64,000 nt of DNA, taken from contig NC_007503.1 of assembly GCF_000012865.1 (NCBI RefSeq), forward strand, positions 1,054,001 through 1,118,000. The letters run 5' to 3'. How positions within the stretch are numbered: position 1 is the stretch's first letter; each line of letters begins with the position of its first letter. Shown here piece by piece: positions 1 through 64,000 of this stretch. Source of the DNA: Carboxydothermus hydrogenoformans Z-2901 (GTDB lineage Bacteria > Bacillota > Z-2901 > Carboxydothermales > Carboxydothermaceae). The notes beneath the pieces are model-generated. The model saw nothing but the letters and a program-made list of their open reading frames with translations, made no database searches and was not told the DNA's origin. Made by a program: the position numbers and the translations under genes.

Positions 1-608
1 AAAATAAGACAAGAACCCTCATAAATAAGTATTTAAATTATTTAAAAGAAAAAACCCTTTTGGTTCCCATGACTTTTGAAATGTATATGCTTTTTGCATC
101 ACATATATTTATTGGGAGCAAAGAGATGTTAAAGTTTTATGAAATGCTGCTTGACGATATAAAAAATGCTCCCCCAAGAAGTGGAAAAAGTATATTTTTT
201 GTCCACCTTCTCCCTATATTTGAGAAAAATTTTCAAGATTATTTTAATTTTAGTAATAAATTTCATATTGCTGGAAGTGATTTAAATTTTGATTATCTTG
301 ACGAAATTGACGAAAAGGACCCTTTTCGCGGAATTGCTGAAAAACTTATTTTAAATACTTTCAATGGTGAAATGGAGAGAAAAGTTACCAGAATTAGAGA
401 ATTAATTGAAAAGATAAAACCAGACGGAATAATACAGTTTTGCCACCTTGGCTGCAAGCAGTCCATAGGTGGAACATTTATCATTAAAGATCTTGCAACA
501 AAAATGGGTATCCCATTTCTTTATTTAGATGGCGACTGTGTAGATAAAAGAAATAACCAGGTGGGGCAGAACAGGACAAGGCTGGAAGCTTTTCTTGAAA
601 TGCTTTAG
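1..608 (+). CDS. 2-hydroxyacyl-CoA dehydratase subunit family protein (5' end outside window)
   Basis: This is the C-terminal part of an HgdB/HgdA-type subunit of the 2-hydroxyacyl-CoA dehydratase / benzoyl-CoA reductase superfamily. The reading frame is open from the first bases of the window, so the start lies upstream. The tail has the family signature CHLGCKQSIGG, then a stretch on picking up a small substrate (FLYLDGDCVD) and a conserved end RTRLEAFLEML. Family members bind a [4Fe-4S] cluster that is reduced by an ATP-driven activase. It is separated by 2 bp from an ORF holding an activase domain, so the two are very likely one operon. The substrate cannot be told from sequence. Confidence 0.85.
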   Translation, partial: NKTRTLINKYLNYLKEKTLLVPMTFEMYMLFASHIFIGSKEMLKFYEMLLDDIKNAPPRSGKSIFFVHLLPIFEKNFQDYFNFSNKFHIAGSDLNFDYLDEIDEKDPFRGIAEKLILNTFNGEMERKVTRIRELIEKIKPDGIIQFCHLGCKQSIGGTFIIKDLATKMGIPFLYLDGDCVDKRNNQVGQNRTRLEAFLEML

Positions 609-631
609 TAATGCCCGTAGGGGGTGAAAAC

Positions 632-2263
632 TTGGTAGGTTACGTTTGTAAATATACTCCGGTGGAAATTATCGAAGCCTTTGGAGAAAAACCGGTAAGG
701 ATTGAATCAGGATGTAAGTCTTATGAACGTGCCGAAGCCCTGCTTCATACAAATACGTGCAGTTTCGTGAAAGGAGTCTTGGAAAATATTATTGAAAATA
801 ATATTGAAGAAGTGATTTTAACCAGCTGTTGTGACAGTATAAAAAGACTTTATGATGTTTTAAAAGAAAGATTAAAATTTATTTATATTCTGGACCTCCC
901 CAGAAAAAAAGATACTTTTGCGGTAGATGTTTTTTATAAGGAAATTATTAAATTTATAGATGCGTATAAAGCATTTAAAAATAAAGGCTTTGCTATAGAA
1001 AATTTCTTGAAAATTTTAGAAGATAAATCATCCTTCAGAAAGATGCAAGAACCATCTGAAAGTATTGCGATTTTAGGTGCAAGACTCAAAGATGATGTTG
1101 TAGAAAAAATTAAAAATTCCTGCTCAGTAAATATTATAAATTTTACATGTACAGGTGAAGACAGAATATTCAATATTGAATCAGAAGATAATTTATTAAA
1201 AGGCTATGCGGCGTCGCTTCTTAATTTAACGCCCTGCATGAGAATGGCGGAAGATCGGAGTAAGTTCTTCAATAAAGACTTCAAGGGTATAATTTACAAC
1301 ACTATAAAGTTCTGTGATTATTATTCTTATGAGTATGCTGAAATGAAAAGTCAGTTTAATATTCCTTTTTTAAAAATTGAAACTGACTATACTGATTCTA
1401 ACAGTGGACAGATTTTAACAAGGATAGCTGCTTTTTTTGAAGCAACTGACATCAAAAAAATGGAACAAAAAAAAGCCAAAAAAGGATATTTTGCAGGAAT
1501 TGACAGTGGTTCTACTTCTACAAATGTCGTGATTATTGATGAAAATAAAAATATAATATCATATTCTATTATACCAACGGGGCCTAAGGCGTTAGAGAGT
1601 GCCTTTAAAGCTTTTGAAATAGCATTAAACAATGCAGGAATTAAAGAAAAGGATATAACATCAATAGTAGCTACAGGATATGGAAGAGTAAGCATCCCCT
1701 TTGCAGATAAAATGGTCACCGAAATTACCTGTCACGGTAAAGGGGCATTTTTTATAGACAACAGGGTGAGGACCGTTATCGATATAGGGGGACAGGATAG
1801 CAAAGTAATAAGGCTTGATGAGAGCGGCAATGTTATTGATTTTGTAATGAATGATAAATGCTCCGCCGGGACAGGCCGGTTTTTAGAAGTGATGTCAAGG
1901 ACTTTAGGTATTTCAATAAATGAAATGGCCAAAGTACATGCGGAAGTAAAAGAAAATATCACAATTACCAGTATGTGTACAGTATTTGCGGAATCGGAAG
2001 TAATATCTCTTATTGCTCAAAATAAAGACCAAAGGGATATAATCCATGCTCTTAACAAATCTGTTGCTTCAAAAGCAGTTTCCCTGGTTGACCGAATAGG
2101 AAGAAAGGGCAAATATATGATGACTGGTGGCGTTGCTAAAAATCAGGGAGTAGTTTCGGCAATCGAAAGCAAACTTGGGGAAAAACTTGTAATCCCCGCT
2201 GAACCTCAGATTATTGGTGCGCTTGGAGCAGCACTAATTGCCTTTGAAGGTACAAACGGATAA
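632..2263 (+). CDS. Dehydratase-like domain fused to CoA-substrate-specific enzyme activase (HgdC/BadF type)
   Basis: The C-terminal half is an ASKHA ATPase of the HgdC/BadF activase family: GIDSGSTSTNVV phosphate loop, DIGGQDSKVI, the cluster-ligand region MNDKCSAGTGRF and SMCTVFAESEV, and the closing TGGVAKNQGV. The N-terminal ~280 residues resemble a 2-hydroxyacyl-CoA dehydratase subunit (CKYTPVEII, cysteines in TSCCDS). The activase injects an electron into the dehydratase at the cost of ATP. I chose TTG at 632 because AGGGGGTG lies just before it; an ATG at 611 is in frame but has no ribosome site. Fusion of the electron-donor ATPase with an acceptor-like subunit is the notable point. 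Substrate unknown. Confidence 0.82.
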   Translation: MVGYVCKYTPVEIIEAFGEKPVRIESGCKSYERAEALLHTNTCSFVKGVLENIIENNIEEVILTSCCDSIKRLYDVLKERLKFIYILDLPRKKDTFAVDVFYKEIIKFIDAYKAFKNKGFAIENFLKILEDKSSFRKMQEPSESIAILGARLKDDVVEKIKNSCSVNIINFTCTGEDRIFNIESEDNLLKGYAASLLNLTPCMRMAEDRSKFFNKDFKGIIYNTIKFCDYYSYEYAEMKSQFNIPFLKIETDYTDSNSGQILTRIAAFFEATDIKKMEQKKAKKGYFAGIDSGSTSTNVVIIDENKNIISYSIIPTGPKALESAFKAFEIALNNAGIKEKDITSIVATGYGRVSIPFADKMVTEITCHGKGAFFIDNRVRTVIDIGGQDSKVIRLDESGNVIDFVMNDKCSAGTGRFLEVMSRTLGISINEMAKVHAEVKENITITSMCTVFAESEVISLIAQNKDQRDIIHALNKSVASKAVSLVDRIGRKGKYMMTGGVAKNQGVVSAIESKLGEKLVIPAEPQIIGALGAALIAFEGTNG

Positions 2264-2393
2264 CCTAAATAATTTTTGTATACACACATTTTATCCGTAA
2301 AGAAGGGCATAGAGAAAATGTAAGATTCCAGCGACCTTTTAATCTTTTCGACGCCTTCACTGAGACTTTAAAGACCTGGGAGGAGAGAGCAAG

Positions 2394-3140
2394 ATGGGTT
2401 TCAAGGACAAAGTAGTGGTGGTTACAGGTTCCGGCCGGGGTATAGGACGAAGCATTGCCAAGATGTATGCCGAACATGGGGCGAAAGTGGTCATTGCCGA
2501 CCGTAATTTTCAGGAAGCGCTGGAAACAGAGAGGCTTATCAGCGAGGAAGGCGGTGAGGCCATGGCGGTCCTGGCCGATGTCAGTAAGCCCGAGGACGTT
2601 ATTAACCTGATGGAAAAGATTGAAAAAAGCTACGGCAGATTGGATATTCTCATAAACAATGCGGGATTCGGGTGCTGGAAGTCACCCTATGACCTAACTG
2701 TAGAAGAATGGGACAGCGTCATAAATACTAACTTGCGTGGTACCTTTCTGTGTTCCCGGGAAGCGGCGAAGATTATGAAAAAAGGCGGTGGAGGCGCCAT
2801 AGTAAACATAGCCTCCACCAGAGCCATCATGTCCGAGCCCAATTCCGAAAGCTATGCAGCTTCAAAAGGCGGTATCCTTGCTCTCACTCACGCGCTGGCG
2901 ATTTCTCTTGGCCCTGACCGCATAAGGGTTAACGCCATAAGTCCAGGATGGATTGAGACCGGGGAATATGAAAAACTCCGGGAAATTGACCACCTTCAGC
3001 ACCCTGCCGGGCGGGTAGGAAAACCTGAAGATATAGCCCGGGCCTGTCTTTTTCTTACAGCCGAGGAGAATAGTTTCATTACCGGTGCAAATCTGGTGAT
3101 CGATGGCGGTATGACCCGGAAGATGATTTATGAACCATAG
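2394..3140 (+). CDS. SDR family NAD(P)-dependent oxidoreductase
   Basis: A 248-residue classical short-chain dehydrogenase. The Rossmann glycine motif TGSGRGIG is near residue 12, NNAG near residue 89, the catalytic Ser about residue 140 and the YAASK pair about 154-158, and PGWIET follows. The C-terminus IDGGMTRKM is typical of glucose-dehydrogenase/3-ketoacyl reductase-like members. A good ribosome site (GGGAGGAGAG) precedes ATG 2394. Codon choice and GC content look clearly higher than the AT-rich genes on either side, which suggests acquisition from elsewhere. The substrate cannot be assigned; proximity to the acyl-CoA dehydratase genes is only a hint. Confidence 0.85.
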   Translation: MGFKDKVVVVTGSGRGIGRSIAKMYAEHGAKVVIADRNFQEALETERLISEEGGEAMAVLADVSKPEDVINLMEKIEKSYGRLDILINNAGFGCWKSPYDLTVEEWDSVINTNLRGTFLCSREAAKIMKKGGGGAIVNIASTRAIMSEPNSESYAASKGGILALTHALAISLGPDRIRVNAISPGWIETGEYEKLREIDHLQHPAGRVGKPEDIARACLFLTAEENSFITGANLVIDGGMTRKMIYEP

Positions 3141-3264
3141 AAAATATTTGCTTTTGCTATTGGGTTTAATGTGACCATAAAGGAAATGATTCAGGTAATA
3201 GCCGCAACACAGTTACCTCCCATCTACGGCAAACCATGCTAGGTGTTCAGGTAAGTAGCTTATG
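3141..3264. other. Intergenic stretch, possible degenerate coding remnant
   Basis: A short plus-strand frame (about 3171-3241) reads VTIKEMIQVIAATQLPPIYGKPC then stop. It looks like the tail of a protein rather than random sequence, but no family is recognised and there is no proper start. It sits between the GC-rich SDR gene and a truncated iron-sulfur protein gene, in keeping with a decaying region. Confidence 0.2.
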
Positions 3265-3582
3265 TCAAATGTTCCTTTTCCCATTACAATTTTGCACAGG
3301 ATACGGACAAGCGGAAACACATAAACCACAACGTTTCCCTGAATTTACAACAAAAACTTCAAATTCTATCATATACTGATTCCTGGTTTGAGGAAGGTTA
3401 TTAATTGGCCCGTTATTAAGGTGGTAAGCAAAGGTTATTACACTTCGAGCATTGGGTAAAAAATCCTTTGGACGGTGCCCTTCTGGTGCGTTTTCATAAC
3501 GTATTGCCGGTGCAATACCAATTGCCGATAATTGCAATGTCTGACTAAATTTAAGTAACTCCTCAGTCAACAAAAGTATCAC
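3265..3582 (-). pseudogene. Internally deleted iron-sulfur protein (epoxyqueuosine-reductase-like)
   Basis: The 105-residue frame starts like a QueG-like or corrinoid/iron-sulfur reductase: the motif HRPKDFLPNARSVITFA matches the conserved pattern seen before the cofactor domain. It then jumps after about residue 73 straight into a 4Fe-4S-type segment RCGLCVSACPYP. Intact family members have over 100 residues between these parts, so most of the middle and C-terminus is missing. I read this as a pseudogene with an internal deletion. It could instead be a novel small ferredoxin-like protein, which I think unlikely. It ends beside a hairpin shared with the next minus-strand remnant. Confidence 0.55.
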
Positions 3583-3608
3583 TTCCCCTTTTTAACCTTT
3601 AAATAACA

Positions 3609-3630
3609 GCACCGGCATAAATGCCGGTGC
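3609..3630. terminator. Hairpin with GCACCGGCAT/ATGCCGGTGC stem
   Basis: A 10-bp perfect stem with a 2-nt loop, followed on the plus strand by CTCCTTTTAT. It lies just downstream of the minus-strand remnant ending at 3651 and upstream of the remnant starting at 3582. It is probably a terminator for the minus-strand unit 4197-3651, although the U-tract on that strand is weak. Confidence 0.45.
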
Positions 3631-3650
3631 CTCCTTTTATAGCACGTATT

Positions 3651-3920
3651 TTACAGTAATTCCTCCGCTTTTTCAGCTTTAAATAAAACCTGTTGCTCCT
3701 CTATAGTGGCAGTTCCGATAAGTCTGTAACCTTTGGGTCCACCCTCACGAGTAGCAATTACTACTTGCATTTTCCCATTATCCTGAATATTCTGTTGCGT
3801 TGTTTTCATTTTATAGATGCCGAAAACAAGAGTATCATCTTCCCGGATTTCCTTTACTTGTCCTACCACAATCAGGTGCGGTTCTCCCTGGCGGGATACA
3901 GTAACGATAGGTATTATAGA
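3651..3920 (-). pseudogene. 5'-truncated pyridoxamine 5'-phosphate oxidase-like flavoprotein
   Basis: Residues from IIPIVTVSRQGEPHLIVVGQ to the end (KAEKAEELL) look like a small PNPOx-fold flavin-binding protein; GIYKMKTTQQNI and GPKGYRLIGTA fit the family. The frame continues upstream to 3983, but that part is the out-of-frame copy of the Crp/Fnr gene. The first ~20 codons of the PNPOx gene and its start are therefore missing, and it is joined near 3920 to a truncated regulator gene. I infer that one deletion fused the two. The product may still be made in part, but no start with a ribosome site is visible. Confidence 0.6.
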
Positions 3921-4197
3921 GGCTTTGGGGATTATGAAACAATGCAGTCTCGCCAAGTACTTCTCCAGGTCCAATAACATCAAAGATTATTTTCCGCCCT
4001 TCATCTGTAACCTGTACAAGTTTAAACTTACCTGCTTTAATTAAATATACAGTATTAACAGGGTCTCCTTGACAAAATAAAAAACTTTCCTTACTTACTC
4101 GCTTTTTTGAGGTGCTTAAACAAACATTAACGAACTCCGGTAAGTCTAATCCTTGAAAAATTGGTAATTCTTTTAGACAGAGTAAACAACGTTTCAT
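3920..4197 (-). pseudogene. 3'-truncated Crp/Fnr-family regulator (sensor domain only)
   Basis: The N-terminal residues form a cyclic-nucleotide-binding beta-barrel: LPIFQGLDLPEFVNVCL, a hydrophobic core with FLFCQGDPVNTVYLIKAGKFKLVQ, and the phosphate-binding-cassette-like GPGEVLGETALF. After about residue 90 the frame enters the neighbouring PNPOx-like gene in the wrong phase, giving a meaningless Arg/Gly-rich tail that stops at 3835. The DNA-binding helix-turn-helix half is absent, so it cannot act as a normal activator. ATG 4197 follows AAGGTGAAAG; a GTG at 4206 is the alternative. Cysteines near the start (RCLLCL) might ligate a metal or cluster, as in some Fnr-like sensors. Confidence 0.65.
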
Positions 4198-4338
4198 TTC
4201 TTTCACCTTTCTTCAATTTATAAAACAACATTTTGCTCTCGTCAATGATTGAGTTCTTACAGTAACAGTAGCTGATCTTAACGGTAGTTCGATTCGATTG
4301 AGTTTACTTAAATTGTAACTAAAAAAAGCAAATCCTAA

Positions 4339-4382
4339 TGTAAAATTTTTTACACGTTTGCGCAAAAGTGCAAGCTTATAAT
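4339..4382 (+). promoter_or_regulatory. Promoter of DUF1638 gene with two palindromes
   Basis: TGTAAAATTTTTTACA (4339-4354) is a 7+7 inverted repeat. TTGCGCAAAAGTGCAA (4358-4373) is a near-perfect 6+6 inverted repeat. A TATAAT -10-like box is at 4377-4382. Palindromes of this size overlapping a promoter suggest a dimeric regulator, and a Crp/Fnr-type protein was once encoded divergently next door. The regulator itself is inferred, not shown. Confidence 0.45.
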
Positions 4383-4418
4383 ATTACCATATAGAAAAGT
4401 ATGGGAGGATTGGTAAAG

Positions 4419-4994
4419 ATGTCAAAATGTTTTATTTGTTGCGGTATTTTACAAAAGGAGCTTGAACAAATCTTTAAAGAGATTGGGAACAGGAACAATG
4501 TACCTGAACGTATATATCTTGAGCCTGCATTACATGTGGATTTTGATAAGCTAAAAACTGAATTAGAAAGTACTCTTGCAAATCAGCAAAAAAAGAGTGA
4601 AAAATTATTTCTGGTTTACGGATTACAATGTCATCCGGAGATGAAAGTGTTAGCTCAGAATTATAAAGCAACAGTAATACCGGCACAAAATTGCATAGAT
4701 ATGTTGTTGGGAGATAAAATAAATTTTTTAAATCAAGAAGCTAAAACTTTTTTTCTTACCCCGGGATGGCTTGAAAATTGGAAAAGTATTTTTATAAATG
4801 GACTTGGCTGGGATAGTATTACCGCCCGTCAAAATTTTGGTTTTTATGAGCGAATCCTGCTCTTGGATACTGGAATAAAAACTTTCAAAGAAGAGGAAAT
4901 TTTAGAATTTTTTGATTACACACAAATACCGATAGAAACTCATGAGATAAGTTTACATAATCTGCGTCAATTAGTTTTGGACACCCTGAAATAA
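4419..4994 (+). CDS. DUF1638 domain-containing protein
   Basis: A 191-residue protein that opens with MSKCFICCGILQKEL, a cysteine-rich start typical of DUF1638. It contains further conserved features CHPEMK, PAQNCIDMLLG and TPGWLENWK. DUF1638 proteins are found mainly in anaerobes with corrinoid and one-carbon metabolism; the function is not established. I chose ATG 4419 since GGGAGG lies about 11 nt upstream and family members start MS.C; the longer frame from 4401 would place the start inside the ribosome site. It stands alone, with a promoter bearing two palindromes. A role with corrinoid or metal is only an inference from the family's distribution. Confidence 0.75.
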   Translation: MSKCFICCGILQKELEQIFKEIGNRNNVPERIYLEPALHVDFDKLKTELESTLANQQKKSEKLFLVYGLQCHPEMKVLAQNYKATVIPAQNCIDMLLGDKINFLNQEAKTFFLTPGWLENWKSIFINGLGWDSITARQNFGFYERILLLDTGIKTFKEEEILEFFDYTQIPIETHEISLHNLRQLVLDTLK

Positions 4995-5264
4995 TATTAA
5001 CTCTGGAAAACTTTCATACACGTCCAAAGCATAGCCGTTTAGCAGTAATTACACCTACAGGGAGCTGAGGGGTTTTTAATTTTGAAAAGGCGGATATTTT
5101 ACATCCCAATATGGGCAATCATATTTATTTCAAACTAAAGTACATCACATAATTATTCATTTATTACAAATGAAATGTGGATAAGTTCTAAGTTCTTGAG
5201 CGAAAGTAACTTTTACCCATCCGTAAAAAATAAACATCAGTTTTTAAAAAGGAGTGATTATTAA

Positions 5265-5738
5265 ATGAATGCGTCATTATTGAAAATTAGTTTGTTACTT
5301 ATTGCTATAGCTTTAGCTATAAGTGTTGTTGCATTGGCTGCACCATCAAATGTCTCTCACCCATTTCCCCAGGATAAATATAATGAAAATCCGCTTCCTG
5401 CATTGCATGCTAATAATAATCTTTCTGAAGGTCATTTTATAACCAAGGAACATGCTATTGCAAAGGTGTCTGTTGGCAAAGAAGGTGAATTAAAGTCGGT
5501 GGAACTTGTGACTTGGAAGCAGCACTTAGCAAATGATGAGCCAAAAGAACAATTGGTAAATACTCAGATAGATCCTGACAGAATGGTATTGGTAGTAAAA
5601 AATTATTTTCCAAAAGGGTTAGATACAAAGGCTGGGTTTTATGAAAAGGCTACTTTAATTTCTGTATTTGATGCCCAAACCGGACAGTTATTGGAGTCAA
5701 CTGTTATGGGAGATTGGAAAGGGCAAAGGCTGCCTTAA
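5265..5738 (+). CDS. Exported protein of unknown function
   Basis: A 157-residue protein with a clear N-terminal export signal: a hydrophobic run LLLIAIALAISVVALAA at residues 9-25 with a likely cleavage after ALAA. The mature part is polar with no cysteine pairs or domains I recognise; the end (VFDAQTGQLLESTVMGDW) resembles PepSY-like or small periplasmic repeat proteins only vaguely. A good ribosome site (AAAGGAGTGATT) precedes ATG 5265. Its 3' end overlaps the converging minus-strand nucleotidyltransferase gene by 35 bp. Function not assigned. Confidence 0.65.
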   Translation: MNASLLKISLLLIAIALAISVVALAAPSNVSHPFPQDKYNENPLPALHANNNLSEGHFITKEHAIAKVSVGKEGELKSVELVTWKQHLANDEPKEQLVNTQIDPDRMVLVVKNYFPKGLDTKAGFYEKATLISVFDAQTGQLLESTVMGDWKGQRLP

Positions 5739-6006
5739 AACATGCGATAATAAGGAAGTAGTTACAAATGTAGACAGGCAAAGTGATTATGGCGAAAATC
5801 TGGCTGATGTCAGATTCTATCTCGAGCTCTTCAAAAAGTGACGGGCTATTTCTGAATAGCATTGCAAAATCAATATCACTGGTAATACGTTCAAGCTCGG
5901 TGCCATAAGATCCAAATATATATAGTGCTAAAATGTTTTTATTTTGTTCACAGTATTTTTTTAATTCTTCAATTTGCCCTTTAATATCATTCAAATTCCT
6001 TTTCAT
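5704..6006 (-). CDS. MNT-type minimal nucleotidyltransferase domain protein (orphan antitoxin-like)
   Basis: A 100-residue protein with the polymerase-beta-like minimal nucleotidyltransferase motif: ALYIFGSYG followed by SDIDFAMLF, i.e. the GS...DxD metal-binding arrangement. Such MNT proteins usually pair with a HEPN protein as a type VII toxin-antitoxin system in which MNT AMPylates the HEPN toxin. No HEPN gene follows; the position downstream is taken by a converging gene. The last ~30 residues (FAIITLPVYICNYFLIIACF...) do not look like the family, so the 3' part may be frameshifted or truncated. ATG 6006 has AGGTGA upstream. Confidence 0.6.
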   Translation of the reverse strand: MKRNLNDIKGQIEELKKYCEQNKNILALYIFGSYGTELERITSDIDFAMLFRNSPSLFEELEIESDISQIFAIITLPVYICNYFLIIACFKAAFALSNLP

Positions 6007-6581
6007 CTAAATCACCTGTAATTAAAGTGAAAGAGTAAACCACCAGATTTCCTTTTTATTATACCAGAATATTAGGGGTGTTAAACAAAAATTTTCAAAA
6101 ATATTCCAAAATTAGAATCAGGAACATCATTGATTTATGATAAACTTTGACATGTTTGAACGTCTTTAAGCAAGTTTTTTTAGAGGAATTTTTTGAAATA
6201 TGCCGAATAAGAAACAAAAATGGCTAAAGGAGAAAGGGGAAATAAAAAGCATCCTAAAGTACATACCGTTAAAAGCAATGTTTCCAAAGCTGTGGAGAGA
6301 TGGGGAAGAGACACGACTACTGAAGGGATAATGTAGCATATAACTAAAAAGGAAACGGATACTGTTACTGCCCGGAGACGGGGACACAATGAAAAATAGC
6401 AAATGGATGATTCGAAATCGAACGAGGAACCTTAAAAATGTTATGTCCAGCAGGTTGATTGCTTAAGTTAAATACGCATAGAATTGTTAATTCGGCAGGA
6501 ATACGGTTTTTAATCGTAGAATTGAGTTAGAAAACAGTGTTAAGTAAAAATTACAGACGGGTGTGATAGAAAGGAGAAGGC
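6007..6581. other. 575-bp gap with a repeat and a doubtful 43-codon frame
   Basis: No confident gene is seen. A plus-strand frame at 6200-6331 reads MPNKKQKWLKEKGEIKSI... and stops after 43 codons, without a close ribosome site. Its first 25 bases recur upstream of the comM pseudogene. The rest is AT-rich and presumably carries the promoter of the DUF1538 operon. Confidence 0.4.
6196..6220 (+). repeat. 25-nt direct repeat, copy 1
   Basis: The block containing ATGCCGAATAAGAAACAAAA occurs here and again at 9236-9260, preceded in both by a similar AGGAATT...TGAAA/TGGAAA context. The spacing is about 3 kb and brackets the DUF1538/PII genes. Whether it is a mobile-element scar or a duplicated leader is unclear. 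Confidence 0.6.
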
Positions 6582-7271
6582 ATGCAAAAGATTAAAAACA
6601 TTTTCTTTGAAGTAATTTATGCCGTTTTACCTGTAACCGTCGTCATTATTATTCTTCAAGCGATACTCCGATTATCAATTGATATTATAATACAATTTTT
6701 GATTGGTGTTATGATGGTTACTATTGGTTTAATTCTTTTTTCACTTGGTGTACAAATAGGTTTACTACCATTGGGAGAAACGATAGGTGCAGCACTACCC
6801 AAAACAGGTAAAGCGTGGGTTGTAATTCTTTTTGGATTTTTGCTAGGTTTTGTGGTGACAGTGGCTGAACCTGATGTTCGAGTTTTAGCTACTCAAATAG
6901 ATATCGTTTCGAAAGGAGTTATTTCCAAAAACCTTTTAATCAGTGCTGTAGCTCTGGGTGTGGCGATTTTTGTGGGTTTAGCTATATTGCGGATTATACT
7001 GGGTAGTCCCATGAAACATCTTTTAATTGTAGCTTATGGTCTTGTTTTTATACTGGCGGCTTTTACACCGGCTGAATTTTTAGCAATTTCTTTAGATGCT
7101 GGTGGTGTAACCACAGGCCCGGTAACAGTACCGTTTATTATTGCTTTAGGGATAGGGGTTGCTTCGGTTTTAGGAGGTAAAAGCGCATCATCCGATGGCT
7201 TTGGACTTATAGCCTTAGCTTCTGTTGGACCTATTTTAGCAGTATTGTTGCTTGGGGTGATTTATCGATGA
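6582..7271 (+). CDS. DUF1538 membrane protein, first copy
   Basis: A 229-residue, very hydrophobic protein with about seven predicted membrane segments. DUF1538 hallmarks are AEPDVRVLA near residue 94 and LDAGGVTTGPVTVPF near residue 177, the latter likely a re-entrant or substrate-contact loop. ATG 6582 has AAAGGAGAAGG just upstream. The stop overlaps the start of the second DUF1538 gene by 4 bp, so the two are translationally coupled and probably form a heteromeric membrane complex. The transported substrate is unknown; the PII-like gene downstream suggests a carrier under nitrogen or energy control, which is inference. Confidence 0.85.
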   Translation: MQKIKNIFFEVIYAVLPVTVVIIILQAILRLSIDIIIQFLIGVMMVTIGLILFSLGVQIGLLPLGETIGAALPKTGKAWVVILFGFLLGFVVTVAEPDVRVLATQIDIVSKGVISKNLLISAVALGVAIFVGLAILRIILGSPMKHLLIVAYGLVFILAAFTPAEFLAISLDAGGVTTGPVTVPFIIALGIGVASVLGGKSASSDGFGLIALASVGPILAVLLLGVIYR

Positions 7272-7999
7272 AAGAAATTCAGATATTCTCTGGATTTAGC
7301 CATGTTATATTAGAAGTGTTTATAGCTTTTTTACCCCTTGTGATTATGTTTTTAATATTTCAATTTTGGCTGTTAAAATTTCCAAAATATAAAGTCTTAA
7401 ATATTTTTAAGGGTTTGGTTTTAACGTTTATTGGTTTAGTCATTTTTTTACAGGGAGTTTATGTTAGCTTTTTTCCCGTTGGCAAAACAATAGGAGTAGC
7501 TTTAGGTAGTTTAGAACACAATTGGGTATTGATACCAATAGGTTTTATTTTGGGTTTTGTAGCTACATTTGCCGAGCCTGCCGTACGGGTGCTAACTTAT
7601 GAAGTAGAAAAGGCCTCGGGAGGATATATCCCAAAACAAATAATGCTCTATACTTTATCTTTGGGAGTGGCTATCTCAATTTCTTTAGCGATGGGGCGAA
7701 TTATCTATGGAATCCCTCTATGGTACTTTATCATTCCAGGCTATTTAACCGCTTTTATAATTATGCATTACTCTACACCCGAATTTATCGCAATTGCTTT
7801 TGATTCTGGAGGAGTGGCCACCGGACCTATGACCGTAACTTTTATCTCGGCTGTAGCGTTAGGTGTTGCTTCGGTTATAGAAGGACGAAATCCGTTGATA
7901 GAAGGATTTGGGATGATTTCCTTGGTAGCTCTTTCACCAATTTTAACAGTTTTGCTTTTAGGACTGCTCTTTACTAGAAAGGAGAGCAAGGATGAGTAA
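7268..7999 (+). CDS. DUF1538 membrane protein, second copy
   Basis: A 243-residue polytopic membrane protein homologous to the preceding gene. It keeps AEPAVRVLTYEVE and FDSGGVATGPMTVTF at matching places, but its N-terminus and loops have diverged, so the duplication is old. ATG 7268 overlaps the upstream stop (ATGA), and its own 3' end overlaps the start of the PII gene by 8 bp, giving a tight three-gene operon. Function unknown; most likely one half of a two-subunit transporter or channel. Confidence 0.85.
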   Translation: MKEIQIFSGFSHVILEVFIAFLPLVIMFLIFQFWLLKFPKYKVLNIFKGLVLTFIGLVIFLQGVYVSFFPVGKTIGVALGSLEHNWVLIPIGFILGFVATFAEPAVRVLTYEVEKASGGYIPKQIMLYTLSLGVAISISLAMGRIIYGIPLWYFIIPGYLTAFIIMHYSTPEFIAIAFDSGGVATGPMTVTFISAVALGVASVIEGRNPLIEGFGMISLVALSPILTVLLLGLLFTRKESKDE

Positions 8000-8693
8000 A
8001 ATTTTAAGTAAGTGTAAACTTATAATAGCCATTGTTAATTATGGTGTAGCAAGAAAAGTAGTTAAGGCTTCTAAGGAATCTGGGGCCGAAGGTGCAACTA
8101 CTATAATGGGAAAGGGTATAGGAATTCGTGAAAGGGCGACTTTTTTTGGCATTCCTGTCGAGGCAGAAAAAGAAATAATTTTTACTTTAATACGCGAAGA
8201 GGAATTAGATACCATTTTTCAAACTATTATTTCAAGTGCCCAACTGAATAAACCGGGGCAAGGAATAGCTCTTATCATTGATGTGCAGGAAGTAGCGGGT
8301 ATTTGCCATATGTGCATATCTACTGAAACTAAGAAAAAGAGTTTTGGGAGGATTGAAATGGAAAATAACGGAGAGATTTTATATGATTTAATCATAACTA
8401 TAGTTAATAAAGGTGATGCGGAAAAAGTAGTTGAATCTTCAAAAAGGGCCGGCGCGGAAGGTGGAACGATAATATCCGGCCGGGGAACGGGAATTCATGA
8501 GCACGCTAAGTTATTTGGTATTACCATAGAGCCGGAAAAAGAAATTGTTCTAACTTTAATTGAACGCCAAAAAACTAAGAGGGTATTGGAAGCAATAGTA
8601 AATGAGACCGATCTAAACAAACCTGGGAAGGGAATAGCCTTTGTCTTGGCAGTCGAAAAGGTTGCTGGAATTAATCATCTTTTTAAGAGCTAA
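7992..8693 (+). CDS. Tandem P-II-like signalling protein
   Basis: A 233-residue protein made of two PII-fold repeats, roughly residues 1-115 and 122-233. Each runs: beta strand with AIVNYGVARKVV or TIVNKGDAEKVV, a T-loop-like AEGATTIMGKGIGI or AEGGTIISGRGTGI, then KEIIFTLI or KEIVLTLI and a NKPGQGIA or NKPGKGIA C-terminal element. PII proteins bind ATP/ADP and often 2-oxoglutarate and control transporters. The canonical uridylylated T-loop tyrosine is not seen. Overlap with the DUF1538 genes makes these membrane proteins the obvious target. A fused PII dimer is unusual, since PII normally assembles as a trimer. Confidence 0.85.
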   Translation: MSKILSKCKLIIAIVNYGVARKVVKASKESGAEGATTIMGKGIGIRERATFFGIPVEAEKEIIFTLIREEELDTIFQTIISSAQLNKPGQGIALIIDVQEVAGICHMCISTETKKKSFGRIEMENNGEILYDLIITIVNKGDAEKVVESSKRAGAEGGTIISGRGTGIHEHAKLFGITIEPEKEIVLTLIERQKTKRVLEAIVNETDLNKPGKGIAFVLAVEKVAGINHLFKS

Positions 8694-8825
8694 AGAATAG
8701 AGTAAACCGTTTTATTGTTAAAAATTAACCTCAAATAAGAAAAGATTAATAACAGGCAACTTTGTTGGTATTAGAGTTCTGTAAATCTTGGCTTCAGTTA
8801 ATTCATTTTTTTGAGGTGATATACA

Positions 8826-9170
8826 ATGAAGTTCCTAAGTTTTTTAGCTTACGCCAGTATCATTGTGGGGATTATTGGTATAATTTTGGGAATTCGCATA
8901 AACTTTCGCTGGTACTGGCTATCAATTCTTGCTTTTTACAACGTCAGCTATTTAACAGGATTTTCGTTATGGTGGCTATTTTTAAGCATTGTATGGATTT
9001 TACTTTCATTAACATTTGGTCATTCCTTGGGTTTAATTACCAGCTCAAGAAAAAGCGTCCTAGCATCCTTTTTGGGTTTAGCTATGTGGTTTGTATCAAT
9101 TCTAATGATTGACGATTACTGGCTATTCTTGCCTATGAGGAAAATTTATCATTTTTTTAGATTACAATAG
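8826..9170 (+). CDS. Small membrane protein of unknown function
   Basis: A 114-residue hydrophobic protein with three or four predicted membrane helices (YASIIVGIIGIILGI, WWLFLSIVWILLSLTF, VLASFLGLAMWFVSIL) and a basic C-terminus. TGAGGTGATATACA precedes ATG 8826. It follows the DUF1538/PII operon by 132 bp and is closed by a strong terminator, so it may be separately transcribed. No family recognised. Confidence 0.6.
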   Translation: MKFLSFLAYASIIVGIIGIILGIRINFRWYWLSILAFYNVSYLTGFSLWWLFLSIVWILLSLTFGHSLGLITSSRKSVLASFLGLAMWFVSILMIDDYWLFLPMRKIYHFFRLQ

Positions 9171-9190
9171 TTCTTTAAATCAGCTTTTTT

Positions 9191-9222
9191 CCTGCTTTTT
9201 CAAGCAGGTTTTTTTCTTTTTA
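9191..9222 (+). terminator. Rho-independent terminator
   Basis: The stem CCTGCTT/AAGCAGG with a 4-nt loop is followed by TTTTTTTCTTTT. It ends the transcription unit that includes the 114-residue membrane protein. Confidence 0.85.
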
Positions 9223-9235
9223 AAGGAATTCTGGA

Positions 9236-9260
9236 AAATATGCCGAATAAGAAACAAAAA
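9236..9260 (+). repeat. 25-nt direct repeat, copy 2
   Basis: This is the second copy of the block at 6196-6220. Here the frame from the ATG ends after 8 codons, and the ribosome site and start of comM follow directly. Confidence 0.6.
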
Positions 9261-9279
9261 AAGTAGAAGGAGAAGATAA

Positions 9280-10804
9280 ATGCTTTCCAAAGTTCATACC
9301 GTTGCCTTAAACGGCATTAATGGAGAAATAGTAGAGGCGGAGGTCGATATAAACCGCGGGCTTCCGGGGATGGAGGTAGTGGGACTTCCCGATACGGCGG
9401 TAAAAGAAGCCCGGGAGCGGGTAAAGTCGGCGATAAAAAACTCCGGGTTTGATTTTCCCATCGCCAGGATAACGATAAACCTTGCCCCTGCCGACTTAAA
9501 AAAAGAAGGCTCTCACTTTTAGCTCTCGGGATTTTAGCGGCGAGCGAACAGTTAAACGCAATTTATCACACTACATCTTTTTAGGGGAGCTATCCTTGGA
9601 AGGTCAGGTCAGGGAGGTAGATGGAGTCTTACCTTCGGTATTAGCGGTGCGGGGTAGGGTACCGAAAGCAGTAGTGCCATATAATAACCGTACTGAAGGG
9701 GCGTTAGTATCCGGGGTTGAGGTTTACGGGGTAAAGAGCCTCAGGGAGTTAGTAGCTTTTTTAGCGGGAGAAGAAGAGCTTAAACCGGAAAAGCCTCTTG
9801 ATATTACCGAAATAGTCCGGGAAAAACCCGATGAAGAGCTGGACTTTGCCGATGTGGCAGGACAGGTGGTGGCCAAAAGAGCTTTAGAAATTGCGGCGGC
9901 GGGGAATCATAATTGCCTGATGATCGGTCCGCCGGGAACAGGGAAAACTATGCTTGCTAAACGCTTAGTTTCAATTTTACCGGATTTAACGTATGAAGAA
10001 ATGCTTGAAGTGACCAAAATTTACAGTGTGGCTGGACTTTTAAAAAATAAGCCGTTTATTACCCAGAGACCTTTTCGCAGTCCTCACCATACCGCGTCCA
10101 AAATAAGCTTAACCGGCGGCGGAAAAAAGCCACGACCAGGGGAAATTACTTTAGCTCATCTGGGAGTATTATTTTTAGATGAACTGCCGGAGTTTGGGAA
10201 AGATGTCTTGGAAGCGATGCGCCAGCCCCTGGAAGAAGGAGAAGTGACCATAGCCCGGGTGGAATCGGTGGTTACTTATCCGGCAAGATTTATGTTAATT
10301 GCAGCAATGAATCCCTGTCCGTGCGGATTTTTCGGGGATGAGGAGCGGCTATGTACCTGTACACCCCATCAGGTACATAAATATCAGGCCAAAATTTCCG
10401 GCCCGCTTTTAGATAGAATTGATTTACAGGTTGAAGTCATGCGGGTTCGGTATCAGGAGATGGAAAATATTAAAAATAATGAAACTTCCGCCGAGATTCG
10501 AAAGAGGGTTTTGCGCGCCCGGGAAATTCAGGCGCAAAGATATCGTGAACTGAAGTTAAATATTTCAACCAACTCCGAACTTTCGCCAAGGCAGATAAGA
10601 CGGTATCTTAAGCTAACGCCTCAAGCTCGGGAATTTATTAAAGAAGTTTTCGAGCAAAAGGTTCTTTCAAATCGGGCTTATGATCGCTTATTAAAAGTTG
10701 CCCGCACCATTGCTGATTTGGGGGAAAAGGAAGTAGTTGATGTTAATGAAATTGCTGAAGCCTTGCAGTTTAGACTTTTGGAGCAGAAATACTGGGAGGT
10801 TTAA
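9280..10804 (+). pseudogene. comM: YifB/ComM-family Mg-chelatase-like AAA ATPase, broken by two small deletions
   Basis: The first 80 codons ([18 protein letters not shown]...[13 protein letters not shown]) match the ComM N-terminal Lon-protease-like domain, then stop. The rest continues in another frame from SLEGQVREVDGVLPSVLAVRG through Walker A (GPPGTGKTMLAKRL), a C-terminal Mg-chelatase-like region (FRSPHHTASK, MNPCPCG) and ends normally. Between them 9510-9590 reads ALGILAASEQLNA in a third phase. Comparison with the family pattern suggests about 10 nt lost after SHF (the DLPI codons) and 4 nt lost after LNA. ComM is a helicase for branch migration in natural transformation. It looks inactive here unless these are sequencing errors. 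Confidence 0.8.
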
Positions 10805-10850
10805 GCAAATATTGTTATAATTGATAAAAAGAAGCTTAAGGAGGACAAAA

Positions 10851-11348
10851 ATGGCCAGCGATTATAGTTTTGATATTGTTTCGGAAGTTAATCTTCCGGA
10901 AGTTAAAAATGCGGTAAATCAGGCCCTAAAAGAAATTTCCCAGCGTTATGATTTTAAAGGTAGCAATGTGGAAATTGAGTTAAATGAAAAGGAAAAAGAA
11001 ATTAGAATCACTGCCGATGACGAGTATCGCCTGAAAAGAGCGGTTGATGTTCTTGAAGCAAAACTTGTCAAAAGACAGGTTTCTTTAAAATTTTTAGATT
11101 ACGGTAAGATTGAACCGGCTTTGGGTGGAACCGTTAAGCAGACAATTAAGTTAAAGTCGGGTATACCAAGGGAAAAAGCCAAAGAGATAATTGATACGAT
11201 TAAACAAACAAAACTAAAAGTTCAGACACAGATTTTAGACGATAAACTTCGGGTTTCCGGGAAAAAGAAGGATGACCTGCAGGCAGTAATAAAGCTTTTA
11301 AAAGAAAAAGAGTTTGGGCTTGTATTGCAGTTTACGAACTACCGTTAA
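10851..11348 (+). CDS. yajQ: YajQ family nucleotide-binding protein
   Basis: A 165-residue protein matching YajQ (DUF520) over its whole length: SDYSFDIVSEVN, QALKEISQRYDFKGS, the middle LDYGKIEPALGGTVKQTI, and the end DLQAVIKLLKEKEFGLVLQFTNYR. YajQ folds as two ferredoxin-like domains and binds nucleotides; some homologues bind cyclic di-GMP. I chose ATG 10851, preceded by AAGGAGGACAAAA; the frame is open to 10821, but that part contains the ribosome site. It is followed by its own terminator. Confidence 0.92.
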   Translation: MASDYSFDIVSEVNLPEVKNAVNQALKEISQRYDFKGSNVEIELNEKEKEIRITADDEYRLKRAVDVLEAKLVKRQVSLKFLDYGKIEPALGGTVKQTIKLKSGIPREKAKEIIDTIKQTKLKVQTQILDDKLRVSGKKKDDLQAVIKLLKEKEFGLVLQFTNYR

Positions 11349-11354
11349 TCCAGG

Positions 11355-11383
11355 CCGCCCAAATTGGCGGTTTTTTTGTTTTT
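11355..11383 (+). terminator. Rho-independent terminator after yajQ
   Basis: Stem CCGCC/GGCGG with a 6-nt loop followed by TTTTTTTGTTTTT, seven bases after the yajQ stop. Confidence 0.85.
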
Positions 11384-11397
11384 AGCATAAATGGATT

Positions 11398-11568
11398 ATG
11401 TATACATATATATTTACCAAAGAAAACATTTACGGGGGTTTAAAAGTGGTTTATTTAATCACTTTTTGCGAAGGGGAGGAAGTGCGGTATCTTTTTACCC
11501 AAGTTTTTAAAACAATATCCTGGGACCTTTTAGATAAAAATTTAATTGTGGTTAAATTACAAAACTAA
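11398..11568 (+). CDS. Possible small protein (56 codons) of unknown function
   Basis: ATG 11398 opens a 56-codon frame (MYTYIFTKENIYGGLKVVYL...NLIVVKLQN). A GTG at 11446 in the same frame has a better ribosome site (GGGGGTTTAAAA) and would give 40 residues. The frame sits between two terminators, which supports a discrete transcription unit. No family recognised. The call rests on the frame, ribosome site and terminator only. Confidence 0.35.
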   Translation: MYTYIFTKENIYGGLKVVYLITFCEGEEVRYLFTQVFKTISWDLLDKNLIVVKLQN

Positions 11569-11594
11569 TGCCGGCTTTTGCCGGTATTTTTGTT
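11569..11594 (+). terminator. Hairpin and T-tract after the small ORF
   Basis: Stem CCGGC/GCCGG with a TTTT loop, then TATTTTTGTT. It directly follows the stop codon of the 56-codon frame. Confidence 0.7.
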
Positions 11595-11660
11595 AAAGGA
11601 AGCTTTCTTATTTAAAAATCATTTTGCATATAATGTAATAACACGAAGGGAGGTAAGCCC

Positions 11661-13556
11661 ATGGAGTTTTTAGAAAAACTTGAGGCTTACAAAAAAAGAG
11701 AAAGGGAACTTGCCTGGGAAGGCAGTTTTAAAGAATATTTAGATATAGTTAAAAAGCGGCCGTATGTTGCTCAGCTTGCTCATAGCCGTATATATAACAT
11801 GATTAAATCATATGGTATAGAGGAGACCGAGGAAGGCAAAAAATACCGCTTTTTTGCCTCGGAACTTTTTGGTTTAGATAAAACCTTGGCAAAATTGGTG
11901 GAAGAATACTTTCACCCCGCAGCCCGAAGGCTTGATGTCAGGAAAAGGATATTGCTCCTGATGGGTCCGGTGAGCGGAGGTAAATCAACTTTAGTAACAT
12001 TATTAAAACGGGGTTTAGAAAAGTACAGTCGGACCGAGGAGGGGGCCCTATATGCTATCAAAGGTTGCCCAATGCATGAAGAACCTCTCCATTTAATACC
12101 TAAAGAATTGAGGGAAGATTTTGAAAAAGAGTTTGGTGTATATATAGAAGGTGAACTCTGCCCCAGGTGTCAGGTCATGCTTGAGGAAGAATACCAGGGA
12201 AATATTGAGGAAGTTAGAGTGGAGCGAATCTTTTTCTCGGAAGAAAAACGTATCGGGATTGGAACTTTTTCTCCTTCGGATCCCAAATCTCAGGATATCG
12301 CGGAATTAACCGGGAGTGTTGATTTTAGCGCCCTGCCCAAATACGGAGCCGAATCCGATCCCCGGGCCTATCGTTTTGATGGTGAGTTAAATATCGCTAA
12401 CCGGGGAATAATGGAATTTCAAGAGATGTTAAAGTGTGACGAAAAATTTTTATGGAACTTACTGAGTTTGTCCCAGGAAGGGAATTTTAAAGCCGGGCGA
12501 TTTGCCTTAATATATGCCGATGAACTAATCGTTGCCCATACCAACGAAGCGGAATATAAAGCGTTTATCAGCAACAAAAAAAATGAAGCCTTGCTTTCCC
12601 GGATGATTGTAATAAAAATTCCGTATAACTTAAAAGTTTCCGAGGAAGTAAAAATTTATGAAAAATTAATTAAACAAAGCGATTTAACCAATATTCATAT
12701 TGCTCCCCATGCCCTGCGGGTAGCTGCTATGTTTTCGGTTTTATCAAGATTAAAAGAAAGTAAAAAGCAGGGGATGGATTTAATAAAGAAAATGAAGCTT
12801 TACGACGGTGAACATGTGGAAGGATTTATGCCCAAAGATGTGGCCGAGTTACAAAACGAGGTAGAAGAAGAAGGCATGTCCGGAGTTGACCCCCGGTATG
12901 TAATAAATAGGCTGTCTTCAGCTTTAATTAAAACCGATACTGCCTGTATAAATCCTTTGGATGTTTTGCGAGCGTTAAAAGATGGTTTAGATCAGCACCC
13001 GTCCATAACCAAAGAGGAAAAAGAAAGGTATTTAAATTTAGTGTCCTTAGTTAGAAAGGAATATGATGAAATTGCCAAGAAAGAGGTGCAAAAAGCTTTT
13101 GTTTACTCCTTTGAGGAGTCGGCCAGAAACTTATTTAACAATTATTTGGATAATGTTGAAGCCTATTGTAACGGTACAAAACTAAAAGATCCCATTACCG
13201 ACGAAGAATTAGACCCGGATGAAAAGTTGATGCGTTCTATAGAAGAGCAAATAGGTATTTCGGAAACGGCCAAGAAGAGTTTTCGGGAGGAAATTTTAAT
13301 TCGGCTATCGATTTATGCCCGTAAAGGGAAGGTTTTTGATTATAACGCGCATGAGCGTTTAAAAGAAGCGATTGAAAAAAAACTTTTTGCTGATTTAAAA
13401 GATGTGGTAAAGATAACAACTTCCACCAAAACGCCGGATGTCCAGCAGCTGAAAAAGTTAAATGAAGTAGGCGAAAGGCTTATTAACCACCATGGTTATT
13501 GTCCGGTTTGTGCCAATGAACTTTTAAAATATGTGGGGAGTTTGTTAAACAGGTAG
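11661..13556 (+). CDS. prkA: PrkA-type serine protein kinase / AAA protein
   Basis: A 631-residue PrkA. It has the AAA+ Walker A motif LLMGPVSGGKSTLV near residue 103 and a Zn-like CPMHEEPLHLIP region typical of PrkA. It also has FSPSDPKSQDIAELTGSVD and the C-terminal kinase-like domain with KVFDYNAHERLKEAIEKKLF. PrkA acts in sporulation and starvation responses in bacilli; the biochemical activity, kinase or AAA protease, is debated. ATG 11661 follows GGGAGGTAAGCCC. It is followed after 10 bp by yhbH and then spoVR, the conserved three-gene module. Confidence 0.93.
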   Translation: MEFLEKLEAYKKRERELAWEGSFKEYLDIVKKRPYVAQLAHSRIYNMIKSYGIEETEEGKKYRFFASELFGLDKTLAKLVEEYFHPAARRLDVRKRILLLMGPVSGGKSTLVTLLKRGLEKYSRTEEGALYAIKGCPMHEEPLHLIPKELREDFEKEFGVYIEGELCPRCQVMLEEEYQGNIEEVRVERIFFSEEKRIGIGTFSPSDPKSQDIAELTGSVDFSALPKYGAESDPRAYRFDGELNIANRGIMEFQEMLKCDEKFLWNLLSLSQEGNFKAGRFALIYADELIVAHTNEAEYKAFISNKKNEALLSRMIVIKIPYNLKVSEEVKIYEKLIKQSDLTNIHIAPHALRVAAMFSVLSRLKESKKQGMDLIKKMKLYDGEHVEGFMPKDVAELQNEVEEEGMSGVDPRYVINRLSSALIKTDTACINPLDVLRALKDGLDQHPSITKEEKERYLNLVSLVRKEYDEIAKKEVQKAFVYSFEESARNLFNNYLDNVEAYCNGTKLKDPITDEELDPDEKLMRSIEEQIGISETAKKSFREEILIRLSIYARKGKVFDYNAHERLKEAIEKKLFADLKDVVKITTSTKTPDVQQLKKLNEVGERLINHHGYCPVCANELLKYVGSLLNR

Positions 13557-13566
13557 GTGGGGTAAA

Positions 13567-14703
13567 GTGGGCAATTGTATAATTTCCAGAGAAGATTGGA
13601 GTCTTCACCGCAAAGGAGAATTAGATAAAGAACGGCATCAGGAAAAAGTACGGGAAGCAATTAAAAGAAACCTGCCGGAAATTTTAAGTGACGAAGCCAT
13701 AATCATGAGCGATGGCAAAAAAATAATCAAGGTTCCGATTCGCAGCATTGAACATTATCACTTTCGCTACGATTTTAATAAACAAAAACATACCGGGCAG
13801 GGAAGTGGGGGTACAAAAGTTGGAGATGTTTTGGGTAAAGAAAGTGGGAGTGCCAAGGGTGATAAAGGCAAAGGAGCAGGAGGTTTACCCGGTTATGATT
13901 ACTATGAAGCGGAAGTTTCGCTTGATGAATTAACGGAAATTCTTTTGGAAGATTTAGAACTCCCCCATTTAAAAAACAAAAGTAAAGATAAAATAACCCA
14001 TGAAAATTACGACTTTCGCGATGTTAGAAAAAAAGGCTTAATGGGTAATATTGACCGGAAAAAAACAGTATATGAAGCTTTAAAAAGAAATCTTTTAAAA
14101 AATAGTGAAAATCTGTATCAAATCACCCAAGACGATTTAAGGTTTAAGACCTGGGACGAAGTAGAAAAACCCGAGTCCAAAGCAGTGGTTATTGCCATGA
14201 TGGATAGTTCCGGTTCCATGGGACCTTTTGAGAAATACATTGCCCGAACTTTTTTCTTCTGGTTGGTGAAAGTTTTAAAATTAAAATATCAAAATGTTGA
14301 AATAATTTATTTATCCCATCATACCGAAGCCAAAGAAGTTACGGAAAAGGAGTTTTATACCAAGGGTGAAAGCGGAGGTACCAAATGCTCCTCGGTATAC
14401 CAATTAGCTTTAGACATAATTAAACAGCGTTATAATCCGCAGCAATACAATTTGTATGCGTTTCACTTTTCGGATGGGGATAATTTATCTTCAGATAATG
14501 AGCGGTGTTTACAGCTTGTGCTTGAACTCTTAAAGGTATGTAATTTAGTCGGTTACGGAGAAATTGAAGGCCCATATTATTATACCGCCACTTTGAAAAA
14601 TGAGTTTAAAAAAATAACCAGTCCCAACTTTGTTCTGACTTCAATAAAAGATAAAGCGGGGATTTATACCGCGTTAAAAGCTTTTTTAAAAAAAGATGGT
14701 TAA
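13567..14703 (+). CDS. yhbH: YhbH/DUF444 family sporulation protein
   Basis: A 378-residue protein with the DUF444 signature. The N-terminal part is basic and has a Gly/Ser/Lys-rich linker (residues ~77-105, GQGSGGTKVGDVLGKES...). The C-terminal half is a von Willebrand A-like domain starting AVVIAMMDSSGSMGPFEK (MIDAS DxSGS) and continuing through GGTKCSSVYQLAL and HFSDGDNLSSD. Starts at GTG 13567 after GGTGGGGTAAA. It is part of the PrkA-YhbH-SpoVR operon; members are needed for stress and sporulation responses, but the molecular role is unknown. Confidence 0.9.
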   Translation: MGNCIISREDWSLHRKGELDKERHQEKVREAIKRNLPEILSDEAIIMSDGKKIIKVPIRSIEHYHFRYDFNKQKHTGQGSGGTKVGDVLGKESGSAKGDKGKGAGGLPGYDYYEAEVSLDELTEILLEDLELPHLKNKSKDKITHENYDFRDVRKKGLMGNIDRKKTVYEALKRNLLKNSENLYQITQDDLRFKTWDEVEKPESKAVVIAMMDSSGSMGPFEKYIARTFFFWLVKVLKLKYQNVEIIYLSHHTEAKEVTEKEFYTKGESGGTKCSSVYQLALDIIKQRYNPQQYNLYAFHFSDGDNLSSDNERCLQLVLELLKVCNLVGYGEIEGPYYYTATLKNEFKKITSPNFVLTSIKDKAGIYTALKAFLKKDG

Positions 14704-14719
14704 TTTTGGGGGAATTGTT

Positions 14720-16060
14720 ATGGAAGAGTTAACGTATTTGGAAGAGGCGGTGGAAAAAATTGGGGAAATAGCTGCAAATTTAGGACTTGACTTTTTTCCG
14801 ATGCGCTTTGAAATTTGTCCGGCGGAAGTTATCTATACCTTTGGAGCATACGGTATGCCCACTCGCTTTTCCCACTGGACTTTTGGTAAAGCGTATCATA
14901 AAATGAAAACCCAGTATGACTACAATCTAAGTAGAATATATGAATTAGTTATCAATACCAATCCCTGCTATGCTTTTTTGCTGGAAGGTAATTCTTTGGT
15001 CCAAAATAAACTGGTAATTGCCCATGTTTACGGTCATTCCGACTTTTTTAAAAATAACTGGCACTTTAAAAATACTAATCGAAAAATGCTGGAAACCATG
15101 TCAGTACATGCCCGGAGAATTGATGAGTTTTCTTTTCGTTATGGAAAGGAAAAAGTAGAAAAATTTTTAGACGCAGTCCTTTCCATAGAAGAACATATCG
15201 ATCCTTTTGAGGGAATAATAAAAGAACAGAGTAAAAAGAAAAAAGCAAAAGAAACTAAGAACCCGTATGCGGATCTTTGGTTTGAAACGGATGTTTTAAA
15301 AGATGAGGAAGAAAAAGAAAAAAAGCCTGTAAAAGACATTTTGGGTTTTATTGGAAATAATAGCAGGTATTTAGAAGATTGGCAGCGAGAAATTATTTTT
15401 ATGGTCCGTGAAGAAATGAAATACTTTTGGCCCCAGTTAAAAACAAAGATTATGAATGAAGGGTGGGCTGCTTACTGGCATATTAGAATTATGAGGGAAT
15501 TGGACTTGGATGAAAATGAAAGTATTGAATATGCCAAATTAAACGCTCAAATATTACAACCAACGCGGTTTGGTATTAACCCTTATCTTTTAGGACTTAA
15601 AGTATTTGAAGATATTGAAAAAAGGTTTGGTAAAGAAATGATATTTGAGGTTCGGGAAATTGATTGCGATGTTACTTTTTTAAGAAATTATTTAAACGAA
15701 AAGTTGGTGGAGGAACTTGATTTGTATAATTTTCAAAAGGTGGGGAGCGAATGGCGGGTTACGGAAAAATCCTGGGAAAAAGTACGAGATAACTTAGTAT
15801 TAAGTTTAAATAATTGCGGGTTTCCTTATATTGAAATTTTAGATGATGATTATGGAAAAAACGGTGAACTTTATTTAAGACATCGTTATGAAGGTATTGA
15901 ATTGGACATTTATTACTTAGAAAGAACCCTACCGTACGTTTATGAACTCTGGGGTAAGCCGGTTCACTTGGAAACGGTAGTGGATAGAAAACATGTATTA
16001 TTTACCTTCAATGGGGAAAAACATTTAAGAAAAATTATTGAAGGCTCGGGCAAATACTAA
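14720..16060 (+). CDS. spoVR: SpoVR family protein
   Basis: A 446-residue SpoVR homologue. Recognisable stretches are FPMRFEICPAEVIYTFGAYGMPTRFSHW near the start, IVINTNPCYAFLLEGN-like (VINTNPCYAFLLEG), HVYGHSDFFKNN, and NEGWAAYWHIRIMRELDL in the C-terminal half. SpoVR is linked with spore cortex formation in Bacillus, and homologues in non-sporulating bacteria always travel with PrkA and YhbH. I use ATG 14720 with TTGGGGGAATTGTT upstream; an ATG at 14696 overlaps yhbH and lacks a ribosome site. Confidence 0.92.
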   Translation: MEELTYLEEAVEKIGEIAANLGLDFFPMRFEICPAEVIYTFGAYGMPTRFSHWTFGKAYHKMKTQYDYNLSRIYELVINTNPCYAFLLEGNSLVQNKLVIAHVYGHSDFFKNNWHFKNTNRKMLETMSVHARRIDEFSFRYGKEKVEKFLDAVLSIEEHIDPFEGIIKEQSKKKKAKETKNPYADLWFETDVLKDEEEKEKKPVKDILGFIGNNSRYLEDWQREIIFMVREEMKYFWPQLKTKIMNEGWAAYWHIRIMRELDLDENESIEYAKLNAQILQPTRFGINPYLLGLKVFEDIEKRFGKEMIFEVREIDCDVTFLRNYLNEKLVEELDLYNFQKVGSEWRVTEKSWEKVRDNLVLSLNNCGFPYIEILDDDYGKNGELYLRHRYEGIELDIYYLERTLPYVYELWGKPVHLETVVDRKHVLFTFNGEKHLRKIIEGSGKY

Positions 16061-16079
16061 AAAAGAGGAGGTTATAACG

Positions 16080-16253
16080 ATGAAGCTTAAAAAACCAGAC
16101 CTTTACGGAGAATTACTTGAGAACAAAACGGAACATTTTTGGCGAAAAGTAAATCAAACTAAGGAAGGAATTTCAGCGGAAAGAGAAAAACTTCCAATGG
16201 GTTTAAAAACTACAACACCAAAATTTTTTGATGCCAATAAAGAAGATAATTAA
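16080..16253 (+). CDS. Small charged protein of unknown function after spoVR
   Basis: A 57-residue hydrophilic protein (MKLKKPDLYGELLENKTEHFW...) rich in Lys and Glu, with a strong ribosome site AGAGGAGGTTATAACG before ATG 16080. It sits 19 bp after spoVR and just before a terminator, so it belongs to the same operon. No homologue is recognised. Size, charge and context suggest a sporulation-linked small protein; that is inference. Confidence 0.6.
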   Translation: MKLKKPDLYGELLENKTEHFWRKVNQTKEGISAEREKLPMGLKTTTPKFFDANKEDN

Positions 16254-16266
16254 TATCTATAAAAAA

Positions 16267-16294
16267 ACCGGTCCAAGGGACCGGTGATTTTTTC
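16267..16294 (+). terminator. Rho-independent terminator of the prkA operon
   Basis: Perfect 8-bp stem ACCGGTCC/GGACCGGT with a 3-nt loop, then GATTTTTTCT. The run of A residues before the stem also makes it a possible terminator for the minus-strand tRNA. Confidence 0.88.
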
Positions 16295-16393
16295 TGGCGG
16301 GAGTGAATAGGAATCGAACCTACCATGGACGGTTTTACCGCCCAACAACGGGTTTGAAGCCCGCGGGGCCCACCAGGACCCAGTCACTCCCGC
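16295..16393 (-). tRNA. selC: tRNA-Sec (anticodon TCA), selenocysteine
   Basis: The reverse complement folds as a 99-nt tRNA. It has an extended acceptor stem (starting GCGGGAGTGA, closing TCACTCCCGC with CCA), a long D-stem, an anticodon loop CTTCAAA with TCA, a large extra arm (GGGCGG...CCGTCC) and a T-loop GGTTCGATTCC. These are the marks of bacterial tRNA-Sec. It implies that selenoproteins are made by this organism; the partner genes selA/B/D are not in the window. Confidence 0.95.
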
Positions 16394-16622
16394 TTTTATT
16401 GCTGCAAAGTTTATTATATAATAAAATTACTCATTAGTCAAAATCGTAGAAGGATTTTGGACTTTAGAGGAAGAATACTTCTTTATATTTTATCAAGTAC
16501 TTTTGTAGGTTTAAAAATGGAGGGTAACAACAATTAAGCCAGACAATGCAGAATAGTGCAATAATACTTACTTTGTAAGGGATAAAGTTTAATTGTACAA
16601 AATCGTAAGTGTGGTGAAAACT

Positions 16623-17963
16623 TTGAAGCAAGTCATAACAATACAAGCAAGGTTATTTCCAAAGGCAGAGGAGAACGTGGTATTAGATAACATAATGCGA
16701 AAGTGGAACTCCTGCAAAAGATATGCTTATAACCGCCTACTTGAAGGAAAAACCCGAAAAGAACTCAAGAAAGAACTGCAAAGCCTCTTTGGATTGAATT
16801 CCAGATATGTAGACGATGCTATACTTGAAGCCAGCGAAGTTTTGCAAAGTATCCGAGAACTTGGAGAAAACCCACGCAAGGTTATCTTTGGAGGGAAAGT
16901 ATTGTTTTATAGACTAAAAAGCAAACATTTAAGCAGTGAGCAGAGGCAAAAGTACAAAAAAGAGTGGGAAGATAAACGCAAAGGAACCCTTTTCTCCAGA
17001 GGGGATAAAACCAAGCAGGGGAATTTAAATTTAAGAGTTATTGAAGAAAATGGCCAATTCTTTTTAAGAGTAAATGCAGGTAATAGAAAATGGCTGTTTA
17101 TAGAACTTAAAAGTTCGCATAAAAAATGGAGAAAGTTTGCAGAAGCAATGCTAAATTCCTGTCCTTACAGCGTTCGTTTGCAGAGGAAAAACAATAAATA
17201 CTATGCTTACATTTCTTTTGAAGACGACTTGCCAAATACAGCAATAGATTTCAGCAATGGAGCTATCGGGATAGACTTAAATGCTTTTCCATCACACATC
17301 GCCTGGGCTGAAATAAAAAAAGACGGCAATTTAGAAAGCTTTGGGGAAATTCCTACACCACATCTCTGGGATGGAAGAAAAGAAAAAAGAGATTACTTTG
17401 CATGGGTATACGCCAACGAAATTGTAAAATTAGCCCTTGAGAAAAACAAAGGCATCGTAGTAGAAAAGTTAGCGATAAAAGACAAAGGCTACCGGGGAGA
17501 TTACAAGGGAAGAAAATCCAGAAGGGTAAAGCACGGTTTTAGCTATAGAAAGCTTATTGCCAGAGTAAAGATACTTGCCCAGAGGTACGGTGTAGCCATA
17601 AGAGAAGTAAGCCCGGCTTATACAAGCTTGATAGGGATGCTAAAGTACGCACCGCAGTTTAATTTAACAAAAGATACAGCAGCAGCTTATGTGATAGCCC
17701 GAAGAGGATTGGCTTTAAGGGAGAAAATTCCCTTGAAGTATAGAGAGCTATTGAAAAGCCTGCAAAGCAAGTCACGGTCGGTATCTTCAGCTACCGATGG
17801 AAGGAATGGAGGTACTGCGGTAAAGGGGAAAACCTTACCGTACAAACCGTGGCGAGTTTTGCGGGTAGCCCTCCTGACGGGAGCTCTCCTGGACAGGCCA
17901 TTATATCGTGACCTGTCACCGCTTAAGAGAATACTCATAAGCGGTATGGGGGAAGGTGGCTGA
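16623..17963 (+). CDS. tnpB: TnpB-like RuvC nuclease of the IS200/IS605 (OrfB) group
   Basis: A 446-residue TnpB/OrfB family protein. The split RuvC motifs are visible: GIDLNAFPSHIAWAE (Asp, RuvC-I) about residue 216, IVVEKLAIKDK (Glu, RuvC-II) about 280, and KDTAAAYVIARRGL (Asp, RuvC-III) about 345. The CxxC...CxxC zinc finger normal in TnpB is absent. A ~75-residue tail after RuvC-III lies over strongly folding DNA. TTG 16623 gives the usual start MKQVITIQARLFP, with GGTGA upstream; starts at 16593 or 16611 are possible. No tnpA is present, so mobilisation would need a TnpA in trans. TnpB proteins are RNA-guided nucleases. Confidence 0.82.
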   Translation: MKQVITIQARLFPKAEENVVLDNIMRKWNSCKRYAYNRLLEGKTRKELKKELQSLFGLNSRYVDDAILEASEVLQSIRELGENPRKVIFGGKVLFYRLKSKHLSSEQRQKYKKEWEDKRKGTLFSRGDKTKQGNLNLRVIEENGQFFLRVNAGNRKWLFIELKSSHKKWRKFAEAMLNSCPYSVRLQRKNNKYYAYISFEDDLPNTAIDFSNGAIGIDLNAFPSHIAWAEIKKDGNLESFGEIPTPHLWDGRKEKRDYFAWVYANEIVKLALEKNKGIVVEKLAIKDKGYRGDYKGRKSRRVKHGFSYRKLIARVKILAQRYGVAIREVSPAYTSLIGMLKYAPQFNLTKDTAAAYVIARRGLALREKIPLKYRELLKSLQSKSRSVSSATDGRNGGTAVKGKTLPYKPWRVLRVALLTGALLDRPLYRDLSPLKRILISGMGEGG

Positions 17964-18020
17964 AAGTCACGGTAAGTTCCTGCTTCTTGGGGCAGGGGCT
18001 ATGGCTGTCCCGAATACCGC
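17885..18020 (+). ncRNA. Candidate omega-RNA (reRNA) overlapping the tnpB 3' end
   Basis: Several stems follow each other. They are GACAGG/CCTGTC (17892-17897 with 17912-17917), ACCGCTTA/TAAGCGGT (17918-17925 with 17938-17945), GTGGCT-GAA-AGTCAC (17956-17970) and CCTGC/GCAGG (17979-17983 with 17992-17996). A long-range GCGGTAT/ATACCGC (17941-17947 with 18014-18020) closes the last two and competes with the second. Known TnpB guide RNAs come from exactly this place, the tnpB 3' end plus element right end. The boundaries are estimates, and the guide would lie downstream. Confidence 0.45.
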
Positions 18021-18116
18021 CAGTTGGGGCTGGGGCAGCTTGAGGGGCGGACAACAAATACCCCAACCTTCCAAACCGGTGCAGTTTTGCACAGTTTGGA
18101 AGACCAGGAAAAGAAA

Positions 18117-19067
18117 TTGTTTGAACTTGTAAAAGAGGATTTAAGAAAAATTGAACAAGAGTTAATTAAAGAAGTTAGCGAAAGGAACGAATTTTTACAC
18201 GACCCTGCCATGCACTTATTAAAAGCGGGAGGAAAAAGGTTAAGACCTGCTTTTGCTTTGTTGGCAGCAAAACTTGGCGATTATGATTTCGAGAAAGTTA
18301 AACCTTTAGCAGTGGCATTGGAACTTATTCATATGGCCACGTTAGTTCACGACGATGTTGTTGATAATTCCATGCTTCGCCGTGGGCTTCCCACGGTTAA
18401 AGCTAATTGGGGTAATAAGATGTCAATCCATATTGGTGACCGAATTTTTGCCAAATCCTTACTTTTAATCGATTCCTGTAAAAATAATTATGTGGCTAAA
18501 GTTTTAGCTGAGGTAAGTGTTAAAATGACTACCGGTGAAATTCAACAGTTAAACGGTGCAAAAAACATTTCTACAAGTATTAAAGACTATTTAATAAAAA
18601 TTAAAAGAAAAACAGCCCTATTATTATCCGCAAGCTGTGAACTTGGTGGAGTTATGGCCAACGTTTCGCCCAGGGTTGTTAATGCGTTAAAACAGTATGG
18701 CTTATATGTTGGGATGGCTTTTCAAATTATCGATGATATTTTGGATTTTACTGCTGATGAAAAGGTTTTGGGAAAACCGGTTGGTAGTGATTTACGGCAA
18801 GGATTGATAACCTTACCTGTGCTCTTGGCTTTGAAAAGGGACAAAAAGCATGAGCTTTGGCGGGAGTTACAAAATCTTCCCCAAAATAATGCTAACATTG
18901 AGCAAATAATCAAAGAGATAAAATACCTTGGTGGTATAAGTGAAGCTTATGCCTGGGCAAAAAATTACATTGAAAAAGCAATTTCTGCCTTTGAATTGGT
19001 GCCAAAGTCACCAGTTAAAGATACTTTTTTAGAAATTGCCCAGTTTATCGTGCAAAGAAATTATTAA
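18117..19067 (+). CDS. Polyprenyl diphosphate synthase (trans-isoprenyl diphosphate synthase)
   Basis: Belongs to the all-trans polyprenyl synthase family (hepT/ispB-like), 316 residues from TTG 18117. The first Asp-rich motif is VHDDVVD in MATLVHDDVVDNSMLRRG and the second is IIDDILDF. FQIIDDILDF and GKPVGSDLRQG are typical. It makes a long-chain prenyl diphosphate, probably for menaquinone or another lipid. The frame is open back to 18024, but this upstream part (GRTTNTPTFQTG...) looks like TnpB element right-end sequence; the family start FELVKEDLRKIEQEL favours the TTG, preceded by AGGAAAAG. Sits ahead of hemA. Confidence 0.85.
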   Translation: MFELVKEDLRKIEQELIKEVSERNEFLHDPAMHLLKAGGKRLRPAFALLAAKLGDYDFEKVKPLAVALELIHMATLVHDDVVDNSMLRRGLPTVKANWGNKMSIHIGDRIFAKSLLLIDSCKNNYVAKVLAEVSVKMTTGEIQQLNGAKNISTSIKDYLIKIKRKTALLLSASCELGGVMANVSPRVVNALKQYGLYVGMAFQIIDDILDFTADEKVLGKPVGSDLRQGLITLPVLLALKRDKKHELWRELQNLPQNNANIEQIIKEIKYLGGISEAYAWAKNYIEKAISAFELVPKSPVKDTFLEIAQFIVQRNY

Positions 19068-19149
19068 ATGGTAGCAGGAAATTTGATTAATTTGTAGAAA
19101 TAATTTGTGAAAACTGTATTTAATCCTTAGATAAAGGAGCGCGTTTAGT

Positions 19150-20499
19150 ATGTATTTAGTGGTTGTGGGGGTAAATCACAGGACTGCTCCGGTTGAGGTG
19201 CGGGAAAAGTTATCTTTTTCCGACCACCAATTAAAAGATGCTTTTTCCGCTTTGCTGTCTTATCCTTCCATTGATGGTTCGGTTATTCTTTCTACTTGCA
19301 ACCGTACTGAGGTTTATGTGGCGTCCTTGGATGTTGATACTGGATTAAAAGTAGTAAGGGAATTCTTGGCTAATTGGGCCGGTTTATCTTTGTCGGATAT
19401 TAAGAATTATACTTACAATTATACATTGTACGATGCTGTTCATCATCTTTTTCGTGTAGCATCAGGCCTTGATTCCATGATTTTAGGGGAAACCCAGATC
19501 TTGGGTCAGGTACGCGATGCTTTTTTAAAAGCCTCATCTTTAAAAGCGTCCAATAAAATATTGAATACCCTATTTCAACACGCTATAACTGTGGGCAAAA
19601 AAGTTCGAACCGAAACTGGCATTGACAAAAATCCAGTTTCGATTAGTTATGCCGCAGTTCAATTGGCGTGTTCATTTTTTGGCAGTTTAAAGGATAAGAA
19701 GGCGCTTCTAATTGGTGCTGGTAAAATGAGTAGTTTAACAGCGAAGCATTTAAGTTACTATGGAATTAAAGAAATCATTGTTGCTAACCGTTCCTTTGAA
19801 AAAGCCGAACAGTTTGCCCGGGAGTTTAATGGAATAGCTGTTCCCTTTGCCAAAATCTATGATATCCTCGCCGAGGTGGATTTGGTAATAAGCTGTACGG
19901 GAGCACCTCACCTGATTATCCATAAAGAGCAATTAGAGTTAGTTATCGGAAACAGGCAGCATCCATTATACCTAATAGATATAGCGGTTCCCCGGGATAT
20001 TGATCCCGAAATAGCTAAACTTCCAAATGTTTTTCTCTATGATATTGATAAATTGCAAAATGTGGTCACCAAAAATTTAGAAGAAAGAAAAAAACTGGCT
20101 GAAATGGCTGAAAACATCATTGAAACTGAACTAAAAGCTTTTATTGAATGGCATAGCACCCAGTTTGTAGTTCCAACCATTGTAGCCCTTAAGAAAAAAG
20201 CCGAGGAGATCAAGCAAAAAGAGCTTACTAAAGCTTTAAATAAACTGGGAAATATCAGTGAACGGGAAAAAAATATCGTTTGTGCCCTTGCTCATACTAT
20301 TCTTAATCAATTATTGCATACACCAATAGTGAAATTAAAACAGTATGCTTTAACTCCTCAGGGCCATTTGTACACCGAAATTTTGCAAAACTTATTTGAT
20401 TTACAAGTTGAAGGGGAACGCCCGAAAAATTTCACCCATCCGAGAGAAGAAATGGAGGAAAGTGATGAAAAAAGAAGTTATTGTGGGGAGTCGAGATAG
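19150..20499 (+). CDS. hemA: Glutamyl-tRNA reductase
   Basis: A 449-residue GluTR. The catalytic cysteine is C50 in ILSTCNRTEVY, followed by GLDSMILGETQILGQV and an NADPH-binding GAGKMSSLTAKHL. The C-terminal dimerisation helix region is present. It reduces glutamyl-tRNA(Glu) to glutamate-1-semialdehyde, the first step of C5 tetrapyrrole synthesis. AAAGGAGCGCG lies ahead of ATG 19150. Its 3' end overlaps hemC by 35 bp. The pathway feeds heme, siroheme and the corrinoid required by the CFeSP encoded further on. Confidence 0.95.
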   Translation: MYLVVVGVNHRTAPVEVREKLSFSDHQLKDAFSALLSYPSIDGSVILSTCNRTEVYVASLDVDTGLKVVREFLANWAGLSLSDIKNYTYNYTLYDAVHHLFRVASGLDSMILGETQILGQVRDAFLKASSLKASNKILNTLFQHAITVGKKVRTETGIDKNPVSISYAAVQLACSFFGSLKDKKALLIGAGKMSSLTAKHLSYYGIKEIIVANRSFEKAEQFAREFNGIAVPFAKIYDILAEVDLVISCTGAPHLIIHKEQLELVIGNRQHPLYLIDIAVPRDIDPEIAKLPNVFLYDIDKLQNVVTKNLEERKKLAEMAENIIETELKAFIEWHSTQFVVPTIVALKKKAEEIKQKELTKALNKLGNISEREKNIVCALAHTILNQLLHTPIVKLKQYALTPQGHLYTEILQNLFDLQVEGERPKNFTHPREEMEESDEKRSYCGESR

Positions 20500-21400
20500 T
20501 GCTTTAGCTTTGTGGCAAACAAATTGGGTGGTGGAAAGACTAAGCAAAATTCACCCAGAAATAAATTTTAAAATTGTGACCATGAAAACAAAAGGGGATA
20601 AAATCCTGGACGTAGCTCTGGCCAAAATTGGGGACAAAGGGCTTTTCACTAAAGAATTAGAACATGCCTTGTTAAATAAAACCATAGATATGGCTGTCCA
20701 TAGCATGAAAGACTTACCAACAGTTTTGCCCGAAGGCTTGAAAATTGGTGCGTTTTGTGAAAGGGAGTACCCGGGAGATGTTTTTATTTCCCCCAAGGGT
20801 TTTAAGTTTTTGGAACTACCTCAGGGGGCGAGAATTGGTACCAGCAGTTTGCGGCGGATAGCCCAAATTTTAGCCGTAAGGCCGGATTTACAAGCCATAC
20901 CGCTGCGCGGAAACCTACCTACACGTTTTCGTAAAATGGAGGAAATGGACTTAGATGGCATTATCTTGGCTTATGCCGGTGTGAAAAGATTGGGTTATGA
21001 GGATAAAATTACCGAGATGTTAAGTTTTGACCTCTGTTTACCGGCGGTTGGTCAAGGTTCGATAGGTGTGGAAATCCGTGCCGATGATACTTTTATCGAA
21101 GAGCTTTTAAAACCAATCGATCATTTTGCAACAAACCGAGCTATTAGAGCAGAAAGGGCCTTCTTAAAGCGCTTGGAAGGAGGATGTCAAATCCCCATTG
21201 GCGCCTATTCTGAAGTTAAAGAAAACCGACTTCATTTGAAAGGCGTTGTTGCCAGTTTAGATGGGAAGTTAGTTATTAAAGGTGAAAAAGAGGGAAGTAT
21301 TGAGGAACCGGAGAAAGTGGGGATTAGTTTAGCGGAGGAACTTTTAACGAAAGGCGCCCAAAAAATCTTAGAGGAAATCAGGCGGGATGCCAATGAGTAA
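20465..21400 (+). CDS. hemC: Hydroxymethylbilane synthase (porphobilinogen deaminase)
   Basis: A 311-residue HemC. It has IVGSRDSALALWQTN at the start, HSMKDLPT, GTSSLRRIAQ, LPLRGNLPTR-like (IPLRGNLPTR), and LEGGCQIPIGAY with the cysteine that anchors the dipyrromethane cofactor. It polymerises four porphobilinogens into hydroxymethylbilane. ATG 20465 is within the end of hemA and has ATGGAGGAAAGTG upstream; the longer frame from 20396 lacks a ribosome site. The overlap indicates coupled translation. Confidence 0.95.
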   Translation: MKKEVIVGSRDSALALWQTNWVVERLSKIHPEINFKIVTMKTKGDKILDVALAKIGDKGLFTKELEHALLNKTIDMAVHSMKDLPTVLPEGLKIGAFCEREYPGDVFISPKGFKFLELPQGARIGTSSLRRIAQILAVRPDLQAIPLRGNLPTRFRKMEEMDLDGIILAYAGVKRLGYEDKITEMLSFDLCLPAVGQGSIGVEIRADDTFIEELLKPIDHFATNRAIRAERAFLKRLEGGCQIPIGAYSEVKENRLHLKGVVASLDGKLVIKGEKEGSIEEPEKVGISLAEELLTKGAQKILEEIRRDANE

Positions 21401-22424
21401 TTCGCTTACCTGCCGGGTTTTGGTAGGGGAAAAAGTTGATTACTTTTTAAATTCGGAATTGTTTTTTCGGGGATTACGGGACGCAAAAAATATTTATTTT
21501 TTTGATGAAGAACTTGATTTTATTTTAAAAAATTTTGTAAATACTCACTTGGTAAGTGAACTGCCCAGCAACGTTACCGGAGAAGATGTAATATTAATTA
21601 CTAAAAAAGAAGATTTGTTAAAGACTTTTCCTTTAAAAAATTATTGTTTTTACAATTTACAACATTTTTTAAATAATGGCCCTCTGGCGGGAGTGCGGGT
21701 TTTAATTCCAAGGACAGAAGCTGATGAAAAGCGAGAATGCGGGCGTTTTGGTGCCATAGGTATTGAAGTACCGCTGTTAAAAATAACGTATATTCCTGAT
21801 GAAAGGATTTTACAGTTAGATTTTTCCGCTTATGATTGGCTTATCTTTACCAGTGCCCACGGTGTAGAGGGCTTTTTTTTCAATTTAAATTATTTTAATG
21901 TAAGTTTAGAAAATTTCATTGGGAAAATTGCGGTTGTTGGGGAAAAAACAGCAAAAGCATTAAAAAAATATGGTCTTACCGCGGATTTTTCTCCCCAAAA
22001 ATTTACGGCAAAAGATTTAGCCCTGGAGCTAACTACCTCCGGAATGATTCAAAAAGGGGTTATAGTCATTCAAGGAAATCTTGGAAGACCCGAGCTTTTG
22101 GAGATTTTGGCCCGAAATAATATTCCCACTAAAAAACTGGTTGTTTATGAAAATGCTCCCAATGTCGATATTAAACCTTTTTTAAATGGTTTATTGAAAG
22201 CTAAATTAATTGACGTGCTTTTCTTTACAAGTCCTTCAACTTTTAATAATTTCTATCAATTTATTAGTGATGAAAACTTAGCAAAAAATCTACCGCATTT
22301 TGCTATTGGGCCCACCACCTATGAGGCTTTTTTGCAAAAAGATATTCGGAGAAAATATTTTTCCTCAGAACATACCCTTGAGGGTTTATGGCAAACTTTG
22401 AAAAATCATTGGCAAGGAGAGTGA
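21393..22424 (+). CDS. hemD: Uroporphyrinogen-III synthase with an N-terminal extension
   Basis: Residues from ~97 ([30 protein letters not shown]) to the end match HemD, with [28 protein letters not shown] and [13 protein letters not shown]. HemD closes and inverts ring D to give uroporphyrinogen III. The first ~95 residues have no clear HemD counterpart; related firmicutes carry a CobA-HemD fusion, and this segment may be a worn remnant or unrelated. ATG 21393 with AGGCGGG upstream is chosen over ATG 21387. It overlaps the hemC stop and hemB lies 9 bp downstream. Confidence 0.85.
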
Positions 22425-22432
22425 ATTGGGTT

Positions 22433-23410
22433 ATGGATTTAAAGCTACGGATGCGGCGGCTTCGGGCTAATGAGAAAATACGTTCTATGGTTCGGGAAAA
22501 CCACTTACATCCCGAAGATTTTATCTATCCTTTATTTATCGCACCGGGGGAAAAATACCGCAAAGAAGTTAGTTCCATGCCCGGAGTATTTCAGTTATCC
22601 ATTGATGAAGCAGTTAAAGAGGCAAAAGAGGTGCATGAGCTTGGTATTCCAGCGGTGATCCTTTTTGGTATTCCCGAGCATAAAGATGAGTTTGGGTGTG
22701 AAGCCTATCAGGACGATGGTATCGTCCAGAGGGCTATAAAAGCAATAAAAAAAGAAATTCCTGAACTTTATGTTATAACCGATGTTTGTCTCTGCGAATA
22801 TACCAGTCACGGTCATTGCGGTGTTGTGCGTAACGGAGAAGTGATAAACGATGAAACTTTGGAACTTTTAGCAAAAACCGCCGTATCACATGCCAAAGCA
22901 GGAGCGGACATGGTTGCGCCTTCGGATATGATGGATGGAAGGGTAAGGGCTATTCGTGAGGCTTTGGATGAAAATGGATTTTCGCATATCCCGATCATGG
23001 CTTATTCAGCAAAATATGCGTCAGCTTTTTACGGGCCTTTTAGGGAAGCAGCTGAGTCAGCACCGCAATTTGGCGATCGCCGTTCCTACCAGATGGATCC
23101 GGCCAATGGGAATGAGGCCTTAAGGGAAGTATGGTTAGATATTGAAGAAGGTGCTGACATAGTAATGGTAAAACCGGCTTTAAGCTATCTCGATATAGTT
23201 TGGCGGGTAAAACAAGAGTTTGGCTATCCGGTTTGTGTTTATAATGTTAGTGGAGAATACGCTTTGGTAAAAGCTGCTGCCCGTAATGGTTGGGTTGAGG
23301 AAAAGCGGATTGTATTGGAGATCTTAACCTCAATGAAACGGGCCGGAGCAGATTTAATCATTTCTTATCATGCTAAAGATGTTGTTAAATGGCTAAAGGA
23401 GGCAAAATAA
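22433..23410 (+). CDS. hemB: Porphobilinogen synthase (delta-aminolevulinate dehydratase)
   Basis: A 325-residue HemB. Zinc-ligand cysteines lie in [15 protein letters not shown]; the two active-site lysines are in [15 protein letters not shown] and [28 protein letters not shown] is conserved. It condenses two 5-aminolevulinate molecules. Start ATG 22433 is a judgement: AAGGAGAG lies ~13 nt upstream, and an in-frame GTG at 22421 is nearly touching that site. The next gene starts directly after the stop, so coupling is expected. Confidence 0.93.
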
Positions 23411-24406
23411 ATGTTAGTTTCCTGGAATACCACCAATCAATGCAATTTGTATTGTGAACATTGTTACCGGGATGCGGGAGCAAAGGTTGAAGAAGAACTA
23501 TCTACTGAGGAAGGTAAGGCATTAATTGATGAAATCGTTAAAGCCGGGTTTAAGATAATGATATTTTCCGGGGGCGAGCCTTTAATGCGGGAAGATATCC
23601 TTGAACTGGTAGATTATGCTTCCCAAAAAGGCTTAAAACCGGTTTTTGGTACTAATGGCACTTTAATTACCCTGGAAATGGCGCAAAAGCTCAAAAAAGC
23701 CGGAGCTTTAGCTATGGGAATTAGCTTGGATAGCGTTGACCCCGAAAAACACGACCGTTTTCGGGCTTCTCCCGGTTCTTGGGAAAAGGCTGTGGAAGGG
23801 ATGAAAAATTGTAAAGCTGCAGGGTTACCCTTTCAAATTCACACTACAGTGGTGGAATGGAATTACGATGAGGTAGAGCAATTAACCGATTTTGCCGTAG
23901 AAATAGGTGCAATAGCTCATCATATCTTCTTTTTAGTTCCAACCGGACGTGCGGTAAATATTGAGCAGGAGTCTTTAAGGGCTGAACAGTACGAAAAACT
24001 TCTTCATCGTATAATGAAAAAGCAAAAGGAAGTCCCTATTGAATTAAAACCTACCTGTGCTCCCCAGTTTATGCGGATTGCCAAACAAATGGGCATGGAT
24101 TTGCGGTTTGGAAGAGGCTGCCTGGCGGGAATTTCTTACTGCATTATAAGCCCTAAAGGCGATGTGCAACCGTGTGCCTATCTTAATATTCCCTTAGGTA
24201 ACGTAAGGGAAGTACCGTTTAGTGAAATCTGGAAAAATAATCCGGTTTTAAACGAGCTGCGTACATTAAACTATAAGGGTGGATGCGGTACCTGTAAATA
24301 CAAAGAAATTTGTGGCGGTTGTCGGGCTCGGGCTTATTTCTACCATGATGGCGATTACATGGCTGAAGAGCCGTGGTGCCTATACCAGGGGCGTAAGGGA
24401 TATTAA
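23411..24406 (+). CDS. NirJ/AhbD-like radical SAM heme synthesis protein
   Basis: A 331-residue radical SAM enzyme. The [4Fe-4S]-SAM motif CNLYCEHCY is at residues 11-19, and a SPASM-type C-terminal cluster ([16 protein letters not shown]) with cysteines binds an auxiliary cluster. By family it is NirJ2/AhbC-like, acting on siroheme-derived intermediates in the alternative heme (Ahb) or heme d1 pathway. ATG 23411 abuts the hemB stop. Its place between hemB and hemL supports this. The other Ahb genes (ahbA/B decarboxylase) are not in the window. Confidence 0.85.
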
Positions 24407-24423
24407 AAGTAAGGAGTGAGAGA

Positions 24424-25722
24424 ATGCCTTTAAAAATCGATAGATCAATCGAAGCTTTTAGCGAAGCTAAGAAAGTTATTCCCGGAGGAGTTAATAGTCC
24501 CGTTCGTGCTTTTAAATCGGTGGGCTTAAATCCGGTTTTTATTGAACGGGGCGAAGGCTCAAAAATTTACGATATTGACGGGAATTGTTATATTGATTAC
24601 GTTGGCTCATGGGGTCCGCTTATTTTAGGGCATCGCCACCCCAAAGTGGAAGAAGCTTTAGCCAATTGCTTAAAAAAAGGTACGAGTTTCGGGGCTCCAA
24701 CTCTTTTGGAAACCGAGATGGCGGAAATTATTGTTAATGCTTTTCCTGCAATGGATATGGTACGGATGGTAAACTCGGGTACCGAAGCAACCATGAGTGC
24801 CATCCGTTTGGCCCGGGGTTTTACCGGACGAAATAAAATTGTTAAATTTGAAGGTTGTTATCACGGCCATGCGGATTCTTTGTTGATTAAAGCAGGTTCT
24901 GGAGCTTTAACCTTAGGTGTTCCTACAAGCCCCGGGGTACCGGCGAATATTGCCAACAACACGATAACTGCTCAATTTAATGACTTAGCTCTCTTAGAAG
25001 AAATATTTGCCCAGGAAGGTAATGATATTGCTGCCGTTATTTTAGAACCGGTGGCCGGAAACATGGGAGTAGTCCCGCCTAAGCCAGGCTTTTTAGAAGG
25101 TGTTCGGGAGCTTACCAGAAAATATGGTGCTTTGCTAATAATGGACGAGGTTATGACCGGTTTTAGGGTTCACTGGGGTGGAGCTCAGGTTCTCTATAAC
25201 GTCGAACCGGATATTACAACCCTCGGAAAAATTATTGGTGGAGGCTTACCGGTAGGAGCTTATGGTGGCAGGCGGGAAATCATGGAAATGGTGGCACCGG
25301 CCGGACCTGTTTATCAAGCAGGAACTCTTTCGGGTAATCCTTTGGCAATGACCGCCGGTATTGCCACGTTAACTGTTTTAAAGGAAGAAGGGGTTTATGA
25401 GCAGTTAGAAGAAAAATCAAGTTATCTGGAAAGCGGTTTAAAAGAAGCGGCAAGAGCCGCGGGCTTAAAGCTCTGGTTTAACCGGGTCGGATCGATGCTT
25501 TGCACTTTCTTTACCTCGGAGGAAGTGGTGGATTATAAAACTGCTTGCACATCCGATACTCAAAAGTTTGCGGTGTTCTTTAAGACTCTCTTAGAAAATG
25601 GAATTTATATTGCGCCTTCGCAATTTGAAGCCATGTTTGTATCCCTTGCCCATTCCAAAGACGATTTAGATAAAACCATTGAAGCTTCATATAAGGCATT
25701 TAAGGCTGCAGCAGAAAATTAA
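24424..25722 (+). CDS. hemL: Glutamate-1-semialdehyde 2,1-aminomutase
   Basis: A 432-residue PLP enzyme. [24 protein letters not shown] and the PLP lysine in [18 protein letters not shown] are all present, as is [11 protein letters not shown]. It isomerises glutamate-1-semialdehyde to 5-aminolevulinate, the substrate for HemB. AAGGAGTGAGAG precedes ATG 24424. It is the last gene of the heme operon, followed within 10 bp by a strong terminator. Confidence 0.95.
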
Positions 25723-25730
25723 TGGCAAAG

Positions 25731-25767
25731 AAAAACCCCTTGAAGTAAACCTTCAAGGGGTTTTTTC
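25731..25767. terminator. Bidirectional terminator between hemL and the tRNA cluster
   Basis: Stem CCCCTTGAAG/CTTCAAGGGG with a 5-nt loop, TTTTTTCT on the plus-strand side and AAAAA on the other. It can end both the heme operon and the minus-strand tRNA transcript. Confidence 0.9.
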
Positions 25768-25774
25768 TCATAAA

Positions 25775-25860
25775 TGGTGCGGCAGAGAGGATTTGAACCT
25801 CCACGGGTATAAACCCACTAGATCCTGAGTCTAGCGCGTCTGCCGTTCCGCCACTGCCGC
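25775..25860 (-). tRNA. tRNA-Leu (anticodon CAG)
   Basis: The reverse complement, 86 nt, pairs GCGGCAG with CTGCCGC and ends ACCA. Anticodon loop CTCAGGA gives CAG, and a long variable arm (GTGGGTTTATACCCAC) marks a class II tRNA. Confidence 0.95.
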
Positions 25861-25871
25861 ACATATAAAAA

Positions 25872-25946
25872 TGGCTGGGGCGGCTGGATTCGAACCAACG
25901 AATGGCGGTTCCAAAGACCGCTGCCTTACCACTTGGCGACGCCCCA
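25872..25946 (-). tRNA. tRNA-Gln (anticodon TTG)
   Basis: 75 nt on the reverse strand; acceptor TGGGGCG/CGCCCCA plus GCCA end, anticodon loop CTTTGGA and T-loop GGTTCGAATCC. Confidence 0.95.
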
Positions 25947-25974
25947 GTAAAATGTATTAAGTTAAATAAAGTCA

Positions 25975-26000
25975 GAGATCAAGTGACCTCTGACGTTTAT
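25975..26000. other. Hairpin between tRNA-Gln and tRNA-Tyr
   Basis: GTCAGAG/CCTCTGAC-type stem around a short loop in the gap between two tRNA genes. There is no good T-tract, so it is more likely a processing spacer than a terminator. Confidence 0.4.
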
Positions 26001-26009
26001 TCTTAATAA

Positions 26010-26095
26010 TGGTGGAGGGGGTAGGATTCGAACCTACGAAGGCATTCGCCGGCAGATTTACAGTCTGCTCCCTTTGACCACTCGGGAACCCCTCC
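26010..26095 (-). tRNA. tRNA-Tyr (anticodon GTA)
   Basis: 86 nt on the reverse strand with a GGAGGGG acceptor, anticodon loop CTGTAAA (GTA), a class II long variable arm, T-loop GGTTCGAATCC and CCA end. Confidence 0.95.
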
Positions 26096-26133
26096 AAATT
26101 ATCTAAAGTAATTTTATAAAGTAATTTTTTCAC

Positions 26134-26211
26134 TGGTCGGGATGGAGGGATTTGAACCCCCGACTTCCTGCTCCCAAGGCAGGCGCGCTAGCCAAACTGC
26201 GCTACATCCCG
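26134..26211 (-). tRNA. tRNA-Pro (anticodon TGG)
   Basis: 78 nt on the reverse strand; CGGGATG/CATCCCG acceptor with encoded ACCA, anticodon loop CTTGGGA. It is probably the first tRNA of the minus-strand cluster. Confidence 0.95.
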
Positions 26212-26377
26212 TAATTTTGAACTGTTCATTCCGGACATTTTCTATTATATATATTTGGTGTAAGGTCGTCAAGTATTAAATTTAAAAAAGCAAGGTATAA
26301 CATGTTTATTTAAAGAATAAAATAGTGGTATGCAATTAAATTTTATGTTATAATTTGCCATAAGGAGAGTGATATTT

Positions 26378-26683
26378 ATGGATATCTTTAAGCGGAGTAT
26401 TTTATTAGGTTTAGGTTTGATAACTCTTACGAAAGAAAAAACCGAGGAGTTTTTGAAGGAATTAATGGAAAAAGGGAAAATGAGCAAAGATGAAGCCCAG
26501 AGTTTTCTAAATGAAATAATTGAAAAAGGCAAAACCCACAAGGACGAATTAAAAGCGGAAATAAAAGAGGAATTGCAAAAAATAGTTAAAGAGTTAAACT
26601 TAGTAACGCGGGATGAACTAAAGCTTTTAGAAAACCGCTTAAATGAATTAGAAAATAAAATCCAGGAACAAAACAGGGGGTAG
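26378..26683 (+). CDS. Phasin-like coiled-coil protein
   Basis: A 101-residue, Lys/Glu-rich protein. After a short hydrophobic start (MDIFKRSILLGLGLITLTKEK) it is almost entirely predicted helix with a C-terminal coiled coil (LNLVTRDELKLLENRLNELENK). It resembles small phasin-superfamily proteins, which in bacteria bind PHA granules or are regulatory; the presence of PHA here is not shown. ATAAGGAGAGTG precedes ATG 26378. It is directly upstream of a UbiB kinase gene, a pairing I have seen for this family in other anaerobes (recall, not checked). Confidence 0.7.
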   Translation: MDIFKRSILLGLGLITLTKEKTEEFLKELMEKGKMSKDEAQSFLNEIIEKGKTHKDELKAEIKEELQKIVKELNLVTRDELKLLENRLNELENKIQEQNRG

Positions 26684-26702
26684 CAACCCCTTGTTTTTTT
26701 AA
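26672..26702 (+). terminator. Weak hairpin with T-tract
   Basis: AGGGG/CCCCT stem around a short loop then TTGTTTTTTT, between the phasin-like gene and the UbiB gene. It likely attenuates rather than blocks, since the next gene starts 13 bp on. Confidence 0.5.
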
Positions 26703-26714
26703 GGGGGATCAATT

Positions 26715-28340
26715 GTGTTTCCTTTAACACCAAAGCACCTTTCAAGGTTTCGTGAAATTGCCCGTATTTTTACTGAATTTGGTTTTGGCTTTATTTTAAC
26801 TTATTTAAAAAGGCCAGCAGCACTGGATAAAGTGGAAATCAACGAATACCGTTTAATTGAACTGGCCGGGAATTTAAGGGAAATGTTAGAAAAATTAGGA
26901 CCAACATTTATCAAACTTGGACAAGTTTTAAGTACGCAAAGAGACTTACTTCCCAAGCCCTTTCAAGCTGAACTGGAAAAATTACAGGATAGAGTAACCC
27001 CGGTTCCTTTTGAAGTTATAGCTTCATATATTGAGAAGAACTTGGGCTCTCCCCTGCACGATATCTTTATTGAGTTTGATGAAAATCCCATTGCCAGCGC
27101 TTCCATAGGGCAAGTATACCGGGCCAAGCTTAAAAACGGAAAAAATGTGGTTGTAAAAGTAAAACGACCGGGGGTTGATGAACTGATTAAAACTGACCTG
27201 CAAATTCTATATCAAATTGCTTCCTTTATTCAAAACAAAACCAACTGGGGAAAAATTAATAAACCTTTGCGAATGTGGGAAGAATTAAAATCAAGCTTGG
27301 AAAGGGAATTAGATTACACCGGGGAAGCACGGAATATAGAAAATTTCAGGCAAAATATAAAATATAAAAAACTAATTATTCCCGAAGTGTTCTGGAACTT
27401 TACCAATGAAAACATCTTAGTTTTAGAAGCGGTTTACGGTATTAAAGTAAGTGAACGCTTCCAGCTAATTGAAATGGGTATCGATTTGGACCAGTTAGCT
27501 CGAGATTTAGTGGAAATTTTTATTTTGCAGATTTTAGAAGACGGCTATTTTCATGCTGATCCCCATCCGGGCAACATTGCAATAACTCCGCTGGGGGACA
27601 TTATTTTGTATGACTTTGGGATGGTAGGTTTTTTAAATCCGTGGTTAAGGGAAATACTAATCACTTTATTAATAAGTGTAGTAAGGAAGGATTTTGCAAG
27701 GATTTCCGAGTTATTAATTGAATTAAGTCAAAGACAAGACATAATTCCAGCGGAAATAAAAAAAGATGTTCGGGAAATTTTAAATCGCTATTATTTCGTC
27801 CCATTATCTTCTTTATCGTTAGGAGAATTATTAAAAGAGTTATTAAACCTTGCCCAAAAGCACGAAATAATAATTCCACCGGAAATTGTTTTAGTAGCGA
27901 AAACAATTATTGCTTTAGAAGGAATAGTGAAGAATTTAAACAGTAACTTATCGGTAGCCGAATTAGCGGAGCCGTTAGCAACCAATCTTTTACGGAAACG
28001 AATTTTTAAGTTTCCATCCTTTAAAAAAGTTGCCTTAGATTTATATAACTTAGTTGACAAGCTTTTTGCTTTGCCAGGAATGTTAGAAAGTAGTTTAGCA
28101 AACTTAGAAAAAGCTAAATTCACTCTCAAAATAGAAGAACGTCAATTAGAAAGACAAGTAACTTCGTTTGCTAAAAGTATTCAGTTTTTAGCAATAGTTA
28201 TCTTTTATGCAGCTTATTTTTTGGGTTCTCCGGCAATTTTAAATGCTCTTCCGGCAGACCAGAAAGGTAAAATCTTTATTTTTATAACTGTTGTTTATTT
28301 TACCGGTGGGTACATTTTATGGAAAAAGCATCTGCTTTAG
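26715..28340 (+). CDS. UbiB/ABC1 (ADCK) family atypical kinase, copy 1
   Basis: A 541-residue ABC1 family protein. KxGQ-type motif GPTFIKLGQVLSTQRDLLP, Ala-rich loop PIASASIGQVYRA, KVKRPGVDELIKTDLQ, catalytic-loop-like FHADPHPGNI and metal-binding YDFGMVG are all present, then two C-terminal transmembrane segments (FLAIVIFYAAYFLGS and FIFITVVYFTGGYIL). Homologues have an atypical ATPase that supports quinone synthesis. Start is GTG 26715 after AAGGGGGATCAA. A diverged second copy is at 49112. Confidence 0.92.
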   Translation: MFPLTPKHLSRFREIARIFTEFGFGFILTYLKRPAALDKVEINEYRLIELAGNLREMLEKLGPTFIKLGQVLSTQRDLLPKPFQAELEKLQDRVTPVPFEVIASYIEKNLGSPLHDIFIEFDENPIASASIGQVYRAKLKNGKNVVVKVKRPGVDELIKTDLQILYQIASFIQNKTNWGKINKPLRMWEELKSSLERELDYTGEARNIENFRQNIKYKKLIIPEVFWNFTNENILVLEAVYGIKVSERFQLIEMGIDLDQLARDLVEIFILQILEDGYFHADPHPGNIAITPLGDIILYDFGMVGFLNPWLREILITLLISVVRKDFARISELLIELSQRQDIIPAEIKKDVREILNRYYFVPLSSLSLGELLKELLNLAQKHEIIIPPEIVLVAKTIIALEGIVKNLNSNLSVAELAEPLATNLLRKRIFKFPSFKKVALDLYNLVDKLFALPGMLESSLANLEKAKFTLKIEERQLERQVTSFAKSIQFLAIVIFYAAYFLGSPAILNALPADQKGKIFIFITVVYFTGGYILWKKHLL

Positions 28341-28401
28341 CATAGATTGTCCTCTTAGGGCATATTTTTTTTTAGAATAAACCCTAAGGGGGTAAGGGAG
28401 A

Positions 28402-29391
28402 ATGTTAAAAAAATTTTTTAAAGTAATAATTATTTTTCTTATTTTAAATTCTCTTGCTTATGCCGAACAGTTAAAATCTACCGAAGGAACATCTGCGAGC
28501 ACCTCGAAATTTGTATTAATTTTTATTGAAGATTTTAATCGCGAGAAACTTTATCAAATTTACCTTCCAAACTTAGTTAATCTTTACGAAATGGGATATA
28601 GCGGTGTAATTGAAGGTCAAGATTTGGCTTTTCAACAAACAATTGAACGGGTATTAAAATTAAAAGGTTTTGCAACGAATTTCCCTATTTTGGCTGAAAA
28701 GTACGGTTATAAGGTTTATGGGTATGGATTTAATTTAAAAAATTATTCCGGGTTTAAATACCTGCCTAATTTAAGTTATTTTGAAGCAAAGCTCGGTTCA
28801 AAGGAAAAATACGGGTTTATTCTTGCTTTTAAAAAAGGTCAAGAAAAATTAGCTGATAAAATCATAGAAAAGCTTTATGAAACAGGAAGTCTCCAAAATA
28901 CAGTTGTTGCCATAATTGGAAGCGGCAATGAAGGGGTTTTTGGTGTATTTGCCCAAAAACTTAAAAAGAATGTACGGGCAGAAATCCTTGTGGATGATGG
29001 AATAATATCGATAATTTCTTTAGCTTTAGGTATTTATCCGCAGGAGGAATGGGGTCCAGTTTTATGGAGTGCAATCTATACCGGAGACTGGGAAAAGGAT
29101 AACCAAAATAGGATTAAAGAGCAAAAAGAAATTTTAACCTATGTTTTAAAGCTTCGGCAGTCGCTAAAGGGTAAAGATTTAGAAATTGCAAAATATTCTT
29201 TAGAAAAAGAGAAACTTTTAACAAAATTAGCGGTGAAAAACGCTGAAAACCGGCGTTTAACCGGTGTAATAAAAAGGTTGAATAGGTTAATTTCAGCACT
29301 AAAACTTTTAACTTTACTCATCTTTGTAACCGGAGTATTAGCGCTTTTCCTTGAATATAAATTCTTAAAAAAGAAATATCTGCTATTTTAA
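28402..29391 (+). CDS. Membrane-anchored exported protein, alkaline-phosphatase-fold-like
   Basis: A 329-residue protein with an N-terminal export signal (VIIIFLILNSLAYAEQ), a long extracytoplasmic region and a C-terminal membrane helix (LLTLLIFVTGVLALFLEYKF) with a KKK tail. The middle (LPNLVNLYEMGYSGVIEG, VVAIIGSGNEGVFG) has the strand-helix order of the alkaline phosphatase/phosphoglyceromutase fold, but the metal-binding residues of active enzymes are not evident. GGTAAGGGAGA precedes ATG 28402. Not tied to neighbours. Function unknown; may be a degenerate member. Confidence 0.6.
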   Translation: MLKKFFKVIIIFLILNSLAYAEQLKSTEGTSASTSKFVLIFIEDFNREKLYQIYLPNLVNLYEMGYSGVIEGQDLAFQQTIERVLKLKGFATNFPILAEKYGYKVYGYGFNLKNYSGFKYLPNLSYFEAKLGSKEKYGFILAFKKGQEKLADKIIEKLYETGSLQNTVVAIIGSGNEGVFGVFAQKLKKNVRAEILVDDGIISIISLALGIYPQEEWGPVLWSAIYTGDWEKDNQNRIKEQKEILTYVLKLRQSLKGKDLEIAKYSLEKEKLLTKLAVKNAENRRLTGVIKRLNRLISALKLLTLLIFVTGVLALFLEYKFLKKKYLLF

Positions 29392-29589
29392 ATCCGGTAA
29401 AGGGTTGTTTTTTAATGTTATAAAAATCACAAATAATTCAGAAAATTTTATATATTATAAGCAGGAATTTTAAGTAGAATGTCGAAAAATTTTTATGTAA
29501 ATTTGAAAAACATTTTCCGTGAGTGGTAGGAAAATTAAGTTAAATGGTCGAATATTTAAGTTAAACGACGGTCAGTGGAGGGGAAAAAG
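29392..29589 (+). promoter_or_regulatory. Upstream region of the acs/cooC operon
   Basis: 198 bp, very AT-rich, with no gene. TATATTATAA at 29450-29460 resembles a -10 element. The pair TTAAGTTAAATGGTC / TTAAGTTAAACGACGGTC (29535-29575) is an imperfect direct repeat that could bind a regulator; no CooA-type site was recognised. Confidence 0.35.
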
Positions 29590-30354
29590 TTGAAGTTAGC
29601 GGTTGCAGGAAAAGGCGGAGTGGGAAAAACCACAGTGGCAGCAGGCTTAATAAAAATTATGGCTTCCGATTACGATAAGATTTATGCCGTTGACGGCGAT
29701 CCAGATAGCTGTTTAGGGCAAACCTTGGGTCTGTCCATTGAAGAAGCTTATGCTATAACTCCTTTAATCGAAATGAAAGATGAAATAAGAGAAAAAACCG
29801 GGGATGGGGGGCTTTTAATCTTAAATCCTAAGGTTGATGGTGATCTTGATAAGTACGGTCGTTATATTGATGACAAAATTTTCTTAATTCGCATGGGGGA
29901 AATAAAAAAAGGTGGATCCCAATGCTACTGCCGGGAAAATTCTTTTTTGGGTTCAGTAGTAAGTGCGTTATTTTTGGATAAAAAAGAAGCGGTTGTCATG
30001 GATATGGGAGCTGGTATTGAACACTTAACCCGGGGTACGGCCAAAGCGGTTGACATGATGATTGCGGTAATTGAACCAAATTTAAACAGCATTAAAACTG
30101 GCTTAAATATTGAAAAATTAGCGGGGGATTTGGGCATAAAAAAGGTGCGCTATGTGATTAACAAAGTTAGGAATATTAAGGAAGAAAAACTTATTAAAAA
30201 GCATTTGCCTGAAGATAAGATTCTGGGCATTATACCGTATAATGAACTATTTATAGAACTTTCATTAAAAGGCGAAGAGATTTGGCAGTCTACAAATCCG
30301 GCTTTTGTAAATCTTCATGACATATACCAAAAATTGCGTTTGGAGGTGGGATAA
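29590..30354 (+). CDS. cooC: CooC-type ATPase, nickel insertion for CODH/ACS, copy 1
   Basis: A 254-residue P-loop ATPase of the MinD/CooC family: Walker A VAGKGGVGKTTVAAG near residue 7, DGDPDSCLGQTLGL, and the CooC-type metal-binding CYC in SQCYCRENS. CooC binds Ni and ATP and drives Ni insertion into the C-cluster of CODH or the A-cluster of ACS. TTG 29590 has GGAGGGGAAAA upstream; a GTG at 29575 would place the start in the ribosome site. First gene of the acs block, 61 bp before acsA. Confidence 0.9.
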   Translation: MKLAVAGKGGVGKTTVAAGLIKIMASDYDKIYAVDGDPDSCLGQTLGLSIEEAYAITPLIEMKDEIREKTGDGGLLILNPKVDGDLDKYGRYIDDKIFLIRMGEIKKGGSQCYCRENSFLGSVVSALFLDKKEAVVMDMGAGIEHLTRGTAKAVDMMIAVIEPNLNSIKTGLNIEKLAGDLGIKKVRYVINKVRNIKEEKLIKKHLPEDKILGIIPYNELFIELSLKGEEIWQSTNPAFVNLHDIYQKLRLEVG

Positions 30355-30415
30355 CCAAAACAAGAGGGGGTGCTTTTAAGATTTACTTAAAAATATTTAA
30401 AAAGGAGGTTATTAA

Positions 30416-30892
30416 ATGCCAAGGTTTAGAGATTTAGAGCATACCTCAAAACCTTCCAAAGCAGATCGGGTTTGGGAACCCAAGAATCGGAAAAGAACTA
30501 TCGATCCTGCTGCTTTGGAAATGCTGGAGAAAGCTGAAAAAGATGGGGTTAAAACGGCGTTTGATCGTTTTGTAGAAATGCAGCCCCAATGTCAGTTTGG
30601 TTATAAGGGATTATGCTGTCGTTTTTGCTTACAGGGACCTTGTCGTTTACCAAACGATGATCCTAGCAAGAAGGGAATTTGTGGAGCTTCCGCGTGGACC
30701 ATTGCAGCCAGGTCTGTCGGAACATTAATCTTGACCGGAGCGGCCGCCCATAATGAACACGCCCGCCACATTGCCCATGCTTTAAAGGAATTAGCAGAAG
30801 GTAAAGCTCCCGATTATAAGATTACTGACCCGGACAAATTAAGAAGAATTGCTCAAAGGCTTGGGCTGATACTCAAGGAAAAGACGATATGA
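30416..30892 (+). pseudogene. acsA: acsA, CODH catalytic subunit, N-terminal part (split by frameshift)
   Basis: The first 158 residues match the CODH subunit of CODH/ACS: the cluster cysteines C59, C67, C68, C71, C76 sit in CQFGYKGLCCRFCLQGPC, and ICGASAWTIAAR and GAAAHNEHARHIAHAL follow. After KLRRIAQRLGLIL the frame runs into a stop at 30890. Extending the homology requires switching frame near 30870-30875, so one base appears to be missing. The remaining 500 residues follow in the next frame. The subunit should be about 670 residues and catalyses CO/CO2 interconversion. Truncated, it is not expected to work. Confidence 0.93.
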
Positions 30893-32427
30893 CCTTAGCA
30901 AAGGAAGTTGCCGAATTAGCTCTTGAAGATTTTGCGCGGTTACCCGGATTTGGTGAAAACCTCTGGATCAAAACTACCTTAAATAAAGAACGGTTGGAAA
31001 AATATGATGAATGCAATATTATGCCTTCCGGTATTTTTGGGGATATTTCCGATCTTTTAGCACAAGCTCATATTGGAAATGACGATGACCCGGTTAACAT
31101 TACTTTCAGTGCTTTAAGGGTTGCCTTAACCGATTATGCCGGGATGCATATTGCTACCGATTTTTCGGATGTTCTCTTTGGTACTCCTAAACCAATTGTT
31201 ACGGAGGCAAACTTGGGGGTTTTAGATGCTAATAAGGTGAATATTGCTGTCCACGGACACAACCCCCTCTTAAGTGAAAAAGTTGTAGATGCGGCAAAAG
31301 AATTAGAAGAGGAAGCTAAAGCTGCCGGAGCGGAAGGTATAAATATTGTGGGTATGTGCTGTACCGGAAATGAAGTATTAATGAGAAGAGGTGTTCATTT
31401 AGCAACTTCCTTTGCTTCCAGCGAACTTGCGATCGTTACCGGAGCTATGGATGCCGTTGTGGTTGATGTGCAGTGCATAATGCCAGGATTAAAACAAGTC
31501 ACTGAATGTTATCATACCAGACTTATTACCACATCAAACATTGCAAAAATGCCCGGAACCTACCATGTTCCTTTCCATATTGAAAACGCCCTTGAAAGCG
31601 CCAAGGAAATTGTCCGTTTAGGAATTGAAGCATTCAAACAAAGAGTTGGCAAGCCCGTTCATATTCCCGAGGTTAAACATAAAGTTGTAGCTGGATTTAG
31701 CTTTGAAGCTTTAATGGAAATATTCGCCCATGTCAATCAGGAAAATCCCATCAGGGTATTAAACGATGCTATTTTATCCGGTCAATTAAAAGGTGTTGTT
31801 TTGTTTGCCGGGTGCAACAACTTGAAACGGCCGCAGGATGAAAGCCATATTACTATCTTAAAGGAAATGCTCAAAAACGATGTATTTGTAGTAACCACCG
31901 GCTGTTCAGCTCAAGCTTTTGCAAAACACGGTTTCTTACGGCCTGAAGCGTTAGAACTTGCAGGAGAAGGCCTTAAGTCCTTCATTAAGATGCTTGAAGA
32001 AAAAGCAGGACTTCAGGGTCAACTACCCCCAGCATTTTTCATGGGTTCATGCGTAGATAATACCCGCGCTTCGGATATTTTGGTAGCCATGGCAAAAGAT
32101 CTTGGTGTGGATACACCGAAAGTACCTTTTGTAGCGTCAGCTCCTGAAGCTATGAGCGGTAAAGCAGTATCAATTGGTACCTGGTTTGTTACACTCGGTG
32201 TGCCGGTACACGTAGGTACCATGCCGCCGCTTGAAGGAAGTGAACTGTTCTATAGCATTACCACGCAAATTGCTTCCGATGTTTACGGTGGTTATTTCAT
32301 GTTTGAAGTTGATCCAGTGGTTGCTGCCAGGAAGATATTAAATGCGCTTGAATACAGAACTTGGAAGTTGGGCGTTCACAAGCAAACGGCAGAAAAGTTT
32401 GAGACCGCCCTCTGCCAAAACTATTAA
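30889..32427 (+). pseudogene. acsA: acsA, CODH catalytic subunit, C-terminal part (split by frameshift)
   Basis: A 512-codon open frame starting MTLAKEVAELALEDFARLPG, in register with residues ~160-670 of the CODH subunit. C-cluster-region motifs include HGHNPLLSE (His ligand), GMCCTGNEVLMRRG, DVQCIMPGL, AGCNNLK, TTGCSAQAFAK and MGSCVDNTRA. The ATG has no ribosome site, and the sequence before it (QGKDD in the same frame) also matches CODH, so it is the tail of acsA and not a separate gene. The single-base difference near 30873 could be a real mutation of the strain or an error. Confidence 0.93.
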
Positions 32428-32444
32428 GGTAAGGAGGGGAGTAT

Positions 32445-34643
32445 ATGAGCGAAGTTATTAATTTTGATCAAATTTTTGAAGGGGCAATTGAACCGGGTAA
32501 AGAACCCAAAAGGCTTTTTAAAGAGGTTTATGAAGGAGCAATAACTGCGACCAGTTATGCGGAAATTCTCCTTTCCCGGGCCATTGAAAAATATGGACCC
32601 GACCATCCGGTAGGTTATCCTGATACTGCCTATTTTCTGCCGGTAATTCGGGCTTTTAGCGGTGAAGAAGTCAGAACATTAAAAGATATGGTACCAATTT
32701 TAAACCGGATGCGTGCTCAAATTAAAAGCGAGCTTACCTTTGAAAATGCTCGCTTGGCCGGTGAAGCAACCTGGTACGCCGCAGAAATTATCGAGGCTTT
32801 ACGCTATCTTAAACACACTCCGGAAAACCCGATTGTTGTACCTCCCTGGACCGGATTTATTGGTGACCCGGTGGTCCGGCAGTACGGTATAAAAATGGTT
32901 GACTGGACCATTCCCGGAGAAGCGATTATTATTGGACGGGCAAAAGATAGCAAAGCTGCGAAGAAGATTGTCGATGACCTGATGGGTAAAGGTTTAATGC
33001 TTTTCCTTTGTGATGAAATTATTGAACAGCTTTTAGAAGAAAATGTTAAACTGGGAGTTGACTATATTGCCTATCCTTTGGGTAACTTTACCCAGGTGGT
33101 CCATGCGGCAAACTATGCATTACGGGCAGGTTTAATGTTTGGAGGTATTGCCCCGGGACTTCGTGATGCTCATAGGGATTACCAGCGCCGCCGAGTTTTA
33201 GCTTTTGTTCTCTATCTTGGCGAACATGATATGGTCAAGACTGCGGCAGCAATGGGAGCTATCTTTACCGGTTTTCCGGTGATTACCGACCAGCCTCTTC
33301 CCGAAGACAAACAAATTAAAGACTGGTTTATTTCTGAACCGGATTATGATAAAATTGTACAAACTGCCTTGGAAGTCCGTGGTATCAAGATAACTTCTAT
33401 CGATATTGACCTTCCTATTAACTTTGGACCTGCCTTTGAAGGCGAGTCCATTCGGAAGGGTGATATGCACGTTGAATTTGGCGGTGGTAAGACTCCAAGC
33501 TTTGAATTAGTAAGAATGGTTGGACCGGATGAAATTGAAGACGGTAAGGTCGAAGTAATTGGACCGGATATTGATTCGGTAGAGCCCGGTGGTAGACTGC
33601 CCATTGGTATTGTTGTTGACATTTACGGTCGGAAAATGCAGGAAGATTTTGAACCGGTACTGGAAAGAAGGATTCACTACTTTACCAACTACGGTGAAGG
33701 TTTCTGGCATACCGCGCAGCGGGATTTAACCTGGGTTCGCATTAGTAAAGAAGCATTTGCCAAGGGAGCGCGGCTGAAACATTTAGGACAACTTCTTTAT
33801 GCTAAATTCAAGCAAGAGTTTCCATCTATCGTTGACCGGGTCCAGGTAACAATTTATACCGATGAACAAAAAGTCTTAGAACTCAGGGAAATTGCCCGAA
33901 AGAAATATGCTGAACGGGATGCACGGTTGAGAGAATTAAGTGATGAAGCTGTAGATACCTATTACTCCTGCTTGCTCTGTCAGTCGTTTGCTCCAACCCA
34001 CGTGTGCATAGTTTCACCGGAAAGGGTGGGGTTGTGCGGAGCGATCAGCTGGTTGGACGCTAAGGCGGCTTACGAAATTAACCCCAATGGTCCCAACCAG
34101 CCCATTCCTAAGGAAGGATTAATTGACCCGGTTAAAGGTCAGTGGGAGTCATTTAACGAGTACATTTACAAGAATTCACAACGCACCATTGAAAGAATGA
34201 ACCTCTATACCATTATGGAGTACCCGATGACTTCCTGCGGTTGTTTTGAAGCGATCATGGCCTACTTACCAGAATTAAATGGTTTCATGATTGTTAACCG
34301 GGAACACAGCGGGATGACTCCTATTGGTATGACTTTCTCCACTTTAGCCGGTATGGTGGGTGGAGGTACCCAGACTCCAGGGTTTATGGGAATTGGTAAG
34401 TCTTATATCGGCTCGCGCAAATTTGTTAAAGCCGATGGAGGCCTTGCCCGGGTAGTTTGGATGCCAAAAGACTTAAAAGAACAATTACGGTCAATTATTG
34501 AAGAAAGAGCTGAAGAAGAAGGGCTTGGTAGGGACTTTATTGATAAAATTGCCGATGAAACAGTAGGTACTACCGTTGACGAAGTTCTGCCATTCTTAGA
34601 AGAAAAAGGGCATCCAGCTCTTTCCATGGAGCCACTACTCTAA
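32445..34643 (+). CDS. acsB: Acetyl-CoA synthase (CODH/ACS beta subunit)
   Basis: A 732-residue ACS. Domain 1 docks CODH. The C-terminal domain carries the Ni-Ni-[4Fe-4S] A-cluster ligands: CLLCQ at about residues 508-511, C near 520, GLCG near 530 and CGCF at about 597-599. It joins CO, a methyl group from the corrinoid protein and CoA. AGGAGGGGAGT precedes ATG 32445, 17 bp after the acsA fragment. A 27-nt palindrome separates it from acsC. Full length, with no disrupted residues noticed. Confidence 0.97.
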   Translation: MSEVINFDQIFEGAIEPGKEPKRLFKEVYEGAITATSYAEILLSRAIEKYGPDHPVGYPDTAYFLPVIRAFSGEEVRTLKDMVPILNRMRAQIKSELTFENARLAGEATWYAAEIIEALRYLKHTPENPIVVPPWTGFIGDPVVRQYGIKMVDWTIPGEAIIIGRAKDSKAAKKIVDDLMGKGLMLFLCDEIIEQLLEENVKLGVDYIAYPLGNFTQVVHAANYALRAGLMFGGIAPGLRDAHRDYQRRRVLAFVLYLGEHDMVKTAAAMGAIFTGFPVITDQPLPEDKQIKDWFISEPDYDKIVQTALEVRGIKITSIDIDLPINFGPAFEGESIRKGDMHVEFGGGKTPSFELVRMVGPDEIEDGKVEVIGPDIDSVEPGGRLPIGIVVDIYGRKMQEDFEPVLERRIHYFTNYGEGFWHTAQRDLTWVRISKEAFAKGARLKHLGQLLYAKFKQEFPSIVDRVQVTIYTDEQKVLELREIARKKYAERDARLRELSDEAVDTYYSCLLCQSFAPTHVCIVSPERVGLCGAISWLDAKAAYEINPNGPNQPIPKEGLIDPVKGQWESFNEYIYKNSQRTIERMNLYTIMEYPMTSCGCFEAIMAYLPELNGFMIVNREHSGMTPIGMTFSTLAGMVGGGTQTPGFMGIGKSYIGSRKFVKADGGLARVVWMPKDLKEQLRSIIEERAEEEGLGRDFIDKIADETVGTTVDEVLPFLEEKGHPALSMEPLL

Positions 34644-34655
34644 AAAAGTACTTTC

Positions 34656-34682
34656 CAGGCGGAAGGAATTTCCTTCCGCCTG
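34656..34682. other. Perfect 27-nt palindrome between acsB and acsC
   Basis: The arms CAGGCGGAAGGAA and TTCCTTCCGCCTG pair over 13 bp around a single base, in the 88-bp gap between acsB and acsC. It is followed by AAAGATTTAAAG, not a U-tract, so it is more likely a transcript-processing or stabilising stem-loop than a strong terminator. Confidence 0.75.
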
Positions 34683-34731
34683 CTTAAAGATTTAAAGATT
34701 TAAAAAATAACTAAAGAAAGGAGAATCGGAA

Positions 34732-36069
34732 ATGGGCTTAACGGGATTGGAAATTTATAAGCATCTGCCAAAGAAAAACTGTAAAGAATGTGGTCAACCA
34801 ACTTGTCTTGCTTTTGCCATGCAAATTGCCGCCGGTAAGGCGGGGTTGGATGCTTGCCCATATGTCAGTGATGAGGCTAAAGAGCTTTTGGAATCCGCTT
34901 CAGCTCCACCGGTAGCTTTAATTAAAGTGGGTAAAGGGGAAAAAGTATTGGAAATCGGTCACGAAACGGTATTATTCCGTCACGATAAACGGTTTGAACA
35001 TCCCTGCGGTTTGGCTATTTTGGTAGAAGATACTTTAAGTGAGGGAGAAATTAAAGAAAGAGTTGAAAAAATAAATAAACTGGTTTTTGACCGGGTTGGA
35101 CAAATGCATTCGGTAAATCTTGTAGCTTTAAAAGGTAGCTCTCAAGATGCGGCGACCTTTGCCAAAGCTGTAGCTACTGCCCGGGAAGTTACCGATCTGC
35201 CTTTTATTTTAATCGGTACCCCTGAACAGTTAGCCGCAGCATTAGAAACAGAAGGCGCGAATAATCCGCTACTTTATGCAGCAACTGCTGATAATTACGA
35301 GCAAATGGTAGAACTTGCTAAAAAATACAATGTTCCGTTAACTGTTAGTGCAAAAGGTTTAGATGCTTTGGCGGAGTTAGTGCAAAAGATAACTGCTTTA
35401 GGTTATAAAAACCTTATTTTAGATCCGCAACCGGAAAACATTAGTGAAGGCTTATTCTATCAAACGCAAATTAGACGCCTGGCTATCAAAAAACTTTTCC
35501 GGCCTTTTGGCTACCCAACCATAGCCTTTGCCTTAGATGAAAATCCGTATCAGGCAGTGATGGAAGCTTCGGTTTACATTGCCAAATATGCCGGTATCAT
35601 TGTTTTAAACACCGTAGAACCGGCAGATATTTTACCGCTAATCACCTTAAGACTTAACATTTACACCGACCCGCAGAAACCAATTGCGGTTGAACCTAAG
35701 GTTTACGAAATTTTGAATCCCGGTCCGGATGCTCCTGTATTTATAACCACCAACTTCTCGTTGACTTACTTCTGTGTTGCCGGTGATGTAGAAGGAGCAA
35801 GAATTCCGGCTTATATCCTTCCGGTGGATACCGACGGAACTTCCGTATTAACAGCCTGGGCAGCCGGAAAATTCACTCCTGAAAAAATAGCTCAGTTCTT
35901 AAAGGAAAGCGGAATTGCTGAAAAAGTTAACCACAGAAAAGCAATCCTCCCCGGTGGAGTTGCCGTATTAAGCGGAAAACTTCAGGAATTATCGGGCTGG
36001 GAAATCTTGGTGGGTCCGAGAGAATCTTCGGGTATTAACTCGTTTATAAAGCAACGCTGGAATGTCTAA
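34732..36069 (+). CDS. acsC: Corrinoid iron-sulfur protein, large subunit
   Basis: A 445-residue gamma subunit. The N-terminal [4Fe-4S] domain has cysteines 17, 20, 25 and 42 in the order NCKECGQPTC...DACPY. A TIM barrel and the C-terminal B12-binding domain follow. It carries the methyl group on cobalamin from AcsE to ACS. AAAGGAGAATCGG precedes ATG 34732. Adjacent to acsD's operon partners and RACo, which re-activates it. Confidence 0.96.
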   Translation: MGLTGLEIYKHLPKKNCKECGQPTCLAFAMQIAAGKAGLDACPYVSDEAKELLESASAPPVALIKVGKGEKVLEIGHETVLFRHDKRFEHPCGLAILVEDTLSEGEIKERVEKINKLVFDRVGQMHSVNLVALKGSSQDAATFAKAVATAREVTDLPFILIGTPEQLAAALETEGANNPLLYAATADNYEQMVELAKKYNVPLTVSAKGLDALAELVQKITALGYKNLILDPQPENISEGLFYQTQIRRLAIKKLFRPFGYPTIAFALDENPYQAVMEASVYIAKYAGIIVLNTVEPADILPLITLRLNIYTDPQKPIAVEPKVYEILNPGPDAPVFITTNFSLTYFCVAGDVEGARIPAYILPVDTDGTSVLTAWAAGKFTPEKIAQFLKESGIAEKVNHRKAILPGGVAVLSGKLQELSGWEILVGPRESSGINSFIKQRWNV

Positions 36070-36101
36070 TCTGAGTTTTAAAAATGAAAGAAGGTACTGT
36101 A

Positions 36102-37997
36102 ATGGCAGAATATAAAGTTTTGTTTAAACCAGACCAAAAGGAAGTAGCAATTTCCGAAAATACCAATTTAATGGAAGCTTTAAATTTAGCGGGAATTAAT
36201 ATTAAAACTGTTTGCGGTGGTGCCGGTACTTGCGGTAAATGCCTAGTTCGGGTGGTGGACGGGCAAAAAAGAGTCGAAAGCTACGGAAAATTAAAACAAG
36301 AAGAAATTGCTCAGGGTTATGTTCTTGCCTGTCAAACATACCCCGAAAGTGATTTAATTATTGAAATTCCTTTTGACTCACGCCTTACTCAACACCAAAT
36401 AGTAACTGATGATGAAAAAGCTTCTGGAGTTATGAATGAATTAGATTTAGCGGAAGAAGATGAATTGGACCCTCTTTTTAAAGAAGTATCACTGGAATTA
36501 CCGGTACCAACCTTAGATGACCCAAGGGATGATCTATCAAGACTTACGGCAACCTTTTCCCGCCAGGAAAATGGTAATCTGATTGTAGAATACGAACAGT
36601 TAAAGGACCTTCCACAAATCTTACGAAACGAAAACTTTTCCGTAACGGTGGGAGTTAGTGATTATCTGGGACTGAATAAAGCCCTGTATATTAAATCCGG
36701 AAGTGCAAGCCAGAGGGTCTTTGGTTTAGCAATTGATATTGGCACCACTACTGTTGTGGTGCAATTGGTGGATCTTGTATCTGGTAAAGTGTTGGGAACA
36801 AAAGGGAATTATAACAAACAAGCAGCTTTTGGGGATGATGTCATCAGCAGAATTATCTATGTGGACGAAAATCCAGATGGTGCAGAAAAATTACGAAAAG
36901 CTGTATTATCCACAATAAACGAGCTTATCTTCCAACTTTGCAAGGAACATGGTGTAGAGAAAAAGGAAATTATGGCTGCAGTAGTTGCCGGCAATACTAC
37001 CATGACCCACCTCTTTTTAGAGATAGATCCACGATATATCCGTTTAGAACCGTATACTCCAGCTGCTCTGTTTATACCACCAGTACCGGCAACAGAAGCT
37101 AAAATTGAAATGAATCCCAAGGGCTTTGTTTACATTATGCCCAACGTTGCCAGCTACGTGGGTGGTGATATTACCTCAGGGGTTTTATATACCGGGCTGG
37201 CAAATTCCGACGAAATAACCCTATTTATCGATATCGGGACAAACGGAGAAATGGTTCTTGGCAATAAAGACTGGCTTGTAACTTGCGCCTGCTCAGCGGG
37301 TCCAGCGTTTGAAGGAAGCGGAATTAAGCACGGTATGCGGGCTATGCAGGGAGCCATTGAACGGGTTAGCATTTCTGAAGCAGGCTTAAAAGTTAAATAC
37401 CAAACCGTTGGAGGAATACCTCCTGTAGGTATTTGTGGTTCGGGTTTAATTGACCTGCTTGCTAACTTAAAAAGGGCCGGAATTATTGACCGTAGCGGCA
37501 AAATCGACCGAACAGTAAATAAAGAACGAATCCGCGAAGGGGAAGATGGGCTGGAATTTGTCTTAGCCTGGGCCAATGAAAGCGGTAATAATAAGGACAT
37601 AGTCATTACCGAAGCGGACATCCAAAATTTAATTCGGGCTAAAGCTGCTATTTTTGCAGGAGTTCGGACGATGTTAGCTATGGTTGATTTGCCCTTAGAA
37701 GCTATTGACCGGGTTATCATTGCTGGAGGATTTGGTAAATATCTCAACATAAAAGATGCTATAACCATCGGCCTTTTACCGGACATCGATATTAATAAGT
37801 TTTCCTATGTGGGGAATAGCTCGCTAAAAGGTGCAAGGAAAGCCTTGCTTTCCCGAAAAGCTTGTGCTGAGGTTAAGGAAATAGCACGGAAAATGACCTA
37901 CCTTGAATTAAGTGTAGGTACTACTTTCATGGATGAGTTTGTTTCGGCATCGTTTATTCCCCATACCGATTTGCATCTATTTCCTTCAGTAGAATAA
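36102..37997 (+). CDS. Reductive activator of the corrinoid iron-sulfur protein (RACo type)
   Basis: A 631-residue protein. The N-terminal [2Fe-2S] ferredoxin has VCGGAGTCGKC (cysteines ~38, 44, 47) and LACQT. A linker is followed by an ASKHA ATPase region beginning GLAIDIGTTTVVVQLVD and continuing through VVAGNTTMTHLFL, DIGTNGEMVLG and IAGGFGKYLNIKDA. RACo proteins use ATP to reduce accidentally oxidised Co(II) of the CFeSP. ATG 36102 has AAAGAAGG upstream; an in-frame ATG at 36084 is upstream of that ribosome site. Size and placement between acsC and acsD match. Confidence 0.92.
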   Translation: MAEYKVLFKPDQKEVAISENTNLMEALNLAGINIKTVCGGAGTCGKCLVRVVDGQKRVESYGKLKQEEIAQGYVLACQTYPESDLIIEIPFDSRLTQHQIVTDDEKASGVMNELDLAEEDELDPLFKEVSLELPVPTLDDPRDDLSRLTATFSRQENGNLIVEYEQLKDLPQILRNENFSVTVGVSDYLGLNKALYIKSGSASQRVFGLAIDIGTTTVVVQLVDLVSGKVLGTKGNYNKQAAFGDDVISRIIYVDENPDGAEKLRKAVLSTINELIFQLCKEHGVEKKEIMAAVVAGNTTMTHLFLEIDPRYIRLEPYTPAALFIPPVPATEAKIEMNPKGFVYIMPNVASYVGGDITSGVLYTGLANSDEITLFIDIGTNGEMVLGNKDWLVTCACSAGPAFEGSGIKHGMRAMQGAIERVSISEAGLKVKYQTVGGIPPVGICGSGLIDLLANLKRAGIIDRSGKIDRTVNKERIREGEDGLEFVLAWANESGNNKDIVITEADIQNLIRAKAAIFAGVRTMLAMVDLPLEAIDRVIIAGGFGKYLNIKDAITIGLLPDIDINKFSYVGNSSLKGARKALLSRKACAEVKEIARKMTYLELSVGTTFMDEFVSASFIPHTDLHLFPSVE

Positions 37998-38018
37998 GAA
38001 AAGGCAGGAGGAGTTGTC

Positions 38019-38777
38019 ATGGCCTTTAAAATTGCGGTTGCAGGAAAAGGCGGTACGGGAAAAACCACCTTCTCGGCATTAGTTATCAAACAGTTGCTAA
38101 TGTCTGGTAAAAGACCCATCCTGGCTGTGGATGCGGATGCCAATGCTAATCTAAATGAAGCTCTGGGTTTACAAGTTGAACAGGCAATTTCCGATGTAAT
38201 AAACCGGTTAGCGAAAAATATGGATCCCATTCCGGCAGGTATGACTAAAGACCAGTATATAAGTTTTAAAATTCATGAAACCCTTTCCGAGGGGGATGAT
38301 GTGGACCTTTTAGTAATGGGAGGCCCCGAGGGTCAGGGATGTTACTGTTATGCTAATAATTTATTACGGCAGTTTATTTTAACTCTCAGCAATAATTATC
38401 CCTATATCGTAATGGATAACGAGGCTGGTATGGAGCACTTGAGCCGTAGAACTACCGATGAGGTAGATGTATTTTTTGTCATAAGTGACGGTAGTGTGCG
38501 GGGAATAAGGTCGGCAGGAAGAATCAAACAGCTTATCGATTCCTTGGATTTAAAAATCAAAGAAAAATACTTAGTTATAACACGGATTGAGGAAAAAGAT
38601 ATCCCTGAAGTTCAAGAAGAAATTGAGAAAACCGGGTTAAAGTTAATTGGTGTAATACCCAATGATGAGTTGGTGACGGAATTTGACCGGTATAGCAAAC
38701 CGTTAATTAATCTACCCGAGGATAGTAAAGCGGTAGTGGCAGTCAAGAAAATTTTACAAAATGCGGGTATTATCTGA
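38019..38777 (+). CDS. CooC/AcsF-like ATPase, copy 2 in the operon
   Basis: A 252-residue MinD/CooC family ATPase: Walker A VAGKGGTGKTTFSALV, VDADANANLNEALGL, and the metal site GQGCYCYANN (CYC). It is a diverged paralogue of the gene at 29590. In acetogens this position holds AcsF or a CooC-type nickel chaperone for ACS. GGCAGGAGGAGTTGTC precedes ATG 38019. Two chaperones in one operon may serve the C-cluster and the A-cluster separately, which is inference. Confidence 0.88.
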   Translation: MAFKIAVAGKGGTGKTTFSALVIKQLLMSGKRPILAVDADANANLNEALGLQVEQAISDVINRLAKNMDPIPAGMTKDQYISFKIHETLSEGDDVDLLVMGGPEGQGCYCYANNLLRQFILTLSNNYPYIVMDNEAGMEHLSRRTTDEVDVFFVISDGSVRGIRSAGRIKQLIDSLDLKIKEKYLVITRIEEKDIPEVQEEIEKTGLKLIGVIPNDELVTEFDRYSKPLINLPEDSKAVVAVKKILQNAGII

Positions 38778-38805
38778 TAAGAAATAACGGAAAGGAGAGA
38801 TTTAG

Positions 38806-39738
38806 ATGGCTGTTGAGGTTTTAAAAGAAAAGTGGAATTCAAAAGTTGTAGAAGTAACCTTAGGTACTGGCGATAAAACGGTAACTTTGGGTGGCGACAG
38901 TACTCTACCTTTCTTAACTTTTGAAGGGGAAATGCCAAATCCACCTCGCTTTGCATTAGAAGTATTTGATACACCGCCAACCGACTGGCCAGATATTTTA
39001 GTTGAGCCTTTCAAAGATGTAATAAACGACCCGGTAGCCTGGGCCAAAAAATGCGTTGAGTACGGAGCAGACATCGTAGCTTTAAGGCTGGTATCCGCTC
39101 ACCCCGATGGCCAAAACCGATCCGGAGCAGAGTTAGCTGAAGTTTGCAAGGCTGTTGCTGATGCTATTGACGTTCCCTTGATGATTATCGGCTGTGGTGT
39201 GGAAGAAAAAGATGCGGAGATTTTCCCGGTTATTGGGGAAGCCTTATCGGGAAGGAACTGCCTGCTTTCTTCGGCAACAAAAGACAATTATAAGCCAATA
39301 GTTGCAACCTGTATGGTTCACGGTCATTCGGTAGTGGCTTCCGCGCCTCTGGATATTAACTTATCAAAACAGCTAAACATCATGATAATGGAAATGAACC
39401 TTGCTCCTAACCGCATCATTATGGACCCGCTTATTGGCGCATTGGGATACGGTATTGAATATTCGTATTCCATTATTGAAAGAATGCGTCTGGGAGCCTT
39501 AACCGGTGATAAAATTTTGGCCATGCCGGTAGTCTGTTTTATTGGTCAGGAAGCCTGGAAAGCAAAGGAAGCTAAAGATCCCGAGGTTGCCGAATGGGGT
39601 GATTATGCCCTGCGGGCAATCCACTGGGAAACCGTAACTACCGTTGCGCTTATTCAAGCGGGAGGGCACCTCTTTGTTATGCGCCATCCCAAGTCTTTGG
39701 CTGAAGTTAAAGAACATCTAAAAAGAATTTTAAAATAA
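38806..39738 (+). CDS. acsD: Corrinoid iron-sulfur protein, small subunit
   Basis: A 310-residue TIM-barrel protein. The FELLOW of AcsC in the CFeSP heterodimer: motifs LGGDSTLPFLTFEGEMPNPP near the start, VALRLVSAHPDGQNR, IIGCGVEEKDAE, and the C-terminal IHWETVTTVALIQAGG. It binds the corrinoid from the other side and docks AcsE. AAAGGAGAGATTTAG precedes ATG 38806. Confidence 0.95.
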   Translation: MAVEVLKEKWNSKVVEVTLGTGDKTVTLGGDSTLPFLTFEGEMPNPPRFALEVFDTPPTDWPDILVEPFKDVINDPVAWAKKCVEYGADIVALRLVSAHPDGQNRSGAELAEVCKAVADAIDVPLMIIGCGVEEKDAEIFPVIGEALSGRNCLLSSATKDNYKPIVATCMVHGHSVVASAPLDINLSKQLNIMIMEMNLAPNRIIMDPLIGALGYGIEYSYSIIERMRLGALTGDKILAMPVVCFIGQEAWKAKEAKDPEVAEWGDYALRAIHWETVTTVALIQAGGHLFVMRHPKSLAEVKEHLKRILK

Positions 39739-40551
<813 letters not shown>

Positions 40552-40554
40552 GAG

Positions 40555-40573
40555 GACGGGGCTCTGCCCCGTC
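40555..40573. other. Hairpin after acsE
   Basis: Perfect 8-bp stem GACGGGGC/GCCCCGTC with a 3-nt loop just after the acsE stop, followed by TTAATACC, so it lacks a proper U-tract. It may divide the acs part from the hdr-met part by partial termination. Confidence 0.5.
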
Positions 40574-40615
40574 TTAATACCATTTATTTAATTCAATTTA
40601 AGGCGAGGGATTGTA

Positions 40616-41149
40616 ATGGCCAATAACACCTTAACTATGGAAATTGCAGAACTGTCCCATCAGCCGGTAAGTCGCTGCTTTCAATGTCAAAAATGTAGTT
40701 TAGGCTGTCCGGTGGCGGAAGAAATGGACTATCTTCCCCACCAGGTAGTTGATTTGATAAATAAAAACCTATCAGAAAAATTGATTGGCAGCAATGCCTC
40801 TTGGATTTGCGTTAGCTGCAAAACCTGTGTTCAGCGGTGTCCAAATGGTATTGATATTGGGGCTATCCACGATGCTCTTAAAAATATTCATTTTAAACAT
40901 AAATTACCTGTCGGAGTTAAAGCGGTTGCTGATTTTTACGAAAGCTTTTTGGATACGGTTTATGACTATGGACGGGCTTACGAATTAGGGATGATAGTGA
41001 AACACAAGTTAAAAACCAAAAACTTTACTCAGGATATGAAAATGGGGTTACAGATGTTTTTAAAAGGAAAAATAAAGATTACTCCCCATAAAATCAACAA
41101 AATATGGGAAGTCAAAAATTTATTTTCCAGTGTAAAGGGGAGTGAGTAA
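40616..41149 (+). CDS. hdrC: HdrC-like iron-sulfur subunit
   Basis: A 177-residue protein with two [4Fe-4S] motifs, CFQCQKCSLGCP near residue 20 and CVSCKTCVQRCPNG near 65. It matches HdrC of heterodisulfide reductase-type complexes, passing electrons between HdrB and HdrA. GGCGAGGGATTG precedes ATG 40616. Its stop codon overlaps the start of hdrB. Confidence 0.9.
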   Translation: MANNTLTMEIAELSHQPVSRCFQCQKCSLGCPVAEEMDYLPHQVVDLINKNLSEKLIGSNASWICVSCKTCVQRCPNGIDIGAIHDALKNIHFKHKLPVGVKAVADFYESFLDTVYDYGRAYELGMIVKHKLKTKNFTQDMKMGLQMFLKGKIKITPHKINKIWEVKNLFSSVKGSE

Positions 41150-42006
41150 TGAAAACCGGATATTATCCCGGATGTTCACTTCATTCAACTGCTACCGAAT
41201 ATAACGAGTCAGTTTTGGCCGTTGTAAAGGCAATTAACAACGAGGTAAAAGAAATCGATGATTGGAATTGTTGTGGAGCTACCGCCGGCCACAGCACTTC
41301 ATCGGAACTGGCAATTGGACTTCCCCTTCGTAATTTAATGCTTGCGGAAAAGGAAGGATTTGACGAATTGTTGGTGCCCTGTGCGGCTTGCTATAATCTT
41401 TTCAAAACCGCACAATTTGAAGTTGCCCATGGTCAAAAGCAAGATTTAGTTGCCGACATGGAACATCAATTAGGGTTAACATACCAAAATAAGATAAACG
41501 TTTTAAATTTTATTGAATATGTTTTAAAACCAGAAAATATCGAAAAAATAAAAAAATTAATTAAAAGGCCGTTAGGAGGAATAAAAGTTGCTGCTTACTA
41601 CGGTTGCTTGCTTTTAAGACCACACAATGTAGTTGGATTTGATAATCCCGAAAGGCCAACAAAAATGGAAAAACTTCTGGAAGCTTTAGGAGCTTCGCCG
41701 GTTCGTTGGAATGCAAAAAATGAATGCTGCGGTGGTAGCCAAGCTCTTTCAAAACCTGAATTGGTTGTGAAACTGGTTAATAATATTGTTGCAAATGCCC
41801 GCGATAATGAAGCAGAACTGATAGTTACGGCTTGTCCCCTCTGCCAGGCAAATTTAGATGGACGGCAGATAAACTGGGATTCACCGGAACAAAACAAACA
41901 GCTTTTACCGGTTTTATACATTTCGGAGCTAATTGGTTATGCTTTGGGTTTACCTGTAGAAAAGTGGTTTGCCAAACATCTTGTTCCCCCTTCGTTAAAA
42001 GCTTAA
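41149..42006 (+). CDS. hdrB: HdrB-like subunit (CCG domains)
   Basis: A 285-residue protein with two cysteine-rich CCG domains: NCCGATAGHSTSSELA...PCAACYNLF, and ECCGGSQALSKPE...TACPLCQANL. In HdrB these hold noncubane clusters that form the reduction site. Here the metabolic partner is expected to be MetV/MetF rather than a heterodisulfide. It overlaps hdrC by one base and the next gene begins 21 bp further. Confidence 0.92.
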   Translation: MKTGYYPGCSLHSTATEYNESVLAVVKAINNEVKEIDDWNCCGATAGHSTSSELAIGLPLRNLMLAEKEGFDELLVPCAACYNLFKTAQFEVAHGQKQDLVADMEHQLGLTYQNKINVLNFIEYVLKPENIEKIKKLIKRPLGGIKVAAYYGCLLLRPHNVVGFDNPERPTKMEKLLEALGASPVRWNAKNECCGGSQALSKPELVVKLVNNIVANARDNEAELIVTACPLCQANLDGRQINWDSPEQNKQLLPVLYISELIGYALGLPVEKWFAKHLVPPSLKA

Positions 42007-42027
42007 GGGGAAGGTGGGGAGGTTTTT

Positions 42028-44709
42028 ATGACAAAAAGCTATCTGGTAATCGGTGCCGGCGCAGTGGGATTACAAATAGCCCAGGATTTAGAAGAAAATG
42101 GGCATGAAGTTTGGCTGGTAGAAGAATCAGCAATGCCGGGAGGAAAGTTTAACAGCCAAAAACCTTTGGAACCGGGAATAAACCTTGCTTATTTTAGCGG
42201 AACCTACCATCCCGGAGATTATTTGTTTACCAGTAAAGCAGTAAGTCTGATGGCTTCCAAACGGGTAAAGGTCCTTTATGGTTCAAAGGTTTCGGTGATT
42301 AATGAAGAAAAGGGAAAATTTTATACCGAAATTATTGCTCCTAAGGAAAACTACACCAAAGTTTTTGATGGAGTGTATTTTACCCCTGGCTTTGTGCCCT
42401 TTAATCCTGAAGAAAGAGCCGAATACTTGTATGGGATAAATAATTTTGTCTTAACGGGCTTAGAATTAGAGAATTTACTAAAAACTGGAGAAATAAAAAA
42501 GAATCCACCGGAAAAAGTAGCGTTTATCCAGTGTGTAGGTTCCCGAAATAACGGAATTGGGCCTGGAAAGCCTTATTGCTCTGGCTTTTGTTGTTTATAT
42601 AGTTTAAAAGAAATTGACCTTCTGAAAAAAGTTTTGCCTGATACCGTTGTCAAGGTCTTTTATTTGGACTTAAGGCTTTACAATAAGGGTGCTGAAAAGT
42701 TATATCAGAGAGCGGTCGCAAATAATGTAAGTTTTATTCGCAACATGATTTCGGCTATAAAAGAAGAACCAAAAAGCTATAAGCCGATTATTCGTTATTT
42801 AAACAATGGACGTTTTAAAGATGAACTTTTTGATTTGGTAGTTTTAGCCCAAGGAGCAGAAATAAGCCCAAATATTAAAACTCTTTTGGCCAGTCTCAAC
42901 ATTGCCGAAAATGAGCTCCTGGAATTTTACGGTACACCGGAAAATCCCCATCAAATTCGACCGGGAATATACTTTGCCGGTTCGTTCTTAAATCCAATGG
43001 ATGGCGCAGACAGCATGGTCTCCGCAGGTTCTGCAACTCTTCCGGAAATAAATTTTAAAGAAAATGTCCAAAGCACCAGGGAAATTAAATATTTTACCAA
43101 CACCGGTATTATTTTCTGTAATTGTCGAGGGTCATTGCCGGTTGATGAGCTAAAAGGTACAGCAGCAGATTTACCAAATATTACTATTTCCGACTGTTTG
43201 AATGAAGATGATCTGGGCAAAGTAAGAAGTTTCTTACTCGACAACCAAATTGGTAATGCAGTTTTTGCCGGTTGTAGCAAGATAAAAATTTTGCCCGGGT
43301 TGGAGAAGTTAGCTTATGAGGAATCAATCGGTACAAGGTTTGAAGTGGTAAACCTGAAAGAACAGGGATACTCTTTATACGGCAAGGAAAAGTTTAAAGC
43401 TATTGCGCCAAAATTGGTAGCAGGAGCTTTAGCTCGCCTAAAATTCAGCACTAACCCGGCGCTTAAGGTGAAAAATGATATTAACTTTGATGTAGTTGTA
43501 ATAGGCGGTGGTCTTGCAGGGTTAAAAGTAGCGGAAGCACTAACCGAAAAAGGCGTTTTGGTAACAGTTGTTGAAAAACAAGATTCCTTTGGTGGTAAGC
43601 ATAAAAATAAAGTCATTCCCTTAGAGGGAATTAATTTAAAGGAGTTTATTGAAAAAATCCTTTTAAAGTTAGAAAACCGCGGGGCTCTTTTACTAAAAAA
43701 TGCAGAAATTGTGGAAGTCTCAGGTGGTCCAGGTAATTATCAATTAATTATTGAACGCTTTGGTAAGCGTTTGAACATCAACGCTGCTGCCGTCATTTTA
43801 GCAACCGGAACGCAAAAGAGTTACGGCCGCTATAAAAAAACTTCGCAAGTTATCTTCCAGGAAGACTTATTTTCCTCGGCGGACTTGCTTTCGCAATGTG
43901 ACTCAATTGGTTTTTTGCAATGTGCCGGTAGTCGAAATGATTTAAACCCCATTTGCAGTCGCAATTGTTGCGTTTCAAGTTTAGATGCGGCAATCTTTAT
44001 TAAAGAAAAGTTTCCGGAAAAGGATGTCTTTATCTTTCATCAGGATATAATGGCTTACGGTAAATATGAATACAAGTACTTAAAAGCAAGAGAGTTAGGA
44101 ATTAAGTTTGTGGTTTATAATCGCGGTCAATATCCGGAAATTAAATCTACCGGCGGTAAAATTCAAGTTGTTACCAACGAGAACTATTTAGACGATGTTG
44201 TCCTTGATTTACTGGTTTTAGCCGAAGGGGCTGTTCCCAATAAGGAAAATGAAAAGCTGGCAGAATTGTTCAAAGTTGGGCTTGATGAATTTGGATTTTT
44301 ACGGGAATCCCACCAAGATATTTCTGGAGGTTACTTCCCCAAATGGGGAGTCTTTGTGGCCGGTGAAGCTCAAGGACCCAAAACCGTAAGGGAGATCCTC
44401 TATTCTGCTCAAAACACCGCAAAAAATGTGCTGACTTATCTAAATCAATTACAAAATTCCCAGTTAAAAGTCAATTACAGTGAAGTTATTGAAGAAAAGT
44501 GCGCTGCCTGCCTAACCTGTGTTCGGGTTTGCCCATACTCGGTTCCAGTAGTGATTAATGGCAAAAACGTTGCATATATCGATCCAATTTCCTGTCAGGG
44601 CTGCGGTATATGTGCTTCCGAATGTCCCAACAAAGCAATTGTTCAGAACAATCGTCCCCATCACGGGGTATTGGCTGAAATAAGGGTATTAGCAGGGGAG
44701 GGTAAATGA
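42028..44709 (+). CDS. hdrA: HdrA-like flavoprotein, tandem duplicated
   Basis: An 893-residue protein with two Rossmann/flavoprotein halves: the first starts VIGAGAVGLQIAQDLE (residue ~6), the second VVIGGGLAGLKVAEALTEKG (residue ~490). Each carries a cluster-type segment (FIQCVGSRNN...YCSGFCC and FLQCAGSRNDLNPICSRNCC). The C-terminus has two ferredoxin motifs, CAACLTCVRVCP and CQGCGICASECP. HdrA holds FAD and can confurcate or bifurcate electrons. The first half is more diverged. GGGGAAGGTGGGGAGG precedes ATG 42028. Its stop overlaps the next start. Confidence 0.9.
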   Translation: MTKSYLVIGAGAVGLQIAQDLEENGHEVWLVEESAMPGGKFNSQKPLEPGINLAYFSGTYHPGDYLFTSKAVSLMASKRVKVLYGSKVSVINEEKGKFYTEIIAPKENYTKVFDGVYFTPGFVPFNPEERAEYLYGINNFVLTGLELENLLKTGEIKKNPPEKVAFIQCVGSRNNGIGPGKPYCSGFCCLYSLKEIDLLKKVLPDTVVKVFYLDLRLYNKGAEKLYQRAVANNVSFIRNMISAIKEEPKSYKPIIRYLNNGRFKDELFDLVVLAQGAEISPNIKTLLASLNIAENELLEFYGTPENPHQIRPGIYFAGSFLNPMDGADSMVSAGSATLPEINFKENVQSTREIKYFTNTGIIFCNCRGSLPVDELKGTAADLPNITISDCLNEDDLGKVRSFLLDNQIGNAVFAGCSKIKILPGLEKLAYEESIGTRFEVVNLKEQGYSLYGKEKFKAIAPKLVAGALARLKFSTNPALKVKNDINFDVVVIGGGLAGLKVAEALTEKGVLVTVVEKQDSFGGKHKNKVIPLEGINLKEFIEKILLKLENRGALLLKNAEIVEVSGGPGNYQLIIERFGKRLNINAAAVILATGTQKSYGRYKKTSQVIFQEDLFSSADLLSQCDSIGFLQCAGSRNDLNPICSRNCCVSSLDAAIFIKEKFPEKDVFIFHQDIMAYGKYEYKYLKARELGIKFVVYNRGQYPEIKSTGGKIQVVTNENYLDDVVLDLLVLAEGAVPNKENEKLAELFKVGLDEFGFLRESHQDISGGYFPKWGVFVAGEAQGPKTVREILYSAQNTAKNVLTYLNQLQNSQLKVNYSEVIEEKCAACLTCVRVCPYSVPVVINGKNVAYIDPISCQGCGICASECPNKAIVQNNRPHHGVLAEIRVLAGEGK

Positions 44710-45068
44710 TGACGGCTAAAATTTTAATTTATCAGTGTTCTTACTGTTCCTATTTAACTTTCGATTTATTAAGTCAATACAAAATTTCTTTACCGGATAA
44801 CATTGTTCTTACCGATCTCCCCTGTACCGGCACCATATCAGTAAATATGTTATTAGAAGCGGTGGAGAATGGTTTTGAAAAGGTATTTGTTTTAGGCGGA
44901 ACCGGTAATGATTGCCGCTTTTTAAAAGGTAGTCAAAGGGCACAAAAACGAGTAGAAGAGGCGGTCAAGATTTTAAAGGAAATCGGTTATGACAGAGCAA
45001 CAATTGCTTTTTACGGCTTAAAGCCGGGAGATGTTGATAGTCTGAAAAACATCTTAAGTACGATTTAA
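44706..45068 (+). CDS. MvhD-like [2Fe-2S] subunit
   Basis: A 120-residue protein resembling MvhD/FlpD, the subunit that links HdrA with an electron source. It keeps CSYC near residues 10-13 and PCTG near 38, but the motif expected as GCHxGxCH reads GGTGNDCR here, so one of the usual cysteines is missing. Starts at ATG 44706 (ATGA overlap with hdrA). Electron input may be altered by this loss, or the cluster uses other ligands. Confidence 0.75.
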   Translation: MMTAKILIYQCSYCSYLTFDLLSQYKISLPDNIVLTDLPCTGTISVNMLLEAVENGFEKVFVLGGTGNDCRFLKGSQRAQKRVEEAVKILKEIGYDRATIAFYGLKPGDVDSLKNILSTI

Positions 45069-45094
45069 TTACCTGAGGAAAGGGTGACCAAACC

Positions 45095-45763
45095 TTGATT
45101 GTTGCTGAAAGAAAACCGCTCGAAGAAATAATTAAGATGGTGGAAAAGCATGAAAGTATTTTAGTCTTGGGATGCGGCGGTTGCGTTACGGTATGTTTAG
45201 CCGGGGGTGAGAAAGAAGCAGAACAGCTCGCTACGACCCTGCGGCTTTACTTCCAAAAAGAAAACAAACCGTTTAAAACTATTACCACCACTATTACCCG
45301 GCAGTGCGATCCAGAATATGTTAAGTCCGTTGCGGAAGAAGTTGCCAAAGTCGATGCTGTTTTATCAACCGCTTGCGGTGTCGGAGTTCAATTTATGGCC
45401 GAGAACTATCCTGGTAAATGGGTTTATCCTGCTCTAAATACAAAGTTTGCTGGAGCAAATTTAGAGTTGGGAGTTTGGGGAGAAAGATGTGGCCTTTGCG
45501 GAGAATGTATTTTACACCTAACCGGTGGGGTATGTCCGGTAATCCGTTGTTCTAAGAGCTTGTTAAATGGCCCTTGTGGTGGCTCGCAGAACGGAAAATG
45601 CGAGGTTTCCAGTGAAATCGACTGTGCTTGGCAGTTGATTTATGACCGGTTAAAAAGTTTAAATAGCCTTGACCTAATCCTTAAGATTCAACCACCCAAA
45701 GATTGGTCTAAAGCCCGGGATGGTGGTCCCAGGAAAGTAATTAAGGAGGAGGTCCGGTTATGA
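45095..45763 (+). CDS. metV: MetV-like zinc/iron-sulfur subunit of methylene-THF reductase
   Basis: A 222-residue protein with many cysteines: GCGGCVTVCLAGG near residue 28, then CGLCGECILHLTGGVCPVIRCSKSLLNGPCGGSQNGKC in the middle. It matches MetV, which partners MetF in acetogens. TTG 45095 is the start, with GAGGAAAGGGTG upstream. The stop overlaps metF by 4 bp, supporting one complex. Confidence 0.88.
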   Translation: MIVAERKPLEEIIKMVEKHESILVLGCGGCVTVCLAGGEKEAEQLATTLRLYFQKENKPFKTITTTITRQCDPEYVKSVAEEVAKVDAVLSTACGVGVQFMAENYPGKWVYPALNTKFAGANLELGVWGERCGLCGECILHLTGGVCPVIRCSKSLLNGPCGGSQNGKCEVSSEIDCAWQLIYDRLKSLNSLDLILKIQPPKDWSKARDGGPRKVIKEEVRL

Positions 45764-46677
45764 TAACGGAAAGCCGCCTGGAAAAATTATTTGCCGAAGG
45801 TCATTTTGTGGTTACGGCAGAAATTGGACCTCCCAAAAACAGTAACGGAGAAGTAGTACGCAAACATGCTCGTAACTTAAAGAATTACATTGATGGAGCA
45901 AACTTAACCGATAACCAAACTGCGGTGGTTAGATTATCCAGTATTGCCGCTGGTTTTCATGTATTATCCGAGGGAGTTGAACCAATCATTCAAATGACCT
46001 GCCGGGATAGAAATCGCATTGGGCTTCAATCGGACTTATTAGGAGCGTATAGTCTTGGAATACGCAATGTTTTGGCCCTGACCGGGGACCACCAATCGTT
46101 CGGTAACCATCCTACTGCTAAAAACGTCTACGATTTGGATTCGATCCAGTTAATTCAAACCATCAAAAAATTAAGAGATGAAAAACAATTTTTATCCGGT
46201 GAACCTATTAAAGAACATGAACCGCGCTTTTTCATTGGCGCCGTAGAAAATCCTTTTGGTGATCCCTTTGAGTTTCGAGTTTTACGCCTTGAGAAAAAAA
46301 TAGAAGCGGGGGCACAGTTTATTCAAACCCAGTGTATCTTTGATATGGAAAGATTTGAAAGATTTATGGAAATGGTTAGAGAAAGAGGGCTCCACGAAAG
46401 GGCGTATATTTTAGCAGGTATTACGCCATTAAAATCAGCGAAAGCTGCTAAGTATATGAAAAACGTTGCCGGAATGATAATGCCTGACCATATAATAGAA
46501 CGGATGGAGAAAGCCGAAGACCAAAAAGAAGAAGGGGTAAAAATTGCCGTTGAAATGATTGAACACTTAAAGAATGTTAAAGGCGTTGCTGGGGTTCATA
46601 TCATGGCAATTGCCTGGGAAGATATTGTTCCGGTTATTGTGGAAAGAGCTGGACTGCTTCCACGGCCTGAAGTTTAA
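45760..46677 (+). CDS. metF: Methylenetetrahydrofolate reductase
   Basis: A 305-residue MetF TIM-barrel flavoenzyme. VTAEIGPPKNSNGEVVRKHA, ALTGDHQSFG, IGAVENPFGDPFEFR and FIQTQCIFDMERFERF are family motifs. It reduces CH2-THF to CH3-THF, the substrate of AcsE. AAGGAGGAGGTCC precedes ATG 45760. It ends the block; the stop codon lies in the terminator stem. Confidence 0.95.
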   Translation: MITESRLEKLFAEGHFVVTAEIGPPKNSNGEVVRKHARNLKNYIDGANLTDNQTAVVRLSSIAAGFHVLSEGVEPIIQMTCRDRNRIGLQSDLLGAYSLGIRNVLALTGDHQSFGNHPTAKNVYDLDSIQLIQTIKKLRDEKQFLSGEPIKEHEPRFFIGAVENPFGDPFEFRVLRLEKKIEAGAQFIQTQCIFDMERFERFMEMVRERGLHERAYILAGITPLKSAKAAKYMKNVAGMIMPDHIIERMEKAEDQKEEGVKIAVEMIEHLKNVKGVAGVHIMAIAWEDIVPVIVERAGLLPRPEV

Positions 46678-46697
46678 ACTTCAGGCTTTTTTCTTTT
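46665..46697 (+). terminator. Terminator overlapping the metF stop
   Basis: Perfect inverted repeat GCCTGAAGTTT/AAACTTCAGGC then TTTTTTCTTTT. The stem uses the last metF codons and stop codon. Confidence 0.88.
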
Positions 46698-46748
46698 AAA
46701 CTTCCTGATTTTCTGATATATTATTATTGCGAGATTGGAGGGGTAGGA

Positions 46749-47597
46749 TTGCAGGATTACCATATACACCCCGGTTACTCAATAGATGCAGCCGATTATC
46801 CGCTAAAAGATTACTGCGAAAGAGCTCTTGCCCTAAATCTTAAAGAAATTGCCTTTACAACGCATTTTGAGGCAGAGCCAGAAAGAAGGCACCTGGATTG
46901 GTTTGTAAGAGTAAACGGCGAGATACAACCTATGGAAGTTGATGAATGGTTGAAGTTCTATTTTGCCGAAATAGAAAAGTTAAAAGAAGAATATAAAGAC
47001 CGCTTAGCTATAAAAATTGGGTTAGAGGTAGGATATTTTGAAGGAATTGAAGAAAAAATTAGCAAATTAAAAGAAAAGTACCCCTTTGACTTTTTAATAG
47101 GGTCTATTCATACCTTAGATCATCTTGCTATTTCTTCAAAAAAAGAAGCATATCAATTGTTTGTTCGGTATTCGGCTAAAGAAATCATTAATAAATATTT
47201 TGTGCGGCTTGAAAACCTTGTTAAATCCGGGTTATTTGAAGTTATTGGGCATTTGGATTTATTCTTGCGATACGGGCTTAATTTTTTTGAGCTTGAAAAA
47301 TTGTTGGTTTTTGATGAAAAAATTAGGGATATTTTCTATTTGATCAAGCAAAAGGGTCAAATTATTGAATTCAACACCTCGGCGCTCAGGCGCGGTCATA
47401 ATTTCATTCATCCTCATCAATTTTATTTTGAAAAATTGCTCTTGGCAGGTATCGATAAATTTGTAATTGGGTCCGATGCCCATACCCTTTCGGAGCTTGG
47501 TTATGAAAGCCAAAAAGCGTTAGAAATTCTTAAAAAATATAATTTAAAGCCGGTTTCGTTGGCAAGAGGTAAATGGGTAATTTGGGAGGACTTCTGA
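46749..47597 (+). CDS. PHP-domain phosphatase, histidinol-phosphatase HisJ-like
   Basis: A 282-residue PHP family metal phosphatase. Metal ligands appear in order: DYHIHPGYSIDA near the start, TTHFE, GSIHTLDHL, GHLDLFLRYG and GSDAHTLSELG. HisJ removes phosphate from histidinol phosphate, but no his genes are adjacent, so the substrate is a family-based call. TTG 46749 follows GGAGGGGTAGGA. It overlaps the dnaD-like start by one base. Confidence 0.8.
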   Translation: MQDYHIHPGYSIDAADYPLKDYCERALALNLKEIAFTTHFEAEPERRHLDWFVRVNGEIQPMEVDEWLKFYFAEIEKLKEEYKDRLAIKIGLEVGYFEGIEEKISKLKEKYPFDFLIGSIHTLDHLAISSKKEAYQLFVRYSAKEIINKYFVRLENLVKSGLFEVIGHLDLFLRYGLNFFELEKLLVFDEKIRDIFYLIKQKGQIIEFNTSALRRGHNFIHPHQFYFEKLLLAGIDKFVIGSDAHTLSELGYESQKALEILKKYNLKPVSLARGKWVIWEDF

Positions 47598-48334
47598 TGA
47601 GCGGATTAACTTTGTTTTTAGCTGAGCTATTTAATCAAGGGTTGCTAAGTGTTCCCGTTTTTTTATTAAAAAATTACCGGCATCTAAATTTAACGGAAAA
47701 AGAATTGGTATTTTTACTTCAACTGATGAGTTTTAATAATGAAGGAAACTTATTACCTTCGGCTGAGTTTTTAGCCAAAAGCTTAGGAGAGGATTTAGGA
47801 GAAATTAAAAAGAATTATCGCGAGTTAATTAAAAAAGGCATTATTTCTGTGAGCAAGAAATTTGATGAAAAATCTGGAAAATATGTAGAAACAATTGATT
47901 ACACTCCGCTTTTCGAAAAATTAACCGATCTATGGGCTGCCCAAAAAGTCTTAAATGAAGTAAACAATAGGCCTTTAGAAAAAGGTAGCGTAGATTCTGC
48001 GGCAAGAGTGGTAGAGGTTTTTAGCCGGGAATTTGGAAGAGGACTGTCTCCTATTGAAATTGAACTTATTGATAACTGGTTAAATCAAAAAAAATACTCA
48101 GAAGAATTAATCTATGAGGCCTTAAAAAGGGCAGTAATTTTAAATAAAAAAAGTTTTCGGTATATTGATGCTATTCTTTACCGCTGGGAAAGTAATAATA
48201 TTAAAACTATTGAAGAAGTTAATAACTTTGAAGAGCAAATGAAGAAAAAGAAGACTGCTAAAGCCAGTAAAAATGAAAATAATGACATGGACGAGAAAAA
48301 GAAGGAGCTAATTAAAAAACTTTATTTAAGTTAG
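47597..48334 (+). CDS. dnaD: DnaD-like replication initiation protein
   Basis: A 245-residue protein. The N-terminal half is a winged-helix region (LNLTEKELVFLLQLMSF...LAKSLGEDLGEIKKNYRELIKKGII). The C-terminal half has the DnaB_2/DnaD signature (FSREFGRGLSPIEIELIDNWL...RYIDAILYRWE). DnaD helps remodel the origin or restart primosomes in Firmicutes. ATG 47597 has GGGAGGACTTCTG upstream. A DnaI-like loader follows after 9 bp. The lysine-rich tail is typical of the family. Confidence 0.85.
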   Translation: MSGLTLFLAELFNQGLLSVPVFLLKNYRHLNLTEKELVFLLQLMSFNNEGNLLPSAEFLAKSLGEDLGEIKKNYRELIKKGIISVSKKFDEKSGKYVETIDYTPLFEKLTDLWAAQKVLNEVNNRPLEKGSVDSAARVVEVFSREFGRGLSPIEIELIDNWLNQKKYSEELIYEALKRAVILNKKSFRYIDAILYRWESNNIKTIEEVNNFEEQMKKKKTAKASKNENNDMDEKKKELIKKLYLS

Positions 48335-48343
48335 GTGATTTAA

Positions 48344-49057
48344 ATGACAAAATGTTTAATTTGCCAGGATCGTGGGCTAATTTTAAATGAAAAGGGAGAA
48401 TATGAAAAATGCCAATGCCTTAGCAAAAAAGATTTAAGCTTAAAACAGGAAAAAAGTTTTATTCCACCATTATACCGGAATATGACTTTTGCTGATTTTG
48501 ATTTGAGCTATTATTCAAAATATCACATCGACCGCGAGAGAAACATTTCCTATTACGAAAGTGCCCAAAGGGCTTTAAAGGCTGCTATAAATTTTGTTAA
48601 ACTTCTTACCACCAATCAACCGGTAAAAGGATTGTATTTTTCCGGACCGGTGGGGAGTGGGAAAACGCTTTTAGCAGCGATAATTGCCAATGAAGCGCTT
48701 AAAGCAGGGAAAGATGTTTTATTTGTAGTTGTACCTGAATACTTAGAAAAAATTAAGCAAAGCTTTGGTGATGAAAACGATGGTTACTTAATTGAAAAAG
48801 CGTTATCCACCGAACTATTAATTTTAGATGATTTGGGTGCTCATAATTATACCGAATGGACAAAAAATACTTTGTATTTAATAATAAATCACCGGTTGTA
48901 CTATCAATTACCGGTAGTAATAACCACAAATATAAGTCTTGAAGATTTAGAAAATTATTTAGGAGAGAGAACTACTTCGCGCATTTTTGAGCTTTGCCAT
49001 CACTACTGGCTACCGGTGGATTTAGATATTCGCCTGAGGAAAACCCGAGGAATGTAG
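48344..49057 (+). CDS. DnaC/DnaI-like helicase loader ATPase
   Basis: A 237-residue AAA+ protein. It starts with a zinc-binding-like CLICQDRGLILNEKGEYEKCQC (two CxxC pairs), then Walker A GPVGSGKTLLAA near residue 105 and Walker B LLILDDLGAH. It closes with NHRLYYQLPVVITTN and RTTSRIFE (sensor/Arg finger), as in IstB/DnaC. It loads replicative helicase. ATG 48344 follows TTAGGTGATTTAA. Pairing with the DnaD-like gene supports a primosome role. Confidence 0.9.
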   Translation: MTKCLICQDRGLILNEKGEYEKCQCLSKKDLSLKQEKSFIPPLYRNMTFADFDLSYYSKYHIDRERNISYYESAQRALKAAINFVKLLTTNQPVKGLYFSGPVGSGKTLLAAIIANEALKAGKDVLFVVVPEYLEKIKQSFGDENDGYLIEKALSTELLILDDLGAHNYTEWTKNTLYLIINHRLYYQLPVVITTNISLEDLENYLGERTTSRIFELCHHYWLPVDLDIRLRKTRGM

Positions 49058-49111
49058 AAAAATAATTAGGGAAAACTATTACTGTTTAAAAAAAACAACG
49101 GGCTGATTGAC

Positions 49112-50695
49112 ATGCAAGAATCCCAAAGGCTTGGAGAAATTCTTCGGGTTTTAAGTAAATATGGGCTAACGGTCCTGAAAAACAAGTTACAAAAACAAGT
49201 TGTATTAACGGATTCCCAGATCCTACAACTCTTCACCGATTTAGGCCCTACGTTTATAAAATTTGGGCAGTTTTTAAGTACGCGCCCTGACCTGGTAGAC
49301 GAAAGGTTTATAACAGTACTTCGTAATTTACAGGATAACGTACCAGCGGTTTCCTTTACGGTGTGCAAAAAATTTATTGAAGAAACTTTTGCGGTAAACT
49401 ACTTTACTAACTTTAAGGAAATTGACCCCCGACCTATAGCCAGTGCATCAATTGCTCAGGTTTATTTCGGAATTTTAAAAAGTGGGGAAAAAGTTGTTCT
49501 TAAAATTAAAAGACCAGATATAGAAGAAACTATAAAAACCGATTTGGAAGTTATCAAAAAGTATTTACTACCACAATTAAGAGCTTTAGGATTTATTTCC
49601 CATTTCGATTTGAACAAGATTTTCAATCTATTTGAAATCAAACTTAAAGAAGAATTAGATTTTTTAAACGAACTGCAAAACTTAAAAATTTTTCACAGGG
49701 CTCTTAAAAATTATGAAGACCTGATAATTCCGAAAGCATTTAAGGAATTATCGGGACGGAATGTTTTAGTAATGGAGTACGTGGACGGCAATCTTTTAAA
49801 AAATTTTTTAGAGCAAAAGGTATATTACCCAACCTTAGGAGAGAAGCTAATCCATAACTTTTGCCGTCTTTTATTTTGGGAAAGGATATTTCATGCAGAC
49901 CCTCATCCGGGTAATATTATTTTTACCAAAAATAAAAAGCTTTGCTTTTTGGACTTGGGTGCCGTTGGCTTTGTAGACCAGAGAACCGTTGAAATCCTGG
50001 CCGAACTATTTATTTATTTATGTGAAAAAAATTTAAATGGAGTAATTAATTTAATTTTTCGCCTGGGACAATACCGGGGAGAAATTGATGAGTTTACTTT
50101 TTACCAGGAAATGTACAAGTTACTTGAACTCGTTTCGGAAGTGGGTAAGGGTGAGGTCTTGGCGGGAAAGCTAATTCTTGATATTATTAAAATTAGTATC
50201 AAGTATGGTATTAATTTGCCGGTAAATCTTGTTTATATCGGTAAAGCTGCGTTAACTCTGGAAAGTACTGCTATTTCCCTGGGAACACGTTTTAATTTTT
50301 TTGAAATCGCTAAAAAATATGGCGAAGAAACTTTAATAAAAACTACCTTAAACACATTGGCACCGTCCGATATAGCTTTAAATTTATACAGGTACTTGGA
50401 AATTAAGGGAAAATTACCGTTGCTTTTCTTTTCAATCTTAAAAAAGTTTGATGAGGGAACCTTCCAGGTAATTTTTCGGCATGCCGGATTAGAAATCTTC
50501 ATCAAAGCTTTGGACAGGACTTCAATGAGAATTACTTTTGGGTTAATAATTTCTTCATTACTTATTGCTTCAGGTTTAATTGTAGCTGCCGATGGCCGGC
50601 TTTTGCAAACTTTAGGGACTGCCACCTACATATTATCAATACTTGCCGCCGGTTATTTAATTTATTTAATTTTTAAGTCAGGAAAATGGCATTAA
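49112..50695 (+). CDS. UbiB/ABC1 family atypical kinase, copy 2
   Basis: A 527-residue ABC1 protein: GPTFIKFGQFLSTRPDLVD, PIASASIAQVYFG, KIKRPDIEETIKTDLE, FHADPHPGNIIF, LDLGAVG, and two C-terminal membrane helices (ITFGLIISSLLIASGLIV and TYILSILAAGYLIYLIF). It is a clear paralogue of the 26715 gene. The start is uncertain; ATG 49112 is used although no strong ribosome site is seen upstream. Confidence 0.9.
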   Translation: MQESQRLGEILRVLSKYGLTVLKNKLQKQVVLTDSQILQLFTDLGPTFIKFGQFLSTRPDLVDERFITVLRNLQDNVPAVSFTVCKKFIEETFAVNYFTNFKEIDPRPIASASIAQVYFGILKSGEKVVLKIKRPDIEETIKTDLEVIKKYLLPQLRALGFISHFDLNKIFNLFEIKLKEELDFLNELQNLKIFHRALKNYEDLIIPKAFKELSGRNVLVMEYVDGNLLKNFLEQKVYYPTLGEKLIHNFCRLLFWERIFHADPHPGNIIFTKNKKLCFLDLGAVGFVDQRTVEILAELFIYLCEKNLNGVINLIFRLGQYRGEIDEFTFYQEMYKLLELVSEVGKGEVLAGKLILDIIKISIKYGINLPVNLVYIGKAALTLESTAISLGTRFNFFEIAKKYGEETLIKTTLNTLAPSDIALNLYRYLEIKGKLPLLFFSILKKFDEGTFQVIFRHAGLEIFIKALDRTSMRITFGLIISSLLIASGLIVAADGRLLQTLGTATYILSILAAGYLIYLIFKSGKWH

Positions 50696-50711
50696 ACGAA
50701 GGGGGAGATTT

Positions 50712-51818
50712 ATGAGTTCCGAAGTTTATTTTGTGAATGTGCGTGCCCAGAAAGGAGCAAGTTTACTGGAAAAACTGGAACGCTTGATTGACCGGAGCGG
50801 GTTAATGGATATTGTAGCACCAAATGATTTGGTGGCAATTAAGCTTCATTTTGGCGAAAGGGGAAATACCGCTTATATTAGACCTCAATTTATCAGGAGA
50901 ATAGTTAACAAAGTTAAAGCCAAAAAAGGAAAACCCTTTCTGACCGATGCCAATACCTTGTATGTCGGGAGCAGGGCCAATGCCGTCGATCACCTGGAAA
51001 CTGCTATTGAAAATGGTTTTGACTATGCTGTAGTGGGTGCTCCCTTAATAATTGCCGATGGTCTTACCGGAAAGGATTACATAAAAGTGCCAGTTAATTT
51101 AAAACATTTTAAAGAAGTAAACATTGGAAGTGCTGCCGTCTTAGCCGATGCCCTAATTGCTGTAACCCATTTTAAGGGCCACGAAGCTACCGGTTTTGGC
51201 GGAACCCTGAAAAATATAGGAATGGGTTTGGGAAGCCGTTCGGGAAAACAGCAAATGCACTCCGATCTGCTGCCGGAAGTTAATGCGGAAATCTGTACCG
51301 GCTGCCGAAAATGTGCCCGCTGGTGTCCGGCTCAAGCCATTTCGTATGAAAACGGCAAAGCCGTCATAAACTATGAGCTCTGCATAGGTTGCGGTGAATG
51401 TACCGTAACCTGCAATTACCATGCCATAAAAATTAACTGGAAAGATGAAAATGATGTTATTCAGGAAAAAATTGTTGAATACACCTATGGCGTTTTAAAA
51501 GACAAAAAAGGAAAAGCTGCTTTTATTACTTTTTTAACTGACATTTCCCCGGATTGTGATTGCTGCAGTTGGAATGATGTTCCCCTGGTGCCAGATATAG
51601 GTATTTTAGCTTCCTTTGATCCCATAGCTATTGACCAAGCAGCCGTGGATTTAGTGAATAATGCTGGATCTATTGAGAACTCCGTTATAGGTAAATTAGC
51701 TCCGGGGGTTGATAAGATTAAAGCTAACAAGCCTTCAATTAACTGGGAGAAACAGTTGATTTATGGGGAAGCAATAGGTTTAGGCTCCCGAAAATACAAG
51801 TTAATTGAAGTTAAATAA
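50712..51818 (+). CDS. DUF362 protein with two [4Fe-4S] clusters
   Basis: A 368-residue protein. The DUF362 part has VAIKLHFGERGNTAYIRP and GTLKNIGMGLGSRSGK. A ferredoxin insert in the middle has CTGCRKCARWCPAQAI and CIGCGECTVTCNYHAI, and then CDCCSWND. Function of DUF362 is not known, but redox or tRNA-associated roles are common guesses. ATG 50712 has GGGGGAGATTT upstream. Its 3' end overlaps the minus-strand gene by 8 bp. Confidence 0.85.
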   Translation: MSSEVYFVNVRAQKGASLLEKLERLIDRSGLMDIVAPNDLVAIKLHFGERGNTAYIRPQFIRRIVNKVKAKKGKPFLTDANTLYVGSRANAVDHLETAIENGFDYAVVGAPLIIADGLTGKDYIKVPVNLKHFKEVNIGSAAVLADALIAVTHFKGHEATGFGGTLKNIGMGLGSRSGKQQMHSDLLPEVNAEICTGCRKCARWCPAQAISYENGKAVINYELCIGCGECTVTCNYHAIKINWKDENDVIQEKIVEYTYGVLKDKKGKAAFITFLTDISPDCDCCSWNDVPLVPDIGILASFDPIAIDQAAVDLVNNAGSIENSVIGKLAPGVDKIKANKPSINWEKQLIYGEAIGLGSRKYKLIEVK

Positions 51819-52620
51819 TAATCTTTTTGACAATTACATCTAACTTAACAATTTCAATACCGGTTTGTCCTTCAAATTCCTTGATAACGTGTGGTATAAA
51901 TTTTTTAATTTGCTGGGGGATATCTGAACTTTTTTCCACAGCTACTTCCACCGTTGCGGCTAACAGTCCGTATGAATAAGTTAGATCAATGTTTAAAACC
52001 TTTTTTACAGGTTTATTTTGGGATAAGATAAAAGCTAAAATTTTTTCTAACGCATCTTCCGCAATCGACAATTTACCCAATTCGTTGTAAAACGGCTTAA
52101 CTATTGTTTTATCGAAAACAGTCTTTACTTTTTTTCCTCTTTTAAAATAAATTTTTACCGGTTCAAAAAATATCGCTGGAAAAGATTTTTTTACTTCAAA
52201 GGCGGGTACCGGTATAACGTGTTTTCCAAGGCGCGAACGGTGAAAACGGGCAATTTTTATTTCATCGGGTGATGCGACGTCATTTATGTAAATAAACCTT
52301 TCGGGTTTTTCGAGGGATAAATTTTCACATATTTTTTCGACCATATCCTTGGATGTTCCTAAAACTAAAATATTTTCCGATTGGTAGTTTTCCAGGATTT
52401 TTTTTGCCATTTCCCGGTGAAAAGTATCCTGAAATAAAGCGGTGCGAATAGCAGCAATTTTTGATATTTGCTTTTTTGCCGAAATTCCTCCTAAAATTTT
52501 TTGACCTTTAATTATCAAGCCATCGTCGATAATAATTTGACAATTATTTTCAAAAGCAATTAAAGCAGCTCTATGACTTTTTCCTGTACCGCTGGGTCCT
52601 ACAAAGCCTATTGTAGCCAT
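51811..52620 (-). CDS. P-loop NTPase with C-terminal Asp23/Gls24-like region
   Basis: A 269-residue protein. The N-terminal half has Walker A GPSGTGKSHRAAL (residues ~7-19), then KKQISKIAAIRTALFQDTFH and ENILVLGTSKDMVEKI. The last ~100 residues (VLNIDLTYSYGLLAATVEVAVE...GQTGIEIVKLDVIVKKI) look like an Asp23-fold domain. The combination is conserved in clostridia-like anaerobes as far as I recall; its function is unknown. A role near the membrane or the envelope is only an inference. It diverges from speE with 52 bp between starts. Confidence 0.65.
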   Translation of the reverse strand: MATIGFVGPSGTGKSHRAALIAFENNCQIIIDDGLIIKGQKILGGISAKKQISKIAAIRTALFQDTFHREMAKKILENYQSENILVLGTSKDMVEKICENLSLEKPERFIYINDVASPDEIKIARFHRSRLGKHVIPVPAFEVKKSFPAIFFEPVKIYFKRGKKVKTVFDKTIVKPFYNELGKLSIAEDALEKILAFILSQNKPVKKVLNIDLTYSYGLLAATVEVAVEKSSDIPQQIKKFIPHVIKEFEGQTGIEIVKLDVIVKKIII

Positions 52621-52672
52621 TTTAGATACTCCTTCCTAATTAAAAAATATTTAATTTGGAGGTGTTTTGCAA

Positions 52673-53494
52673 ATGTGGTATATTGAAAAACACAATGAAA
52701 ATTATCAAGTTGGTTGGAGGGTTTCTGATATATTATATCAGAAAAAAACCCCGTATCAAAACCTGGCAATTGTTGAATTTGCTGAATTCGGTAGATCCTT
52801 AATTTTAGATGATGCGGTCCAGACCACAGAAAAAGATGAATACGTTTACCATGAAATGTTGGTTCATCCTGCAGCTTTTACCCATAAGTCTCCCCGTCGG
52901 GCCCTGATTATAGGAGGTGGTGACGGAGGAACTTTAAGAGAAGTATTAAAACATAAAACTATTGAAAAAGTTGATTTAGTTGAAATAGATGAAGAGGTTA
53001 TCAAAGCTTCAAAGCAATTCTTACCATCTTTAAGTGAAAGTTTTAATGATCCCCGGGTTGAAGTTATTATTGATGATGGTATCCGTTACGTTAAAAAAGT
53101 AAAAAATTATTACGACCTGATCTTTGTGGATGCCTCAGACCCTGTGGGACCTGCAGTGGTTTTATACAGTGAAGAATTTTACCGTTCCCTTTTTGATGCT
53201 TTAACTGCTGACGGAATAGCTGCGGTTCAATCGGAATCGCCCAATTTCTACCCCGATATTTTCGTTAAAATCGTAACTACTTTGCGAGATATTTTTCCCA
53301 AGGTAAATGTCGCTTTAGCTCCCGTTCCGTCATATATTAGCGGTTTCTTTGCTTTTACCGTTGCTTCAAAAGTTTATAATCCTAAAGAAACAACTCCCAA
53401 CATTACGTTTCCTACTAAGTACTACAATGAAGAAATCCATAATGCTTGCTTTGCATTACCAAACTTTATCTTAGATATGCTAAAAATCCGCTAA
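52673..53494 (+). CDS. speE: Spermidine synthase (polyamine aminopropyltransferase)
   Basis: A 274-residue SpeE: SAM-binding IIGGGDGGTLREVLKH, VDLVEIDEEVIKASKQFL, the catalytic DASDPVGPAVVLYSEEFY and QSESPNFYPD. It moves an aminopropyl group from decarboxylated SAM to a diamine. ATG 52673 lies 9 nt after GGAGGTG; TTG 52667 is too close. It has its own terminator. No speD in the window. Confidence 0.93.
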   Translation: MWYIEKHNENYQVGWRVSDILYQKKTPYQNLAIVEFAEFGRSLILDDAVQTTEKDEYVYHEMLVHPAAFTHKSPRRALIIGGGDGGTLREVLKHKTIEKVDLVEIDEEVIKASKQFLPSLSESFNDPRVEVIIDDGIRYVKKVKNYYDLIFVDASDPVGPAVVLYSEEFYRSLFDALTADGIAAVQSESPNFYPDIFVKIVTTLRDIFPKVNVALAPVPSYISGFFAFTVASKVYNPKETTPNITFPTKYYNEEIHNACFALPNFILDMLKIR

Positions 53495-53513
53495 TTTTTA
53501 GCGGATTTTTTTA
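53484..53513 (+). terminator. Terminator after speE
   Basis: Stem ATCCGCTA/TAGCGGAT around a short T-rich loop then TTTTTTTATAAA; the stem begins within the last codons of speE. Confidence 0.85.
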
Positions 53514-53568
53514 TAAAAAAAGGAGTTTTAATTTTTAAACCGAATAAATTAAATAATGAGGGAAGGAA

Positions 53569-53997
53569 ATGGAAAGCAAAGTACTGGAAATGCTCAAACA
53601 GGATAAAATTGTTTTTAAAGCTTCTGAAAAAATTTTATTAAAGCCACTTAATTCCTTAACCCGGGAAGAACGGAGAAAATATTTTCAAGAAATTGAGCCG
53701 GAGCTTAAAGCATTGCGGACGGATCTCCAAAATTTATTTAAAGCCAATCCGGCAATGCGGGAGAAATATTTAAATGCAGTAGTGTCAGAAGTTCTTGACA
53801 ATAAAGGGGTTATAAACACTTTAAATTCCACTGTAATTAAAGCTTTAGGCTCTTTCGACTTTTACCGTTTATTAATTGCAAAAGCTCGGGAAAAAAACAT
53901 AAAACTTTCGCTGCAAACTAACAATTATACCTTTCTGGTCTGGCTTTTATTATTTTTTGTCTTGTTTTTCTACATTCTTATCACCAGGAGGAGTTAA
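53569..53997 (+). CDS. Tail-anchored protein of unknown function
   Basis: A 142-residue, mostly helical, charged protein with a C-terminal membrane segment (FLVWLLLFFVLFFYILITRR) ending in Arg-rich residues, so it is likely tail-anchored in the membrane facing the cytoplasm. ATG 53569 has GAGGGAAGGAA upstream. It opens a cluster of five small genes running to 56244; the next start is 4 bp after its stop. No family recognised. Confidence 0.6.
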   Translation: MESKVLEMLKQDKIVFKASEKILLKPLNSLTREERRKYFQEIEPELKALRTDLQNLFKANPAMREKYLNAVVSEVLDNKGVINTLNSTVIKALGSFDFYRLLIAKAREKNIKLSLQTNNYTFLVWLLLFFVLFFYILITRRS

Positions 53998-54000
53998 AAC

Positions 54001-54546
54001 TTGAGCCCCTTTAAAAACGCTCTCAAAGAATTTATCTTTTATGCGGGAAGGCATCGTATCGCCGAACGTACCGGGGGAAAGCTTTGCGGGGATAAGATTT
54101 ATCTTAAATACTTAGGGCAAAATATTTATTTTGATTTAACCCGCTTTACTTTTAGTTCTTTAAAACTTGATGAGTTTGATAAAACTTTAATAATTCGGTA
54201 TTTTTATCAGGCAAGTGGTTTTCCTCCAAAAAATAGGTGGCTTTCCTTTTTAGATTTGCCGGAAGGAATGCACCATTACCAGCCATTTATTTATGAAGCC
54301 TTAAAGCCTCTGGCTGAAAAGGCGTTTTTACCCGAAAGATTAAGTTCTTTAAATGCCGTAAAATTAGCCTTTGGTTCGGAGTCTTACCAAATTTACCCTT
54401 TACCCAGGCTTCCTCTTGCTGTAATTAAGTGGGATAACCAAAAAAGTCAAGTTTTGTTTGACCAGGTTTGCTTATCTTACTTGAAAACAGTAGATTTATA
54501 TGTTCTGGGCATAAAAACGGTAAACTACTTGACAGGCGGGATATAA
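54001..54546 (+). CDS. Protein of unknown function
   Basis: A 181-residue soluble-looking protein starting at TTG 54001 after CAGGAGGAGTTAAAAC. It has conserved-looking aromatic stretches (NRWLSFLDLPEGMHHYQPF; QIYPLPRLPLAVIKWDNQ). The gene lies between the tail-anchored protein and the DUF5685 gene with 6-bp gaps, so co-translation is likely. I recognise no domain. Confidence 0.55.
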   Translation: MSPFKNALKEFIFYAGRHRIAERTGGKLCGDKIYLKYLGQNIYFDLTRFTFSSLKLDEFDKTLIIRYFYQASGFPPKNRWLSFLDLPEGMHHYQPFIYEALKPLAEKAFLPERLSSLNAVKLAFGSESYQIYPLPRLPLAVIKWDNQKSQVLFDQVCLSYLKTVDLYVLGIKTVNYLTGGI

Positions 54547-54552
54547 AAATAT

Positions 54553-55410
54553 ATGTTTGGTTTCTTTAAACTTCCCAAAAACCTTGCAGAAACTGAATTC
54601 GGGTTAAAATTCAAGGCTACTTATTGTACCCTCTGTAAAGAATTAGGCTCAAAATTCGAAGGCTTTAAACTATTCAACAATTACGATTTCACCTTCTGGG
54701 CACTTTTTATAGATTCTTTTTTTGATGAAAATCCTAACGTGGTTAGTTTTTTTTGCCCGTATACTGTAAAAAAGAAATTTCGTTATAATAAACCTACTTT
54801 TGGCATCGTAAAAGCAGCATATTACACAAAACTTTTTATGCGCTTAAAGTTAATCGACTTTTTGCAGGACCTACCAATAAAGCATATTGTTGCCCGGAAT
54901 TTATTTGACTCTCTTTTACACGAACAACATCTTAGAGAAAAAAATAAATTACAGACCCTAGAATACTATGGAGAAATTTCGGGAGTTCTTTTGGGTATAA
55001 TTACGGCAGATACATTGGTCGAACGTCATGTTTCTTTCGATAAAATTTTTGCTGCTTATAATCTTTCTTATTTTATTGGACGCTATATTTATTTAGTTGA
55101 TGCCCTTAGTGATTTTAAAAAGGATATAATTTTACGCAGATTTAATGCAATATTAGCAGCTTATCCGGATTTGAAAAATAAAAGGTACGGAAAAACTTTT
55201 TACGAAATTAATTTCGTCTTGTACCGCCATTTGGAAATAATAAAAAAGTACCTACTTGATTTAAATAACAGGTTTGCTCCGGAAATGATAGTTGTCTTAC
55301 AAAATAGTTACATCAAAGCTATTGAGCTATTTTTAAAAAACTTATCCCTAAGGGAGGATGAATATGGAAACTTACCTGAATCTTGGCGCCTACTTACCAA
55401 AAAATCTTGA
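54553..55410 (+). CDS. DUF5685 family protein
   Basis: A 285-residue protein. It begins MFGFFKLPKNLAETEFGLKFKATYCTLCKELG, matching the start pattern of DUF5685 with its CxxC pair, and FCPYTVKKKF adds another cysteine. Largely helical, no transmembrane segment. Function unknown. It shares a four-gene neighbourhood; the 3' end overlaps the following gene by 47 bp, so translation is coupled. Confidence 0.7.
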   Translation: MFGFFKLPKNLAETEFGLKFKATYCTLCKELGSKFEGFKLFNNYDFTFWALFIDSFFDENPNVVSFFCPYTVKKKFRYNKPTFGIVKAAYYTKLFMRLKLIDFLQDLPIKHIVARNLFDSLLHEQHLREKNKLQTLEYYGEISGVLLGIITADTLVERHVSFDKIFAAYNLSYFIGRYIYLVDALSDFKKDIILRRFNAILAAYPDLKNKRYGKTFYEINFVLYRHLEIIKKYLLDLNNRFAPEMIVVLQNSYIKAIELFLKNLSLREDEYGNLPESWRLLTKKS

Positions 55411-55729
55411 ACTTTACTGGGAAAAGATAAAGGAAAAACCCCTAACTGAACAAATAAAATACGTAACAGCGGATTTAAAAAACGGCCTTAGCGGTGAGTA
55501 CTGGTATTTATTGGGAATTTTATACGATCTTGCTGGTGAGTTTTCAAAAGCTTTTCGGGCCTTTGAAAAAGCAGAACCATTTCTTCAAGATAAAATTTTT
55601 AATTATTATCCCCATCATCCCCGTGGCTACCGCAGAGAAGGTCTTTCTTTATGTGATGTGGCGTGTGGTGCCTGCTTGTTAGACACCTGCTGCGAATGCA
55701 TGGGAGGAGATTTCATTTCGTGCTGTTAA
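55364..55729 (+). CDS. Small protein with cysteine-rich C-terminus
   Basis: A 121-residue protein. The N-terminal ~85 residues are helical and TPR-like (YWYLLGILYDLAGEFSKAFRAFEKA). The last 25 hold eight cysteines in a pattern C-x3-C-x2-C-x4-CC-x-C-x7-CC beginning CDVACGACLLDTCCEC, likely a metal-binding or thiol-modified tail. ATG 55364 lies 6 nt after AGGGAGG; ATG 55358 overlaps that site. Function unknown; see its neighbours. Confidence 0.6.
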   Translation: METYLNLGAYLPKNLELYWEKIKEKPLTEQIKYVTADLKNGLSGEYWYLLGILYDLAGEFSKAFRAFEKAEPFLQDKIFNYYPHHPRGYRREGLSLCDVACGACLLDTCCECMGGDFISCC

Positions 55730-56244
55730 AGAAAGATCTTATGGCAACTTTTCTTGGAAGTTTGGCTTTTTTAGCAACATTTGTTGCAGAATATTTTCAC
55801 ATCGCTCCAAGGGTAATAGGCATTGGTGTTGGTTTTTTGGTGTTATTTTGCAGCAATTTTTTAGGAAAGCGCCAGGCATTTCTTTACGTGCTGATATTAA
55901 CTATTTTAGCGGTATTATTTCTTAATCCTATAGTTGCTTTAAAATATTTCTTGCTTTACCTACTTATGCCACTCTTGCTGGCAATAGGTGATGGTAAACT
56001 TTCTTTAAAAATCCTAACCCTTATTATTGGTAGCGGAGGAATATTTTTATACTTATTAGCTTATTTAAAATACTTTAAATTTATTTACATCCTAAGTTAT
56101 AAAATAAATAGTATTGGATACTTAATAGTGATTGCAATTTTTGGCGCAGCTGTGTATTATTTAATTTTAACTTACGGATGGACTTACATAAGAAAAAATA
56201 TTCCGGCTAATTTCTTAAATTATTTATCAAATATTCTTGACTAA
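55720..56244 (+). CDS. Six-helix membrane protein of unknown function
   Basis: A ~174-residue membrane protein with about six hydrophobic segments (ATFLGSLAFLATFVAEYF, GIGVGFLVLFCSNFLG, FLYVLILTILAVLFL, FLLYLLMPLLLAI and two more). The start is unsure: GTG 55720 sits behind GGGAGGAG, and ATG 55741 is possible. It overlaps the preceding gene and ends the cluster; tRNA-Pro follows after 34 bp. Confidence 0.55.
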   Translation: MLLKKDLMATFLGSLAFLATFVAEYFHIAPRVIGIGVGFLVLFCSNFLGKRQAFLYVLILTILAVLFLNPIVALKYFLLYLLMPLLLAIGDGKLSLKILTLIIGSGGIFLYLLAYLKYFKFIYILSYKINSIGYLIVIAIFGAAVYYLILTYGWTYIRKNIPANFLNYLSNILD

Positions 56245-56278
56245 CAAAAAAAAATGATGCATAATATAATAGCGACAA

Positions 56279-56355
56279 CGGGTTGTAGCGCAGTTTGGTA
56301 GCGCGCCACATTCGGGATGTGGAGGCCGTGGGTTCAAGTCCCGCCAACCCGACCA
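56279..56355 (+). tRNA. tRNA-Pro (anticodon CGG)
   Basis: 77 nt with CGGGTTG/CAACCCG acceptor, anticodon loop TTCGGGA, T-loop GGTTCAAGTCC and encoded ACCA. An integrase remnant lies on its 3' side, so its 3' end is the likely attachment site of a lost element. Confidence 0.95.
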
Positions 56356-56363
56356 TTGAAAAT

Positions 56364-56400
56364 AAAGCCCCGCAAGGAGTTGCGGGGCTTTACTATTTTT
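56364..56400 (+). terminator. Terminator after tRNA-Pro(CGG)
   Basis: Stem AAGCCCCGCAA/TTGCGGGGCTT with a 4-nt loop, then TACTATTTTT. The 12-bp stem also stands opposite the integrase remnant, so it might serve both strands. Confidence 0.88.
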
Positions 56401-56426
56401 ACCAGATGCGTTTATTTGTATGATTG

Positions 56427-57032
56427 CTAAAAGACATCCGAGTGTCCCAATCTTTCGGAAATTATTTTTGCGGGAACGCCGGCCGCTAAAAGAAAAGTGG
56501 CGTAAAAATGCCGGAGATCATGAAAACGTGCCTGAATCCCAAGTTTTATTACAGTTTTAATAAATACTCTGGTAACATAGTCAGGTCGCAAAGACAGTCC
56601 ATCTTCATAGATGCAAATATAACCAGTATCATTATAAGCAGGACCAAGATTTTTTATGTTCATTAATTTTTTCCTTTGCTTTTAGTAATTCCTTTTTAAC
56701 TATTTCAGGCATGAAAAACAGCTCTTCCATGACCTGATTTAGGCTCTTTTTCATACGGTTTTCCTTTAACAGAAACAATATTACGACGAACAAAGACTAC
56801 TCCATTATCCATATCTATATCTTCCCATTTTAAGCCAAGGGCTTCCCCTTGACGTAAACCTAAAAAAGCCGAGAGAAAAATTGGCATATACGCAGGTTCG
56901 CCATCAATTGCTTTTAAAATAGATTCCACATCTCTTGGAATTAAAACAAACATTTACTTTTGGTTTTGGCTTTCCTGGTGGTTCAATTTCATCGCGGGGG
57001 ATTTTGGCAACAAGATTCCATTTGAATGCCAT
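56427..57032 (-). pseudogene. Tyrosine recombinase (phage-type integrase) remnant
   Basis: Three pieces in different frames give one integrase. MAFKWNLVAKIPRDEIEPP (from 57032) is followed after a shift near 56953 by IPRDVESILKAI...GLRQGEALGLKWEDIDMDNG, holding the first catalytic Arg. After another shift near 56715 comes EIVKKELLKAKEKINE...LGIQARFHDLRHFYATFLLAAG, holding HxxR, and the end LGHSDVF. The C-terminal catalytic Tyr region is missing. The N-terminal half with the core-binding domain is also absent. It points at tRNA-Pro, so it is the scar of an integrated element. Confidence 0.8.
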
Positions 57033-57456
57033 GTTTTAAATTTTAAATTTTGAAACTAGGAAAACTCCATTTATCTTTAATTTTATTTTGTTAAATTTAT
57101 ATCTTATCAGCTAGAAGGATTTAATTTGTTTGCATCGAATTAGTAATTTAAAGCAGATAAATGTCGTCGATGTTTTAGGGTTTTGGCATTCTTGGATTTC
57201 GACGACGATTTTAAGGTTTTCACACTCGCTTAAAAATGAAAAATTTCTATTTAAGAAAAAATAAAAATAAAACTTCATATAACATAAATTTAGCAAGATA
57301 TTTTGCTTCTACCTTCAGAAAGTTTGAATTATTAAGAAGAGAAAAGTGTTAAATATTGCAGAATATTCTTGATTCTAATCGTATATTTATTTTTAATTTT
57401 TTAAACTATATGTGGGGTAACCTAAAAAATTTCAGAGAAATAAGGAGGAATGAAAA
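57033..57456. other. AT-rich intergenic region
   Basis: 424 bp with no convincing gene. The strand-asymmetric run at 57100-57300 includes a minus-strand frame that I regard as noise. The last bases before 57457 carry AAGGAGGAATG, the ribosome site of the amidase gene. A promoter presumably lies here. Confidence 0.4.
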
Positions 57457-58536
57457 ATGGCAAGTCGTATTGTGCATACCACTAAAATGACTTGGGTATT
57501 GGACCCCCGGGAGCCAATGCTAGGCCCTGTAGTAGATGGGGGAACAATTGTTGCCCGAGTTTCACCCGGGTGCTGGGGTCCTATGATTACTCCTGATTAT
57601 CCTAGTGGTCACGAAGTTACTCATCCTGTTGCAGTTGAAGGTGCTGAAGTAGGAGATGCGGTTTTAATTAAAATAAAGAAAATAAACGTCTTGTCGCTAG
57701 CAACGACATCCGGTACTGACAGTTTTAATGATGGCAATTATGTTGGTGATCCTTTTGTTGCCAAAAGATGTCCGGGATGTGGAGCAATTAATCCCAAAAC
57801 ATATGTAGATGGGATTGGCGAAGACGCCATAAAATGTGTAAACTGCCACACTCCTGTTAAGCCTTTTCATTTAGATAACGGTTACACAATGCTTTTTAAT
57901 GAAGAAAGGACCATAGGTATTACTGTTCCTCCAGAGTTGGCTAAGGAAATAGCAAAACAAGCAAGTCATTTTAGCGCAATTCCCCCTGAATCACATCAGT
58001 ATTCCTCAAACCTTATTGCCAAAGGTGACCTAGCTGGAGTGTTGACTCGTGTTCGTCCGATGGTTGGGAATATTGGCTCATGTCCAGCTGTTCCTATGCC
58101 ATCTTCACACAATGCTGGAGATTTTGGTAGTTTCCTTTTAGGTGCTCCTCATGATTATGCGCTTACTGAGGAACAACTTCTTTTAAGAACAGACGGCCAT
58201 ATGGATATAAACGAAGTTTGTGAAGGAACAATGATAATTGTACCGGTAAAAGTTCCGGGAGCTGGGATATATGTCGGCGATGTCCATGCCATGATGGGGG
58301 ATGGTGAGGTAGCTGGTCATACTACCGATGTTGCAGCTGAAGTAATTATTGAAGTCAAAGTAATAAAAGGTTTAAAAATTGATGGTCCTATCATTTTACC
58401 AAGACCTGAAGACTTACCATATTTAGCCCGTCCATATACTGAAGAAGAGAAGAATAAAGCACGTCATTTAGCAGAGATTTACGGATTTAATGTGGAAACA
58501 GAAATGTACCCACTTCAGGTGTTTCTACTCACATAA
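57457..58536 (+). pseudogene. Acetamidase/formamidase, N-terminal part interrupted by a transposon
   Basis: The first 354 residues match the acetamidase/formamidase family (FmdA_AmdA): GTIVARVSPGCWGPMITPDYPSGHEVTHPV, AEVGDAVLIKIKKINV, a small zinc-ribbon-like insert (CPGCGAINPKTYVDG...CVNCHTP), NIGSCPAVPMPSSHNAGDFG and GDVHAMMGDGEVAGHTTDVAAEV. The true coding part ends at 58519; the frame then runs 17 bp into the transposon, giving a false tail FLLT. The missing C-terminus lies at 61624-61847, in register. A repaired gene would encode 428 residues. Family members release ammonia from short amides. Confidence 0.88.
58514..58519. repeat. Target-site duplication TTCAGG, left copy
   Basis: The 6 bp before the transposon, TTCAGG, are repeated at 61618-61623 on the far side; removing the element and one copy restores the acetamidase reading frame. 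Confidence 0.85.
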
Positions 58537-58567
58537 AATAACCGTCCAATGCTCAGATTTCGTGGCC
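58529..58567 (-). repeat. Left-end repeats (two 17-nt transposase-site-like motifs)
   Basis: ACTCACATAAAATAACC (about 58527-58543) and GCTCAGATTTCGTGGCC (58551-58567) are inverted relatives of the right-end motif; both keep CTCA and a C-rich close. They look like the transposase-binding sites of the left end. A weak third copy (TTTCACATAGTTTGGTC, 59279-59295) lies between the first two genes. Confidence 0.6.
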
Positions 58568-58593
58568 AAATAGAAAAGGAATTTGTTTAGATA

Positions 58594-59274
58594 ATGGCGA
58601 ATAATTGGAGAAAAAATCTAAAGAAGGAGAAAAAGGAAAAGTCTTCGAGTAAGGTTTACGGAGCTGACACTCCCCTTACCGAAGACTTTCCTCCATACCG
58701 TACTTTGATTGTAACTTATCTTGGAGCTTCAGTAAAGGAGTATTTAGAAAATTACTTAAATTTTTTGGAAGAAAACCAATGGTATTGCCCGGTTTGTAGT
58801 GCAAAGATGTCTTTTCACGGATGGTATCGACGAAAAATAATAACCTTAGATGGAACTACTACTAGAATTCCAATAGCCCGCTATCGCTGTTCTAACTGCC
58901 GGAAAACCCATGCCATTTTACCGGATTTTGTTGCGCCTTACCGCCATTATTCCCAGGTTTTGATTGCAGCTGTAGTTGAAGAAGTAGTTTCCAAGCAGGT
59001 ACCGCCAGAACGGGTCGAGGGCAATCAGGATATTCCCACTACTCGGCGATGGATACGCCGATTTCTAAAGCGATGTCATGAGGTTATAGGCGTTTTAGAA
59101 AGTATAGCTTTTAGATACACCGGGCAAATAAAATCGCTTCTAACGGAAGCACGGTCGTCGCCCTGGGAGCAAATGCTTGCGGCTTTAGAACTACTGCCGG
59201 CGGTAAAAGCTACTTCGGTGTTTGGTGCGGTAAATCTCTGGCTGACCATGGACGTGGTCGGCCTCTGGCTTTAA
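58594..59274 (+). CDS. DUF6431 zinc-ribbon protein of the transposon
   Basis: A 226-residue protein. An N-terminal basic stretch (KNLKKEKKEKSSSK) is followed by a zinc ribbon, CPVCSAKMSFHGWYRRK...YRCSNCRKTHAILPDF, then a helical domain with many Arg (PTTRRWIRRFLKRCHE). It matches DUF6431, proteins found next to transposase/ExeA pairs. A DNA-binding or target-choice role is inferred from zinc ribbon and position. ATG 58594; a ribosome site is not clear. Confidence 0.8.
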   Translation: MANNWRKNLKKEKKEKSSSKVYGADTPLTEDFPPYRTLIVTYLGASVKEYLENYLNFLEENQWYCPVCSAKMSFHGWYRRKIITLDGTTTRIPIARYRCSNCRKTHAILPDFVAPYRHYSQVLIAAVVEEVVSKQVPPERVEGNQDIPTTRRWIRRFLKRCHEVIGVLESIAFRYTGQIKSLLTEARSSPWEQMLAALELLPAVKATSVFGAVNLWLTMDVVGLWL

Positions 59275-59362
59275 CTAATTTCACATAGTTTGGTCTCCTG
59301 GCCATTCTTGGGATTGTGGTATGGTGAATTTAACACCATATTTAAACAAGGAGATGGTCAGG

Positions 59363-60700
59363 TTGCCAAAGGAATTATCTTATCAGCAAGAAATTGCTCT
59401 TAAACGTTTTGCTCTGATAGCACCTTTGCTGGAGCCGGATTTAGAAGCGGCGGAAAAGCGCCAACGCCGGAAAGAAATCTTAGCCAGGAGTGAAATTTCC
59501 TCCCGTACCCTGCGCCGCTACTTACAACTTTACCGCCAGCAGGGTTTATCCGGTCTTATGCCAAAAATCCGGTCTGATAATGGAAGCAGTCGTACTATAA
59601 GCCATGAAATAATCGAAGAGGCGGTAAAACTTAAGGAAGAACTTCCGGAACGGAGTGTAAGCCAAATCATAGCGATTTTAGAAGGAGAAAAGAAAGTTCC
59701 TGCAGGAATGTTAGCCCGGTCTACCCTTGGAAGGCATCTTTCTCGTTTAGGCCTAACCCAAAAGGAAGCTAACCAAAAGATATCAGGGCACAGGCGTTTT
59801 GCAAAAGAACAGCGTAATCGCCTCTGGCAAGCAGATATCAAATATGGGCCGTATCTACCGCATCCAAAGAATCCCAAACGCAAAGTGCGAACTTATTTAG
59901 TGGCATTTATCGATGATGCTACTCGTCTTCTTTGTCATGGAGAGTTTTATCTTGACCAGAAGAGGCCAGTTTTAGAAGATTGTTTTCGTAAAGCCATCTT
60001 GAAACGAGGAATCCCGGATGCGGTATATGTAGATAATGGCAAGATTTTTGTTTCCCGCTGGTTTCGTTTGGGATGTGCCAGGCTGGGGATAAGGCCAATT
60101 AATACTAAGCCATATTCACCTGAATCTAAGGGGAAAATTGAAAGGTTTAACCGCACCGTTGAGTCTTTTATAGCCGAAATAGAACTGCAACAACCTGAGA
60201 CCCTGGCAGAACTTAACCAGGCTTTTGCTGTTTGGGTTGAAGAAGGTTATAACCACCACCCGCACAGCTCTTTAGAAAACGAAACTCCGGCTAACCGTTT
60301 CCAGAAGGATACCCGGCGTTTACGGTTTGCCAGCCTGGAAGAATGTCGGGAAGCTTTCCTCTGGGAAGCAAGTCGTCGGGTAGATAAAACAGGATGTATC
60401 AAACTTGAAGGACGGTTTTATGAAATTGGTTTGGAATGGATACGAAAAACCGTTGATCTCCGTTACGACCCTTTTGACTTAGAAAGTATCGAGTTCTGGT
60501 ATAACGGCCAAAAGCAGGGACTGGCCAAGCCTTTGGTTATCCAGGAATACAACAACCTTGCTGCAAAAAATAAAAAAGAGCAAGAAAATAAAACACCAAA
60601 AACTTCCCGCCTCTTAACAGTACTTGAAGAAAGAAGTATTGAACGCCGCCGGCGAAAATTAGGGGCCATACCCTTCCGCCAGCTGGAAGGGGGTAAGTAA
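59363..60700 (+). CDS. DDE (rve-type) transposase
   Basis: A 445-residue DDE transposase with an N-terminal helix-turn-helix (EISSRTLRRYLQLYRQQGLSGLMPK), a second HTH-like region, then an integrase core: first Asp in WQADIKYG, second in VYVDNGKIFVS, Glu in SKGKIERFNRTVE. A mu-C-like beta-barrel tail follows. TTG 59363 is 11 nt after AAGGAG; an ATG at 59354 touches that site, and 59321 would begin inside the promoter region. Cuts and joins the element ends, likely with the ATPase encoded next. Confidence 0.88.
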   Translation: MPKELSYQQEIALKRFALIAPLLEPDLEAAEKRQRRKEILARSEISSRTLRRYLQLYRQQGLSGLMPKIRSDNGSSRTISHEIIEEAVKLKEELPERSVSQIIAILEGEKKVPAGMLARSTLGRHLSRLGLTQKEANQKISGHRRFAKEQRNRLWQADIKYGPYLPHPKNPKRKVRTYLVAFIDDATRLLCHGEFYLDQKRPVLEDCFRKAILKRGIPDAVYVDNGKIFVSRWFRLGCARLGIRPINTKPYSPESKGKIERFNRTVESFIAEIELQQPETLAELNQAFAVWVEEGYNHHPHSSLENETPANRFQKDTRRLRFASLEECREAFLWEASRRVDKTGCIKLEGRFYEIGLEWIRKTVDLRYDPFDLESIEFWYNGQKQGLAKPLVIQEYNNLAAKNKKEQENKTPKTSRLLTVLEERSIERRRRKLGAIPFRQLEGGK

Positions 60701-60702
60701 AA

Positions 60703-61506
60703 ATGTTTGAACACTTTTTTGGTTTTCACCGCACCCCCTTCGGGAGGGATCTGCCGGTAAACTCTTTGTTTACCACTCCTGCCCATGAAGAGCTGGTATC
60801 CAGGCTTAAATATGCAGCGGAAAAACGCCTCTTTGCCCTAATTACCGGCGAAGTAGGAGCAGGTAAGTCCACAGCATTACGGCAACTATTATCGCTATTA
60901 AACCCCAATAAGTACCGGGTTATTTATATTAGCGATTCTGGTCTAACTCCCAGGCATTTTTACTGGGAAGCCCTGCGGCAGCTTGACTGTGAGCCACGCT
61001 TTAACCGGGGACAGGCTAAACGTCAGCTGCATCAGGTTATCCTTGACTTAGCAGAAAATCAACAGAAAATACCGGTAGTTATTGTGGATGAAGCTCATCT
61101 CCTTGACCGGGAAATGCTTGAAGAAATACGCTTTCTTTTGAATTTTCGCATGGATTCGTATAATCCAATGAGTCTAATTCTGGTAGGTCAGCCAGAACTG
61201 CGCCGTATCTTACAACTTCAGGTTTATGAAGCTATTGCTCAGAGGATTAACCTTCGCTACCACCTTCCGCCCATGGAACGGGAGGAAGCAAAAGGCTATG
61301 TGGCCCACCATCTCAGGACAGCCGGGGCAAGTTCAGCAATTTTTACCGATGATGCCTTGGATATGGTCTATGAGTATGCTGGGGGTATTGCCCGGAAAAT
61401 CAATAACCTGTGCATTGCTTGTCTAATGGCAGCTGCAGCCGAACAGAAACGGCTTATTGATGACCGTATGGTCAAGGTAGTAATTGAAAATGAATTTTCT
61501 GTATAA
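60703..61506 (+). CDS. ExeA/TniB-like AAA ATPase of the transposon
   Basis: A 267-residue AAA+ ATPase: Walker A GEVGAGKSTALRQLL near residue 47, Walker B VVIVDEAHLLDREML, and the ExeA end GGIARKINNLCIACLMAAA. Related proteins (TniB, MuB, TnsC) pick the target and stimulate the transposase. ATG 60703 begins 2 bp after the transposase stop, so they are made together. The gene ends before an 11-bp hairpin. Confidence 0.88.
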   Translation: MFEHFFGFHRTPFGRDLPVNSLFTTPAHEELVSRLKYAAEKRLFALITGEVGAGKSTALRQLLSLLNPNKYRVIYISDSGLTPRHFYWEALRQLDCEPRFNRGQAKRQLHQVILDLAENQQKIPVVIVDEAHLLDREMLEEIRFLLNFRMDSYNPMSLILVGQPELRRILQLQVYEAIAQRINLRYHLPPMEREEAKGYVAHHLRTAGASSAIFTDDALDMVYEYAGGIARKINNLCIACLMAAAAEQKRLIDDRMVKVVIENEFSV

Positions 61507-61517
61507 AATTATGTCAA

Positions 61518-61548
61518 TGGCCAGGCAGTATAAAAAACTGCCTGGCCA
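61518..61548 (+). terminator. Hairpin ending the transposon operon
   Basis: Perfect 11-bp stem TGGCCAGGCAG/CTGCCTGGCCA with a 9-nt A-rich loop, 12 bp after the ATPase stop. It overlaps the first right-end repeat (GGCCA). The U-tract is poor, so it may also protect against read-in. Confidence 0.55.
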
Positions 61549-61610
61549 AATAAAGTGAGCAATATTTGCGGCCACTTAATTTGAGCTAAATGTGGTCAAT
61601 TAGTGTGAGC
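61544..61610 (+). repeat. Right-end array of three 17-nt direct repeats
   Basis: GGCCAAATAAAGTGAGC (61544), GGCCACTTAATTTGAGC (61570) and GGTCAATTAGTGTGAGC (61594) recur with 26- and 24-bp steps. They share GG-C-A, a central TA-rich part and TGAGC. Spacing near two helical turns and position at the end of the element suggest transposase-binding sites. Confidence 0.75.
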
Positions 61611-61617
61611 GGTAACA

Positions 61618-61623
61618 TTCAGG
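61618..61623. repeat. Target-site duplication TTCAGG, right copy
   Basis: Second copy of the 6-bp duplication found at 58514-58519. Confidence 0.85.
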
Positions 61624-61847
61624 TTGTAGGCTCGGGTGTAGATTTAAATAAAGCAACAATAAACGGACTTGAAAGAATGGCTAACTTAACAGGCCTTTCA
61701 ATCTCTGAAGTAAAAAACAGAGCAACTATTACCGGTGACATTCAAATAGGCAGGTTACCAGGAGTAGTACAGGTCACCATGTTAACTCCAAGCAGCATTT
61801 TGAAGAAATTGAATTTACTGGAGATATATGAGGAGCAATATAAGTAA
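61624..61847 (+). pseudogene. Acetamidase/formamidase, C-terminal part
   Basis: The last 74 codons (VGSGVDLNKATINGLERMANL...GDIQIGRLPGVVQVTMLTPSS) carry the typical acetamidase/formamidase C-terminus. An open frame runs back to ATG 61590 inside the transposon right end. Joined to 57457-58519, it restores one 428-residue protein without a frameshift. Confidence 0.85.
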
Positions 61848-62516
61848 AGGAAACACACTAAATTTGTAAAGTAAATCAGGCGGGGTAACCCGCCTGATAT
61901 GTGTCTTTCTTGGCTTGTATTATCGATAAGAATATGGCCATGTATAACTATACTTAAAATACAGGGGCAAGAAATACTTTTTAGTGTTTTTTATAGTTCT
62001 TTACTTTTTAAATAATTTAAAAGGAAGTTAGATATTAAATTTCTATTTCGAGTCCACCGCACTCTGACTTTAATTAAATCTGCTAGCTGCCCAGCTTAGT
62101 AACAATAATCTGTTGGAAGATAAATAAGTTTTTTTGCTTCATCCTGGGTTAAATCTGTTTCTTTTTTATTTAGTTAAATCTAACTCACACCTTTTTATTG
62201 TTCGGAATTTATTTTTTGCCTGGACATGGTCAGCCCTGGATAATGTATGTATTACCGGAGTTGACGCGAAATAGCTTGATGTTATATGGAGGGTAGTATT
62301 TGGTGAAATAAGTAAAGTAGGATAGTTTTTAAAAATAATTTTGGGAAAAGAGGAGGAAAATTTTTAAGTTACTGGTAATAAAGTGCAATAATGTATAACA
62401 ATGCCGCTGTAAGTACATTAAATGTTGATGCCTCGAATAGGTTAAAATTTTTTTCGCGATAAAATTCCTAAAGGGCGGGAGTGGCACAATCCTTTTTTGA
62501 AAGGATGGAAATAACA
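61848..62516. other. 669-bp non-coding region before the regulator gene
   Basis: No gene is apparent. It holds a hairpin at 61875-61898 and AT-rich sequence, and TGGCACAATCCTTTTTT at 62482-62498, which resembles a sigma-54 -24 box without a proper -12. The regulator's promoter presumably lies here. Confidence 0.4.
61875..61898 (+). terminator. Hairpin after the amidase gene
   Basis: Perfect 10-bp stem ATCAGGCGGG/CCCGCCTGAT with a GTAA loop, 27 bp after the amidase stop. It is followed by ATGTGTCTTTCTT, a weak T-tract. Probably the original terminator of the amidase gene. Confidence 0.7.
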
Positions 62517-64000
62517 GTGAATATTGTGCTCATTGCTCCTTATAAAAATCTGCTTGAAATAGCTATTGAGGTCAAAAAGGATTTTGATTTTGCTTTTAAT
62601 TTGGAACTTGGAGATCTAAGTGAAGGCGTGAAAATAGCACAGGAGTGGGAAAAGAAAGGAGCCGACATCATTATTAGCCGTGGTGGTACTTACCAACTTA
62701 TAAAAGAAGCAGTATCGATACCTGTAGTTGAAATAAAAGTTAGCCCCTTCGATATTCTCAGGCAGTTTAAAGGACTGATTGGTTATAGCGAACCTATTGG
62801 AGTCGCTGGTTATATGAATGTAATTTACGGTTCTGAAGTTATCGGGGAAGTATTGAATTTAAACCTTATTAAAATAGAAATCAAAAAGGAAACAGAAGCT
62901 CTATTTCAAATTGCTGAAGCCAAGGAAAAAGGCGCAAAGATAATCATCGGTGACACCATTGGTGCTTGTTGCGCTGCACAACTAGGGCTTAAAAGTCGGC
63001 TAATTATTTCTGGTAAAGAAGCGGTTGCAAATGCGCTTAGTGAAGCATTCAGGCTAGCGGAAGCCATTAAATCAGAAAAAGAAAAAACCGAACAGATTAA
63101 AACAATTGTTGACTTTGTACATGACGGGATTATTGCCGTGGATAAAGATGGGAGGATATCTATATATAATAAAATGGCGGAAAAAATATTCAAAAAACTA
63201 CCTTCCGAAGTTATAGGAAAAAAAGTAGAAACAGTAATACCTAATACCCGATTATACGAGGTGATAAAGACAGGAAAGCCTGAAATCGGAAAAATACAGG
63301 AAATTTCGGGAACTATGATTGCCACAAACCGAGTTCCAATTGTGGTAGGTAATGAGGTTGTAGGAGCAGTTGCAACATTTCAGGATGTGGCTGAAATTCA
63401 AAATATGGAACAAAAAATAAGAAGACGGCTGGCAGATAAAGGATTGATTGCGTCTTTTAAGTTTGATGACATTATTTTTATAAGTGATAAAATGAAAGAT
63501 GTTGTTAATCAAGCAAAAAAATATGCTCTTTTAGATTCTACAGTCCTTATTTTGGGCGAAACGGGTACGGGCAAGGAACTTTTTGCCCAAAGTATTCACA
63601 ATGCAAGTGAAAGAAAAAATGGTCCATTTGTAGCAATAAATTGTGCTGCTTTGCCAGAAAATTTATTAGAGAGCGAATTGTTCGGATATGCTGAAGGAGC
63701 TTTTACTGGCGCAAGAAAAGGAGGAAAGGCAGGGCTATTCGAGCTTGCTCATAAAGGTACCATATTTTTAGACGAAATCGGTGAAATGCCTATGGGGCTC
63801 CAGTCAAAACTGCTAAGAGTAATCCAAGAAAAAAAGGTGATGAGAATAGGAGATGATAGGTTAATCCCGGTTGATGTGAGAATAATATGTGCCACAAATC
63901 GAAATCTTATTGAAATGATTAATGAAGGTAAGTTTAAACGAGACTTATTTTACCGGATTAGCATTCTTCAAATCCATATACCGTCTCTCAGGGAAAGAAA
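62517..64000 (+). CDS. Sigma-54-dependent activator, PrpR-like (3' end outside window)
   Basis: A frame open to the end of the window, not closed, at least 494 codons. The N-terminal domain (IVLIAPYKNLLEIAIEVKKDF...ADIIISRGGTYQLIKEAV...IPVVEIKVSPFDIL) matches PrpR_N. A PAS domain follows (IVDFVHDGIIAVDKDGRISIYNKMAEKIF), then the sigma-54 AAA+ domain: VLILGETGTGKELFAQSIH, ESELFGYAEGAFTGARKGGKAGLFE (GAFTGA loop) and FLDEIGEMP. GTG 62517 has AAAGGATGGAA upstream; ATG 62505 is in frame. It probably controls genes further downstream. Confidence 0.9.
   Translation, partial: MNIVLIAPYKNLLEIAIEVKKDFDFAFNLELGDLSEGVKIAQEWEKKGADIIISRGGTYQLIKEAVSIPVVEIKVSPFDILRQFKGLIGYSEPIGVAGYMNVIYGSEVIGEVLNLNLIKIEIKKETEALFQIAEAKEKGAKIIIGDTIGACCAAQLGLKSRLIISGKEAVANALSEAFRLAEAIKSEKEKTEQIKTIVDFVHDGIIAVDKDGRISIYNKMAEKIFKKLPSEVIGKKVETVIPNTRLYEVIKTGKPEIGKIQEISGTMIATNRVPIVVGNEVVGAVATFQDVAEIQNMEQKIRRRLADKGLIASFKFDDIIFISDKMKDVVNQAKKYALLDSTVLILGETGTGKELFAQSIHNASERKNGPFVAINCAALPENLLESELFGYAEGAFTGARKGGKAGLFELAHKGTIFLDEIGEMPMGLQSKLLRVIQEKKVMRIGDDRLIPVDVRIICATNRNLIEMINEGKFKRDLFYRISILQIHIPSLRER

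Follow-up and report, generated by a model that had tools for sequence, protein, structure and literature searches.

Our analysis of a 64,000-nucleotide stretch of the genome (referred to here in its entirety as "the window") shows an amidase gene that is interrupted by a transposon. We believe, with a probability of about 85%, that the inserted DNA is a small transposon of the TnsB/TnsC type that was active recently and in which a DUF6431 protein is the third core component, and that it moves by a copying route.

The interrupted amidase gene

The gene is present as two pieces on the forward strand, a 5' part of 354 codons at positions 57457-58519, which includes one copy of the target-site duplication, and a 3' part of 74 codons plus a stop at 61624-61847. 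The transposon that separates them (58520-61617, forward strand) is bordered by the hexamer TTCAGG at 58514-58519 and 61618-61623; a preliminary description of this DNA had claimed both hexamers, which are exact to the base, and an element of 3,098 bp, with which the span given here agrees. When 57457-58519 and 61624-61847 are joined, they reproduce the single open frame of 428 codons plus a stop that was also claimed there. The left part matches the Pfam family FmdA_AmdA (E 1.6e-43, 149.5 bits against a cut-off of 27), which bears out the proposed acetamidase/formamidase identity, and the score of the amidase against the NCBIfam formamidase equivalog is 37, far below the 500 needed. Judged by this match, the joined frame and the homologue alignment, the interrupted gene is an acetamidase/formamidase homologue of the FmdA/AmdA type.

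The joined protein aligns end to end with 12 amidase homologues that were fetched from public genomes. All 12 are whole genes that are uninterrupted across the insertion point, and the 10 residues on either side of the junction are free of gaps in 11 of them (the distant homologue L017 has one gap). Left and right parts are similarly identical to the four nearest homologues (83/78% for L010, 81/80% for L009, 77/78% for L019, and 78/80% for the fourth), and the C-terminus LPGVVQVTML, previously noted to lie only on the far side of the element, is indeed found there and is the same as in the homologues. One might hold that the two pieces have always been separate genes with the element merely between them, as both are open reading frames and the right one has an in-frame ATG within the end of the element; we assign this a probability close to nil, since the 6-bp duplication is perfect and the pieces join in frame, and the single unbroken homologues that align over the junction refute it. 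The word TTCAGG by itself would be weak evidence; what makes the case conclusive is its combination with the ends, the frame and the homologues.

As it now stands, the left piece runs into the element as far as a stop at 58536, which gives a protein of 359 AAs, and the right piece shares its frame with an ATG located in the right end of the element (open reading frame 61590-61847). The insertion costs the amidase its last 74 codons, and the lost residues contain a stretch that is conserved in nearly all homologues, so the interrupted gene is very probably inactive. An orthologue is absent from both of the congeneric genomes examined (n = 2), one of which has only a partial match of 45% identity. 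The disruption of the amidase as such is an ordinary, routine insertion event.

Copies, ends and genes of the transposon

A search of the whole genome (a single contig of 2,401,520 bp) found a second copy of the element at G000:C1:2339481-2342578, which is 100% identical over 3,098 bp and is flanked by a 6-bp duplication, CTTTTC, that differs from TTCAGG. The presence of an identical copy elsewhere with a different duplication means that the element is not a chance repeat, and the identity of the two copies, each with a duplication of its own, is direct evidence that the element transposed recently. The preliminary description had called the insertion fairly recent, and the second copy, the perfect duplication and the open frames on both sides all support this. 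Relatives of the element with 95-96% identity are present in one of the two congeneric genomes.

The element begins with a terminal inverted repeat, TGTTTCTACTCAC (58520-58532), and ends with its right-hand counterpart (61605-61617; reverse complement TGTTACCGCTCAC). Inside these termini, exact matches to a subterminal repeat, GCTCANNNTNNNTGRCC, occur once at the left end (58551-58567, forward strand) and three times at the right end (61544-61560, 61570-61586 and 61594-61610, within 61543-61610 on the reverse strand). The right-end copies are inverted relative to the left end and are spaced 24-26 bp apart, and these four exact matches, all within the ends of the element, are the only ones in the 64-kb window. 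A fifth, degenerate copy, ACTCACATAAAATAACCG (58527-58544, forward strand), was read from the sequence and overlaps the left terminus. In Tn7, Tn5053 and Tn552, repeat arrays of this kind are where the transposase usually binds (PMC8649781). Just 3' of the last gene, which encodes the ATPase, there is a perfect hairpin with a 12-bp stem (61518-61548, forward strand, z -5.6) that is a possible transcript end.

Three genes are read in one direction, in the order DUF6431, DDE transposase and AAA+ ATPase. The first (58594-59274, forward strand) encodes a protein of 226 AAs that matches PF20020 (E 1.6e-26, 92.4 bits against a gathering score of 26.6) and, more weakly, ISL3 transposases in their N-terminal part (E 1.9e-8). 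It is predicted to consist of a zinc ribbon followed by a helical, HTH-like part; the ribbon cysteines C65, C68, C99 and C102 are invariant among distant relatives, and the predicted model has a beta-rich ribbon of good local confidence and then helices, with a mean pLDDT of 66, which is modest overall. A fold comparison of this modest-confidence model returned no significant structural match.

The second gene (59321-60700, forward strand) encodes the transposase, whose 459 AAs make up an HTH, an RNase H-like integrase core and a Mu-type C-terminal domain according to profile matches and alignment. Its triad, D172, D238 and E274, the latter two separated by 35 residues, is invariant in the 15 aligned members of the family. 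The transposase passes the NCBIfam IS481 model, with 242 bits against a cut-off of 224, as do all 15 aligned family transposases, and scores 56 against the IS21 model, for which 160 are needed. Among relatives of solved structure, TnsB is the best match to it in sequence. The third gene (60703-61506, forward strand) encodes an AAA+ ATPase of 267 AAs with Walker A and B motifs, which is TniB/TnsC/ExeA-like (AAA_22, E 6.4e-27). TniB matches were found in five of 11 scanned family ATPases, that of the window not being among them at E 0.001; no IstB family match is listed for the element ATPase, the matches being to AAA_22 and, in family members, to TniB instead. The open reading frames and Pfam matches of the 3,098-bp element include these three genes only, with no TnsA, resolvase or cargo gene. 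Likewise, no TniQ was found by Pfam in the element or in the rest of the genome, while the same search, run on 150 genomes of the phylum, detects TniQ in 10 of them.

Related elements and the role of DUF6431

With the transposase as query, a search of 150 genomes from the phylum found relatives outside the genus with 32-80% identity. In 17 of 20 loci examined in other genomes of the phylum a DUF6431 gene directly precedes the transposase gene, and in the remaining three the available sequence begins, at a contig end, either within the transposase or right in front of it. Among viral contigs, the 12 loci with a clear relative all have the DUF6431-first order, though in two of them the ATPase is absent or cut off, and the trio is annotated in four plasmids, from Alicyclobacillus, Geobacillus, Ruminococcus and Streptomyces. 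In the reverse direction, PF20020 gave 60 matches in the 150 genomes, of which 31 are immediately followed, on the same strand, by the ATPase or transposase gene. Seventeen further PF20020 matches were inspected; six of these have remnants of the ATPase or transposase genes downstream, five are at a contig end, and six are lone DUF6431 genes that lack trio partners.

The end search succeeded for roughly half of the relatives tried; it found no ends for the other half, nor for a divergent second trio in the same genome (L180). The elements so delimited are 2.9-3.4 kb long and have TGT...ACA ends and mostly 6-bp (5-7-bp) duplications; among 100 shuffled flanks used as a control, 0-2 were as good. 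The order and tight spacing of the three genes persist across phyla and at transposase identities as low as about 35-40%, and the trio with TGT...ACA ends recurs in Bacillota and Actinomycetota. In a tree most family transposases fall together, and a small set, which includes the divergent second copy in this genome, is not firmly joined to them; IS481 may lie between the main family and this small set, and single-gene IS481 elements may have originated either inside the trio family or alongside it. On sequence grounds, the element clearly belongs to a family of three-gene transposons, and this family is of the known TnsB/TnsC type. The literature searched (on DUF6431 and on IS481/TnsC/Tn552-type elements) contains no description of this trio family; ISfinder, which may already name the element, was outside that search.

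Since the trio recurs in both Bacillota and Actinomycetota, DUF6431 is, as far as gene neighbourhoods can tell, a core component of this compact transposon family. The constancy of the gene order and the domain content suggest that it is most likely a DNA-binding adaptor that connects the ATPase with either the target site or the ends. A tentative alternative, to which we give somewhat less than even odds, is that DUF6431 is a regulator (a repressor) or an end-binding accessory protein and does not choose targets; its zinc ribbon and HTH, like those of the ISL3 transposase N-terminus, suggest general DNA binding, and it has no significant similarity to TniQ. However, DUF6431 is kept in the trio just as constantly as the ATPase, and this is easier to reconcile with a core component than with a repressor that the element could do without. 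A more far-reaching proposal, that DUF6431 represents an overlooked class of target selectors or adaptors that replaces TniQ in widespread TnsB/TnsC-type transposons of ~3 kb and so makes up a minimal three-protein AAA+-regulated system, strikes us as rather unlikely. DUF6431 was also considered as a distant TniQ, and this was rejected (hhalign probability 18%, not significant). The profile alignment in question places DUF6431 on the zinc ribbon and HTH that follow the TniQ domain of TnsD-like proteins, and it is a lead only.

Known transposons and a mechanism of movement

The element resembles several known systems in part. It shares with the IS481 family a transposase catalytic core that scores above the IS481 cut-off, and TGT ends (PMC11406308). 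Unlike it, the IS481 transposases compared stand without an ATPase or DUF6431 partner, and the element has three genes, conserved together, in place of the single gene of an IS481 element, and is 3.1 kb long. The passing score of its transposase, and the match of every aligned family member to the same model, could nevertheless be taken to mean that it is a plain IS481-family insertion sequence whose DUF6431 and ATPase genes are passengers with no role in transposition. We consider this quite improbable, as gene order and tight spacing that are kept to such low transposase identity and across phyla are unlike the behavior of passengers, there is a Mu C-terminal domain in the transposase, and ATPases of the TniB/TnsC kind, to which that of the element belongs, are known as transposition partners.

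A transposon of the TnsB/TnsC type, our preferred reading, can be compared with two better known groups. Like Tn552 and Tn5053 (Tn402), the element combines a DDE transposase that has a Mu C-terminal domain with a TniB-type AAA+ ATPase, and has subterminal repeat arrays and short duplications (in part from PMC8649781). It differs in its lack of a resolvase (the group has a serine resolvase and a res site), TniQ and cargo and in having a DUF6431 gene first. In the tree the two reference transposases of the Tn552/Tn5053 group stand apart from that of the element, although their long branches make this placement uncertain. With Tn7-like transposons and CASTs it shares a DDE transposase of the TnsB type with a Mu-C domain, TGT/ACA ends and repeated sites at these ends, but it lacks TniQ/TnsD and the nuclease TnsA, which most Tn7-like members have; it also differs from the Tn7-like elements in that its ATPase has 267 AAs, in contrast to ~540-570 AAs for the open reading frames next to TnsB at four Tn7-like loci in the phylum, and in that its duplication is 6 bp and not 5 bp. 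The two-gene logic of IS21 (IstA/IstB), transposase plus ATPase, is also similar; unlike IS21, however, the element has an AAA_22/TniB-like ATPase with no IstB match, and a transposase that falls well short of the IS21 score needed. The likeness to ISL3 transposases is confined to their N-terminal part, whose zinc ribbon and HTH match the DUF6431 protein, which differs from them in that it has no catalytic domain.

In the TnsB/TnsC, TniA/TniB and MuA/MuB pairs, the transposase cuts and joins the ends, and the ATPase chooses the target and activates the transposase. By analogy, the DDE transposase of the element would bind the end repeats of roughly 18 bp, pair the ends and nick at TGT/ACA, freeing CA-3' ends, whose joining to the target DNA would be staggered by 6 bp. 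The AAA+ ATPase would pick or mark the target and activate the transposase, as TnsC, TniB and MuB do, and DUF6431 would fill the place of the remaining core factor, as a DNA-binding adaptor that links the target or the ends to the ATPase. Because the element has neither a TnsA-like nuclease nor a resolvase, a copying route is expected, by way of either a cointegrate or a copied-out circle, and host recombination or repair would resolve the copied intermediate.

The element is of more interest than the broken amidase gene. It gives a plausible job to DUF6431, a family without a known function, as a core part of small TnsB/TnsC-type transposons, systems that draw study for the way in which their ATPase links insertion to the choice of a target. 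An element of 3.1 kb with three genes, present in two identical copies that are evidently recent, would make a simple model for the study of target choice without TniQ, and it would offer a way to ask how insertions are finished without TnsA or a resolvase.

The interrupted amidase gene and its neighbourhood

The amidase contains a CxxC...CxxC stretch that resembles a zinc ribbon (VAKRCPGCG...IKCVNCHTPVKPF; window 57757-57867), which is present in all 12 of the 12 homologues aligned; it lies outside the alignments with the solved relatives that were found, which cover other parts of the protein only. The distal piece of the gene is in frame with an ATG that lies within the right end of the element, giving an 85-amino-acid open reading frame whose stretch ahead of the distal piece is window 61590-61623. 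This in-frame ATG looks like chance, because in the identical copy of the element elsewhere the reading from the same right-end ATG continues into unrelated sequence. Beside the amidase gene, the minus strand (window 56427-56953) carries overlapping fragments resembling a broken tyrosine integrase (DLRHFYATFLLAAGVPAKIISERLGHS), and these putative integrase fragments are likely a relic of another mobile element.

Partial copies of the element and its relatives

A congeneric genome carries an element-derived sequence of about 120 bp (G001:C19:17169-17291, loci L030 and L034), in which the left 75 bp of the element are fused to about 50 bp from its right end; it is either a small non-autonomous (MITE-like) derivative or a deletion relic. 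Solo right ends of related elements, each about 120 bp long and with 85-87% identity, are present at genome positions 2238996-2239121 and 2247417-2247535 (these two are separated by about 8 kb, within a region of duplicated genes) and also at locus L024.

Other members and a probable member of the transposon family

The window's genome contains a second, divergent DUF6431-transposase-ATPase set at positions 2250181-2253047 (locus L180:682-3547), to which a Geobacillus plasmid trio is a nearer relative than is the window element; a search for element ends at this set found none. In Ruminococcus gnavus RJX1126 a DUF6431 gene adjoins a DDE transposase gene next to the sialic acid cluster (PMC12323340, Table 1), and this pair is probably a further member of the DUF6431-transposase-ATPase transposon family.
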